Shown here piece by piece: positions 1 to 64,000 of a stretch of DNA of 64,000 nt (position 1 is its first letter; each line of letters starts with the position of its first letter). The stretch covers positions 46,216,626 through 46,280,625 of the forward strand of contig OY294044.1 of assembly GCA_958510825.1 (NCBI GenBank), given 5' to 3'. The position numbers were made by a program, and so were the translations under genes. This DNA comes from Brachypterus glaber. Taxonomy: Eukaryota > Arthropoda > Insecta > Coleoptera > Kateretidae. The notes under the pieces were generated by a model that saw nothing but the letters and a program-made list of their open reading frames with translations, made no database searches and was not told the DNA's origin.

Positions 1-1020
1 CTTAAAGCTTTCTTATTTTTGAATTGAACGAAGATGGATTTTTTTTTGAAATTTTTTTCATATTTTCCAGAGGGTTTTTAATATACTCTCAAATTTCGGT
101 ACGGGAGTTCTGGAACAGGCTGTATATATAATAATGGGGAGTCGAATCATTTTTGTAAAAAAAATTGTTGGAAGTTTTTATATTCCTGAAGTCAGAAGTT
201 AATAATATATTTTAATTGTTACATATTTGCAATTAATTTATTGTAGTGGTCTCTTTAGAACATCAGTTAAAAATGAAAATAAAAAAGATATTTTAAAATT
301 TTCATGTAAGCCTAAAAAAAGAACTATATAGGAGTTATAAAATTTTATAAATTATAATTAAACATTGGAAAGTTTTTATAATATTTAAAAGTATAGACAA
401 TATTTCCCCATCCCGAAGTATTACTTCCATATTGTATTACTTGGTTCCACATTCTTTTTCTCGTTCTTTTTATTCTACAATTTAGCCAAGTACTTGGCAA
501 TTTAGGGCTGAAAGTAGGTATTTGTCGAGTAGCTATATTCAACAAATGCCTATTAAATTTTAATCGATTTTGATGGAAAGCCATAGTCGATCTATAGAAA
601 TTCACAAATTGTGGCTCTGATAATTATCATAATAATATAATATAATTATTATAATAATTATGTATAATAATTAATTATTGAAAATAATCGTTTTAGTAAA
701 TTAAACGCAGTGTGTTTTGATAACCAAGTCCTCGGACAAAATAAAACTTTTTAAAATTTTCTGTGGGTATAAAAATTATATAAATATTTTAAACGTAACA
801 TATTTTACAGATTAATTAGTTAATTAGACATAGTACTATAATAAAATAGAAAATAAAAATAAATTATAGCAATTGCCAAAATAATATTTTTTTTTATAAA
901 AATTATTTTATTATCAATTAGCAGATTCACGTTTTCACCAGGCCAGAAAATAGACAAAATAAATTGTCTTTATTAAAATACCAATGTTTTGCGGTCTATT
1001 GATTGATATTTCAAGCAAAT
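1..1020. other. Non-coding AT-rich stretch
   Basis: No supported gene. Only short chance open frames occur, with no codon-like composition, splice pattern or recognisable protein similarity. Poly-A and poly-T runs dominate. Confidence 0.6.
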
Positions 1021-1024
1021 CGAC

Positions 1025-1061
1025 TATAAATATTAGAATCATTTGGTACAGAATAGTCAGT
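1025..1061 (+). promoter_or_regulatory. Candidate arthropod core promoter (TATA + initiator)
   Basis: A TATAAAT box at 1025-1031 is followed 34 bases later by an arthropod initiator, TCAGT (1057-1061). About 30 bases downstream is an ATG that runs four codons into a GTGAGT splice donor. This matches the layout of the promoter of the secreted-protein gene at 20537-20613. The spacing is slightly longer than ideal, and no downstream exon was found, so this may be a relic. Confidence 0.4.
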
Positions 1062-1091
1062 TTCACTTTAAATGTTCCAAATAAAGTTACA

Positions 1092-1103
1092 ATGATTTTA
1101 CTG
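1092..1103 (+). pseudogene. Orphan candidate start exon, four codons then a splice donor
   Basis: ATG ATT TTA CTG is followed directly by GTGAGT at 1104. A tiny phase-0 first exon ending in hydrophobic codons is how the gene at 20599 begins its split signal peptide. I could not find a second exon downstream: the following 19 kb is repeats and AT-rich DNA with one N gap. It may be a truncated paralogue, a gene whose later exons are very far away, or chance. Confidence 0.3.
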
Positions 1104-1502
1104 GTGAGTTTTTACGATATTTTATTGTGAAAATTAACTTTTCAAGATAAACTCGCCGGACGAAATAAGGAAATTAAAATACCGATTTTACGTCACTTTA
1201 TACGAATCATTTCTCGTTACCAACTTATAAATCATTTGACGCCTCATTCTTTAAAATCTGTCAAGTAGTTTAGGCTCTAGAGTGAAACAAATATACACAT
1301 ATGGAAAAAACATAAATCTTTTTTTGGTAATGAACTAAAACCGCGACTAAAAGTTAAAAATAGTTTGATAATTTAAATCTAATTTTAGCAAAAGTTTTTA
1401 GCAGTACAATATAAAACAAAAATTAATTCTAAATTAAAATTAAAAAATATATTTATTTATTTTGCACTGTTATTTTTAAAAATGTATTTACTAAATTTAA
1501 AA

Positions 1503-1506
<4 letters not shown>

Positions 1507-1542
<36 letters not shown>
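1507..1542. repeat. (TA)n microsatellite
   Basis: An uninterrupted run of TA dinucleotides. Confidence 0.9.
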
Positions 1543-1548
<6 letters not shown>

Positions 1549-1604
1549 CATTAGGTCTGGAATCACCCGATTAACTTTTCAGTTGTACGTATTTTTTAAA
1601 GACG

Positions 1605-2450
1605 CTCGGACAGGTCGATTTTAATTTTTAATTTTGCAAATTTTGGTATAAAAAAAGTTATCAAAATTACAATTACATTACAACTTTTTTTTTCAAATAG
1701 CAACCTACCCCTTGTGACACATCTTTGAAAAGGTTATTTAATAAGCTTTCTAATGGTGTATGATAAAGCCTTATTTGACAAAGGGCTTATAAAAAAATGG
1801 GTAGCTATTTGAAAAAAAAATTGGAATGGGTGGGTGCAAGGGGGTGAAAATTGTGATAACATTTGGTGTAAACCAAAATTTGGAAAATAAAAAATAAACA
1901 TCGGCCTGTATGAGCATTTTTTTAATTTTCAAGGTAAAGAAAAAATGCTCAGACAGGTTGATTTTTATTTTTAATTTTGAATATTTTGGTTTACACCAAA
2001 TGTTCTCTTAATTTCCACCCCCTTGTACCAACCCATTCCATTTTTTTTTTCTTCAAATGGACACCCATTTTTTTATAAGCCCTTTGTCAAATAAGGCTTT
2101 ATTATACACTCTTAGAAAGCTTATGAAATAACCTTTTAACGATATATCACAAGCAGGGCCGAATTCAGGGGGGAGGAGGATTCCCCGAGGCCGGGCACTC
2201 AAGGGGGCCCGGCGGCGAAAATTTTCTGTTTTCTGACAGGGGTAAAGCTTTTTTCAGAGGCGATGAGGCCCTTTTTTTCAGAGGCGAGGAGGCCCTGAAA
2301 TAAAGTCCCCCTGGGCCCGGGCTGGCTCTGTCCAGCCCTAATCACAAGGGGTAGGTTTGGACTTTTGTGCAAAGGGGTGAATATTTTGACAACTTTTTTA
2401 CACCAATATATGCAAAATTAAAAATAAAAATCGACCTGTCTGAGGGTTTT
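1605..2450. repeat. Long inverted repeat (foldback element), interrupted by a hAT-type MITE
   Basis: The left arm (about 1605-1925) recurs in reverse complement from about 1935 to 2450. Both arms hold the same blocks: an 'aggcttta' block, a 'caccccttg' block and a 'cagacaggt' end. The centre lies near 1930. The right arm is split by the 187-bp element at 2154-2340; removing it restores the arm. No coding capacity is visible. Confidence 0.7.
2154..2340. mobile_element. hAT-like MITE with 8-bp target duplication
   Basis: A GC-rich 187-bp insert is flanked by a perfect 8-bp direct repeat, ATCACAAG, at 2146-2153 and 2341-2348. The ends are CAGGGCCG and (reverse complement) TAGGGCTG. An 8-bp duplication with CAGGG-type ends is characteristic of hAT transposons. 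It is too short to encode a transposase, so it is non-autonomous. Confidence 0.75.
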
Positions 2451-2493
2451 TTTAAAAGGCTTATAAATAAAAAAATAATGGGGTAATTCCAGA

Positions 2494-2693
2494 NNNNNNN
2501 NNNNNNNNNNNNNNNNNNNNNNNNNNNNNNNNNNNNNNNNNNNNNNNNNNNNNNNNNNNNNNNNNNNNNNNNNNNNNNNNNNNNNNNNNNNNNNNNNNNN
2601 NNNNNNNNNNNNNNNNNNNNNNNNNNNNNNNNNNNNNNNNNNNNNNNNNNNNNNNNNNNNNNNNNNNNNNNNNNNNNNNNNNNNNNNNNNNNN
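2494..2693. other. Assembly gap (200 N)
   Basis: Exactly 200 unknown bases, probably a placeholder of arbitrary size. An apparent minus-strand reading frame across it (2342-2698) is an artefact. Confidence 0.98.
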
Positions 2694-2960
2694 GGCAATA
2701 AGTTTATGTTAATTTATTTTTTTGAATTTATCCACAGGCGTGCCTAGACGGACAAAATATATAAAAAATGTCATATAGTGTAACACTGTAGGAACAACCG
2801 TTTAAAAAAATGCAATTAAGAGGAAGTGCCACTAAAAATCTTACTTTTTAAAAGGCTATAACTCCTTTAATATTAAATTTAGGTGTTTTGGTGAAGAATA
2901 CTTTTTTGCTTAGTTTTGAGTGAATAATCGCCTTGAACCATTATAATTTTATTGGTGCTT
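2694..2960. repeat. Dispersed repeat, second copy at 18828-19150
   Basis: The block starting 'ggcaataagtttatgttaat' and containing 'tgcctagacggacaaaatat' recurs in the same orientation from about 18830. The 18.8-kb copy has extra sequence in the middle. No protein-coding signal is seen, and the family is unrecognised. Confidence 0.7.
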
Positions 2961-3091
2961 TTTTTATTCCCCATTCAAAATGTCCATCTTCGAAGGGCCG
3001 CAGCTCCCTTAAGACTTATATCCGGACCATCCTTTATAGGAACATTTTTTCATATTTTTTAAGGTAAATTTCTCTAACTTATTTTTAAATA

Positions 3092-3096
<5 letters not shown>

Positions 3097-3151
<55 letters not shown>
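3097..3151. repeat. (TA)n microsatellite flanked by inverted CCCTATA
   Basis: TA dinucleotides bounded by 'aaccctatat' on the left and 'atatagggt' on the right, so the whole tract is one near-perfect palindrome. Confidence 0.85.
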
Positions 3152-3155
<4 letters not shown>

Positions 3156-4020
3156 GATCAGTAAGTTATTCCTGAATAGCCCTGTATATTTTAGGTGTTT
3201 TGGGGTTTTTAGAAGTTCTGGGGTATCTGACACTGAATGTGATAATAGTTATTGCTAATCCAGATGGTGAGAGTTAATAATGTTTAAATTTTCACAATAA
3301 TTTCATAAAATTTGTGTTTTGTTTTGAGTCGCTAAATCTCATAATAAAAAAAGTCTTCCTCTACATCCGGTGAACGATGGGCAAACAAAATATTTTTTGA
3401 GTTTTTTGATGTATAAAAGGTGGCTAAAATAGAATTTGTTGTCAAAAATACCCCCATTTACATAAAATTGCGAAATTAATGCACGAAAATATAACAAAAA
3501 GGCTGAAAAGGACAGAAAAGTACAAAAAAAGTCAGAAAAAGACGGACTTTTCCTAAAAAAGTTACCTGTAAGGGAAAGACGCCTAATTTCGGATAGTTTC
3601 CTAACTTCGGATAGTAGTGTATTTAAGATACTACTTGCAGAGGTAAACTGAAACATACTTTTATGTGAATCCAAAAGTCAAACTAAATCCGTCCTGTAAA
3701 ATGATAACGGTAGGGCTTCTCCCCGTTAAATGACAGCACAAATCATTTAAATTGAAAATGGCAGTTTTGTGCTCAGTTGCATTAGCATGCTTCTTTATTT
3801 TATAAATTATCATTATAAAAGTTTGTGTTTTTGTCTTGAGTAAGTTCAAATATTGGGTAAGTTGATCTACTAGTCATAATTAAGCAATTTGAACACATAA
3901 ATATTTTACAAATTTCTAATCTAAAAAGCAGAAAGATATATAATTGTTGTGCATTTGATTCCCAATTTCGGATATCCGAAAGGTAATTGTTATTCAGGAT
4001 AACCAACCATTAATTATTAT

Positions 4021-4505
4021 TAAGGACAGAAATTTTTAATTTTAAACAAAATTATAAAAATATTAATTTATTATTCCATCAATCTATTTTCTAATCATCG
4101 TACAGAGTGATATTGGTAGACTGACAGGCTGCTGGCCCTCTTCAGTACCAAGAGTCAACTCTGCACGCTGATAAAGAAAACGTTTTTAGACTTTACTCGC
4201 AAAAGGAATATAGCCATTAGATTGATGTAGACTTGTGCGCCATCTATTTTTAGATGTAGACAACTTGCTACCATTCAAAGTCTCCAAAATAGGAGAGGTA
4301 TGAGTAGTTGTCTACATCTAGAAATAGATGGCGCACAAGTCTACATCAATCTAATGGCTATATTCCTTTTGCGAGTAAAGTCTAAAAACGTTTTCTTAAT
4401 CAGCGTGCAGAGTTGACTCTTGGTACTGAAGAGGGCCAGCAGCCGGAAACTGTCAGTCTAACAATATCACTCTGTACGATGATTAGAAAATAGATTTATG
4501 GAATA
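4021..4505. mobile_element. Palindromic insertion element, copy 1
   Basis: It begins 'aaggacagaaatttttaatt' and holds a long internal palindrome whose arms contain 'gtacagagtgatattggtag' and 'gacttgtgcgccatctattt'. A second near-identical copy lies at 22528-23045. The flank 'aattattatt' occurs on both sides, and the opposite arm of the host foldback (near 6755) has it once, so this is a true insertion with a roughly 10-12-bp target duplication. The left 40-odd bases lie outside the palindrome, so it is not a simple TIR element. The family is unrecognised. Confidence 0.75.
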
Positions 4506-4679
4506 ATTAATTATTATTATCATAATGATAAAATAAACTAAGATACACAATTCTAAAAAAGAGAAAATTATATATATTCGAAATTGGGAATCTAAAATTA
4601 TGGCTCCTATAGTATTTCCTAAAAAATTGCTTAATTATTAAATTACTTCTTAAATGTCAAGGAAACGTTCAAGTATTAC

Positions 4680-4905
4680 GTAACGCAAAATGTACCAAAA
4701 TTCATACACTTCATACCTTGGTTCTCGCGTTATTCAAGGCTGTAGAGAATTCGTATTTTGGCTACCCCCCCTAACACACCTCCTATTAGGGGGGGTAGCC
4801 AAAATATGAAATCTCTATAATCTATAATAACGCGAGAACCGTGGTATGAAGTCTATGAATATTGGTACAATTTGTGTTACGTGATATTTGAACGTTCCCC
4901 AAGGA
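4680..4905. mobile_element. MITE with GGAACGTTCAAG-type terminal inverted repeats
   Basis: The ends 'aaacgttcaagtattacgta' and (reverse complement) 'gaacgttcaaatatcacgta' bound a palindromic core with facing blocks 'tttggctacccccc'. 'aagg' occurs at both junctions but only once in the uninterrupted opposite arm near 6580. Related short elements lie at 29068-29217 and 55797-55922. Confidence 0.7.
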
Positions 4906-5316
4906 ATAACAACCAACATAAGCAATGGGTTCCAGATCTACTCTTGAAAAAAAAATCGGATATGTCCGAAATTAGGAACCCTTTTTCAAAAGCATAAAAA
5001 TGCGCTAGTTTTTTTAACCGTGTTTTTTGAAGAAAAAAAAAATTAATAAACTGTTTTCATAATAAATCAAGGTTCGTTATAATAAGTTGTATGTTGCTAT
5101 ATAAAAAAAATATCAAGAAGTAATACCGACTATTAAATATTGAATAGATTGTAATGGTATTCGAAATTAGGTGACTTTTTGTGTCGTTGCAAATTGCACA
5201 TTTTAAGATTATGTACCAATTTTATTAAGACAGGACATGTATATTTTTTTCCTACGATCCCCTATGAAAATGTCAATTAGCACACTTTTTTGTTCTTTAG
5301 AAAACGCCTTATATCA

Positions 5317-5453
5317 CACTTGTTTGATATTTTCATATCACCCTAGTTTGATATTTTCATATCACCCTAGTTTGATATTTTCATATCACCCTAGTTTGAT
5401 ATTTTCATATCACCCTAGTTTGATATTTTCATATCACCCTAGTTTGATATTTA
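5317..5453. repeat. 24-bp minisatellite, about 5.5 copies
   Basis: The unit 'tttgatattttcatatcacc' plus 'ctag' repeats head to tail with almost no change. The related locus at 60304-60340 has about one unit. The array happens to be open as an ORF because 24 is a multiple of three; there is no other support for coding. Confidence 0.85.
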
Positions 5454-7589
5454 CGTAAGTAGGTTTACCTAATTTTATTTAGATATTTACGTTGTAAATT
5501 CTACTAATTTTACTCACCTCGTTTGATATACCATTTTTCACCGCTCATTACAGACTTTTCTATGTCTTTTATGTTTTTCAATCCAAATATTTCTATTTTT
5601 CATGTCAAAAATAAAAACTATCGTTATAACCTTACTATTTTTTCCTAGGTCAATATAACTTAATATGTTTTATTAATGTCTAGATTTTATAAAAATTACT
5701 TAATTTGTGACTTAGTTACCTTATATTTTATAAAAAACATCAAAACACACGGTCTTTTCCTTATGAAATAAAAAACTGTACAATTTTGCTCTTTACTTAA
5801 ATGGCAGCATATCCACAGAAATCTAATTAGCAAAAGTTTGCCTTGATCTACGCTTGTAGGCAACCCATTAAACAGCTAATAATATACCGAAACTTTCAAA
5901 TATCTCGAAAAAAAATCTAGAACAAAAGTTGTTTATTTTAATGGAGGGAAACAAAATGACGTATTTAATTTTTACGGATATTTACGTTTTCAAGGTAATT
6001 TCAAGCTCAACTTTGTTTTTTTTTTTTTTAATAGAAACATTTATTTTTTACTGCTATTTAACTGTCCTCAAAAAAATAAAAAATTGAATCTCCGACGGAC
6101 TAGACTAGTCACTTTCTATGTATTTTGAGCCGATGAATCCGAATCTAAGGTCGAAAGTTAGCTCCAATTTGCAAAATAACCTTAAAAAAAGTATCATATC
6201 ATTGCGAAAAATATGTTTTTGTGGTTATGTTGAAAAAGTCGAAACCGATTAAAATAAACAATTTTTGTCCTAAATTTTTTTTTTAATGCATAGTATTCGA
6301 GATAGAGGAAAGTCGCTTAATTTCGGATACCATTTACAATGTATTCAATATTTAATACTCGGTATTACTTTTTGATATTTTTTTTTATATAACCAGATAC
6401 AACTTATTATAGCGAACCATGATTTATTATAAAAGCAATTTTATTACAGTTTATTTTTTCCAAAAAACACGGTTAAAAAAAGCGCATTTTTGTGCATTTG
6501 AAAAAGGGCTCCTAATTTCGGACATATCCGAAAAAATTTTTTCAAGAGTAGATCTGGATCCCATTGATTATGTTTCTTGTTATTCCTTCACATTTAAGAC
6601 GTAATTTAATCATTAAGCGATTTTCTACGAAATACTATAGGAACTATAATTTTAGATTCCCAATTTCGAATATCTTAGTATCTTAGGTAATTTTCGTTTT
6701 TTCAAAATTGTTTATCTTAGTTTGTTGTATCATTATAAAAATAATAATTAATGGTTGGTTATCCTGAATAATAATTACCTTGCGGATATCCGAAATTGGG
6801 AATCAAATGCACAAAAATGGTCTATCCAAAATTAGGCAACTTTCTGCTTTTTAGATTAGAAATTTGTAGAATGTTTACGTTTTCAAATTGCTTAATTATG
6901 AATAGTGGATCAACTTAACTAACATCATAACTTACCCAAGGCAGAATCACGAACTTTTATAACGATTATTTATAAAATAAACAAGCATAATAATGCAACT
7001 GAGCACAAAACTGCCATTTGCAATATAAACGATTTGTGCTGCCATTTAAAGGGGAGAAGCTCTACCGTTATCATATTACAGGACGGATTTAGTTTGACTT
7101 TTGGCTTCACATAAAAGTAGGTTTCTGTTTACCTTTGCAGACAGTATCTTAAATACACTACTATCCGAAATTTGGAAACCATCCGAAATTAGGCGCATTT
7201 CCTCTATTTGAAAGTTTCAGGTTAAAAAACACCCGGTATTGTAATTAAACCAAGGTAAATAAAAATCATATTTCCTGTTTGACATACATATATAAATTTG
7301 TATGATATGTTGCTTTTTTTAAAAATTCTCGGAATAAATAAAAAAAATTAGAAAATATTAAATTAAGAAATTTTATATTTTTTCGGGAAAAATAGTGTAC
7401 ATAACTCGTTGGAAAGTGTATTTCTTACACTCGTGGGGTTTCCTAACTCGCCTGACGGCTCTTTCCACACTAGTTATGTAATATACTATTGTATATTTGC
7501 ACTCGTTTTACCAAAGTAGGCAACTAGGTATGCAAATCACGTAACGAAGAAATGCACAAAAGTAGACCTCACGAACTAACTTAAGGCCT

Positions 7590-7725
7590 ATTCAGAAGCT
7601 TGCATAAGAACATAAAACATAAGAATGCGATGCACTGATTGGCTTACAAGGTACATGGCGGCACCTCAAGCCAATCACTGCATTGCATTCTTATGTATTA
7701 CGTTCTTATGCGAGACTGTGGATGT
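7590..7725. mobile_element. Palindromic MITE, family 'cgcataagaac', copy 1
   Basis: 'gcataagaacataaaacata' faces its inverted copy near 7695-7720, with a short unpaired centre around 'ggtacatggcggcacctc'. Copy 2 follows at 7740-7870 and a degraded copy 3 lies at 24585-24710. Confidence 0.75.
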
Positions 7726-7739
7726 GCCCTTAGTGTCAA

Positions 7740-7870
7740 TTTACAAGCTCGCATAAGAATATGAAACATAACAATGCGATGCCGTGATTGGATTGATGTG
7801 CCGACATGTATCTTGTAAGTCAATCACGGCATCGCATTCTTATGTTTTATGTTCTTATGCAAGCTCCTGG
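7740..7870. mobile_element. Palindromic MITE, family 'cgcataagaac', copy 2
   Basis: Inverted arms 'ctcgcataagaatatgaaac' and its complement enclose 'gtgccgacatgtatcttgta'. It lies head to tail with copy 1, only about 15 bases away. Confidence 0.75.
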
Positions 7871-9695
7871 ATATGCCTTTAACTGTTCAAGTTTTTTTAA
7901 TTGGCCATTTTGATTTTTTATAAAATTTCTTCTTTTTAGGGGTACCTAGTTTACTTAATGCCTTGTACAGTTTTTTAAATCACTGGATACTTTTGGGGGT
8001 CAAAATTGGTATCTCAGCATCACATAACATATTTTATTTAAAATTCAAGCTCCTACCCCTAAAAATAAGGGTAATTTACTTGAAGGCGGGTTCACTTTTA
8101 CTTCCCCGAAGGAAGTCTTGAGTTAGTAAAAAATTGTTTTTTTTTGCTTTTTTACAAAAAGAAATTCTCGAAGAAGGAATATTTTCAAAAAAAATATTTA
8201 ATTGTTCCCTCTTTTATTTACCAAAAACAAAAATATATTTGGAAATTTTTTTTTTAAATAATTTGTTTTTCTTGAAAAACTAATTTTTTATAGGGTGGCC
8301 CAAATCTACTTGCCCAACGAATTTCTCGAAAACTAAAGAAGATATTCAAGTTTTGCAAAAGTCATAAGACAAAAAAAATCTATAAAAAATAACCAAAAAT
8401 AAAATTCATAACCCCTCTTAGCTTACTCCAACTTTATTTTAATAAATGCATCTGTATAATTTTTGGGTTGTTTTCAGGGGTGCTCCCATGGGGAGAGGTA
8501 GGGGGCGCACATCGATCTAAGGTTCTTTTTTCGTGAGGCCGAATTATACGGCTACGTAATACATAGCACTATTACTAACTTACGTGAGAAATTTTGTTAT
8601 ATTTTATTGATTTGCAAGGTGAAAAGGTAGAAAAAAGTAAAAGTAAATGGAAGAAACAGGAAATAAATTCAATTGGATTAACCGCGAAAATACGTGACAT
8701 CATGTCTACTAATATAGAGTGTAATTATTTACTATAACACTCTCGACAAGATATAAATTAAATTATCGGATTTGCATTTTAGGCATATAATTGTATACTT
8801 ACACTGTGAAAAATGAGGGTAAAATTATAATGTATTATTAAGATTAAATTCCGAATTTTTTACTGTTTTATAGAAAATTAAAGTAATATTAAAGTTTTAC
8901 CTTAAAATCAATTATATCGGCACTTAGTGCTACTAAGAGTGCCGATGTATTGAAATCTTCGCCAAAAAGTCATAATCTTTGACTATGTTTTTTTTTCATA
9001 TTTCTCGTCGTTTTAGACCTTTCTGAGTCTTTCTGTCCGTCTGTCTGTATGTCTGTCTGTAAACTCGATAACTCAATTTCTAAATAAGATATCTACAAGC
9101 GTTGGACTTTTTTTGCATATTGTTTCATATCGTATTTTGAAGAGCTGATTAGATTTTGGGGGTAAAAGATTGGGGGTAAGGAAGTAAGAATTGAGTAAAA
9201 CTCCTATTTTTAGCATTTTTTGGTTATAATTAAGGCAATTGGTAGTGTATTTTATTAATTTAGCACTTATATGAAAGATAATTTTAAATTGGTCAAAAAA
9301 TGTTACAGGCTATTTATTCCTAAAATGCATTGGTTTCTAGATATTGGCGTTTAAAGCATTGAAACGTTTTTTTTAGCATATCTCACTTATTTATAACCCG
9401 ATTTCAAAAAATTCTATTTTAAATAAAAGTTTTTTTAAGCCTTATAAAAAATCTATATACAGTTTTTTACTAGAATATAACGTTTTTGGAGACACAGAGT
9501 TTCAAACTTTAATAAATTATGCAGGTGTATTAACCCCTTGACGCACAACTTTTTTTCGGAAAATTGGTTAATTTTTCACCAATTCGGAAAAATATAAGTC
9601 GCCCGAGTTAACTGGGGTAAGCGAAAAAGACAACGAGTTAACTCGGGCGAGTGCGGTAAAGGGTTAAAGTTGACGCGGGTAAGCGGCAAAGAGCC
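7871..9695. other. Non-coding AT-rich stretch
   Basis: No gene supported. Near 8290 there is 'gggtggcccaaatctacttg', similar to the ends of the MITE at 27246-27916. Around 9020-9060 there is a short CTGT-rich tract belonging to the microsatellite-linked family described in the findings. From 9535 the sequence grades into degenerate 'gagttaactcgggcgagtgc' units. Confidence 0.55.
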
Positions 9696-10509
9696 AACCT
9701 ACTGGAAACGAGTTAACTGGGATGAGTGCATTAAGGGGTTAATGGTTGCCTATTCACGTGATCACATAACTTTCCTTTTCATAACGTTTCAAATTAGTGC
9801 CTATTGCCGGTTTTGACAAGTTGCTTGCAACTGTTTAACTGGTTTTAAAGTTAAAATATACCGTCCAAATTTCAAATTGCTACGACTTGTCGTTCTCGAG
9901 TTACCGTCTTCACAGACTGACATACAGACAAACAAATCGACAGACAGACATTTTTTTAACATAAGTCACCTACTGGAAACGAGTTAACTGGGATGAGTGC
10001 ATTAAGGGGTTAATGGTTGCCTATTCACGTGATCACACAACTTTCCTTTTCATAACGTTTCAAATTAGTGCCTATTGCCGGTTTTGACAAGTTGCTTGCA
10101 ACTGTTTAACTGGTTTTAAAATTAAAATATACCGTCCAAATTTCAAATTGCTACGACTTGTCGTTCTCGAGTTATCGTGTTCACAGACTGACATACAGAC
10201 AAACAAACCGACAGACAGACATTTTTTTTTAACATAAGTCACCTACTGGAAACGAGTTAACTGGAATGAGTGCATTAAGGGGTTAATGGTTGCCTATTCA
10301 CGTGATCACACAACTTTCCTTTACATAACGTTTCAAATTAGTGCCTATTGCCGGTTTTGACAAGTTGCTTGCAACTGTTTAACTGGTTTTAAAATTAAAA
10401 TATACCGTCCAAATTTCAAATTGATACGACTTGTCGTTCTCGAGTTATCGTGTTCACAGACTGACATATAGACAAACAAACCGACAGACAGACATTTTTT
10501 TAACATAAG
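9696..10509. repeat. 273-bp tandem repeat, three copies
   Basis: Three head-to-tail units begin with 'acctactggaaacgagttaa' at about 9696, 9968 and 10241, each 272-273 bp long and nearly identical. Each ends with 'ttctcgagttatcgtgttca', then a GACA-rich tract and poly-T. There is no open frame across the units. Confidence 0.92.
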
Positions 10510-10828
10510 TCTTAATAAAGTCCAGAAAAGTGAAAAAATTGGAAAAAATTGAAAAAAAAGATGTGAATTTCAATACTTTTAATTTTAGAATTCTAAAATA
10601 TAAAAGTACTAGTTTCATAACACCCATTTTTAGAGCACGAGTACAAGTTTTCTAAAGTACTAGTACGCTAAAAACTTGTTATAACACGTGTGCTTTATGC
10701 TATTTTTTCTATTTTGCTTAAAAAAAAACTTACGTTTAAATTGATGACCGATTTAGGGTTTTTTTTTTAGAACAAACGATATTTTAATATCTTTTATAGT
10801 CAGCTCTTCTCTTTTTCACTGCAAGTAA

Positions 10829-10857
10829 CCAAGTCACAATAATTGTGACTTGGTTTA
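10829..10857. repeat. Short perfect palindrome
   Basis: 'aaccaagtcaca' followed by 'ataat' and its exact inverse. It could form a 12-bp stem. No further context suggests a function. Confidence 0.7.
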
Positions 10858-11301
10858 AATTATTTTAACACGGTTAAAATTAACCTACCTATCATAGGTA
10901 ATAATGGACATAATGTCCATTTAAAAGAAGCTGGAAAAATTCGGTTTTTATTTAATGACTAAGGCCCCTTTAGGCTATCAGGGTTGCTTTTGCTGTAAAA
11001 ATAATGTTTATTTTTTTTTATTTTTTGCTTTTTTTTATTTCGTTGTCAGCGGTAATTTGTTAGAGTTTAAAACTTAGAAAGTAACTACTAGGCAATAAAC
11101 TAAAAATATGTCTGCGACTGCATTAATGTTACTTAAGATGTGTTCCGATTTTTTATGAAAGTCTTAAAGAACGATTGTAATCAATGAGTTATTGGAATTA
11201 TTTAATTTAAAACTAGGAAACGGTATCAAATTTCAAACAATCCGTGATGATAATAATGCTTCGCACTCTAGAGTAGGTACTACCTACCAGGCAGAGCCTG
11301 T

Positions 11302-12834
11302 CAGGCACAGAAAAAAAGTGGTCTGTTATTTAAATACCTTTGAATTAAGGTCCCATGTACGAGTATAAAATATAAATAAATAACCACATATGTACCCCAT
11401 GTATATTTTCCGCTGAATCCCAATCCGAGGTCAGAATTGGCCCATCGCCCAAAGATTTTGGCATAACCTCAAAAATTGCTAAAATTGATCTTATTTTTGA
11501 TATAAGAATTTATTAAGGATTACAACGAGCAAACTATGCTTTTTATACGTATTTAGGAGCCCTGAAAACGAATCTGCCCTCAAATCAAAAGTATATCCAC
11601 TGGATCTCTAATGGATATCCAGTGGATATACTGGGGACGTTAAAAAATTGATGTCCACTGGATATCCTGGATATATGTGGACATTTGGATGTGCATGGGA
11701 TATCTAGTGACAATCCAGGCTATCCACTGGATATACTCTATATCCAGAAAGTATATCCCCTGGATATCTAATAGTTATTATGTGCTGTCTGAAATCATGC
11801 ATCTATACTTATTTTGGGGCTGGGCGGTTAAACCAAATCCGAGGTCCGATCTACCCATCACCCTAGGATTTTGAATGCGAGGCAAAGAACTACGTGAAAA
11901 CCGACCAGAAGAGGGTTTAAAAAGAAAATTGAAGATTTTAAAAGTGCCATACATTGGGCCTATATAGTATATATATATAGTATATATATATAGTATATAC
12001 TAAGGAGACATCAGCCGCCCCAAGGCCGCATACGACAGGCCAATGTTGGCAAAACTGCATTGGTCCTAAATTGGCCACCCGAAGGCCACTGTAGAGCCAA
12101 CGATATTTTTTTTTAATTTCGATCGTAAAATCTTAATTGGCCAATCTAAGACGTTGGCCGCCCGAAGGCAGCTTTAAAGCAACGATAAATTTTCCAATTT
12201 TCAAGTTGGAAATTTATCATTGGCCTTAGGTTGGCCAACGTACGCTGGTCTATAAGACTGCGGCCTTAGGTTGGCCAATGTATAATTCTACTATCGAAAT
12301 TGAAAAAATTATTGTTGGCTTAAAGTGGCCTTTGGGCGGCCAATGTAGGACCAATGCAGTTTTGCCAACATTGGCCCAACATTGACCCGTTGTATGCGGT
12401 ATTAGGGCGACTGATGTCTTTTCAGTATGTAGGCCCAATGTGGGTTTCGTCCAATTTTTGACAACGGGCGGCCAACGAACCAATGTTTGCTGGGTGGTTT
12501 TCAGCTGCATTTTAGCAGATACTCCAGTTCTCGGATTAGGATGCTCCAAAATCATGTATGGATAACTTTTAAAATATCAAATTTTCATTTAAACCCTATT
12601 CTGGCCGGTTCTCACGTGGTTTTTTGCCTCGCATTTAAAATTTGAGGACAGATTCGTTTTCAGCGACCCTAAATACGTATAAAAAGCATAGCTTGCTCGT
12701 TTTAATCCTTAATAAACTCAATTTTTTAAGGTTATGTGAAAATCCTTGGGTAATAGGCCAATTCTGACCTCGGATTCGAAAAAAAAATACATGGGGTTAT
12801 TAAAGAACAGGCCACTTTTTTTTGTGTACCTGTG
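11302..12834. mobile_element. Foldback element (~1.5 kb), 'ttggcc'-rich core, copy 1
   Basis: The ends are inverted: 'caggcacagaaaaaaagtgg' at the left and, in reverse complement, 'caggtacacaaaaaaaagtg' at the right. Inner arms repeat blocks such as 'aatccgaggtcagaattggc'. The core (about 12000-12550) is a second, GC-richer inverted repeat made of TTGGCC/CATTGG motifs. A shorter relative lies at 58745-59698. The 101-codon minus-strand frame in the core is not gene-like. A CAGTGGATAT-type palindromic tract (11590-11765) lies within. Confidence 0.75.
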
Positions 12835-15800
12835 TTTTTTTTTGTATCGGGATCCCGATACCGATCCCGAAATTATAAACATACATGTATACTGTATACA
12901 TTACCTGTATAAAAATATAATATTTTTTTAATAAAATAATAAATAACACTAGGCAACACAGTTTTTTTTGCCCTAATTAGAGTTATATTATTTAACTAAT
13001 TTTGGGTTGCTGAGACCCAATCTGACCTCAGAGTATTTCTATTGCTTTAGGTTTCTGAGAAAAAGGAGATCAAAATAGTAACAAATCAATATGTTAAACC
13101 ACTATTGTTCCAAAATCATGGGAGATAAAAATATTCTGTAGACAAATTAAGATTCGGCGACTTAACTTAGTTAAAAAATACAAAAATTAGATCATGGAAG
13201 GTTTTAATTCCTAGGTAAAATAAATAGAGGAACTAGATAATAATTTTTATGCATTCTGTGGCACAATTAAATAGTGGGGTGAGGTGAGAATAAGGGTCAA
13301 GCTTAGCGCAAGTACTTATGTTAAAAAAAACGTCAAATAGCATCATTAGGGTGTCAAAAACGAACTAAACTAAAAATATATAACGCAATACTTAAACGGC
13401 CCTTATGTAATAAAGTAACTCAATATAATTTAACCGTCACTTGCCAATAAATTTATAAATAAATTATTTTTAGATTGTTATAATTACGTGAAGTAAAATT
13501 TAAAAAATACGAAGTGCTGTTTTTTAAAGGGGTCTTTCTTCATTCAAATAATAAAAATAATCTTTTATTAAACATTTTTTTTTTATTGAAAGAAAGAAAA
13601 TATCATTGTAAAATTTTCTGGCTGTGTTTATTTATATTCAAAGAATACAGAAAAAAATAAAGTGAGTTTTTTTGGGCATAATTTTTTTTGAAAAAAAGAA
13701 CATCACCACCGACGCTTTTCAAAAATGTTCAAAAATTTTCAAATAACGTTAATTACGTCGGCGGAAGGTTGGCACTAGGGTGGCCGGCTTACCAGTATTT
13801 ATAGGGGAACTAAGTAAACTCTGCTCTTTAATTTTACCCTTTTATTTTTTTTCAAGTACTTACTTTGCCAGTAGGTCCTTCGCATATTGATTTTTAAATT
13901 TCTCGTATTTTTTTAATATTCCATAAAAAATGTTAAAATCTTACTGTTTTGTTTTTTAATTTTGGAAAAAAAAAACGTCATTATTTCCTGTACTTAGTAA
14001 AATAATTTTGGATCAGAGAAAAAAAAGTTCAAACCTAGCGATTTGTTGCCATGTGCTATATTTAAAAATAAATAACTTACTATTATAATAAACATGTAAA
14101 AAATAAAATACTTAGGTTCTATATTTTTTTTTATTTTATACTAAACTTTTAAATAATCTATTGACAAAAAAAATATTCAACTTTTTATTTTTTCAATGTT
14201 TAGTTCAATAATATTCAATTTTTGTTATATAGTCTGGATGTTTAAACTGTTTTTAACTAATTTTGAGTCACTGATTTTAAAAATATTTATACAACGTATA
14301 ATAGATAATACATAAAACGAAATCTGCAGATTATCATGGTTTATTTTTTTAACAATAACTTTTACAACAAAACTGATATTATTTTTGAAATCATAGAGCC
14401 ATAATTAGTTAAAAACAGTAAAAATATCTAAGATTCTAAAAAAGTTGTTTAAAAACTAGGTACACTGAAAAAATATTATTTTCTTTATGAAATGAAAGCT
14501 AGATTTATAAGGAATCGTTTAAGGCTAGTTTCGCATTGGGTCATTTTTTTAATATCGACCTTAAATATCCCGCCGTGTGGTGGTTCTAACGCTAATCAAA
14601 TATCTTTGATTATCAAAATTTCGATATGATTCACGTAATGTAAGCGAATCACGTACCTGCCTACCCGGGTACACATAACACCACCCCACTCGGGTACGGA
14701 ATTTAGGAATGTGACTGGGGAGGGGGCAAACACTATTGGTGGGCTAATAATTGTAGACCTAACGGGGAGAGTGGACTACCCTACCCAAAATTTTATTGGG
14801 TAATTTTTATTGGTCAAAAAAATCACCCACTTAGAATTATTTAAAATCTCCCTATTTGTACGGTATATGAGGTACAGCTAGCACAGATATGCTTGGGTCC
14901 CCACAAGGTTTTTTATAGGGTGGGGGGAAAGCTTAATCGGATTTACAACAAAGTTAATAAGTTTCTGGAAACTCAACACATAATATTTAGCACCGCAGGC
15001 GAAATTTTTTAAAAATCCTAATATTTTACATGTCCCAGATAATTCAGAAATTTATAAGCAAATTATTTAATAAAATCTAATAATTATTATTGCAATATCA
15101 CAAAACTGGAAATCAAATTAAGCCCCGCAGGCGAAATTTTTTAGTATTTAAAAAGAAAATTATTTTATAAATTTCAAATACCCAGAGAAAACCTATTTAA
15201 ATTTTTTAAATCATATTTAGCGCCGGTGGCCAAATTTTTTAGTAATATTAAGTTTTCGAATTTCCCATACACAAGTCTGCAAATTATTTTATAAAATCTA
15301 TTAATTAAATTTGTGGTATCACCTTCACGGTAGTTGGCAGGAGCCATTTTGGGGATGGGTATTTTCTGATTAACCACTTCTTGGATTACAAAAATAATGC
15401 AATTAAAAAAAAATCTATGGGTATTTTTTTTTTAATTTTGTGATTTTTAAAAACTGGCATATTTGCATATTCAGCATAAGCTGTCGTGAAACAGTCAAGA
15501 CGTTTTTGATAAATTTCATATTTCTACGAGTTGAAGAGTAACTAATTAGCAATATAATATGATTTTGCTTTTTAAGGTATGTTGAATAGGGCTTGAGTTT
15601 TAATTAATTAATTAATTTTTTCATGATAAAAAACACTTTTTTTTTCAAATGCTCCCACTTCTTATTTATCAAAAAATATACATAAACTAAAACTTTACCA
15701 CCATTTTGTTTTATATCGTTTAAAAGCATGGAATTTAAGAAAGTTTTTGTAATAATAGAAGGTTTTGTAATATGTACTCGTTTTCGAGTTATTCACTTGA

Positions 15801-16040
15801 TAAAATGTGTTATTATTTAGGAAAAACAGAGTTAGCGTCATATATTTAAACCAAAGGCATTAAATATGTTTTTAGAGTAAAATAGAAGAAAATATAAAAC
15901 AATAACTTCTTATTTTGTAAAATTATTTTTATTGCACCCTGCACAGTGGACCAGAATCAAAAAAAGTTAGCCAAAATTCAGTATGACTTACTTTGGGGCG
16001 CTGATTACGAATATATTAGAATTTTAAAATTGGAAATGCG
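12835..16040. other. Non-coding AT-rich stretch with a minor 'gcaggcgaaatttttt' repeat
   Basis: No gene supported. Three dispersed copies of 'ccgcaggcgaaatttttt' or a close variant occur at about 14993, 15122 and 15220, with related copies at 34495-34760 in Nmdar1 intron 1. A G/C-rich island near 14640-14780 has stop codons in all frames. Confidence 0.5.
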
Positions 16041-16114
16041 GATCTGTCATGGATGACGTATTTTAAATTATTTTTCAGTTTTCTTTTTTTTTTTAATTTA
16101 ATATTTAGGTTTAA

Positions 16115-16977
16115 CCCTCTAATAGTGGCGACTATTTAATGACATGAGTGGTGGCCCCGGTCTCAGAAACCGGGTTATCACAAAATGGTCATAATTGCAT
16201 TTTTAACCAATTGTTATAAAATATTTTTAAAGAGATGTTAGAAAAAAGTATATTTAACACGTTAACTGTCCCCATTAGGATTTTTTTTGTCCCCCTAAGT
16301 CCAAACGTTTTTTTTGCAATATTTTAGTTTTAAAGTCATTGCATATTACGTTTTTCTATGTTAAAAAAATCTATACCATTTTTTCAGTGCATGTTTATAT
16401 ATTACTCATGGGTGTATTAGTAAATTTTTTTTATTCATACGTCCATGAATTATATCTGCCTCATGGACGTGTGGGAAAACTGATCATGAATCATATGTGA
16501 TTCATGTGACAGTCAACGTGTTAACTTATTTTTATTATCACTTTATTATAAATGTCAATAGTCAAAAAAAAAAAAGATTCTAGGTACAAAATTAAAATTT
16601 AATTCTCTTTAGTAATATTAAGTAAAAAATATAAAAATAAAAACAAAATTCCCTCTATAAGATAAAATAAAATTAAAAACAATAAAAACAGAATAAAATA
16701 TAAAAAAATTATAATAAAAATATATAAATGTATAATGTTACCATAAGTTAAATTCCACTTTATAAAACAAAAAGTGGTACGCGAGTAGTGGCCCAGGTCT
16801 CGTACACCGTGTCACGCTTCACATACTTGACTAATCAATACTAAATCGACACTATAGTTTACACTTCGCATGGTCAAGGAATTAGAGACCGAACGGTTTT
16901 ACACGAGCTCTCGCTGCAAAACAGCACATGTTTTTAACTAACCCGGTCCCTGACACCGTGACGCCACCACTGGAGGG
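16115..16977. mobile_element. piggyBac-like non-autonomous element (863 bp) with TTAA target
   Basis: TTAA flanks both sides (16111-16114 and 16978-16981). The ends read CCCTCTAATAGTGGCG and, in reverse complement, CCCTCCAGTGGTGGCG. TTAA duplication with CCCT-type ends is diagnostic of the piggyBac superfamily. The interior is AT-rich without a transposase frame. In the opposite foldback arm the site reads CTAA and is uninterrupted. Confidence 0.8.
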
Positions 16978-17225
16978 TTAATGTGGATAATAAGTGAAAA
17001 AGTTTCTACATTTAATAAGAAGCACCAAAAATGGCCCACATTTTAAAAAGTAAACTGTTAATTTATCCGATTTTTGGTATTTCTAGAATTGTACATCTTA
17101 TCGATTTATAAAAAATATAACAGCTCAACAAGGCAGACCTAACATGGCGGACTTATTTTATTGTTTATTTAATTTTTCAATTGTTTTGGTAAAGTTCGTT
17201 TAATTTGAGTATTTAAGTAAATGTA

Positions 17226-18039
17226 CAGTTGGATCCGAAAAAAAACAAGATTGAAAATTTAGTTGCGTAAATTCAATCATTACAATACAAACAAAGCCGT
17301 TGTCATGTTGACAATATTTGTCAAAATTACTTATAATAATTATAAACTAATTAGAAATGCGTTAAGAAATGTTAAGAAATCTCTATTAGTATATTGGAAG
17401 CAGGATGTACGGACGTGATTGTGGCTAGTGATCTTTATAGAGACCTTTAATTGTGGCAATGTTTCGGAAAGTTGTGTTAAGATCATAGAAAAAAGAATAA
17501 TGGTTAAGATTGAAGAAAAAATAGAAGGGGGCGAAAAGGGCGTGCAGACTCGCAAAGAACGAAGATATCAAATGAAATACAGGATGAAAATTTACTTAAT
17601 TATTTGAGAGAATTCCATTTACAAGAAGTGGTGCATGCTATAAACAATACAAATTTTCCTGGGTTAAAAACCATCGCCCGTCGCCGCATCGATAGTTTCA
17701 AGATTAAAAAAAACCTCCGGAAAAACTTTTTTTTACCGAAAATCATAATTTTTATAAATTATATATTTGGTTGGTAGAGTTCAAATTTTTATTTTTTCAT
17801 AAGATTTATTAAATATTGTGTTTTAATTTTTGATTTGATTAAATATTCTAAATGTTTTTTCAGTTTATTATTTATTATTATTTTTTTAATATTCGACATT
17901 ATTCGCATGCATTTTCTGTAATAAACTGACAATTAATTGTTTAATTAATTATTTCTTAAAATCTTACTTACACTATAAAATAATTAGTAAAATTGACATT
18001 TTAGCATATTTAAATCTTGCGTTTTTGTGGGTCCAACTG
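17226..18039. mobile_element. Tc1/mariner- or pogo-like element (814 bp), TA target
   Basis: Flanked by TA (17224-17225 and 18040-18041), with inverted ends CAGTTGGATCCG and CAGTTGGACCCA. Identity continues through about 27 bases to CAAGATT. A 62-codon frame at 17419-17607 has no recognisable domain; the element may be a decayed deletion derivative. Confidence 0.75.
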
Positions 18040-18827
18040 TACATATTTTTTCTTTATTTATCGATCATAAATAGCTTTTTAATAGAAAATAAGTAGGAAA
18101 AAGTCCAAACAATTATTGTGTATACAAAGGTATACAAATAATTTATATGACCAAAATATTTGTTGGACTGTATACATATAAAAAAAGAATTCCATAAAAA
18201 CCAATATAAGCAACAATTTTATAAACATGATAATTAATAAGATATTCTTAATAGGAATACAGAAAAAATATCTGCACAAAGTTGCACAGCTAATGGTGGA
18301 TTGGTTATTTGGTTTAATCTGCATAGTTTTTTGTGTTAATTTGCAAAGGAGACCCGGTAAAATAGCCCATTTTTTGGCGTTGCAACGTGTTGTGGATAGA
18401 ACGTAAGATTTATATATTTTTTTTGAAAGAGTAGTGATGGGCGAACTCAACGTTACCAAAATTAACCCCAAAATTAGAAGGGAACTATTTTTAAAAAAGT
18501 ACAGAAAATGGGATCTTTTTTAAGATTTTTTTTGCTTATCGGCCATATTAGGTCTGCCCTGTTGCGTTTTAATATTTTTTTTTTATAAATAGATAAGATG
18601 GACGCCTCTACAGTTCTAGAAATACCAAAAATCGGATTAAAAAAACAGTTTAATTCTTTAAACGTGCGCCATTTTTGGTGCTTCATATTAAATTTTGAAA
18701 CCTTTTCACTTATTATCCACATTAGACCCTAAATATTAAATTTTAAAAAAATTGGTAAACTAATTTAAAATATGTATATACCCTTTAAGCTAGAGCGACG
18801 AGCTTTTGCATGTATACTAGTATTAAT

Positions 18828-19330
18828 AAGGGCAATAAGTTTATGTTAATTTATTTATTTTTTATTTATACAGAGGAGTGCCTAGACGGACAAAATATGT
18901 GAGGCTTAACACATTTTTGCCTCAAACTTTTTTATGTGTATTTTTTTTTGGATTTTTTGTAATAAATATAGATTTCAGTAAAAGTAGATAAAAAATGTCA
19001 TATAGTGTAACACTGTAGGAGCAACCGTATTAAAAAAAATGCAATTAAAAGGAAGTAACATTTTGTGCCACTAAAAATGTTTTTTTTAATATTAAATTTA
19101 GGTGTTTTGGTGAAGAATACTTTTTTGCTTATTTTTAAGTGAAGAATCACTTAGTATATATGGAGAAAATGGGCAAGGGGGGACATTTTTTAAAAGAAAA
19201 GGGTGTCGTGTGATACTCATTTTAAAGCTTATAAAATTCTCTATGCGCCTATATAATTTTTAATTTTTTAAACTTTTTTTTAAGGTTTTCATTTTTCATT
19301 TTTTTTTGCTAAAAATGCGATTTTTTAAGA
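18828..19330. repeat. Dispersed repeat, longer copy of 2694-2960
   Basis: It shares 'ggcaataagtttatgttaat', 'gtgcctagacggacaaaata' and 'aatattaaatttaggtgttt' with the copy next to the N gap. Past about 19140 it joins sequence ('ggggacattttttaa') also present inside the MITE at 27246-27916, so different repeat families share modules. Confidence 0.6.
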
Positions 19331-20530
19331 TTTTTTTTGTAAAATAGGACATATTTAGAAGGACATAACTTCCTTAGGAATTATTTTTGGACCAAGGTGT
19401 ATTAAACTTTTTTTCTCCGTTTTTAATGTTAAATCACCACCCGGTATTATAATCTTTGTTTTCGACTTTTTTGGTTATTGATGCGTAAAAATTTAATTTT
19501 TAATGCATTTATCTTACAAACGGTTAAACCTGAGATGTTACATTATACATACACTTTTTTGTGTATTTTTACATAAAAAAATATATTCCAATAAGAAATA
19601 TTCAAAAAAAGTATTTTTTGATATAAAAAAGGAACATATAAAATAAAAATAAAATTAAAGAAATAAAAAAAAATTAAAAAATATATATTTTTTTAATTTA
19701 AAATTGTTTTTTTTTACAGCCCGTTAAAGTGCATATAAAAACCTACAATTAAAAAAAAAGTTAGTCATACGATACTTTGCCCAAATATGGCGAGCAAATC
19801 ATTTTTCTTATATAATTAAGCACATGGACCGATTTAAGCAATATTTTACACTTATTTATAACTATTGGAAGTACACTTTAAAAAAATGTCGCTTAAAAAT
19901 ATACATTCTGGACAAAATTACAAAAAAAAAAAATACAAAAAAGTTCCAAAAGCAACGGTTTTCATTTTTTTTTTTTTTTTTGAGATCATAAAATTGTGTC
20001 AGAAAATTTTTTTACAGTTTTAAAGGGACATGTATAACGAACATAATACCTTTTAAATCGTCGCGATTGCACCCATAGAAGCCCAGAAAATATAAAAAAA
20101 CTAAAACGGAAACACGAAAAAATTATTTTTTTTAATTAAAAAAAAAAAGATAGCTTCCGCCCTGCAGCTAATGGAAAAAAAGTTACAGACTCTTTTGGAT
20201 GTCTAGAATAAATTAGAAAAAAAACGCTCTATTAACAGATTTTTTCTTATTCATAAAAATTTTCTGTTATATGACTCCACTATTTGGGTTATGTTATTTA
20301 TGTGATCCAAATTTCAAAAGGCCGGTTTAAATTTCCAATCCACCCCTGATTATAGTCTTTAATTTATAGCTACTCTTCCTTTCAGTAAAGAAGTGAAGTG
20401 AAGAGTTTAATAATAAATTTAATTATAATGAAAAGGTTGAAAGGGTTTGGTCTGAAATAATTCAAATATTACGATAATGATAATATTTTATCAAAATTAT
20501 GGATATTGCGAGCATTTTTTCAAAAGTCTC
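19331..20530. other. Non-coding AT-rich stretch
   Basis: No gene, RNA or recognisable element. Many homopolymer A and T runs. Confidence 0.55.
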
Positions 20531-20536
20531 AAATTG

Positions 20537-20571
20537 TATAAAAACATTCTGTTTGATGCAGAAGAGTCAGT
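20537..20571 (+). promoter_or_regulatory. Core promoter of the secreted alanine-rich protein gene
   Basis: TATAAAA at 20537-20543 and an arthropod initiator TCAGT at 20567-20571 place the likely start (A at 20569) 32 bases after the TATA box. The start codon follows at 20599, giving a 5' leader of about 30 bases. A TATA-driven promoter with a tiny first exon is typical of highly expressed, stage- or tissue-specific insect secreted and cuticle proteins. Confidence 0.75.
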
Positions 20572-20598
20572 ACAACATACTCAATCATTCAGTTCAAG

Positions 20599-20613
20599 AT
20601 GTTATCCGCTCAA
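20599..20613 (+). CDS. Exon 1 of the secreted alanine-rich protein gene
   Basis: ATG plus four codons, then the donor GTAAGA. It encodes only the first five residues of the signal peptide. The start was chosen because it is the first ATG after the promoter and joins in phase 0 to a hydrophobic stretch. Confidence 0.75.
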
Positions 20614-23600
20614 GTAAGAAATATTCCAGTTCTATAGTTATAACAATTTTACTTTTTCTAGGACAAGTTTTTCGGAATTTTGGTTTTCTCTAGGAAAGTC
20701 TTGCAATAATTAAAAAAAAAACTATAGTTTTTTTTTTAATTTTAACTTTTTAATGCTTTTTTACGTTTCATAATGTTTTACTTATGCAAAAAATATTTCC
20801 ACAAAAATAGTTATACAAAAGTCTGCAGGCTGAGAAACATGTCTGTCGGCCTGTCTGTCCGGGAACATTTGTGACCACGATAACTTAAGAACGATTTAAG
20901 CTAAAGAATTTGGTACATAGACTATTTTTCCGCGATAAACAACACCTTAGTTAAAATACGGTATTTCTTAAAATCAATTAAATCCAGAGCATTTACACAT
21001 AATAACCAAAATATAAACCGAAAATATTGACAACATTCAGAGAAAAACATCACTATCCAGAAAATTGGCTATTTTAATTCAAGTAATGGGGTTATTTTTT
21101 TGCCTAATGTTGGCAATATCGGTATTTATAAATCTTAAACTTTTACACGGTCTTTTGCCACGACTAAATCCTCAATATTAACCCTAACCCTATTGTGTAA
21201 TAGGCTATATTTAGCCTGAATATAACCCTATTACACCCTATAACCCCATACAGGGGTTATTTTAAGTTTTTTTCTCGCTGCATAATTCAACAAAATTGTA
21301 AATAGGTCATATCAAAATAAATTGTTGTGTTTTCTTTTTGGGAAATGTTATACAAATGAAAATGCGCCAAAGGGAAAATTTTAGATATTTTTAAGTTTAA
21401 ATACAAATATTTTTTTATTTTTGAGCATTTAACAAACAGAAAAATTAACATTTTTTGTAAATATATTTAAATCGAAATTCAACAAGTAGAAATTCACAAA
21501 AATGTGCAGCAGGCAAAATTTTTGAGCTTTTTATTATTGAATGGTTTTAAATTAAACATTAGTTTTTTTTTTTAATTTTGGTCTAATAGATTTCTAGTGG
21601 TAGAAACTTTTTTGCATTTTAAGGGTTCAAAGGAAATTTAAACCTTTGAAAAAAGGCAAAAACATATGCCAAAAGTGCATCTCAATATTTTTGATATATA
21701 TATTTATTTTATACTGCACAAATCCAAATTTCCCACTGCACATTTAAATTTCTCACTGCACATTTTGTGCCCAGCTGCACCTTAAAATCACGTTAAAATC
21801 ACCCACATCACATATTTGTTAAAAAAAAAGAAATTAAACAAAAAAAAAAATATATATATACTAGTGGAAAAATATATGTATAATAGCTATCTAGTTTTAG
21901 GTAAAATGTATGATAACTTTTATTTTAGTTTTTTTTTGCTATATTTTTGTTTGCAGATTTTTTTTTTTTATTTTAGTTCATTCTCATTGCATTGTTGTTG
22001 GTAAACTCCAGTTTCGCATACGGAGTGACCGAAAAGCAATCAAAAAGAGGAATTATCGATACATCCTTTGGATATGGAGGTTTTAATTCTTTCGAAACCG
22101 GTGATCTTTCCCAAGGACTATTCCAATCCCCTTCAGTTGACTATCAAAAATCAATCTTTGTAAGTAACATTTTTTTTACATGCTGTCTCTGTTTATATCT
22201 ATCTATATATCTGTATATAGATAAATATATACGTTAAATCTTGTAATGGATTTCACACACTTAAAAGGCTGGGAAGCTAAAATAATGGTCATTTACATAT
22301 ATCCGATGACAATACAATAATTAAAAAAAAAAACGCCGATGTTTGTTTCAGAATATTTTTATGGGAATTTGTATCCAGGTGGCTTTGTTGCTAAAATCGA
22401 ATCTGATAAAAGAAAATTTTAACGCCACCCCCCGCGGGTGGCGTCCCGTACACCGGAGGGATAGTATATTTTAAATTTTTAAACTATTTTTATGAAAACT
22501 GGTATAGAATTGGTTATAGTTTAGTAAGGACAGAAATTTTTAATTTTAAACAAAATTATAAAAATATTAATTTATTATTCCATCAATCTATTTTCTAATC
22601 ATCGTACAGAGTGATATTGGTAGACTGACAGTTTCGGGCTGCTGGCCCTCTTCAGTACCAAGAGTCAACTCTGCACGCTGATTAAGAAAACGTTTTTAGA
22701 CTTTACTCGCAAAAGGAATATAGCCATTAGATTGATGTAGACTTGTGCGCCATCTATTTCTAGATGTAGACAACTACTCATACCTCTCCTAATCTGGAGA
22801 CTTTGAATGGTAGCAAGTTGAAGACTTGTGTGAGGTATGAGTAGTTGTCTACATCTAGAAAAAGATGGCGCACAAGTCTACATCAATCTAATGGCTATAT
22901 TCCTTTTGCGAGTAAAGTCTAAAAACGTTTTCTTAATCAGCGTGCAGAGTTGACTCTTGGTACTGAAGAGGGCCAGCAGCCCGAAACTGTCAGTCTACCA
23001 ATATCACTCTGTACGATGATTAGAAAATAGATTGATGGAATAATAAATTTATAGTTTAGTTAAGTTTTGTTTATTGTTTAAAGTCTTTCTCGGACTTATT
23101 CTGCCCTCTTAGTTAAAACGTCCTAACTAACATTTTTGCCTTTTTCGGCTTATCTGCACATACCAGTTGTTCTATTTAGGTGAAACGACTCTTGTAAAAG
23201 GTAAAAAATTCTAGATTTAAATGTTAATTTTTTGGCGTTCAGCCCTGCCTGATTAAAGATTAATTTGTAACATAGTTTCAGTTTTTAAAAATCAAGAAGT
23301 TGGAAGTTTTCAAAAAACCTATTTTTCTGTAAAGTGCCTTTCGTGTGGAAAATACAACAAAAAGTTATTAAGAAAAGCTGTTTAGACATCTAGGCCCCTA
23401 TACCAAATTTCAACATCCTCGGCCAACTTTGTTAAAAGTAAAATTCTTTGATTTAGGAATGAAATATTACAAGAAAATGTGAGAGATTAAACTTGATCGA
23501 GGATTATGAAATTTGGGATACGGACCTAGATTTTGATTTCAAGCAACATTTCTGAATAACTTTTTGACATATCTGTTACTAAAAAGCTACTATGTTGGAA

Positions 23601-26473
23601 AAAAAATGAAAAATCATAGTTGGCCGAGGATTTTAAAATTTGGTACAGAGGCCTAGATGTTGATTCTAAAAAACTTTTCTTAATAACTTTTTGTCGTATT
23701 TACCACATAAAAGGCACTTTACTTTACAGAAAAATAGGTTTTTTGAAAACTTCCAAGGCATACTTGATTTTTCAAAACTGAAACTATGTTATAAATTAAT
23801 CTTTAATCAAGCAGGGCTGAACCACAAAACATGAAAATTTAAATCGAGAATTTTTTACCTTTTACAAGAGTCGTTTCACTTATCCGGGGACACACTGTAG
23901 GTGTTTTACACGATAATTGACTGACGTGATTACAAAGAATTTACAATAGGTAATCTTCACTATTAACAGCTACTCTTTTCTACCATCACAAAAATCTCCA
24001 AACATTTTTAACAGTTAAGTTTTGACACCATCATCTTTCCCATCTTCCTTCAATCCTTCAACCTCCTTATATCCCTTCAAATCACCCAAACTAAATATTA
24101 TGTTTACAAATCAGCTCCCAAATCATTAATTTTGAAAAATAATTTAAATTAAAATTCTACTTTGACATTAGATATAGCTACCTAACACATCTCATAAATT
24201 ATAACTTTGAGGTCGCTAAAATTAAATATTTTTTGACAATATTACTTCTGCAGATCTAAGAAGGCTTCTTGCAACTCTACATATTTTGTTTGTGCAATTA
24301 TAATATAATTTATAATTTTCATTCTTTTAGTTACAGAAATCGTACTCAGTGTCTCCCGCAGAAATAGCTTCAGCTATTCAAGCAGCAAAGGAGGCATCAT
24401 CTTCAGTAATGGACGCTCAACATAGGGTTCAAGATGCAAAGGAAGCTGTGCTACATCAGCAGCATATAGCGACACAAAAACAATCACAAGCTACATTAGC
24501 TCTACAAAAAGCTGAAGCTGCAGCTGCCGGTAGGTTTCTGTCAGTATAATTAAGTCTATAGATCCATATGGGAATGATTAAGATGCCATCAACAGACTCG
24601 CATAACCATAAACATAACGTTATAAGCCTATGCAAAAGACACATGACGGCACATTAAACCAATCACGGCATCGTATGTATTATGGTTAATTATGCTAGCA
24701 TCTGAACGGCGTACTAATTATAAAATAATATATGAATATTATATTTACAATTTTGGCGAAGGGCGTCTAGGCGTCACGACGCCTATTTTGACGCGTCGTA
24801 ATAATCTTATAACGGCTCGTTCATAAATGATGTCAACATGTTTTGCCATTTACAAAGAGTAAATATTTACCATTTTTTTAATAATAAATTATCATGTTAC
24901 ATAATTTTATTAGTAATATTATACACAAGATTATTTTTTTAGTGGCTCAGCAAGAATCAAAATCAGCTGCAAATGGTCTCATTCAAGCTCAGCAAAGATT
25001 AGCTCATGCCAAAGCTGAAGTTGCTGAACTACAGAAAATAGCTTCAGCTAAGGAATCTCATGCAGCTGCTATTATTCAGAAGAGTGCTCATGCTGCAGCC
25101 GCAGAAGTCCAAAAAACAGGTAGGTAAAACAAATACATAGAAACTAATAAAAAATTGGATTACAAAAAAGCTTTGTTCGCAACTTGAGAATTATAACTTG
25201 TGAATCGCAAGATATAATTTTATCCTTTTTTAAGGTTACTATTTTAAAATCTATATTAAGGCCTAAAATAAATGCCTTTTGTGGATTTGTAGAAAATGCC
25301 ATGAAATTGGAACAAAAAGTGATAAAGCTTAAAAGATTGCTGTTGCAGCAACCGTGTTGATCATATCCCAGACAGCACATGATATCTGAAAGACGTCTTT
25401 TTTAGATCTTAATTATGGGACGCCTAAAGACATAAAAGGATATCTTATGGACTTCTTTTTAGGGATATTTAAAAGATATCTGATTATGATGTCTATGAGA
25501 TGTCTTTTAAGTATCGGTAGACGTCTGAACTTTCATACTCATAGCTAAAAATAAATTAACCACAATCAACTATTAAAAAAATTACCATTTTTGACAAACA
25601 AAAAAATTTTAAAAATAATTTTTTAATTTTTTTTGTTAATTTTATTTTTACGAAAAACGAAAAAATAAAAAAAAATCAAAAAAAAATTTTCAAAAAAAAA
25701 ACAAAACAAAAATTAAAATAAAATTAAAAAAAAATCAAATTTTTTAAGATCTTTCTTTGAAAAACAAATTACCTCTCATTCTAATTCTTATTATACGACG
25801 GTACCTAGCAACGTAAATGGGAGGGGCTATTATGTTGTAAAGTCGCCTGTGCGAGGCGTCAGTAAGGCGTCTTGAAAAAGATGTCTTAGCAATTTCTGTT
25901 CGATTTTACCTATCTTCCAGAAAATTTGTTCTAAACAACGAAAAAACTTAAAATTTTAGATCCAGCTGGACCAAAATTTTTAAAGAAAAATAAAATTACA
26001 TAAAAGTTAAATTTTTATCAAATGGAGAAATACATTATTAATTGTGAAGCTTTTATAATATTTAATAGACAATATTCCAAGGGAGTCGACCCCCCTGTTA
26101 TGAGTCTAGGGGGGACCATTCTCCCCCTCCCCGGAGTCAGCTCCTATGATCATTTAAATTACACGGCTTCGATTTTGCTTGACTCAGGGGGCAATTGCAC
26201 CCATTGCCCCCTCCGTATCCGCGCCTGATTGTAATTACTACTTATTTTTCAGATGAAGTAGCTCGTAAAATATCCAGCTTACAACACAACGGCAATACTA
26301 TTCTACGTCAGGTAGCTGCAGCTAAGCAGGGAAGTTTGACAGCCACTTCAGCTGCAGTAGCTGCTTCCGCCGACCATTCATCAGCTACTGGTAATTCGTA
26401 TGGCGGCGCACATGGACAATGGTATGGTGGACAGGGCGGAAATTACGTCCAGTACAACCCATGGGGTAAATAG
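20599..26473 (+). CDS. Secreted alanine-rich coiled-coil protein (264 aa), five exons
   Basis: Spliced coding exons are 20599-20613, 21977-22159, 24331-24529, 24943-25119 and 26253-26473. Junctions are GT-AG with matching phases (0, 0, 1, 1), giving 264 codons plus a stop. Residues 1-19 are a signal peptide split by intron 1, with likely cleavage before YGVTEK. A short basic/Gly-Phe segment follows (20-66), then a long Ala/Gln/Lys/Glu-rich helical region with heptad-like spacing (about 70-230), and a Gly/Tyr/Trp/Asn-rich tail (about 237-264). There are no cysteines in the mature chain and no enzyme motif. The signal peptide shows secretion; the helix suggests self-assembly and the Gly/Tyr tail resembles structural, cuticle-like or gland proteins. 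I do not recognise the family and give no function. It lies upstream of Nmdar1 on the same strand but is a separate gene. Confidence 0.82.
20694..21976 (+). other. Intron 1 interior of the secreted protein gene
   Basis: It contains a CTGT-rich tract (20830-20870) with the adjoining 'cgataacttaagaacg' motif of the microsatellite-linked family, and a short 'aaccctatt' palindromic patch near 21180-21250. Nothing else is recognisable. Confidence 0.5.
21977..22159 (+). CDS. Exon 2 of the secreted alanine-rich protein gene
   Basis: Acceptor TTTTAG at 21971-21976; donor GTAAGT at 22160. 61 codons, phase 0 at both ends. It encodes the hydrophobic core of the signal peptide (FILIALLLVNSSFA) and a Gly/Ser/Phe-containing N-terminal segment with a basic SKR. 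Confidence 0.85.
22528..23045. mobile_element. Palindromic insertion element, copy 2 (in intron 2)
   Basis: Near-identical to 4021-4505, including 'aaggacagaaatttttaatt' at the left and the long inverted arms. 'ttatagtttagt' flanks both sides, supporting a target duplication of about 9-12 bp. Confidence 0.8.
23170..23890. mobile_element. Foldback element (~0.72 kb) in intron 2
   Basis: The left arm from 'gtgaaacgactcttgtaaaa' is matched in inverse by the right arm ending near 23880. Both arms include 'aaacctatttttctgtaaag' and 'attaatctttaatca' type blocks, and the centre lies near 23490. No coding capacity. Confidence 0.75.
24331..24529 (+). CDS. Exon 3 of the secreted alanine-rich protein gene
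   Basis: Acceptor TTTTAG at 24325-24330; donor GTAGGT at 24530. 199 bases, entering in phase 0 and leaving in phase 1. It encodes the first half of the Ala/Gln-rich helix. GC content and codon pattern stand out sharply from the flanking introns. Confidence 0.87.
24585..24710. mobile_element. Degraded palindromic MITE, family 'cgcataagaac', copy 3 (intron 3)
   Basis: 'ctcgcataaccataaacata' and the facing 'catcgtatgtattatggtta' resemble the two copies at 7590-7870, with more substitutions. Confidence 0.55.
24943..25119 (+). CDS. Exon 4 of the secreted alanine-rich protein gene
   Basis: Acceptor TTTTTTAG at 24935-24942; donor GTAGGT at 25120. 177 bases, phase 1 at both ends. It is similar in composition and size to exon 3 (Gln/Ala/Lys/Glu helix), so the two may derive from an internal duplication. 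Confidence 0.87.
25380..26240 (+). other. Intron 4 of the secreted protein gene: low-complexity sequence
   Basis: Degenerate 'gatgtctttaagacgtc'-like inverted units occur at 25385-25530, then poly-A/poly-T. A GC-richer stretch (26080-26225) is open for only 68 codons and shows no domain. No extra exon is supported. Confidence 0.5.
26253..26473 (+). CDS. Exon 5 (last) of the secreted alanine-rich protein gene
   Basis: Acceptor TTTTTCAG at 26245-26252, phase 1 entry, stop TAG at 26471-26473. It encodes the end of the helical region and the Gly/Tyr/Trp-rich C-terminal tail. Confidence 0.87.
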
Positions 26474-26487
26474 TTTTAGATTTTGTC

Positions 26488-26493
26488 AATAAA
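26488..26493 (+). terminator. Poly(A) signal AATAAA of the secreted protein gene
   Basis: A canonical AATAAA lies 15 bases after the stop codon, giving a very short 3' UTR. Confidence 0.75.
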
Positions 26494-26499
26494 TACAGG

Positions 26500-27245
26500 G
26501 ACTGATTCAGGAAATGTAATGCCCGAGAACAGCGAGCTGTTAAGTTAGCGCTAAAGTATGCACAAATATTTTGGACATATAGAAGAGAAAAAGATGCAAG
26601 TCGCTTATAAAACAAGTTTATACTACGATATTTGACCCAGTGACTTGACATTTGGAACAAAGATTTTCTACGTATTAGATTTTTTTTTTTCAAAAAGTAC
26701 CTTATGTAATATCGTAGTGTAAAGTTGTTTTGCAAGCGAATTGCATCTTGACACGAACAAAAGCGCACCCTGAGAAGGAGCCTTTTTGTGTCCTTTATCC
26801 CCGGCGCGCCGCGGCACCTAGAGCAGCTACTTTCCTAGATAAGTCCCTAAATACATAGTCACTATAATGCTTTAATGTTATTATTTTTATTAATATTTTC
26901 AACATTATTGTAAAATATAAGTAAGGCTTTCCAATAGTAATATTTTTCTATCTTGAGTCCTACGTCACGCGAATAGCCGCAAGAATTTAAGAAATTTGAT
27001 CAAAGTTACAGGCTTAGGCCCAGTTTATCAGTGTAGGTACAGTTAAAACTTTATTTAAAAGATAAAGTCTCAGTTAAGAGCAAATTTTGGACTTTTTGGA
27101 GTAGCAAATTTTGGACTTTTTGGAGTTGCTATGGTTATTACGTGTCAGCTAAATTTAGCTGCATATTGATAAACCCAGCCTTAGTCTGAACTAAGCTTAA
27201 TGGTTAAAATTATGATGTAGAGCTCAAGATAAGTAAATTTAACTA
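26500..27245. other. Intergenic, no feature seen
   Basis: No gene supported. It contains a GC-rich patch near 26795-26830 and a duplicated 'gcaaattttggactttttgg' (about 27082 and 27105). Confidence 0.5.
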
Positions 27246-27916
27246 TACCGAGTGTCCCAACTCTATTTACCCAACGATTTTCTCTAAAACTTAAAGAGAA
27301 TCAAATTCTGTGAAAACCATATTAAATAATGCAACTTAACTATCTTTTAGCTATATTTGATACTTTCAGCTCTTAAAATGTGGGCAGGGGGGCATAGGGG
27401 ACATTTTTTTAATAGAAAGGGGGGTCATGTGATACATCAATTTAAAGCTTATCAAATTCTCCATTTAACTATATATTTTTAATTTTTTTTGGGTTTAAAA
27501 TGGGTATTTTTGTCAAAATTACTAAAAAAATCAAACAGCTTTTTAAAAGTTACTAATTTCATGATGAAAAAACGTAAATTATACTTTTTAACTAATTTTA
27601 ATTGACAAATAAAAATTTACAAAAAAAACTTAAAAAGTCGCATTTTTTAGCACAAAAAATTAAAGAATCAAAACATTAAAAAAATGTTTAAAAAATAAAA
27701 AAATATACAGTTTAATAGAAATTTTTATTTGTTTTAAAATCACAGTATCACACCATTTAAAAAACTCTCTCCGTGCCCCCTGCCCACATTTTGAGAGCTA
27801 AAAGTATCAAATATATGCTTAAAGATAGTTTAATTTAATATGGTTTTCGCAGAACTTGATTATCTCTTTTATTTTTCGAGAAAATCGCTGGGTAAATAGA
27901 GTTGGGACACCCCGTA
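27246..27916. mobile_element. Tc1/mariner-type MITE (671 bp), TA target
   Basis: TA at 27244-27245 and 27917-27918. The inverted ends are TACCGAGTGTCCCAACTC and, in reverse complement, TACGGGGTGTCCCAACTC, and the arms pair through 'aatgtgggcaggggg' for about 200 bases each. No transposase frame. Confidence 0.75.
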
Positions 27917-29060
27917 TATGCATATCTTCTGGATGATGCTAGTTGAAAAAGCACCAAGCGACAAAACAGTATAGTATAGTGCATAAAGTATTTTAATTTT
28001 AGAACAAAAAACAGCATCTGTAAAAGTTGCTTTACACTATGTAATTCTTTTGCAAGGCAAGAGCAAGGCAATACGAAAACAACCAAAACAATCCCTTAAA
28101 TTTTAAATTCAAGGATGCCACTGTTCAAATTCGTATTGCCTTGCTTTTGTATTGCACAAAAATTGCATAGTGTATACACTTTGTTTATTAGCAACTTTTA
28201 GCATTTTTCATATTTATTTTACCTAAATGTATGACACTATTCAGAAGAACACGGAAAGAATTTGTTAGTAAGAATTATCGTTGAAATACATTCTCTATTT
28301 TTTTACCGTTGATACTGGGGTGAGGTAAACCAAAGGCTCATTCATCAAAAGTTTCTCGCGTTGTATCGAAGCTAATGAGTACCATGCTGCCAAACAGCAT
28401 TCCGCGGTAGTGGTCTAGCAGCGTGGTACTCATTGAATCGAGCCTGCGCACAAATTATTTTTTCTACGATCTAATAGTTGACATTTCTACAAAAACAAAT
28501 GAAGTTTTCTCACCGAAAAATAGCCTATTTCTTAGCATTTTACTTTTCTGCTCGTTACCATGACAGCAAGCGCAAAATTAAATTTTGCGCGCTAGAGTGT
28601 AGGCAACTGGCAAGTCAATCGTAAAACAACTGTCAACTTGACAGTGTTAAGTATATGCTACAAGATGTTGTGTTCTGCCATTTATTTAATATAAAATTAT
28701 TATTCATCTTTTATTAAATCTCAATTTCATGTGCTAAATATTTATATGTTAAATATTTGTTGTTATGAAGGAATTATGGGAGTTACAGTGATGAGGGTTT
28801 TTATTCTAAACCACCAGATTTGAAAAAAAAAATAAGTGCTGCCACCTTGTAAGGTTATAAATTTATTGCCTGAAATTTATTTATTTTAGATCGTAGGAAA
28901 AACGTTGTTTGTATCACGAGCTCAAAATTTGATATCTGCTTTCGCGTGATTGCTGATCTCGGCTAGACGCCTCTATAAGCAAATTCCACGCTCAAGCGGA
29001 AACCAGTAATTTTGCGCTCTTAATACAAAAATAACTATTGTCCAAACGAGTCTTTAAATC
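27917..29060. other. Intergenic, with one hairpin
   Basis: No gene supported. At 28375-28432 'tgagtaccatgctgcc' faces its complement around the tip 'cattccgcggtagtgg', an imperfect hairpin of about 58 bases. No tRNA-like fold was recognised. Confidence 0.45.
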
Positions 29061-29067
29061 CCGTAAG

Positions 29068-29217
29068 GGAACGTTCAAGTATAACGTAACGCTCCTAGGG
29101 GGGGGGGGTGGGGGTCATTTTGAAGTGTTACGCCCATGTTAATGGTATAGGAAAATAGCGTTACAGTGGGTCCAAAATGATCAAAATTTGCGTTACGTAA
29201 TACTTAAACGTTCCCTT
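29068..29217. mobile_element. Short MITE, GGGAACGTTCAAG family
   Basis: The ends 'gggaacgttcaagtataacg' and (reverse complement) 'gggaacgtttaagtattacg' lie about 150 bases apart, with a poly-G tract inside. Flanks are GTAA and TTAC. It is the same family as 4680-4905 and 55797-55922. Confidence 0.7.
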
Positions 29218-30860
29218 ACCCCCAGTGATTGATCTAACCCCGGTTGACGGTACATCTAGACACCTATTCTTGACTTGAGTAGAACGACTGATAGAACGAA
29301 TCTGAGGTTGTGATGTACTCTATTCGTTTCAACACTTTGCGTCATGTTCTAAGCGTTGTTCTATCAGTGGGTTTACTCCCTAAAAGCCAAGAATATGTAC
29401 CCTGATTTGTCGCTTCCTTCTATTTTAAAAAACACCCTCCATATGATTTGCAAGTAATATAAGTATATAAGCAGTATAAAAAAAATATATAAATTAAATC
29501 AATAAATCTTGACTTTACAAATCAAGATTTATTTATTTATTAATTCCTATCTATCTATATTTTTGGTTCTTGTCGATGTTTTTTTGTTTATTCTTTATAT
29601 CTAAATAAAATTTTAAAATTATTCATGTTGTTTTCATTTATCATTCAAATTCCTAAAATTAATTTTTGTTGTGTGGTGGTGCATCAGCCCCCCTGACAAG
29701 AGTTTTAAAAATATTCTAGGAATAGGAGGGCTGAGAATACAAAGAGACCAATCAGTACAATTTTTTTTCTTTCAGAAAATGACATCAAAGTTTTGATTTT
29801 TTTATAAGCCATATGTATTTAATGTTATTCGTTTATTATTGTTTTTGCGTTCGATAGCCACATGGTTTGGTTTAGTGATGAAGCTCGTCAAGCTGAATCC
29901 AACGATATCAATAACTCAAAACACAAAAAATTGGACTTCGTCTGGTAGTATTCTCATTTTTGTTTTATAAAGTATATTTTATTCTCTAACGGTTTTAATA
30001 ACAATATTAAAACAAAGTGCGTTATTATGGGGTTTTCAAAATTTTAAGTTTAGCCCGAACTGTTTAAGGTTTCTTACTTTATATTATTTATTAAACAAGG
30101 TTAACTCAGTTTTATGTGCGTTCATAATAAAGTAAAAAGTATTATCTATAAAAGCTTTCACCTTAATCTTAAACTTACGGCAGTTACATTTCATTAAGTT
30201 GGCACTAGGATGGATTTTAAGTGAACCGAGGATAGAAATAATGTTATGGTGAAAAAAAAAATAGAAGAGATTTTAATAAATATTAAATAGCAAAATTTTT
30301 AAAATAAAATATAAAAAATTTTTATATTTTAGTACTTTTTTACCGCAAAATTTTTTTCCTTACATACTATATTAAAGAGAGCAGTTGCCAAAAGTAATAG
30401 TTTACCCGTCAAAAAACTTATGACTAAAAACAAAATTATTAACTCAGCAAACTTTAAACAACTATATCCTTTCCCTCAAAGCATAAAACAGTTCCAATTA
30501 TTCTCAAAATTTTATTACATTATATTAAAGCGTTTATTTTCTACAAGCGTTTAAACTAGAAAAAGCCTAAAAAGTTTTCACTTCCAATGTAAAATAACTT
30601 TGCATAACGCTACCGATTTTTAAATACCATGCGTCATATGGTAGCCTAAATAAGTACTTTATTGCCTATATGCGCATTTTTGCGCGTTTTGCTTTCCTGT
30701 TTCCTGTAAAAATTATCAAAATGTTTGGGAAAGCCTTCTGTTTGTGCAAAAATTTTCAATTTTTTTTTTGTTTATTTTTGAGTTTTTTAGATATAAAACA
30801 GTTTCGAGCAAAAAAATACCTCCAAAAATAGCAATATTGTTTACGCACCAGAATTGGATC
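29218..30860. other. Intergenic, no gene seen
   Basis: Weak inverted similarity joins 29240-29300 and 29360-29405 around 'gatagaacg'. The rest is AT-rich without coding signal. Confidence 0.45.
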
Positions 30861-30864
30861 TGAT

Positions 30865-31245
30865 AAATTAGAGTTTTGAATTTTTGAAAACAGATTCTGT
30901 TTAAGCATCCTTTCCTTTCGTCAGAATTCAATGACATTTTATAGATTTTGCCTCCATATTGGATCCTCCATTTTGAATTTTATTTTTTTTAAATAGATTC
31001 TGTTTAAGCATCCTTAAAAACCCTCAAATACCGTATTTCTACAGAATCCAATGAAATTTTACAGATTTTGTCGCTATATAGGATCCTCCATTTCGAATTT
31101 AAAATTTTTAAAAACATATTCGGTTTCAGTATCCTCAAAAACCCCTAAATGCTAATTTTCATTAGAATCCAATAAAATCTAACAGATTTGGCAGCCATAT
31201 TGGATCAGCCATTTTGAATTTTCTATTTTTATTGACAGATTCAGT
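30865..31245. repeat. Degenerate tandem repeat, ~115-bp unit, about three copies
   Basis: Units carry 'gatttt(g)ccgccatattgg' then 'atcctccattttgaattt', followed by 'gattctgtttaagcatcct'. They recur at about 30945, 31065 and 31185. No coding signal. Confidence 0.7.
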
Positions 31246-31989
31246 TCTAGCCCCTTGTTACTAATTTTTACGATATTATAGACAAAAGCAGAGTTTTGGC
31301 CAAAAATGAAGGTCTCCTGGCCCATAGTGCGACAAACAGACAAACAGAAAGAAATCAGTTAAAAAGTAAACTAATTCTTCGAAAAATTTTGACTAATTCT
31401 ATCTTTTTAGGGAATACCATAAGTTTATATTATAAACAATCTGCTTTAGTAAAATAGGTTGAGGAGGGTCATATCCAGCATCCTTTGGAATCAATATCAT
31501 CTGGTTGTCGAGGCAACGGGCGCGGTTATAGAAATTTTCAGTCGCTTTCAGCGCGTCGCGAGAAACAAATACATCCTGAAAATATTTTCCTCATTTTGTC
31601 GGAAATAAGTAGAGTTTGGTCGTGAAATATGTTTTTTCTAATAGGTACAATAGAATAAGTTATTTGAAAAATTATTTAATAACAAGCCGTGAAGATATGT
31701 AACGCATTTCATTATATATTATTCATAGAAAATGGTATATTGCATTTTCCCAAATACTTAAAAAAAAAATATTTTTTAAAAAATAACAAAAAAAAAATAC
31801 ATTTTTTTAAAGATATTTTTTGAAAAACGAAAAATTATTTAAAAAAAATCCAAAAAAAAATTTCAAAAAAAGTTCATTTTTTTTTAATTTTTCAATTTTT
31901 TTGTTAAATTTTCTTTTTGCCAAACACAAAAAAAAACAAAAAAAATAAAAAAAATTCAAAAATTTTCAGTTTTTTTTATTTTTTTTTTG

Positions 31990-32340
31990 TTAGAATTGAT
32001 TCTTATAATAAAAGTAATTCTTCCTGAAAAAATTACGTTAATCGGAAAAGTTTAACCCCCCTATAACTTTATTGTTTGGGGGGGGATTACTTTCAACACC
32101 AATCTTCCCATCGTAAAACTTGATTTTTCTTGAAAATTCGATCGGATTATTCGTTCTTGAGTTATCGTGTGCACAAAAATCCTGACAACAAACAGACGGA
32201 CGGACATTTGAAAAAAAAGTTGCTCATCCAAGAATTTTTTGTCTAGGACGATTTTTGATTTTTTTTTTTAAATTCCAAATTACCGTATAATATTATTCTA
32301 GCGCGGGCGATATGAATAATATAATAATACCCATCTATTT
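31990..32340. repeat. Dispersed repeat with short GACGGACA tract, relative of 57260-58210
   Basis: It shares 'agttatcgtgt', a GACGGACA-like tract (only about two units here), 'ttttgtctaggacgattttt' and 'taccgtataatatt' with the Nmdar1 intron 11 copy, where the tract is massively expanded. Confidence 0.8.
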
Positions 32341-32900
32341 ATGTTTTTAATGGCACCCATAAATATTCAAGTAAAAAATATGATATTGACTTTTATTTAC
32401 AAGCACTTTTTTATGGACCGATTTCGATGAATTTGGGCACATTATGATGTGCAACTGCAGCTACCAAAACATAATTAAATTATGATTCTCAATCATACTT
32501 ACACTTATCCCCCCTGGCCTTGGTTGAGCTCCGACGTTTTCGCTGAGCCCCCCTGGTATTTTTTAAGTCACCTGCATTTTTTTTGCAGGGGCGTTAAATT
32601 TGGTAGAAACCGTCAGGGACAAAGCTTTTTTTCTTAAAGGTAATTTCTGGGACGCCATTTTTTTTTGAAGGGGTAGTTAGGTAGAAATCGCCAGGGGCAA
32701 AGATTTTTTCTTGGAGGTAATTGTTGGGGTGCCAATTTTTCTTTGTAGGGGCGCCAAGTTTTGGTTGAAACCGTCAGGAACAAATATATTTTTTTTGAGG
32801 GTGCCACCTTGGGGGCTGAGCTCCCTAGATATTTTTCTGGTTACGGCCCTGTACTTACATGGTTTTAATTAAAGAATAAAAATTGCTTATTTAATTTTAG
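32341..32900. other. Presumed 5' flank or 5' intron of Nmdar1
   Basis: It contains degenerate repeats of 'ggggcgccaa' and 'accgtcaggg' (32580-32800). No promoter was recognised. The 5' UTR exon(s) of Nmdar1 probably lie further upstream and could not be located. Confidence 0.45.
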
Positions 32901-32923
32901 ATGCAGTAGAAATCTAAATTAAA

Positions 32924-33061
32924 ATGTTAAGTATACGAATATATATTTTCACCCTGTTCATTGGGTTGCTCCATGCAAAACAGGACCCTGACAATGTTTA
33001 CAATATCGGAGGAGTATTAAGTAGCAAAGAGAGCGAAAAATATTTTAAAGACACAATTTCC
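32924..33061 (+). CDS. Nmdar1: Nmdar1 coding exon 1
   Basis: 46 codons, donor GTAAGT. Residues 1-18 are the signal peptide (cleavage after LLHA), then the start of the amino-terminal domain. A likely acceptor TTTTAG at 32895-32900 implies an upstream 5' UTR exon. The exon would then open with ATG CAG TAG, a two-codon upstream ORF 23 bases before the chosen start. Confidence 0.85.
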
Positions 33062-33066
33062 GTAAG

Positions 33067-33098
<32 letters not shown>

Positions 33099-36000
33099 TT
33101 TTTTTTGAAATACGGACCTTGTCATTTTTGAGAGAACCCTCGTAACTACAAACAACGAAAAAATAAGAGATATTTCACAGTTTAAATCCCATTCTCCTTG
33201 ACCCGAGAATGAATACGTGTACGCGATAATCAACTACCGTAGTTATACGAATATATACCGTATTTTTTAACATCCACAGCGTTTACACAAAATAACCAAA
33301 GTAAAAAGTCCCAAAAATATTCCCAAATTTCAGACAAAACAACACTAACCTAGAAAACTTGCTGCCTTGCCTAAGGTTGTCAATATCGGTATTTATAAAT
33401 CTTCACCGTTTGGACTTTTTATGACAGCATAATTCGGATTAAACAGGAAACCAAAAGACGTCTTTTGACGTCTATTATTGGGCGCTGACCTACATAAGGT
33501 CATATTATGACGTCTTGCTGTCGTTCCAGTGAGGTGTATACAACCCAGGGACGTAACATTAATGACGTTATAATAACGTCAGAAATATTACGTTAGAATA
33601 ACGTGTTCAACATTATATATCTCCCCAATTAATACTTACTTATTTATGGTATGAAAGAGGAAACTAGGATTTTGCCCATGAGAAAATTAACCCACAAGGC
33701 TGGAGGCGGAGAGAGTTAATTTTGGAGAGGGCAGTATTATGAGATCCTGTGACAGGATTTCATAGAAAAATTTTGCCATTACTTCCTCCACATATCTGCT
33801 CTTCTCCAGTGAAAGGAAATTTCCACAGGGATAAAAAATCCATACTAATCGCTATAGCGACTGAACTGTACTCTTCAGTTTATGTAATTCCAGAAAAAGA
33901 CTTTATAAAGTCATCAATCTTTAATCAATATATAGAATTTAAAAACTTTTTTTAATGGTAAAAAACAATATGTGGTGCCACCTATTGCCTCAGTATTAAA
34001 CTGAAGTCCCAGCGAAGTACAATTTTGATGACATCAAGGTTTGACCAAATACTGAGGTCTTGTCGACTTCTGATATGCGTGATATGTATGACGTTACAAA
34101 TATGACCTACAACTGACGCCGATATTACGTCGGGGACGTCATCTGGTTTAATAGGAATTAACCCTGCTGTTTAAGACAGTTAGATTTACAACTCCCGGTT
34201 AATAAATAGATACTCTAAACACAACAGAAAGGTTGTTTTAAATGGGAGTTAATTACCGTATTAATAAAAACGGTAGTAATAACTATATGGGGGTAATTAC
34301 CTCCCCCCCCCAAATAAAATAATTGTAAAATTTGTAGGAAAATATTTTTTTCTAAATACGCATTTTCATGATATAATCAGGAAGGTTGAAGACTCCTTCC
34401 CAGAAAGAGCAGTAAGGGGCGCCAAAACGAGTTTTTTTTAAGGTACATATTGCGTTCAAGTGAACCATAGGCCTTTAAATTCATAACAATTTTGGCCTGC
34501 GGCGCTAGAGGTTTCTTACATTTTTATGAAATTTGGACTAGGATTTTTTCGAATTTTGTAAAATTTTGAATAATTAAACTGTTTAAAAATTAAAATAGAT
34601 CATTAGTTCGTAAGCGTGAAATTCGTAAAAATTTTCGCCTGCGGCCCTAGAGCTTTCTTGCATTTTTCTGAAATTTTCAGTAATACCTAATACTGAATTA
34701 AAAAAAAAATCGCCTGTGGCACTGAAATTCGTAAAAAATTTCGCCTGCGGCGATAGAGTTCCTTGTATTTTTGTGAAATTTTAAAATTGTAATTTTAAAA
34801 ACTGGTTTAAAATTAAAATAGCACATGGAGTTTCTAAAAATCTTCGCTTTCTTAGGTTATTTCTTAATTTAAGAATATAATAGTTAAGTTTTTGGATTTT
34901 ACCCCCCCACCTCCTGGATTCGCCCCTGAGTCATATTTATATTCAAAAATTCATCATTATGAAAATATAGTAGTATAGCATTTTTAAATTATGTGCCCCA
35001 TAAAAAATGACCTTCATATTTTTATTGTTTTTTAGCATCTGAATTTTGCTAATCAGTATGTACCAAAAGGGGTTACTTACTATCAAACAGCAATTTTAAT
35101 GGATCCAAACCCAATAAGAACGGCTTTAAATGTTTGCAAATATTTGATATCAAGTCAGGTAAGAAATGGAAAAAATTTATGGTAAAATTTTAAGGTCGAA
35201 TTTATGGCAGAATGGTATATCTAATCATATATTTAAATCTATTTATAGGTGTATGCTGTAGTAGTTTCTCATCCATTAATTGGTGATCTATCACCAGCAG
35301 CTGTTTCTTATACCAGTGGATTTTACCATATACCAGTTATTGGTATATCCTCCAGAGATTCTGCATTTTCAGACAAGGTAGGTATATTTTTCGCAAAATA
35401 ATCAGGTGTAAAACTTTCTTTTGTCCAAGTCAATTAACCGAAAGTTAACCAATTTTTACTTTTATATTTTAGAATTCTAAAATTAAAAGTATTGAAATAC
35501 ACATTTTTTTTTCAAAAATTTTTTTTCCGATTTTTTCACATTTCTCGACGTTTTCGAAGTTTTTAAGAATTTTGAGACCATGTTAAAAAAATTGTCTGTC
35601 TATCTGTCTGTCTGTCGGTCTGTCTGTCTGTCTGTCGGTCTGTCTGTCTGTCTGTCTGTCTGTCGGTCTGTGAACACGATAACTCCGGAAAGACAAATCG
35701 GTGATTTGAAATTTGTAGGGTATATTTGCGTAGTGAATATCTCGGCGGGGATTGAAATTGGGGTATGTGGGTAGGGGAGAAGAGGGTCAAGGGGCCAAAA
35801 AAAGTTAATTTTTGGTATTTTTTTTAAATTTTTTATCGTTCAATTATAATTTTGGCATGTATAGAAAGGTAATAAAATTTACCATAAAAAAGGTAAAAAC
35901 CATTTTTTTCGTAGCACCACTACTTCTGGAGATAATAACAATAGCAAAATAACAAAATACACGCCACTGTGAAGTTTTTTTATTAGTTTATAGGCAAAGC

Positions 36001-39000
36001 CTTGTATTTTGCAAATTTTAATAAGGATTTATGTCCATTTCAAGCAAAAAAAATAGTCGGTCACCTGTTACGATGCGCAGTACTGCTTAGGCAAACGCAA
36101 GTATGCGCAGAATTGTTTGATAATACATACGAATGCTTAAAAGTGTTCTGGCAAACAAATACAAATATACCATGCGCAGAACAGTTTGGTTTAACATATT
36201 TGTGCGCAAAAGTGTTTAATAATCCATACGGATGCCTAAAAGTGTTATGGCAAACAAATACAAATATACCATGCGCAGTACAGTTTGGTTTAACATATTT
36301 ATGCGCAAAAGTGTTTAATAATCCATACGGATGCCTAAAAGTGTTATGGCAAACAAATACAAATATACCATGCGCAGTACAGTTTGGTTTAACATATTTA
36401 TGCGCAAACGTGTTTAATAATCCATACGGATGCCTAAAAGTGTTATGGCAAACAAATACAAATATACCATGCGCAGTACAGTTTGATTTAACATATTTAT
36501 GCTCAAAAGTGTTTAATAATCCATACGGATGCCTAAAAGTGTTATGGCAAAAAAATACAAGTATACCATGCGCAGTACAGTTTGGTTTAACATATTTATG
36601 CGCATGCGCATAAGTGTTTTTTTGCAAAAGTGTTTAATAATACATACGAATACTTAAAAGTGTTCTGGCAAAAAATACATCTCTATACGATATCTATCAT
36701 GATCAAACCGTACTTGTTATAGTAGGTCAAGATTCTTGACCAAGAATCTTGTCAAATTGCTTGCTACAGACTTGACGAACAGACTTGACAAAGTAATGCT
36801 AAACGCTCTGCTTCCAGAGTCTTTCTAAAGTCTTGCCCAAGCCTGGATAAGGAATCTTAATTAATTCTCTTGCTCAAGAATTGTCCAATTATTTACAAAG
36901 AACTTTGTCAAGTACTCTGGTCAAGAAACTTTCCCAAGATCAATGTTACTAGGGAAGTTTGACAAAAGGTGTGTAGTCCATTTCGACTATTCTGCTCGTC
37001 TAAAATATAAAAGTTTACAAACTATTTTGCGCTTCAGATATTTATTTTAATTATGGTCAAATACACATTTTTTTCCTATTTTAGAATATCCATGTTTCCT
37101 TCTTGAGAACTGTACCACCATACTCCCATCAGGCGGATGTATGGGTCGAAATGTTGAAACATTTCAGCTACAAAAAGGTAATATTTATCCATAGCTCAGA
37201 CACAGATGGCAGAGCTCTGTTGGGCAGGTTCCAAACAACGTCGCAAATTTTGGAAGACGATGTCGAAATTAAAGTTCAAGTAGAATCTGTTATCGAATTT
37301 GAAGCAGGCTTAGATAATTTTGAAAAACAGTTGAAAGAAATGAAGAACTTGCAAGCTAGAGTTTACCTGTTATATGCAAAGTAAGTTAGTACCTACTTAA
37401 GGTCACCCCTGATAACACACTTCATCCTAAGAAGGTTTTTTAATCGAAGAATATTCCAAAATACATATTCTTAAAATATTCTAATGGGAATGTTTTTAGA
37501 ATTAATTTTATTAGGTTAGAATTACAAATTTTTTAATATTTAATATCCTTAAAATTGTTAAATGATAATTATTTGCTATTTTTTTCTCTAAACATAGGAC
37601 TTTATGTGTGACGCATGATTTTTATGTCTGGTAGAAAGTTTGCCTTCACAGAAAAACTGCATATCGCATACGAATCTTTCCTGATGGATGCTATATCTAA
37701 AGATTTTTATATAGTTTAATTATTAGGTTTATCAAAAAGACGTAATAATTTTTCCAAATTTATGATATCTCCATAAAAAGGATCGAGTATTATAAAATAT
37801 ATGTGAAAGAAAGAGAAAACCTACATTAATGTAGAATTCTGAAACGTCAACCTACTTTGTTTGCCCTTTCCCCCATATTTAATATTATTACTTAAATGCA
37901 TCAAATAAGAATATTTTAAGAAACATGCTAAGAATATTCTTAGGAGGACATGTACCTGCTTCTAAGAACATTCTTAACATGCTTCTCAAAACATTCTTAT
38001 TTGATGCAGAGGCTTATAAGAAGCTTCTTAGGAACTCCCAGCACGATTAAAACGGTATCCTTTGCATTTATTTAATTTAATCGTTTTAAAATAACCTGAG
38101 CAAAATAGATATGCTTCTAAGAAGCATGCTCTCTTTCCGGATATTTATTTTAAGAATCTTCTTAGAAGGTGTTTGTGCTGGAAAAAATAGTTAAAGTGAT
38201 CTTGGATTTTTTTGTTTCTTTTTATTAAAAAACACCCTACAAAAAGAATAAACTAATTCCAAAAATTTGAAGTACTTCCTTAAATATCCTTTGCTAAATA
38301 TCTATATAATTTAATTAGTATATTCAGAAAAACAATTAAACAGGCCAACAAATCTAGATTTTCTCGATCGGTTGTTGCTTTGTCTATTTAGGGCCACTTG
38401 CACCAACTTTTGGTCTTGGATTATAATACAAGATATATCTCAGCTAAACCGAGTTTAAGTTAAAAATTCTGCGTTCTGATTGGCCGGCCGTCAATTTAAT
38501 CCAAGTTTAAAGTTAAACCATTATTGGTGCAAGTGGTCCTTAGCGTTTTACTGTGATTTGGTGCTTGGTTGATTTGAGCATTTTATTTTTGAAAAAAGCT
38601 TCAGAAACCCAAATGGCTAACCATCTAAAAACTAGAAAACCACCTGGTCTCATATAGAGGTGTATTATTTTAAACATAATATTATGTTAAACATTTTTAT
38701 AAACTGTTTTTTAAAGCGCTGGTAATATTTTTTTAGTAAACATGATGCAAGTGTAATATTCAAAGATGCATCAGCTCTGAATATGACAGATGCAGGTTAC
38801 GCATGGATAGTAACAGAGCAAGCTTTGGAAGCTGATAATGTTCCAGAAGGTATTTTGGGGTTAAGTCTGGTCAATGCAACGAATGAGAAGGCGCACATTC
38901 GGGACAGCATGTAAGATATGTAAATATAGTAAGACACGTTATATGGTCTATAGTCAAAATGGCAAAAAATGGGAAAACCCAAAAAAAAAAATTCTACAAG

Positions 39001-42000
39001 AATTTATGTGTTTTTTTATGCTACCCAATACTGAAAAATTTTTTTTTTGACTGCAGTTTTTTATAGACGAACCAACATAAATAAGATTTTTTCGCGATTA
39101 TCCTAGTTTCTACATTTTAAGAAGCTCTGTTAATATTTTAGCAAATAAGAACCAACTTTAGTTTGAGTAATTTTTCTCTATTGAAAATATTTGACGACTT
39201 TCTTAAAGGTTTTTTTTTTGTAAAATGACAGCATTATAAAGCTACACCGATACCACAAAATAGTGGTACCTATCCCCCTATAACTTTTAGGTTTATTAAC
39301 ATGAAAATGAAATTTAGTGTATGTAAATAATTGAATAAACTGCATTTTTTAACATTGTAAAAAAAATCTGTCGCTTTCGGTTTCGCCGAAAATTACCCCT
39401 ACTTTTTAAACACCGTGTATATTTATTTTTACATATTTTGATCAGAATTGAATTCTGAGTACAACCATGTATTATTTGTCAATTTTTTTCAGAATTTTTT
39501 AATTAAATTTTAATTTTAAATCTAGTTAGCTTTGGAATATGCAACAATATTCTTGGATAAGTAATTTTCTTAGGAAAAATATGAAACAATGTTTTATTTA
39601 ATTAATAACCATCCCAAAAACCATCCCAAAAAATATCATATTGAAACGTATTGAAACACTTAGAGACGTACTTGAAATCGTCTGAATGTGTTTTAATACG
39701 TTTCAATACATTTTTTATAAGGCAGCTCTTCAAAACTACTAAAATATTTTTTTTTCAATAAAACTCAAGTTTTTTAAATTAGAAGGTACTTGAACCGTAG
39801 TACCATTAAATTATTATTTTCTTAAAAGATTGATACCAATATCATTATCAATATTAATGGCCAAAAAATTACTATATAGTAATTTTTACTATATAGTAAT
39901 TAAATATTAAATTTAATTAAAAAATTATATGTTCTGTCAAAAATTAAAAAATAATATATGGTATATACTCAGAATTTAATTCTGAATCAAAATATGTAAA
40001 AATATACAGAGAGTTCCATTAAAAAATCAAAAGTTGAGGTCCGGCGAAACCGGAAGTGGAAGGTTTTTTATATAAAATGCAGTTTATTTAATTATTTACA
40101 TCCCCTAAATTTCATTTAATAAACAAAAAAGTTATAGGGGGGTACCAGTACTTTGTGGCACGCAGTATACTGTAATATAATATTCTATATTTTTAATAAA
40201 TATTTCCTTGTTAAATTAAAAATATACAACTTTTTGACAACAAAAATGTAAAATTTTAGTTTATTACACTTGCTTCTATATATTCCAGATACGTTTTGGC
40301 CTCCGCTCTCAGAGAAATGAACCAAACCAAAGAAATAACTCAAGCACCAAAAGACTGCGACGATTCTGGATCGATCTGGGAAACCGGAAAAGATCTGTTC
40401 AATTTTATCCGAAAACAGGTACTTCTTGATGGTGAGACTGGGAAAGTGGCTTTCGATGATCAGGGAGATAGAATAAATGCGGAGTATAATGTGGTTAATA
40501 TTCAGGCTAAGAAAAGTGGAAAGAAAAGAGTCGTGGTTGGAAAATATCATTATAATCATGTAAGTTAAAATAGGTTAGAAAAATTAAGTTAAAGCGAAAA
40601 ACATTACAAGTAATTACTTGCAAAAACTTTGCACCGTAAAAGTTTTTTGCATGCCTTTACAATTTTTAAGAGAGTGTATTTCGCCCAAAAGAAATATTTT
40701 TAATAAACATAGGTTAATAAAAAATATATATTTTATAAGAACAAACAAAAATAGATCTATATAATTATATTGGTCATTAAAATAAATTAATTTGAATAAC
40801 TGATTTTTATAAAATTTAAATTTTTAAAATTAAGAACCCTCACACTATGTGAAGAATATACAAGAAAACAAGTTATATAAAATTTAACTCTAAAAATAAA
40901 AATTATTTAGTTTATTACTTAGGTTTTTATACAACAGAGTCATGGAGAGCCCCAAATAAGCTTTAAGCTTGTGGTAGAGGCTCTCCATTAATTTTGAGCA
41001 TAATTAGTAGGGGTGACCGGGGCTAGTTGTCGCAGGGGTAAGTTGTCGAAGTGCTTATATCTTAAAAAGTAAAATATTTTTCTGAGCCAAACCAAGATTA
41101 ACCGCTTCGTTACAACAGTGCCATTTATCATTTGTAAACTTAAATGCAATAAATTAAAAGAACATCCAGATAAACCAAAAAATGTAAAAACTAAAGAGCC
41201 CAGTAATTTTTTTGTGGTAAATATTTTTTCTTATTGTTACTGATTTAAAGAATTAAGATAAGAGAATTTTATGTATAATAATAGTTTAAGGTGTATATTA
41301 TTTGTTGATATTGTCATTTAGGAGTGTTTATTCGTTAATTAGAAAGTACTTGATACATAACGTAAAATTGACCACTGGGGCTAGTTGTCGCATTTGGTTT
41401 GGGGCTAGTTGTCGCATGATCTGGAGATATGTTCATGGTATAACATTTCCTTTTTGGCATTTTTTTAAAAAAAATGTCTAAAAAAGTGAAACTTTGTCGA
41501 ATATCAAATAAATTCGTTTATTAAATTATATTAAATTAAAAAAAAAAATCAAAAAAATATTATTTAATTATAAAGTTGGAAATTTTGGCACAAAAGTAAA
41601 AAGTTAGATAACAATCAGCTTGTGGAGAGGCACATGTCTAGTTATTTATAATTTTTATAAATGCCTTTATATTTCTTCAAAAAAATGTACTCGAAGTGCC
41701 GCGACAACGTGCACGTGCACATGGGGCACGTTGTCGCAATTTTCAAGACAAAAAAAAAATAACTCTAATACCCTATAAATTTTTTCATGTTTTTTCTTTA
41801 AATAATGTTACTGAAACATGCAGCTAAAATTACCAGTAGGTCGCTAAAAAAAAAAAACAAAAATAAAGGAAAAAACTGAAAAAAGTGCGACTATTAGCAC
41901 TAACATTTATAACACTATGTGGTATAAAACACCTTTAAAAGTCCTAATGAGTATAAATAAAGTAATTTAGACCAAGTTGACTTTTAAGTCTGCAGACCAA

Positions 42001-45000
42001 ACTAAGAAAAGTGGTGTTAAATACTGCAAAGCCGCCGCAATAAAATACCTATCTAATTGTATAAACCTAATACTAAAAATGTATACTTTTTAGAACTCAA
42101 CGAGGATGCATTTATCAGTGGAAGAGAAGAATATTATCTGGCCTGGTAAAAAGTTTGTGAAACCAGAAGGCTTCATGATACCAACACATTTGAAAGTGCT
42201 GACCATAGAAGAAAAACCGTTTGTTTATGTCAGAAAATTGGTAGAAACTTCCGATTCTTGTACCCAAGATGAGATACCGTGTCCGCATTTTAATTCGACT
42301 AATGACAGTAATTATGGTTTAGTTTAGTTTATTGTATAGTCCCTTGCAACTTTTTCTCAAATAGCTTCTCATATGTATATGAAAGTTCATTTCTTTAAGA
42401 AACCTACCCTAGTAGAAATTTAACGTTAGGGTAACGTTTTTCTAATGTTATAAAACTGTATAAAAGTACGTTATAAAATATGAGCAAAAGTCCCGCTTTA
42501 GAATCAAACGTTAGTTACAAACGTTAATCTAACGTTAGATTTTTAAGTTAGAAATACGTTAAAAGTACTTTTAATTTCTAACTTTCGGAGGGGGCGTGGC
42601 CAACTAGGAAATTTCTACCTGTATCATAAAATAGCAGCTGGGGACAACTTTATTCATATAAATAAATCTTCATATATTTTAGCAATCATAATATTTTAAA
42701 TAAATTTCGTTACATTTATTTATAAAAATATTTTTAGTTGGCCCTAAATATTTTTCGTGTAATATACTGTTATACTTCGATAAATACGTTTACCTCTCAG
42801 AAAAACTTTATATTTAGTTACTTAATATTTATCTAAACATTCAGAATCTTAAAATATTTTTTCAATTCTAGTACAGCGTTGTCAGACTTACTATAATTTT
42901 GACTCTTGGGGGATATTTTTTTAAACATTATAGAAATAATAAATAATTATCAAACCTAGGCGCATAGCTGCCTAAAATGAGTATTTTCTACTATTATATT
43001 AGCTATAATAGCTTACGTATTATTAATGGAAATTAAAAAATAGTTAAAGTTAGAATAAGGTTAGAAAAAGGTTAGAATTTAGTTAGGAAACTAACGTTAG
43101 ATTTATGTATTTTGTCAAACGTTAGTTTTTAAGGTTAGATTTATATATTTTATAACGTTTTTGTCAAGCTTTAGTTTTTAAGGTTAGATTTATAACGTTT
43201 TTGTATAACGTTAGAGACTAAACATAAAAATGCCACTAATCTAATGTTATGTTAAGTTAGATTTATATATTTTTCTACCAGGGTAAAGAATCAAGGTTTC
43301 TTGAAGAAATAAACTTTCTTTGATCCAGTCCAGAGCGCTCAAATCGCATTTTGTAAAATTTTCATAAATATTGCCAATTTTAAGGGTTCCAACGTCTAGC
43401 AACTTTTTCTCAAATACCTTTTCATATGTATATGAAATTTCCTTTCTTTAAGAAACCTAGAGCATCCAGGTTTCTTAAAGAAATGAACTTTCTTTGATCC
43501 AGTCCAGAACGCTCAAATCGAGGCTCAAATCGTATTTCGTAAAATTATCATAAATATTGCCAATTTTTAGGGTTCCAGCGTCTAGCTAGCTGATAATGAA
43601 CTTCTCTCTACCTTAACATATAAATTAATATTTTATTCTAGTTTTTATATTATTATTATTTTTTGCTTGAAAGCAAACATTTTCTGAGCAAATATTTGCA
43701 AAAAACTACCTGCCGTTTAATAGGAAAGTTCATAAGTTTCGAAATTTAACCTATTATTATTTTTCAGAAAGCTAATTTATTTAGGATGGTTGTGGCCTTT
43801 GCTCTATTTTAATTTAATTAATAGCAATAAACTGTTAACAGCTCTTATTACAAAAAAAATATATATTTTTTAGTGGAAGGTGCATACTGCTGCAAAGGCT
43901 ATTGCATGGATCTTCTGAAAGAACTTTCAAAAAAGATCAACTTTACATACAGTTTAGCTCTATCTCCAGACGGACAATTTGGAAATTATCTCATAAAAAA
44001 TTCCTCGCTTAGTGTCAAAAAAGAATGGACGGGTCTTATTGCAGAACTGGTATCAGATAGAGCAGATATGATTGTAGCACCATTGACCATTAATCCAGAA
44101 AGAGCAGAATTTATTGAATTTAGTAAACCGTTCAAGTATCAAGGAATTACTATTTTGGAGAAAAAGGTAAAAAGCTAGCAATATGCATAAATGTGTACAA
44201 AAACAATAAACTCTGGTACTATAGTAGTTCAGTAATATTAGGATTTAGTTACGGAAAAATTCCCATTTGGCTAAATTTTTGTGTACGCCTTCGCCTTGCA
44301 ATGAAGGGTTTGTCTAAGAAATCCTATGGTGTTTTTTGCGAAAGTCATTGCATGTTGAAAATAACCATGTTTAAACAATTTTATGCGCGCCGTAAATTAA
44401 CAAAGCTCTAGCGCGAAAACGGTTGAGATTTCAAAAAAGTTACAGAATCTTTTTTGCAGAAAATTTTATGCTCGACAAATTTTATAATAGGTCCTTTTTG
44501 CATAACTGCAAATTTGAAGAAAATATTCCCAAAAAACCACATATGTGCCGACTAATTGCAAAATAAAAAATTAAGCTCGCGTCGTACACATGGGGACTTT
44601 TCATTCAATGTTTATAATGACAAGGCGAAGGTGTACACAAAAATTTAACCAGGTGGGAATTTTTCCGTAACTAGTGGTTCTTTAAATCTAATATGGCTGG
44701 AGTATAGTGCAAATCCCGGGTTTACAAGAACTGTGCTACACCCCAGTTTTAAAGGTTTTTTTGTGTGCTACTTCATGACCATTTTCAAATAATTTCCATA
44801 TCATGGATAGATTACCTATCAGGGGTAAAAACAAATGATTAAAATCTCAAAAGAATTTCTCCAGATATAATAATAAAATTTATAATAATAATAATATTAA
44901 TAAATTGGAGATTAGAATGGTAAAATAAGTTAAGAAGATTTTAGCAGAACTTTAGCACTATTCCTAAAATCCATAACTGTTTGATTTTCAAGAATCAAGA

Positions 45001-47413
45001 ATCACTATTGCTTCTTCTGGGACGAATTATTTAATATATTTTTTATATTTTTAGAAATATAGGTAATCGTGTTTTATTTTAGCCTTCTAGGTCATCAACT
45101 TTGGTATCGTTCTTGCAACCCTTCAGCAACACTCTATGGATATTAGTCATGGTATCGGTCCATGTGGTAGCCCTAGTACTGTACCTTCTGGACCGTTTTT
45201 CTCCATTTGGTCGTTTTAAACTGTCAAATACGGATGGCACTGAAGAGGACGCCCTCAATTTATCTAGTGCCATTTGGTTCGCTTGGGGAGTACTTCTAAA
45301 TAGTGGAATAGGCGAAGGAACACCAAGAAGTTTTTCAGCTAGAGTTTTGGGAATGGTGTGGGCTGGTTTTGCTATGATCATCGTCGCCTCGTATACTGCC
45401 AACTTGGCAGCTTTCCTCGTGTTGGAGAGACCGAAAACCAAGTTGACAGGAATAAACGATGCTAGGGTAGGAAACAATTTATCATAAAACATCGTTTTAT
45501 AATAAATATCAAAATTTAAAGTATTAGGTTGGATAGTAAACATAAAGAGTCTATTTTTATGTGGCAATATCTTCGTAGCCAATAATTTCAATTTAATGAT
45601 ATAAAATATTTAAGTCACTTTATGTGGTTCACCTCAAACCGATTTAAATATTTTGCTTCAATCAATTATTAAAAAAAAATAACGTTACCGTCAACTAACG
45701 ATTATTATTTTCTAGTTAAGAAACACCATGGAAAACCTGACGTGTGCTACAGTGAGAGGTTCTTCTGTAGACATGTATTTTAGAAGACAAGTGGAGTTAT
45801 CAAACATGTACCGCACAATGGAGGCAAATAATTACTATACAGCAGAAGCTGCCATTAATGATGTCAAGCAAGGGTAAATGTTAACTAAATATTAACTAAA
45901 TATTTTACATAAAAATTTAATGAAGTGACTTAGATAAATAACACGGAAATTGTGTTAACCTAATGGAGCTCTCTACAACTAGAATTATGAAACAAAAGAC
46001 GTCTACCATATCTCTAACTCATTTGTGCTACACGTTCCAGCCAACCAAATAAATACTGTATTTGTTTTTCATATAACAAATACAGTATTTATTTGGTTGG
46101 CCGGAAAGTGTAGCACTGAGTGTCATGAACGAACATAGCTAAAGTGAATATGTAGAATAAGATAATTCTACTAAAATTTAGATGGCGCCAGTAATTTCTT
46201 TAATAAAAATAATATAGTTACACTTTTCGCCCGGCCAAGTAAATATTGTATTTGTTCAACAAAGAACAAATACAGAACTTGTTTGGTTTGGTGAAAGTGG
46301 GAGTGTATGTATGTCTTCTATCCTTTTTGGGTGGAACTTTTGTTCCTGTCTAATCTAACGGGAGAAATCGCCATTGATATTAATCTTTTTAAGTGAACAT
46401 TAAATGCAAGTAATTTCAGATATTAAATCTCCTTATTGCGTTTCTACTAAGCAGATTTTTAATATGCCTTCAGAATGTATGGCTTCTAAAATAAGTTCTG
46501 CAGACATATTATAAATTAAATAAAATTTTGTGTAAAATATCTATCCTGCTTTCACGAAACATTATTTCAAATTATTATCTTGTGTATAACTCATATAGAC
46601 TATATATGTGTCTCGGGTTATCATATGTTTATTCCTTATTAAACCACATTCCATAAATACCCAGTATAGACGAAGGTCTATTTTTTTTTTAATGTCCGCT
46701 TATTAAATGTTTATTATAAGTACCTATATACGTAAATTTACGAATAATAAAAGCGGACATTTTAACCCAAAATAGAGCTTTTTGTATACTGGGTAGGAAG
46801 TAGGTCACATGGGTATTTCTCAGTTAAGGGATAGCAAAAGTGTCCGACGAATTTTTTTCTTCAAACAAAGAAAATAAATGATTAGGGATAAAGGGCTGTC
46901 CATATATTACATAACGCAGTTTTTCGAAATTTTTGACCTCCTGTGTCACACCCCCCTCCCCTAGGGTGTCACGTAACAATATCCAAATAATTCAATACCA
47001 GAAAAAGTCATGTGCAGGGCGTAGCGAAGAAGATATATTGGAGGGAGAAAAGGTCGAAAAATGTTTAGTCTAAAATTAAAAATTTTATCCCTTTGACAAA
47101 AAAATTATGACTAAAAAAAAAAAAACGTTCCCACTACTGCCAAAATTACAACTATATCAAATTTCAATATCAACTACAGCTAAAATTAAAACTTTTTTTT
47201 CCTTAGACGAAAAAGTTCAAGATTAGTGTGGGGAAAGCTCCCCATCTCCATATGACTACCGCCCTAGTAGTATTTTTCCGGCATTACAAATCTCGCTATT
47301 TCTTCAATTTTTGGTGAACATTCGCTCAAATCATTTTCGTAGATCCCCTCCCTCCCCCCTGTCACAAACTGTCACATTTTATGTGACCCCTCCCCCCCCC
47401 CTAGACGCGTTAC

Positions 47414-47473
<60 letters not shown>

Positions 47474-50400
47474 TATAAATTACGTTGCAACCTTGCCGTA
47501 AGAAGTTTTTAAAAAAGTTATTTTAAAGTTTTTGAAGTATTTTATTGAATTACAAATTTATTAAATAATGTTAATAGTTTACAATATAATTACAGATTGA
47601 TTGAAAGAAAGTAAAAAGCTACATAGGTAAACTATGCTGACAAAACAATATACATTTTATTATATAAACAATAAGTTGCTGAGTAGCATGACTCCGGTCA
47701 TGTAACTCCTCCCTCCTCAAAATGAAGCATCCCCTGGGAGGTTGAAGTTCTGTCCGGGGGGGAGTGGTTGGAGTTCCTCTTCCTGTGGAATGGGTTCTCT
47801 CTTTCTCTCCTGGATTCGGCTTCTGATGAATTTCAGTCCAAAATATGTTAACGCCATGACGATTACCACGTAGAGGGAAATGGTCATGATGCTTGGGGTG
47901 AAAATATCTTGTTGATTTTTCTCCATTGGTATAACTGCATTTTCCGAAATTTCGTTTAATTTCAGCGTTTTTAGGTTTATTTTTAAATTTTGTATTTGTC
48001 GGTCCTCTATGGCAACGTTTAAATTATTTACGAGGGCAGGCTTTCCAGATGATTTTTCTTCGAAAAATAGCTTGTTTTGTTTGAAAAAAATTTCGCAGTT
48101 TTCTTCTTTTATGAGGTAAATTCCTTGAAGTGACTTAGTTTCGCTTTCTTCGTTGCATTTAATGTGGAGTTTTTCTTCGTTGGGAAATACTCCGAGAAAC
48201 TGGTTAATTTCCGGGATGACTTCCATATAGTTTTCGGTAATATCAAGTTTTATATACGAGCATGAGTGTGAGTTTTCCTGTAGGATAATATTCTTCTCAC
48301 AAGTCACATCCTGACTTGCTTGCAAATAGTTTGCGCATTGAAACCTTTTGCCCTTTTTACAAATGTCATTCAATGGTACAAATCCATTTTCTTTTGACTT
48401 TAATAAATATTTAGTTTTTGGAATTATCGTCACAAACTCTGATTTGAACAGGGTAGGGATGGGTGTGAGGCGGTATAATTCAAAATCTGTTTCGTAATTT
48501 ATTGGGAGGGATAGAAAATATGTTATTCTTGTAGGCTCAATTTGACAGTTAATTTGAATAAGGTTTTCAAGTTCTAAAATGTTTTCGTATTTTAACTCCA
48601 CTGGGAGTTGGTTTTTATAGTGTTCGGCGATTTTTCTAATTTCGAGGAATAATTCATCTGTTTTTATTATGCTAGGGTGCATTGTTTTCAACTTACGAAA
48701 TGTTATCGAGTTTTCGATATCCGTTAGAATATTTAAAATTGTATTATATATAATTAAAATTTGGTTATGGAGGTCTTGTGCAAACAACATAAAAATTTGG
48801 CTCTGAACTTTTTCGTTCATGAAGTTATTTAATTGTAAAATTTTATTTTTTAAAATATTTTCATTATGCTGTATTTCTTGTAGAGTATCATTAAAATTTT
48901 GTATTAGTTTTTGATTAATAGAGTATTGTTGATTTAATTGCGACTGAAAGTTATCGTTTTTCTTGCGAATGTCGGTTAAAATTTTGTATATTTTTTCACC
49001 GTTATTTGCATCTAAATTACCTGTAATGCCCTTAATTATGGTTCCAAAACCATTAATAAGTCCCCGTTTGTTTCTTGTGAAACTTTCATTATACCCTAAA
49101 TTAATATGATTAATTTTTTCATAAATTTTTCCCTGTGTATAGTTAATAATTTTCTTATAATTATCTAATTCTCTACTATAAAAAGTTTTGTTAATCTTAA
49201 GTAAATCTAGCCTATTATATTCTAAGTTAAGTTTTTCGAATTGGTCGAAAAGTGGTTGTAATTCGTAGTAGTGGACAAAAGTATGGTCCGTGCGCTGCAA
49301 TTTTGCAGGGCCCAAATTTATAGGAAGGATACCAAGGTTTGTTGTTATGTTGCGGATGTCCGCTGCTCGTCCGCATGTGAGCAACCTGGAATAGATAAAT
49401 CTTGTTGAGTTTTTGAGTTACTGTTTTTTCTAGGGCGTTTTATATTCGAAAGGTGGATTTTATCTATGGTATTAAAATGGGTTGGGTCAATTTTTGCGGT
49501 TTTTAATTTCCAGTTTATATTTTTGATTTTTTCTTTTTTGAATTTATTTTTGGTTTTTGACTGTTTTTGTTTATTTTTAACGAATACTTTTTCGGGTATA
49601 TTTTTGGGAATTTCTTCACGTTTTTCATTTAATTTGTTAATAATTTTTTCTTTCGTCTTTTGTGCGTCTTTGTTTATTTTTTGATATAAAATTTTGGTTT
49701 CTTCTTTATGGTTAAATATATAGTTATTCATTAATTGTTTGTTCAATTCTAAGTTAAAGGGTGAATCTGTGCCTAAGTGTCCTGTGATTATTTCTGAAGG
49801 TTTTAATTTTGTAGTGCTATGTATTGTATTATTATAGGCCAATATTGCATAATTTATTTTTATCTCAATTGGCTCGCTCTTAAAAATATCTTGGTTATTA
49901 AGTAACCTTATGTGCTCGATTAGGGTGGAGTGAAATCTTTCTACTGGAGAATTTGAATCGGGGTGTTGCGAGCTTATGAAGTGGATTTTGATTTTATGGA
50001 GTTCTAGTAACTCTTTTAACACACCGCTATTAAACTCACCACCATTGTCCGATACGATTTGTTCGGGGATGGAATGGTGCGTAAAATATTTTATGAGATT
50101 ATTTACTACTTCTATGCTTGAAGCAGCACTTAGTTTATACGCTTGACTATATTTTGAGAAAGTGTCAATTATTGTAAGAAATTTAGATTTTTCTAGGGTG
50201 ATACTGTCCATGTGTAAAATTTGGAATGGTCTAGTCGCTGTCGGTGTCAAGTTAAATTTTAATTTTAGGGGGTTTCTGTCGTATTTCGTAAGTTGGCAAA
50301 TTTCACAGTTATTTATGTACGTTTGAATCACACGACGTTGATTCGGAAAATAGTACGACTCTTTTATACGTTTTTCGGTTTCTTCGATTCCCCGGTGGTT

Positions 50401-53400
50401 CGTTTTTCCCTCGTGAAAATTTTTTATAATTTCTTTTATTTCTACCTCCCCTATTACGTCTGTAAGGTATTTTGTACACCTAATTAAATTTATTTGTCCA
50501 TTTTTAAAATATGTTTGTAATACAGCACAAAATTGTTCATAGATTGGATCCTCGAAAAATACATAATACTTAATTTTTGGGGCGATATATTCTTTCATAA
50601 CTTTTATTACATCTTGTTCAAAATTATTTTTTGACAATTGAACAAGCATTCTTTGTTTTGATTTATAGAGGATAACGATTGAGGGGGTTGCAGGGGCAAA
50701 TTCTACTAGTGAAAGAATAATTTGGTTTTTGCCATAATTGACTGGACAAGTTACTATTGGGACACCAATAATTGGGTTTTCCGCGTTAGAGTGTACTGTA
50801 TTAAGATCGGTTTCTGTAGGTTGTTCCGCTTGCTTAATATTTTCTTCCCGCTCTAAGTCGTCAAGGTCCCCTGTTTCAACAATTATAGACATATTGTCTG
50901 AGTCTTTATTCGCGGAAAAGCTGTCGTTAAACTTTTGCATATAATCTAATAAGGGTTCATTAATATTGTCTGTAATGTCAGGTTCGTCATTTGTCAACTC
51001 TTTGCAGAATTCTTCTATAAAGCTGGAAATAGCACTTTTATTATTTTCGTGATTAGTGACGTTAATTTCAACTTTTTGGGGTGGGTCAATATTGTAAATA
51101 AGTATTTTAATTTTAGAGTTTTGAAATATAATTTTAATTAAATTAAGTATGATATCCCATTTTAGGTTATCTAGGCCGGATCCAATTTTTGGCATAGCTA
51201 CAGTAAAATCTTGTAGCTCTAAACATAATCTTTTGAGGCTTATCAAGGCGGAAATTATAGTAGTGTAGGTGGGTTTGTCCCTAAATATCTTTTTGGTAAT
51301 TAAATAATAAATATTTCTTGTAGGAAGTTTTAAATATGCAACTTCACCTACAGGTTTGTTTTGTGCTTTTAGTGTGTTTACGCAATTAAATTTTTCCCTG
51401 AAATTACGGGCGATTCCTTTTTTCATGCTAAAACACTGGGAGACGCAATGAGCAAGAGATATATTCTCGTCACAATTAAATAGATCATTGTCGATTATTT
51501 TTACATTATTATTAATTATATTAAGGTTATTATAAATTATTTGACGAAGAGTTTCATTTTTATAAACGGCGTCTGAAAGTTCATTTAAATTTATTTCGTA
51601 CGTGGGAATAGATTCGCATATATTGTCATCGTAATCTGATACTTCCTTATCTTTGAAACTCGTACGTGACTTTATGTTATTTTGTAGAGGTGAATTACTT
51701 ATAGTATTTTTATTGTAATTATTACTTAAAACTTGGGCATAAGTTAAGTCAGTGGCGTTACCGATTTTTTTTATTTGGGGGGGTTCGTTTGTGGGGTTTT
51801 GTAGTTGGTCGGGATTTTTGGGAATATCGGTTTCTGGGTTTATTACGATGCGTGACAAGGCATCTGCGTTACTATTAAGGACACCTTTTTTATAAATAAT
51901 TTCATAATCATATTCTTCTAAGTACAACCGCCACCTACATAATTTGGAATTAGGTTCTTTAAGGGAGAACAACCACTGCAAGGGTTTATGGTCAGATACT
52001 ATTGTAAATTTTCGGCCATAAAGGTAGGGCCTAAAGTATTTAACAGCCCAAACGATTGCTAGGAGTTCCCTTTCGATAGTACTTAGATTACATTCTGATT
52101 CGTTAAGGGTGCGACTTGCGTAAGCTACTGGCAAATCAGAGCCTATTTTCCCTTGTGACAACACCGAACCTAAAGCAAAACTAGAAGAGTCGCAAGTTAG
52201 AATGAAGGGTTGATTAAAATCTGGATACTGCAGTATGGGTTGGTTAATCAACAAATTTTTACAATGGTTAAAACATTTTACATACTCGGGGTCCTTAATA
52301 TTAATTTTATGATTCTTTTTCAGACAGATAGTCATAGGTTTAGTTATTTTCGCAAAATCTTTTATGAATTTGCGGTAATAACCCAATAGTCCCAAAAAAG
52401 CCTTAATTTGTCGTGTAGTTTTAGGAATAGGATAGTTTTGAACAGCTTTAATTTTTTCAGGATTCGGTTTTACGCCCTGGGGTGTCACTATATGACCTAA
52501 AAACGCTACTTCTTTTTGCAAAAATTCGCATTTATCGACTTGTAATTTAAGATTAGCAGATCGCAATCTATCAAAAATCTCTTTGAGATTGTTTATATGT
52601 TCTTGTAAACTTGTACTAAAACAAATGATATCATCAAGAAATACGCAGCATTTTTTATTTAATATACCCCTTAACAGGTTGTCCATGACCCTCTGGAATG
52701 TGGCTGGGGCCGTTTTAAGGCCAAAGGGCATGCGCAGGAATTCATAGTGACCATTTTCTGTGCTGAAAGCAGTTTTTTGAATATCCTCCCTAGCCATTTC
52801 CAGCTGGTGATAACCACTGGCTAAATCCATTGTACTAAAGTATAAACAACGTCCCAACTTGTCCAATAAGTCCGTAATGTTCGGCAATGGGTATCGGTCA
52901 TCAATAGTTTTTTCATTTAATTTACGATAGTCAACTACTATGCGCCATTTGCGTTCAGCAAAAGGGGCACTTTTCTTGGGGACCACCCAAATTGGCGAAC
53001 TCCACGGGCTATAAGAGGGTCTTATGATTTTTTGTTGTAACATTTTTTTAATTTGTTTATCTACCTCTTGTTTATGGACATTTGGAAAACGATAGGACTT
53101 TGTGTACACTGGTATTTCGTCTTTAGTAACTATTTTATGTTTAATTTTATGCGTAAAAGTTAAGGGTTTTCCTTCTGAATGAAAAATATCAGAGTACTCA
53201 TTTAAAAGATTTAAAATTGCTTGTTTTTCCTCTGCATTCATATGATTTATTTTAATTTTAGACAGATCAATTGGCGAGTTATCGCAATATGTATTAATAT
53301 TATTAAAATTAGAAGCTGTGTGGTGTTCGTATTCGTCGAACATTTGCACAGTTATTGGGTATATTTTAGCAGAAATGTCCCTATCTGTAGGGTTAACAAT

Positions 53401-56400
53401 ACTACAATAAGTAGAAAAATCTTTTACACTGGCTACGCTTTCTATTATTTCTAGATCACCAGCTTTCATGTGAGGAATTATTACGTCACCATTTTTAACA
53501 TTTTTAATATTTATTTTAATAATTTGTTCTGTCTTGGCAGGGACGACTATGCTGTCGGCCCCACTAGATAACTCAAGGTAGTGAATTTTGATTCTGCGGG
53601 ATGGTGTAATTAATACATCATTATGCAGGTCGACAATCGCGTTTAATTTCTTTAGGTTATCTAAGCCTAGTAGACAGTCAAATTGTTTATGAAAGTTGAA
53701 CATATGAAATTTAAGATTAATGTTATTTTTAAACAATTTGCCACACGGGATCTTTGTACTATACTTTTCCAAGGAAGTACCGTGTGCACTAGATATTAAA
53801 AATGGGTCATGTATAATATTCCTAGAAAAAAATTTATTTGCGATGTCATGTTTAACAAACGACTTTGTGCTACCACTATCTAATAAAACTTTTAAATTTA
53901 AATCTGGGTAAATTATATAGCACAATTGACTTTTTTCGTTTGTTAAACTCATGATATCTATTTTTCCGAGGCTCAATTCTCTAAAAAAGATGAGTCATCT
54001 TGATTTTTATTTAAATTTTCCTCCGGAAACTCTACTTTCGGCGCATTATGCAAGTTGAAAACCTCTTCTATTTGAAAATTAGGCGTTCTAATTTGATTAT
54101 TTGAATTATTTCTATTATTAAAATTTTGCCTAGCATGGGACATATTAGTGTTTCGCGTAGAAACACTCATTGGAGTTGGTCTCGGTAACCTTACATTAGG
54201 GTTTGGCCTAAACACATCATTTCTGGAGCTAGGCCCTGGCTGATTTTGAAAGTTTGTATTTGTGTTATTATTATTGAAACCATTTGGCCTTGGCTGGAAA
54301 TTTTGTGGGTAATTTGTTAGTTGCAATTGCCTAATATTTGGCAATTGCTGCCTTCCTTGTGTAAAGTTACGATTATTATTAAAGTTTGGCTTTTGTCTAG
54401 GATTTTGGCTATAAGAATTTCTAATTATTTGGTCATTTATTTCTAATTGAAAATCGTTCGTTAGCATATTTAACGCAGAGTTCAGATCTTCTGGATTTTT
54501 GGTTCGCATTAAGGATCCTATTGGGTCTCGGAGGCCCCTCAATAAAACCCTTAAGGCGTATTTTCTTAAGTATGCGGTTAAAGTTCCGACCTCTTGTGCA
54601 TTACCATGATGCACCGTTAAATATGCTATCTGAAGGTTAAGTAGCATAAGTATACTATTGTAAAAATCGAAAACTGACTGTTTGAGCCCTTGCTTTAACT
54701 CTGTCATTTCCAATTGCAAGCTGAAAACGTCGCGTTTATCGCTATATGTATTCTGGAGTGCTAATTTTAAGTCATTCCAGTTATTCAGAATGCAAGAGGA
54801 TATTTTAGTTGCGGCATCGCCCTTTATTTTAGCCAAAATGCTAGACATTAGGTACTCATTCTGAAAGTCCGTCGGGTCATTAAGGTTATAAAATTTATTG
54901 ACTAATTTTTCACATATATCGATGAATCTAGGAAGGAGTTCTGACTCGCCCCTAAATTCAGGGATCATGTTCAAGTAGTCGGCTTTCAGAACGTTAGCCA
55001 TGTTTAAATTTAAATTATTTATTTCGGGAATGGGGTTATTTGTTTCTATTATGGTAAGTTCTAGTTCAGAGTTTGTTTCGGACTCGGAACTGGACTCAGA
55101 ATCGATTAAAGTATTTTGAAAATTGAATCTGCAATCACTAAATGACATAGGTACTTACAGGCAAATGGTCGCTGCTATGATGTCCTTCATCTGTGATGTG
55201 CACTCACACTCGAAGAAAACTTTTTTTTTGTAATTTCTCTTGTTTGGAAACTACCAGGTTCTATCACCAACAAATCGTCGAAACGAATCAATTTTATGCT
55301 AAATTGATTGGTGAAAACTGCCGACTGCGCCAATTACGTTGCAACCTTGCCGTAAGAAGTTTTTAAAAAAGTTATTTTAAAGTTTTTGAAGTATTTTATT
55401 GAATTACAAATTTATTAAATAATGTTAATAGTTTACAATATAATTACAGATTGATTGAAAGAAAGTAAAAAGCTACATAGGTAAACTATGCTGACAAAAC
55501 AATATACATTTTATTATATAAACAATAAGTTGCTGAGTAGCATGACTCCGGTCATGTAACTTATATAGTTATAGTTTATTTATTATTCCTATTTACAAAA
55601 AGGTTTACAATAATACAGATAGAGAGCTCCTAAGACAAAGGGTTAAATGTACCTTTAGTTTATATTATACTGAAAATTTTGTGATAAATGGTAAGACGAT
55701 TTTTTTTTCGTTTCTCTTTTGATGCCCATGTTGTTTTGGATTCATGTCTTTCACAAGTTTTCTTTGTCTCTTTTCCTTTTTTTTTGTTGGTAATTTTTTC
55801 TTTTTCATTCATTTTGGAGTGTTACGCCCATGTTAATGGTATAGGGAAATAGCGTTACAGGGGGGGGGGGGTGGAGGTCCAAAAGGATCCAAATTTGCGT
55901 TACGTAATACTTGAACGTCCCTTAGTTTATTTTTTACAGCTCGACAAACTCCAAATATGGCACTTTTTTCATATTTTTCCGATATATTTCATTAATATTT
56001 TTATATAAATATACATACATATGCTTTATAAAAAAATTACATACATCTTTTTTATGTCTGATACCGTTAACCAGACTGTTTTCTCAAGTTTTTTTTAAGC
56101 GATTTAAACAAATTTGATAATAGACCTCCCTTATCCCTGATTTGTTTCAAAACCACACGTTGAGATATACGATGGCCACCATTACCCTAGAGGCTACCAT
56201 TCCCCCCTTTCCCATACATATTAAGTTATCCATTCCTGAAACATGAACTGCATTAAAGATGACCAATATATTGCATATAAATGTATGATACAATATAGTT
56301 TTACCAAATGGTACAATTTAACCAATTACAGAAAGCTGATGGCATTTATATGGGATAGTTCAAGATTAGAATTCGAAGCCGCTCAAGATTGCGAATTGGT

Positions 56401-59400
56401 AACTGCTGGAGAATTATTTGGAAGATCTGGATATGGGATAGGACTTCAAAAAGGATCGCCATGGTCAGACGATGTGACTTTAGCTATACTGGACTTTCAT
56501 GAAAGTAAGAAATTTTGTTTCAAAATGTTAATACGAAATACTATGTCTTTTTACTTTCGAGCGACCTTCGAGAGAAGAATTGTTAAGGCAAAAATTTTTT
56601 TTCCAGATTTTAATGTATTTATACCTTTCAAGGTCTATACATTCCGAAAAAACGATTTTTCGATGTAAGTCCGTCGGTCCGTCCATCCACAGGCCTACAG
56701 GTCATACCGCTTAACAGATCAAAACCAAATTGTAAACTTAAGGTTTTTAGGGGATTGTTTAGGGGGATTTCTTATTAATTCTCTACTCAAACAAGGGTAC
56801 TGACAAAAATCAAAAATTTTAATTTTCTTGAAAATGGCTCTAACGATTTTGCTTAAATTTGTACGATAATAGTAAATTACAAACATAACAATTAATAGTT
56901 TTCCCCAGAAAAAAATTATGAGAGCGGAAAATATTTTTTTGCAATTTTGGCAAAGGCAAATTAAATTTTTTTGCAGGTTACTTTAAATACCCAAATTAAT
57001 TTTTTTTTAAACATTTTTCAAAAATTTTTGTTTTGCTGAAAACGAGAAAATTATATATAAAAAACTTTAAAAAAAATTAAAAAAAATTGATTTTTTTATT
57101 TCCTTTTTGCGAAAAACAAAAATTTTGAAAAAAAGATTTTTTGAAAATTATTTTTCTTATTCAAAAAAAAATCAAAAAAACTTTAAAAGTTTTTCAATTT
57201 TTTTTTTTTTAATTTTTGGTTTAAACTTTCTTTTTGATTGGGGGGATTACATTTAAAATTAGTAGAATTGATCCTTATAATAAACGTATTTTTTCCTGAA
57301 AATGTTACGTTAATCGGAATTTTCTTTAAGCTTTTTTCAACTTTTTTTAAAGTTTAAGCCCCCATAATTTTTTTTGTGGGATTACATTTAAAATAAGTGG
57401 AATTGATCCTTACAATAAAAGTAATTTTTCCTGAAATCTCTTTCAGCTTTTTTCGATTGTTTTAAAAGTTAAATCCCCCATACTTTTTAATTTTTGGGGG
57501 GATTACTTTCAAAATAGGGATCTTCCCCTCGTAGAACTTGATTTTTGCTGAAAATTTTAAACAATCGGACTATTCGTTCTTGAGTTATCGTGTCTTAACA
57601 AAACGTGACATTCAGACAGACGGACAGACGGACAGACGGACAGACGGACAGACGGACAGACGGACAGACGGACAGACGGACAGACGGACAGACGGACAGA
57701 CGGACAGACGGACAGACGGACAGACGGACAGACGGACAGACGGACAGACGGACAGACGGACAGACGGACAGACGGACAGACGGACAGACGGACAGACGGA
57801 CAGACGGACAGACGGACAGACGGACAGACGGACAGACGGACAGAAGGACAGAAGGACAGACGGACAGACGGACAGACGGACAGATGGACAGACGGACAGA
57901 CGGACAGACGGACAGACGGACAGACGGACAGAGGTACCGTAACCCTCCTTTAATACCCACCCGGCACTCGCGCACTTAATCACGGGCACACTCACACTAT
58001 ACTTTTTACAGACGGACAGACGGACAGACGGACAGACGGACAGACGGACAGACGGACAGACGGACAGACGGACAGACGGGCAGACGGACAGACGGACAGA
58101 CGGACAGACAAGAAATTTTTGTCTAGGACGATTTTTGATTTTTTTTTTGAAAATTCGAAACTACCGTATAATATTCTAGCGCAGGAGCTGTGAATAATAT
58201 AATAATAACAAAATAATCGACACCTTAAAGCTTATCCGAACCTTTCTGCTAGAAATTTGGTAAGTGCGATAAAACCAAACCATTTTCATTTTATTTATTT
58301 TGGGTTTTAGGTGGATTTATGGAAAGTTTAGATAACAAGTGGATTCTTCAAGGAAATTTACAACAATGCGAACAGTTTGAAAAAACTCCGAATACTTTGG
58401 GTTTAAAAAATATGGCTGGCGTTTTCATACTAGTCGGAGCGGGTATAGTCGGTGGTATAGGACTTATAGTTATCGAAATGGCATATAAGAAACATCAGAT
58501 TAAGAAACAGAAACGAATGGAGCTAGCTCGACATGCCGCTGACAAATGGAGAGGAGTTGTAGAGGTAAAATTTATTAAACTCTTGGTTTCTTTTTATATT
58601 ATTTCCGAAAAAGTGAGCAAATTGAATTTAAATAAAAATTAAACAATTTGTAAGCTAGACATCTTATACATCTTATAAGATAACACTAAAAAGTGACTTT
58701 TCCCTTACCTGAATTATTTGGTTGGAGAAACCAGATCAATAATTACACAGGCACACAAAATTAAAAAAAGTTGTCTGTTCTTTTACAACCACATACGTAC
58801 CCTTATGTATTTTTCAGGCTGAATCCGAATCCGAGGTCAGAATTGACCCATCACCCAAGGATTTTGATATAACCTGAAAAAATTGCCAAAATTGACCTCG
58901 AATTGACCTTATTAAGAGTTTATTAATGATTGAAACGATCAAACTATGCTATTTATAAGTTTTTAGGGGCGCTGAAACCGAATCTGCACTCAAATTGACC
59001 AAACATGTCGAGGTTTCCAACCACAAAAAATAACTCAAAATAACCTAATTTTAGATAAATTAAAATCATGCTATCTATACGTATTTTGGGGCGCTAAAAC
59101 CAAATTCGGGGTCTGAATCGGCCGATCACCCTAGAATTTTGAATGCGAGGCAAAAAAAAACACGTGAAAACCGGTCAGAATAGGGTTTAAAAAGAAAATT
59201 GAAGATTTTTAAAGTGCCATACATGATTTTTATGTATAATTTTCGGCTAAATCCGAATCCGCAAATTGGTATATCAGTTAAAATGCGGCTGAAAATCACC
59301 CAGCAAACATTGGTTCGTTGGCCGCCAGTTGGCCAAACATTGAAGTGCCAATGTTTCCTACATTGGGCCAATGTTGGTAAACCTACATTGGGCCTACATA

Positions 59401-61555
59401 CTGAGGAGACATTAGCCGCCCTAAGGCCGCATACGACGGGCCAATCAATGTTGGAAAAACTGCATTGGTCCTACATTGGCTGCCCGAAGGCCGCTTTAAA
59501 ACCAACGATAAATTTTTAAACTTTTAAGTTGAAAATTTATCATTGGCCTTAGGTTGGTCAACGTACGTTTGACCATACGACTGCGGCCTTAGATTGACCA
59601 ATGTACGTATTAACGATCGAAATTGAAAAATATATCGTTAGCTTTAAAGGGGTTATTAAAGAACATACCGCTTTTTTTTTAATTTTGTGTGCATGTGTTA
59701 TTGATTAATTATAACGAATCAAGGAGAAATCTGGTAAGGTTAACAACATAGCTTGTTGTTGGTACCCGAAACAAAGCTTAGATTTTAAGGATCTGGAATT
59801 CATAACAGTTTGTCTTAAGACAATTGTTGTCCTTACCATATTTCTCATTGCAGCAACCAGGAAAACAATAGTCGTACTGTATTTAACTATTCATCTGCAG
59901 ATGAACTATGGTTCTTTATTTTTCAGCTTGTTTATCTAACTGAAATTTTAGTTACTGCATATTTTTTCACATTAGGAGTTATGGCAATTGCTTTAAAGCT
60001 CTATAATCATTGATAATTTATCAAACAGAATTATATACTTTAGTATATATACTATACTATATTTACAAGATATATTTTGTAAATATTATTACAAGATATA
60101 TATTGTAAATATTTTCCACAGTTGTAAAAACAATTTACGCATTGTCATTATATTGCAATTTTAGATATTGTTGGTGGAACTTTTTTTGTTGTTTTTGAAA
60201 TATGTAATACATTAATGGCGAAATATTTTTTTCCTATTTTTTATATGAAAATGACATTTAGCACACTCTTTTGTTCTTTAGAAAACGCCTTATATCGCAC
60301 TTGTTTGCTATTTTCATATCACCCTAGTTTGATATTTATGTATATAGGTTTGCCTAATTTTGTTTAGATATTTATGTTGTAAATTCTCAGAATTTTACTC
60401 ACCTCGTTTTATATACAATTTTCCACCTTTGGTTACAGACTTTTTTGATGTCTTTTATGTTTTTCAATCCAAATATTTTTGTTTTTCATGTCAAAAATAA
60501 AAACTATAGTTATAACCTTACTATTTTGACCCAACTTAATATGTTTTAATAATGTCTGGATTTTATAAAAATTACTTAATTTGTGACTTTTTTTAAAATT
60601 TTATAAATAATATTTATAATTTTATAAAAAAACATCAATATTTCCTCATGAAATGTAAAACATTGTAGAATTTTACAATCTTATGTGGTAGCATATCCAC
60701 AGAAATCAAATTTAATTAGTAAACTGTCAAATTTTCCTTAATTTAAAAGATGCTGGAGGTTAGGCAACCCATTAAACAGTGCTTAGCTTCCAATATATGG
60801 TATTAAATATAAAACCAAGAAAACTAAAGGTAAATAAAAAACATATTTCCTGTTGACATACATATATAAATTTGTATGCTATTTTGTGTTTGGATTTTCT
60901 CAAAAATTGGCGGAATAAGTAATAATAATAAGAAAATATTAAATTGAGAATTATTAAAGTTTAAACTTTATATTTTTTCGGGATCGTAGGAAAAATAGTG
61001 TACATAACTCGTTGCAAAGTGTATTTCTTATACTCGTGGGGTTTCCTCACTCTCCTGATGGCTCGTTAGTAAACCTTCCCACTCGCCTGAAATATGTCAC
61101 TTTCCACACTAGTTATGTAATATACTATTTGTGAACAAGAATTTTCACGTATAATAATTTGATGATGAACTAAAAGAATATTTCTAATACAAATATATAA
61201 CAAAGTGCGCTTCAGTCTTGCCTTTAACTCAACCTGATGTAAGGAACTATGTATTTTTTACAGTAGGTATTTTCAATTATGACTCATTTTTTACCATTTC
61301 TCTTAGAAAAAAAGAAGTTTGATGGCTTCATCCACAGCTCCACCGCAACGGCGTCCAAAATCAAACGGAGTCAATGATCCAGCCACAATATCCTTAGTGG
61401 TGGACAATTGCCAAAGGTTGCCCGGACCAGAGCGTGCTTGGCAAAGAGACTCTGACATCCGACAAAGGAGGTTGGAAGATTTGGGAGGGGGAGTTCAGCC
61501 GGTTCCTAGATATCTCCCTGGGTATACAGGAGATGTATCACATTTGATTGTTTAA
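32924..61555 (+). CDS. Nmdar1: NMDA receptor subunit 1 (ionotropic glutamate receptor), 13 coding exons, 951 aa
   Basis: Obligatory glycine-binding subunit of NMDA-type glutamate receptors, a Ca2+-permeable cation channel of neuronal membranes. Exons: 32924-33061, 35036-35158, 35249-35377, 37085-37380, 38737-38910, 40289-40559, 42094-42307, 43874-44166, 45083-45466, 45716-45873, 56332-56504, 58311-58564, 61307-61555. All junctions are GT-AG and phases close. Domains: signal peptide 1-18; amino-terminal domain to about 380; ligand-binding S1 about 390-545 with P518, T520 and R525; M1 561-581; re-entrant pore loop with N619; M3 632-652 and gate SYTANLAAF 649-657; S2 with S690 and D734; M4 818-841; a basic cytoplasmic tail ending DVSHLIV. 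The S690-D734 spacing equals that of the vertebrate glycine-site pair. Length is close to the fly protein (~997). No frame-breaking change was found, so it should be functional. Intron 10 carries an antisense errantivirus. Confidence 0.95.
33069..33099. repeat. (TAT)n microsatellite beside the exon 1 donor
   Basis: About nine TAT units then poly-T, beginning about seven bases inside intron 1. Confidence 0.9.
33100..35035 (+). other. Nmdar1 intron 1 interior
   Basis: It contains degenerate 'gacgtcttttgacgtc'-type inverted units (33450-33600 and 34060-34145) and copies of 'cgcctgcggcgctagag' (about 34497, 34635 and 34742) shared with 14990-15240. No other exon is seen. Confidence 0.5.
35036..35158 (+). 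CDS. Nmdar1: Nmdar1 coding exon 2
   Basis: 41 codons, phase 0 at both ends. Acceptor TTTTTTAG, donor GTAAGA. Amino-terminal domain, including [13 protein letters not shown]. Confidence 0.93.
35249..35377 (+). CDS. Nmdar1: Nmdar1 coding exon 3
   Basis: 43 codons, phase 0 at both ends, after a 90-base intron. It encodes the conserved VSHP ... [14 protein letters not shown] stretch of the amino-terminal domain. Confidence 0.93.
35590..35675. repeat. (CTGT)n microsatellite of the GACA-linked family
   Basis: CTGT units broken by CGGT. It is preceded by 'catgttaaaaaaattg' and followed by 'gaacacgataactc', the inverse of the 'gagttatcgtgttc' motif seen at other loci. Confidence 0.85.
36060..36640. 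repeat. 99-bp minisatellite, about 5.5 copies, open on both strands
   Basis: The unit runs from 'gtgttatggcaaacaaatac' to 'ccatacggatgcctaaaa'. Copies at 36242 and 36341 are exactly 99 bases apart; outer copies diverge. Because 99 is a multiple of three, it stays open for 203 codons on the plus strand and 188 on the minus strand. It lies within Nmdar1 intron 3 and has no splice signals fitting the receptor, so I treat it as non-coding. Confidence 0.9.
37085..37380 (+). CDS. Nmdar1: Nmdar1 coding exon 4
   Basis: 296 bases, phase 0 in and 2 out; donor GTAAGT. It encodes amino-terminal domain residues 131-228, including [15 protein letters not shown]. Confidence 0.94.
37400..38170 (+). repeat. 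Degenerate palindromic repeats in Nmdar1 intron 4
   Basis: Several short inverted copies of 'cttctaagaacattcttaac' and related 'aagaatattcttag' units lie between 37420 and 38160. It is probably a decayed foldback element. Confidence 0.5.
38391..38539. mobile_element. PIF/Harbinger-like MITE (149 bp), TTA target
   Basis: TTA at 38388-38390 and 38540-38542. Inverted ends GGGCCACTTGCACCA and, in reverse complement, GGACCACTTGCACCA. A three-base TTA duplication and G-rich termini fit PIF/Harbinger. Confidence 0.8.
38737..38910 (+). CDS. Nmdar1: Nmdar1 coding exon 5
   Basis: 174 bases, phase 2 in and out; donor GTAAGA. Amino-terminal domain, including [11 protein letters not shown]. Confidence 0.93.
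39223..40185. mobile_element. Foldback element (~0.96 kb) in Nmdar1 intron 5
   Basis: Left-arm blocks 'atccccctataactttt' and 'gtatatttatttttacatat' recur inverted at the right (40130-40150 and 39990-40010), as does 'ttcggtttcgccg' against 'cggcgaaaccgga'. No coding capacity; it ends about 100 bases before exon 6. Confidence 0.7.
40289..40559 (+). CDS. Nmdar1: Nmdar1 coding exon 6
   Basis: 271 bases, phase 2 in and 0 out. End of the amino-terminal domain and start of the linker to the ligand-binding domain; contains [10 protein letters not shown]. Confidence 0.93.
40960..41770. repeat. Repeat region with 'ggggctagttgtcgc' motif (Nmdar1 intron 6)
   Basis: 'ggggctagttgtcgca' occurs at about 41021, 41378 and 41401, with the related 'ggggcacgttgtcgcaattt' near 41725 and 'gtaagttgtcg' near 41039. 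The family was not recognised. Confidence 0.6.
42094..42307 (+). CDS. Nmdar1: Nmdar1 coding exon 7
   Basis: 214 bases, phase 0 in and 1 out. Start of ligand-binding segment S1 ([13 protein letters not shown] ... EIPCPHFN). The chosen donor is GTAATT at 42308. An alternative GTTTAG at 42317, also phase 1, would add three codons; the region is variable among insects, so this junction is the least certain in the gene. Confidence 0.85.
42407..43283. mobile_element. Tc1/mariner-type MITE (877 bp), TA target
   Basis: TA at 42405-42406 and 43284-43285. Inverted ends CCCTAGTAGAAAT and, in reverse complement, CCCTGGTAGAAAA. The interior is rich in 'aacgttaga' units. It is inserted into a 'tctttaagaaacctag' palindromic sequence whose uninterrupted relative lies at 43400-43500. 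Confidence 0.75.
43874..44166 (+). CDS. Nmdar1: Nmdar1 coding exon 8 (S1, glycine-binding)
   Basis: 293 bases, phase 1 in and 0 out; donor GTAAAA. Contains [10 protein letters not shown] and [14 protein letters not shown], with glycine-contact residues P518, T520 and R525. Strong match to NMDAR1 of other animals. Confidence 0.96.
44170..44760. repeat. Inverted-repeat element in Nmdar1 intron 8, related to 62200-63180
   Basis: The outer blocks 'tacggaaaaattcccatttg' and 'gggaatttttccgtaa' face each other, as do 'tttttgtgtacgcc' and 'gtgtacacaaaaat'. The copy at 62200-63180 shares 'aaacggttgagattt' and 'ttgcaaaataaaaaattaa'. The 72-codon frame inside is not gene-like. Confidence 0.7.
45083..45466 (+). 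CDS. Nmdar1: Nmdar1 coding exon 9 (M1-pore-M3)
   Basis: 128 codons, phase 0 at both ends. Contains M1 (561-581), the pore loop with asparagine N619 (LLNSGIGEG) that sets Ca2+ permeability and Mg2+ block, M3, and the SYTANLAAF gate. The most conserved exon of the gene. Confidence 0.97.
45716..45873 (+). CDS. Nmdar1: Nmdar1 coding exon 10 (S2)
   Basis: 158 bases, phase 0 in and 2 out; the donor GTAAAT overlaps an apparent GGG TAA. Contains S690 of the glycine site and the [12 protein letters not shown] stretch. Confidence 0.95.
46025..46118. repeat. Near-perfect ~92-bp hairpin
   Basis: 'gtgctacacgttccagccaa' to 'aatactgtatttgt' is followed by a ten-base loop and the inverse arm. A looser relative lies at 46210-46300 ('cggccaagtaaatattgtat'). 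It looks like a short palindromic MITE. Confidence 0.75.
46660..46797. mobile_element. Palindromic MITE, 'tacccagtata' ends
   Basis: Inverted ends 'tacccagtatagac' and (reverse complement) 'tacccagtatacaa', with inner facing blocks 'aatgtccgctt'. Confidence 0.7.
46905..47415. mobile_element. Probable MITE with C-rich arms, 'tattacataacgc' ends
   Basis: The left end 'atatattacataacgcagtt' and left C-rich block ('cacccccctcccctagggtg') face right-end 'ctagacgcgttacttaatat' and 'ctccctcccccctgtcac'. The arms are degenerate. Confidence 0.5.
47418..47477. repeat. (TA)n tract, errantivirus target site
   Basis: A TA dinucleotide run ending exactly at the left edge of the errantivirus. Its last four bases, TATA (47474-47477), are duplicated at 55562-55565. 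Confidence 0.9.
47478..47707 (-). repeat. 3' LTR of the errantivirus (230 bp)
   Basis: Same length as, and no difference seen from, the copy at 55332-55561. On the minus strand it starts AGTTAC and ends GTAATT, and has AATAAA motifs in its distal half that could serve as poly(A) signal. A TATA-like 'tttatataat' lies about 45 bases from its start. Confidence 0.95.
47708..47718 (-). other. Polypurine tract
   Basis: GAGGAGGGAGG on the minus strand directly abuts the 3' LTR; it primes plus-strand DNA synthesis. Its first bases overlap the env stop codon. Confidence 0.9.
47717..49385 (-). CDS. env: env: baculovirus F-like envelope fusion glycoprotein (second exon)
   Basis: 555 codons are open but lack an in-frame ATG near the 5' edge; the start comes by splicing. 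A splice acceptor (TTATCTATTCCAG) ends at 49386, so coding resumes at 49385. A furin-type site RNKR (residues 104-107 counted from 49384) is followed by a Gly-rich fusion-peptide region with TGNLD, the signature shared by errantivirus Env and baculovirus F proteins. Multiple N-glycosylation sequons and cysteines follow, then a transmembrane segment (about 499-520) and a short Pro/Glu-rich cytoplasmic tail. In this family the protein mediates membrane fusion and cell-to-cell spread. No stop or frameshift is seen. It overlaps the end of pol by 41 bases, and its stop overlaps the polypurine tract. Confidence 0.93.
49345..53976 (-). CDS. pol: pol: protease, reverse transcriptase, RNase H, macrodomain, integrase
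   Basis: 1,543 codons from the first in-frame TTG; it is made by -1 frameshift from gag. Residue numbers count from 53976. Protease DSG 33-35 and LGLD 103-106; reverse transcriptase about 300-480 with MPFGL and catalytic FLDD 446-449; RNase H about 590-705 with D596, E635/E637 and D662; an unassigned linker to 822; macrodomain 824-964; a second linker; integrase zinc finger H1188/H1194/C1224/C1227; integrase core D1257, D1310, E1346 (35 residues between the last two); a Lys-rich C-terminal tail. All catalytic residues are present. The PR-RT-RH-IN order is normal for Ty3/gypsy; the macrodomain is the unusual part. Confidence 0.96.
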   Translation of the reverse strand: MSLGKIDIMSLTNEKSQLCYIIYPDLNLKVLLDSGSTKSFVKHDIANKFFSRNIIHDPFLISSAHGTSLEKYSTKIPCGKLFKNNINLKFHMFNFHKQFDCLLGLDNLKKLNAIVDLHNDVLITPSRRIKIHYLELSSGADSIVVPAKTEQIIKINIKNVKNGDVIIPHMKAGDLEIIESVASVKDFSTYCSIVNPTDRDISAKIYPITVQMFDEYEHHTASNFNNINTYCDNSPIDLSKIKINHMNAEEKQAILNLLNEYSDIFHSEGKPLTFTHKIKHKIVTKDEIPVYTKSYRFPNVHKQEVDKQIKKMLQQKIIRPSYSPWSSPIWVVPKKSAPFAERKWRIVVDYRKLNEKTIDDRYPLPNITDLLDKLGRCLYFSTMDLASGYHQLEMAREDIQKTAFSTENGHYEFLRMPFGLKTAPATFQRVMDNLLRGILNKKCCVFLDDIICFSTSLQEHINNLKEIFDRLRSANLKLQVDKCEFLQKEVAFLGHIVTPQGVKPNPEKIKAVQNYPIPKTTRQIKAFLGLLGYYRKFIKDFAKITKPMTICLKKNHKINIKDPEYVKCFNHCKNLLINQPILQYPDFNQPFILTCDSSSFALGSVLSQGKIGSDLPVAYASRTLNESECNLSTIERELLAIVWAVKYFRPYLYGRKFTIVSDHKPLQWLFSLKEPNSKLCRWRLYLEEYDYEIIYKKGVLNSNADALSRIVINPETDIPKNPDQLQNPTNEPPQIKKIGNATDLTYAQVLSNNYNKNTISNSPLQNNIKSRTSFKDKEVSDYDDNICESIPTYEINLNELSDAVYKNETLRQIIYNNLNIINNNVKIIDNDLFNCDENISLAHCVSQCFSMKKGIARNFREKFNCVNTLKAQNKPVGEVAYLKLPTRNIYYLITKKIFRDKPTYTTIISALISLKRLCLELQDFTVAMPKIGSGLDNLKWDIILNLIKIIFQNSKIKILIYNIDPPQKVEINVTNHENNKSAISSFIEEFCKELTNDEPDITDNINEPLLDYMQKFNDSFSANKDSDNMSIIVETGDLDDLEREENIKQAEQPTETDLNTVHSNAENPIIGVPIVTCPVNYGKNQIILSLVEFAPATPSIVILYKSKQRMLVQLSKNNFEQDVIKVMKEYIAPKIKYYVFFEDPIYEQFCAVLQTYFKNGQINLIRCTKYLTDVIGEVEIKEIIKNFHEGKTNHRGIEETEKRIKESYYFPNQRRVIQTYINNCEICQLTKYDRNPLKLKFNLTPTATRPFQILHMDSITLEKSKFLTIIDTFSKYSQAYKLSAASSIEVVNNLIKYFTHHSIPEQIVSDNGGEFNSGVLKELLELHKIKIHFISSQHPDSNSPVERFHSTLIEHIRLLNNQDIFKSEPIEIKINYAILAYNNTIHSTTKLKPSEIITGHLGTDSPFNLELNKQLMNNYIFNHKEETKILYQKINKDAQKTKEKIINKLNEKREEIPKNIPEKVFVKNKQKQSKTKNKFKKEKIKNINWKLKTAKIDPTHFNTIDKIHLSNIKRPRKNSNSKTQQDLSIPGCSHADEQRTSAT
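49386..49398 (-). promoter_or_regulatory. env splice acceptor
   Basis: On the minus strand TTATCTATTCCAG, a pyrimidine-rich tract ending in AG, lies inside the last codons of pol. It is the partner of the donor at 55157-55158. Confidence 0.8.
51085..51507 (-). other. TARG1/DarG-like macrodomain within Pol (residues 824-964)
   Basis: Seen: a DLFNC...SLAHCVSQ block, MKKGIA, GEVAYLK, YYLITKK, KPTY and [13 protein letters not shown], in the order and nearly the spacing of the human TARG1 (OARD1) macrodomain as I know it. The two residues needed for TARG1 catalysis, a lysine in LITKK and an aspartate in GLD, are here K895 and D936, 41 residues apart as in TARG1 (K84, D125). Known: TARG1 removes ADP-ribose from acidic residues and O-acetyl-ADP-ribose, and the related bacterial DarG removes it from DNA thymidine. 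Inferred: an active ADP-ribosyl hydrolase carried in the retroelement polyprotein, possibly countering host ADP-ribosylation. It could instead be a binding-only module. Confidence 0.88.
53973..55148 (-). CDS. gag: gag: errantivirus capsid/nucleocapsid polyprotein (391 aa)
   Basis: Start ATG at 55148 lies nine bases inside the env intron donor, so gag is translated from unspliced RNA. Residues 1-45 are acidic and Ser/Glu-rich, about 50-250 form the helical capsid-like region ([12 protein letters not shown] near its start), and about 255-370 are Asn/Gln/Arg/Pro-rich and basic. There is no CCHC zinc knuckle, which is normal for insect errantiviruses; the basic tail probably binds RNA. It forms the particle core. 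The stop TGA at 53973-53975 follows the slippery site by two codons. Confidence 0.93.
   Translation of the reverse strand: MSFSDCRFNFQNTLIDSESSSESETNSELELTIIETNNPIPEINNLNLNMANVLKADYLNMIPEFRGESELLPRFIDICEKLVNKFYNLNDPTDFQNEYLMSSILAKIKGDAATKISSCILNNWNDLKLALQNTYSDKRDVFSLQLEMTELKQGLKQSVFDFYNSILMLLNLQIAYLTVHHGNAQEVGTLTAYLRKYALRVLLRGLRDPIGSLMRTKNPEDLNSALNMLTNDFQLEINDQIIRNSYSQNPRQKPNFNNNRNFTQGRQQLPNIRQLQLTNYPQNFQPRPNGFNNNNTNTNFQNQPGPSSRNDVFRPNPNVRLPRPTPMSVSTRNTNMSHARQNFNNRNNSNNQIRTPNFQIEEVFNLHNAPKVEFPEENLNKNQDDSSFLEN
53982..53988 (-). promoter_or_regulatory. -1 ribosomal frameshift site TTTTTTA at the gag-pol junction
   Basis: On the minus strand the heptamer T TTT TTA is in register with gag codons TTT TTA, the X XXY YYZ pattern for simultaneous slippage. 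Moving back one base enters the pol frame, which is open from there to 49345. The gag stop follows after GAG AAT. A downstream RNA structure was not worked out. Confidence 0.85.
55149..55159 (-). promoter_or_regulatory. env splice donor just before the gag start codon
   Basis: On the minus strand CT|GTAAGTACCT: GT at 55158-55157, a strong consensus donor. The gag ATG (55148-55146) is inside the intron, so splicing removes gag and pol start sites and switches translation to env. Confidence 0.8.
55159..55190 (-). CDS. env: env leader exon (10 codons + 2 bases); also an upstream ORF for gag
   Basis: An ATG at 55190-55188 opens a frame that, unspliced, stops at TAA (55157-55155) seven bases before the gag ATG. 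Spliced at 55159 to 49385 the frame is maintained (32 + 1,669 bases = 567 codons with stop). Hydrophobic residues from both exons then form an N-terminal signal peptide, which Env otherwise lacks. The same short frame may reduce gag initiation on unspliced RNA. Confidence 0.78.
55318..55332 (-). other. Primer binding site, tRNA-Ser type
   Basis: On the minus strand TGGCGCAGTCGGCAG; its first T is the last base of the 5' LTR. From family knowledge, a TGGCGCAGTCGG site is used by the 17.6/297/Tom branch (tRNA-Ser), whereas gypsy itself uses tRNA-Lys. Confidence 0.85.
55332..55561 (-). repeat. 5' LTR of the errantivirus (230 bp)
   Basis: Promoter-bearing LTR at the upstream (minus-strand) end. 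No difference from the 3' LTR was seen on base-by-base reading. Target duplication TATA follows at 55562-55565. Confidence 0.95.
55797..55922. mobile_element. Partial MITE, GGGAACGTTCAAG family
   Basis: Same as the right part of 29068-29217: 'gtgttacgcccatgttaatg', a poly-G run, and 'cgttacgtaatacttgaacg' at the end. The left terminus is missing or diverged. Confidence 0.65.
56332..56504 (+). CDS. Nmdar1: Nmdar1 coding exon 11 (S2)
   Basis: 173 bases, phase 2 in and 1 out; donor GTAAGA. Contains AFIWDS with glycine-contact D734 and the [19 protein letters not shown] stretch. Confidence 0.95.
57616..57933. repeat. (GACGGACA)n array, about 40 units
   Basis: An eight-base unit with rare changes (GAAGGACA, GATGGACA). 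It lacks stops in every register, so it gives long spurious frames on both strands. Confidence 0.97.
58009..58110. repeat. (GACGGACA)n array, second block, about 12 units
   Basis: The same unit as the first block, separated from it by 75 bases of non-repetitive sequence (57934-58008). Confidence 0.97.
58311..58564 (+). CDS. Nmdar1: Nmdar1 coding exon 12 (M4 and proximal tail)
   Basis: 254 bases, phase 1 in and 0 out; donor GTAAAA. Encodes the end of S2, M4 (818-841, [14 protein letters not shown]) and the basic [10 protein letters not shown] membrane-proximal tail corresponding to the calmodulin-binding C0 region of vertebrate NR1. Confidence 0.95.
58745..59698. mobile_element. Foldback element (~0.95 kb), 'ttggcc'-rich core, copy 2 (intron 12)
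   Basis: The ends 'acaggcacacaaaattaaaa' and its near-exact inverse, and interior blocks 'aatccgaggtcagaattgac', 'gcattggtcctacattggc' and 'ccttaggttggtcaacgtac', are shared with 11302-12834. It lacks the second outer arm of the longer copy. The 106-codon frame inside resembles the minus-strand frame of copy 1, as expected from shared repeat sequence. Confidence 0.75.
60200..61140. repeat. Dispersed repeat (intron 12), partial relative of 5230-5870 and 7230-7500
   Basis: It shares 'ttctttagaaaacgccttat', 'agcatatccacagaaatc' and 'aaaatagtgtacataactcg' with the region around the 3.7-kb foldback. Sequence that is split there by foldback arms is almost contiguous here. Confidence 0.7.
61307..61555 (+). 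CDS. Nmdar1: Nmdar1 coding exon 13 (C-terminal tail)
   Basis: 83 codons including the stop TAA; acceptor TCTCTTAG at 61299-61306, phase 0. Arg/Pro-rich tail ending [11 protein letters not shown], close to the GYTSDVSHLVV end of fly Nmdar1. The hydrophobic final residues could be a class II PDZ ligand. Confidence 0.92.
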
Positions 61556-61624
61556 TTAGTTGGTACTTATTGCCAAGTTATTGGTAATCTATGGTAAAGA
61601 TTAACGTCACTGATTTTTTATTAT

Positions 61625-61630
61625 AATAAA
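61625..61630 (+). terminator. Candidate Nmdar1 poly(A) signal AATAAA
   Basis: First canonical AATAAA after the stop, about 70 bases downstream. A longer 3' UTR cannot be excluded. Confidence 0.5.
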
Positions 61631-61671
61631 AAATTGTTTGTCCTATTATAGCAGTACTGTTATTGCTCTTG

Positions 61672-62071
61672 TACCGGGTGTTCGAAAAGTCTTAGTATGG
61701 CCTAATATCTCTGGTATTAGTATAATTACAAAATTCAAATTTGGAGGATCAAATAGATACAAACAAACCAACTTTTTTGCCCAATAATAATTTTACTACC
61801 CCTTGTAAGGGGGACGCTAGGAATCTTCAATTAAAAACGGGTTAAATTTACACAAATTTATTAATTTTTTGAGATCTTTCAAAAGATGTGTAACTAGATA
61901 TGGGGTTTTATTTAAAATTCCAATGTTGCACCCTCTAACCCATCCTTACAAGGGTAGTAAAATTATTATTGGGCAACAGTTTGTACTTATCAGATCCTCG
62001 AAATTTGGATGTTGTAATTATAATAATACCAGAGATAATAGCCCATACTAACACTTTTCGGACCCTCGATA
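61672..62071. mobile_element. Palindromic Tc1/mariner-type MITE (400 bp)
   Basis: Ends TACCGGGTGTTCGAAAAGT and, in reverse complement, TATCGAGGGTCCGAAAAGT. Inner facing blocks include 'ttactaccccttgtaag' and 'cttacaagggtagtaaa'. A TA dinucleotide adjoins the right end. Confidence 0.7.
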
Positions 62072-62199
62072 TAACAGGTTTAATTTACATTAAAAGTTAA
62101 AATTTTGGAAGAGTAGTTAAATTTAACCTATTATTCAGAATTACTTTGTTTTCCAACAGAAAAAAAAAACCAAGTGGAAAATTAGGTATTTTTTTATTT

Positions 62200-63180
62200 T
62201 GCTATTAGTTGGCACACATGTGGTTTTTCACGAATATCTCCGTCAGATTTGCAGTTATGCAAAATAAACCTCTTATAAAATTTGTTGAGCATGACATTTT
62301 CTACAAAAAATATATCATAACCTTTTTTTGAAATCTCAACCGTTTTCGCGCTAGCGCTTTGTTAATTTACAGTACCCATGAAATAATTTAAACATGGTTA
62401 TTTGCAACATGCAATGATTTTCGCAAAAAAAAACAGATCGAATTTCTTAGACATAACCTTAATTGCAAATTTACAATGGTTAAAAAAAAATATGTATTAC
62501 TTCTGATTTTTTTAACAACGTTAATTTTAATACTTCGAGCGTTTTCATTACCTACCCTATCAAAAATAAAATTTTAACCATATAAAATCTCATAAAATCA
62601 GTTACACTAACCCACTAAAACGGACTAAAATTCCAAATTTTACGTGGTTTAACTCGGTTAGTGAAACCGGTTTTATGAGATCATGTGTTAAAAATTTTAT
62701 TATTGATAGGGTAGCAATAATTTTGCAAAAAGTGATTAAAAAATCAGACGTGATAGATATTTTTTTAGGCGTTACATGGTCATGTAAATATGCATTTATG
62801 TTTATCTAAGAAATTCGAAAGTGTTTTTTGCAAAATTCATTGCATTTTGCAATTAACCATGTTTTAACAATTTCATATAAATTAATAAAGCGCCAGCGGG
62901 AAACGGTTGAGATTTCCAAAAAATATACAAATGTTTTTTATAGAGACTTTTATGCTCGATAAATTTTATAATAAGTATTTTTCGCATAACTGCAAATCTG
63001 AAGGAGATATTCGCAAAAAACTACAAGTGTGTGACTAATTGCAAAATAAAAAATTAAACTCGCCTCACACACATGAGGACTTTTCAGCCAATTTTTATAA
63101 TGACAATGTAAAGGCGTACACAAAAATTTAGACAGGTCAGTTTTTTTCCTAACAAAATCCTAATATGACTGGACTACTTA
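62200..63180. repeat. Inverted-repeat element, relative of 44170-44760
   Basis: Left block 'gcacacatgtggtttttcac' to 'gcagttatgcaaaataa' faces right block 'tttttcgcataactgcaaat' to 'cacacatgaggac'. A second 'aaacggttgagatttcc' matches the intron 8 element. Confidence 0.65.
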
Positions 63181-64000
63181 GGTACATATACCTAAATTAT
63201 AAAAAAAAATAAGACAACTGATTAAATATTATGATTGTCGTTAAAACGATTAATATAAAATCATGCATGTGCAGATAGAGCACATGTGTCTTAAATGTTA
63301 TTCCTGTTATTATTAATATTGTTATTGTTTTTATTCGAGTTTTTGTTATAAACAATAAATAAAAAAAAGTGCACTGATTGGTTTTCATTTTTAACCTTGT
63401 TTTTGGCCTAAGAATTACCCAGTTCTGACAATTTTATTAACTCTTAAATCCGAGTTTAAATCTTAATCTTGAGAATATATAATATAATATATAATATATA
63501 ATCTAAATAGGTATATCTACTAGTAGATATACAAACTTGTATAAAATTCTCGATAAAATTGTTTTATTTTTTAAAAATAAATTATTTTAAATATTAAAGA
63601 TCAAACTTCGAATAATTTAAAGTGAGAATAATAATTTATTTATTTTATTATAGCTATTAAAATTTATTACCTATTTATATATGTATTTTTTTTAATTAAA
63701 ACATTAACATTAGTTTGTTTACTTTTTTAATATGCATTAATTTTATAAACATGTCACTGTTTTAATATTTTAAGTTTTAAACCTCTTTTAAACAAAAGGT
63801 ATTAAAACATTATTTTTTATTTTTAATTCTTCATTTTCCTAGAATTATAAATGCTTAAATGACCACAAGAAAAAAAATTATTTGTTATTTTTAAACAATC
63901 GTAAAAAAATTATTAAAAAATATTAAAAAGTAAAAAAGTTATCAAAAAAAAAATTTTCTATTTCATCTTTAGGGGCAAATGTCTCAGAGTAGGGGGGCCG
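63181..64000. other. Intergenic, no feature seen
   Basis: AT-rich, with a short 'ataatata' tandem at about 63475-63502. No gene or element recognised. Confidence 0.5.

Follow-up and report, generated by a model that had tools for sequence, protein, structure and literature searches.

Macrodomains are a standard answer of RNA viruses, such as alphaviruses and coronaviruses, to defences based on PARPs and ADP-ribosylation. Among retroelements, some lentiviruses carry a dUTPase located in Pol between RNase H and integrase. The cellular macrodomain protein TARG1 (OARD1, C6orf130) takes ADP-ribose off glutamate, aspartate and, like DarG, thymidine in DNA; the available text of PMC8501950 gives K84 as the catalytic residue, reports that a K84A mutant fails to rescue from DarT, and does not name D125. 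Epsilon-like endogenous retroviruses of fish with a macro-domain open reading frame have also been described (Basta et al. 2009, as cited in PMC4977317).

The window (the whole stretch of 64,000 nucleotides of Brachypterus glaber contig OY294044.1 analysed here) holds an LTR element at 47478-55561 on the minus strand, with three large open frames that are gag-like, pol and env-like (Table 1). The pol domains RVP_2, RVT_1, RT_RNaseH, H2C2 and rve score above Pfam cut-offs, pol having been searched as separate pieces, and follow the usual Ty3/gypsy order. In the env-like frame, RNKR at residue 104 precedes a glycine-rich hydrophobic stretch, and a transmembrane-like stretch lies near residue 494; a Pfam search of this frame returned zero families above cut-off. 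The element thus shows the LTR-gag-pol-env-LTR layout and the PR-RT-RNH-IN order of pol, with gag matched below cut-off and env recognised by layout and motifs. The layout is that of an errantivirus, and we would class the element as errantivirus-like Ty3/gypsy with an env-like gene, a class given by layout, Pol having been compared with the relatives found by search. The sequence immediately after the 5′ LTR resembles errantivirus primer sites. A pseudogene or relic was rejected on the open frames and identical LTRs. A long array of 8-base repeats lies close to the element, at 57535-57995.

Table 1. Features of the element in the window
Feature	Position	Strand	Evidence or remark
5′ LTR	55332..55561	-	230 bp, AGTTAC...TAATT; all 230 bp same as 3′ LTR
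Primer-binding-site-like sequence	55318..55331	-	GGCGCAGTCGG, immediately after 5′ LTR; by sequence
gag-like frame	53973..55148	-	391 aa; open frame; weak Retrotrans_gag match, E 0.022, below cut-off
pol frame	49345..53976	-	1543 aa; protease, RT, RNase H, macrodomain, spacer, integrase; open frame and Pfam
RNase H piece	51841..52200	-	RT_RNaseH, E 7.8e-34
Insert	51073..51849	-	~259 residues: linker ~114, macrodomain 141, ~4 more; edges as aligned with L011 (sister family B), uncertain by a few residues
TARG1-type macrodomain	51085..51507	-	141 residues; open within pol frame; sequence, profile and fold matches
Codon of K72 (TARG1 K84)	51292..51294	-	structural alignment
Codon of D113 (TARG1 D125)	51169..51171	-	structural alignment
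Spacer domain	50431..50805	-	between macrodomain and integrase; common to families B, C and P0005
Integrase piece (H2C2 and core)	49900..50430	-	Pfam on piece 49345-50400
env-like frame	47717..49384	-	555 aa; layout, RNKR motif, transmembrane-like stretch
3′ LTR	47478..47707	-	230 bp

A sequence-only reading of this DNA had placed an extra domain of macrodomain type between RNase H and integrase, and both the position and the identity stand: Pfam finds RNase H upstream and the H2C2/rve integrase downstream, and the motifs SLAHC, MKKGIA, LITKK and IGSGLD occur in the order given in the translation of the minus strand, a strand that the reading had left out. Human TARG1 is the nearest of the PDB sequences (E 1.6e-29, or 1.4e-56 with a profile from 13 sequences), which rules out a chance match of motifs, and the macro fold spans the full length of the domain with a Foldseek TM of 0.95. 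The next macrodomain in the PDB list is DarG 5m3i (E 0.00041); a pentatricopeptide entry ranks between the two at E 8.3e-7, no stretch passing alone. A comparison with Pfam Macro and TARG1 structures had been proposed, and here the fold matched TARG1, whereas curated Pfam Macro PF01661 scored 19.2 bits, below its 22-bit cut-off. Membership of the DarG family was rejected (NCBIfam NF048014, 34.6 bits against a cut-off of 250), as were alphavirus macrodomains as nearest kin, at just 13-15% identity. In the structural alignment, model residues 1..140 lie on 13..152 of the TARG1 chain 4j5r_A (entry 4j5s is numbered 3 higher), and K72 and D113 fall on residues 84 and 125, bearing out the predicted spacing of 41 residues. 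We take D125 of TARG1 to be the catalytic partner of K84, and assign D113 its role on that assumption. The pair is kept in 129/129 proteins and in all 27 loci counted up to L029, L030-L039 having come afterwards.

The insert sits between ADALSR, at the end of RNase H, and VEIN, where the family B copy L011 reads ADALSRVEIN uninterrupted; the integrases of the window element and family B are 74% identical. The spacer that follows the macrodomain is possibly a degenerate macro-like fold.

A Pfam Macro search of the 648 Mb B. glaber genome returned 38 places, a list from which the window copy is absent. Two of these look like host genes, of the MACROD and GDAP2 types; the other 36 are element copies scoring 28.9-35.3 bits, above the cut-off. 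Sorted by macrodomain, 15 belong to family B, 20 to family C (L036 and L037 at 85% and 71% identity only) and one to family D. In all 31 of the 36 copies in which an integrase is visible, the macrodomain lies behind it. Among the 26 such loci that were read, ten have a single frame open from the stretch edge across the integrase and into the macrodomain, which makes the domain a C-terminal extension of Pol at those loci. Families B and C share the domain start IENPVYII; the region of L017 begins at its match start, with nothing visible upstream there. The family D element is broken and has its macrodomain directly behind RNase H. A stop falls within the aligned domain in 6/36 copies. Locus L028 (G000:C603:53850-57432) is a broken element with the macrodomain immediately behind RNase H; further on, after intervening sequence, an integrase-like frame of another lineage was recognised by eye.

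Macrodomain identity is 55-58% between the window and families B, C and D, and 66% between B and C. Pairwise comparison of the macrodomains across the four families of this genome gives a dN of 0.23-0.40; for dS the values are 1.2-2.8 in four family pairs and saturated in two; with one copy per family and dS so close to saturation, exact ratios are not to be read from these values. The surplus of synonymous change shows protein-level constraint on the macrodomain.

The search for further Pol proteins with the insert, suggested by the same reading, was productive. A search with a Pol piece gave nine proteins, six of them retroelement Pol proteins with integrase and macrodomain, and these six show two kinds of junction. 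Five (P0004 from Leptinotarsa, P0005, P0006 from Athalia, P0008 and P0009) have the macrodomain between RNase H and integrase; in P0003 it comes after integrase and chromodomain, and the next stretch resembles a rhabdovirus glycoprotein (Pfam E 0.0019, sub-cut-off). Of the remaining three, P0007 reads as a free OARD1-like protein, and P0010 and P0011 lack an integrase match. Identity to the window, for the three relatives with RT, is 43% (P0004), 54% (P0009) and 67% (P0005). P0005 has its macrodomain in the window's slot although its integrase is only 56% identical, more distant than that of family B. Automatic annotation already records the domain combination, in the precomputed Pfam labels attached to P0003 and P0005. 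Behind its macrodomain, P0006 has a second, diverged, weakly macro-like segment (residues ~389-518) in which the Lys and Asp positions align. In P0010 (Daktulosphaira LOC126907216), a TARG1-type macrodomain stands beside stretches that resemble an aspartyl protease and an OTU domain (DGNCGIYSL), names given by reading, as Pfam yields zero families. The record of P0004 is labelled tropomodulin and also holds the Ty3/gypsy Pol with its macrodomain; this combination is probably a gene-model artefact and possibly a real exon fusion.

The trees of the two domains conflict. The integrase tree joins the window to family B (96/96), with a B+C group rejected at p-AU 0.007. For the macrodomain, B instead pairs with C (93/93, not starred), and here it is the window+B group that is rejected (p-AU 0.010). 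Since the distances were already known when these groups were defined, the p-values are not blind; both trees agree in direction. This conflict indicates that the macrodomain has its own history, one of movement, exchange or more than one gain. A broader comparison drew on 119 new proteins (the best of 1006 matches), of which 34 were hand-picked for a 49-row tree and 30 for a 42-row tree that leaves out L009, P0010, P0011, P0064, P0072, P0079 and P0103; P0007 was counted as non-element. One group of the ten element-borne domains against the 32 other TARG1-type proteins is not rejected (p-AU 0.535), and five element domains, that of the window among them, form a starred set in the 42-row tree (95/89). 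The free 42-row tree requires 4 changes, where shuffled labels average 9; the ten domains form one group in 0/200 bootstrap trees, with a range of 2-4 changes. A single capture with later swaps is allowed rather than demonstrated by these trees, and a few captures are just as likely. It is conceivable, if doubtful, that dealing with ADP-ribose is an ancient and repeatedly adopted function of these elements: a retroelement TARG1 lineage would have passed among Ty3/gypsy families by recombination at two alternative Pol junctions, and the ordinary spacer between RNase H and integrase would be an eroded macrodomain, the Pol of the window then holding a fresh macrodomain beside an older relic. The bootstrap result led us to lower this already tentative estimate slightly.

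Altogether, these findings are compatible with a model in which the Pol macrodomain is an active ADP-ribosyl hydrolase, which we consider the probable role with moderate confidence. The domain would be produced within Gag-Pol, enter the particle alongside RT and integrase, and strip the ADP-ribose added by host transferases from element proteins (at Asp/Glu sites) or cDNA, before or during integration, to the presumed benefit of the element. Having the TARG1 fold and active-site pair, and being carried with RT and integrase, it would be well placed to clear ADP-ribose. Its variable position in Pol means that a tight role in a single replication step is not required. What the analysis establishes is fold, sub-type, Lys/Asp pair, in-frame position, synonymous excess and recurrence in other elements. 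The sequence-only reading had proposed a conflict over ADP-ribosylation, an interpretation that is supported; the sharing of the macrodomain by related elements hints at such a conflict during the element life cycle.

The main rival is that the macrodomain reads ADP-ribose rather than erasing it, binding ADP-ribosylated chromatin or repair proteins and steering the pre-integration complex. A chromodomain is thought to steer integration in chromoviruses, and the macrodomain of P0003 follows a chromodomain at the integrase C-terminus; in the window element the domain precedes the integrase, and in families B and C it follows it. Reading without hydrolysis would keep the pocket too, but the invariance of the Lys/Asp pair exceeds the expected need of binding alone, and we hold this role to be unlikely. 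It is more improbable still that the domain acts outside element replication, damping cellular ADP-ribosylation signalling with effects on other parasites, or acting on NAD metabolites such as O-acetyl-ADP-ribose: TARG1-type domains do occur, by structure, in other viruses, yet the domain studied here belongs to Pol, as seen for the window, 6/9 proteins and the ten unbroken-frame loci, rather than being a freely expressed protein. Gene capture by retroelements occurs, and the six interrupted copies would suit a roleless host exon retained by chance as a Pol spacer, but the domain is found in four families and six more Pol proteins, sits at two kinds of junction, retains the pair and has diverged mainly at synonymous sites, which leaves this the least credible account.

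The hydrolase model bears on host defence: a TARG1-type domain in the Pol of several families, at two junctions and with conserved Lys and Asp, suggests that, in arthropods, reverse-transcribing elements too are restricted by ADP-ribosylation or have their cDNA modified by it. Such restriction is directly testable with one small domain. With TARG1 able to act on DNA adducts (PMC8501950), the reverse transcript may itself be what is modified, a possibility both unusual and concrete.

The novelty claimed for the domain was upheld as far as the search reached: among the matches listed in the literature searched, which covers few subscription papers, none describes a Pol of an errantivirus or of any other Ty3/gypsy element that contains a macrodomain. 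The closest known protein is human TARG1 (PDB 4j5r/4j5s), with the whole fold shared, 42% identity and Lys84/Asp125 in register; TARG1 is a free cellular protein, whereas the window domain is internal to a retroelement Pol. The macrodomain of the DarG antitoxin (PDB 5m3i, 5m31, 5m3e, 7omu) is only 19-25% identical. Alphavirus and coronavirus macrodomains share the macro fold, and the structure search found TARG1-type domains in Kadipiro virus VP8 (45% identity), a Frankliniella flavi-like protein and several virga-like proteins. The lentiviral dUTPase is an accessory enzyme in the same Pol slot, with a fold and chemistry unrelated to those of the macrodomain. The fish retroviruses, compared here by the citing description, are also retroelements with a macro-domain gene, but theirs is an additional open reading frame, whereas in B. 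glaber the domain lies inside an errantivirus-like Pol.
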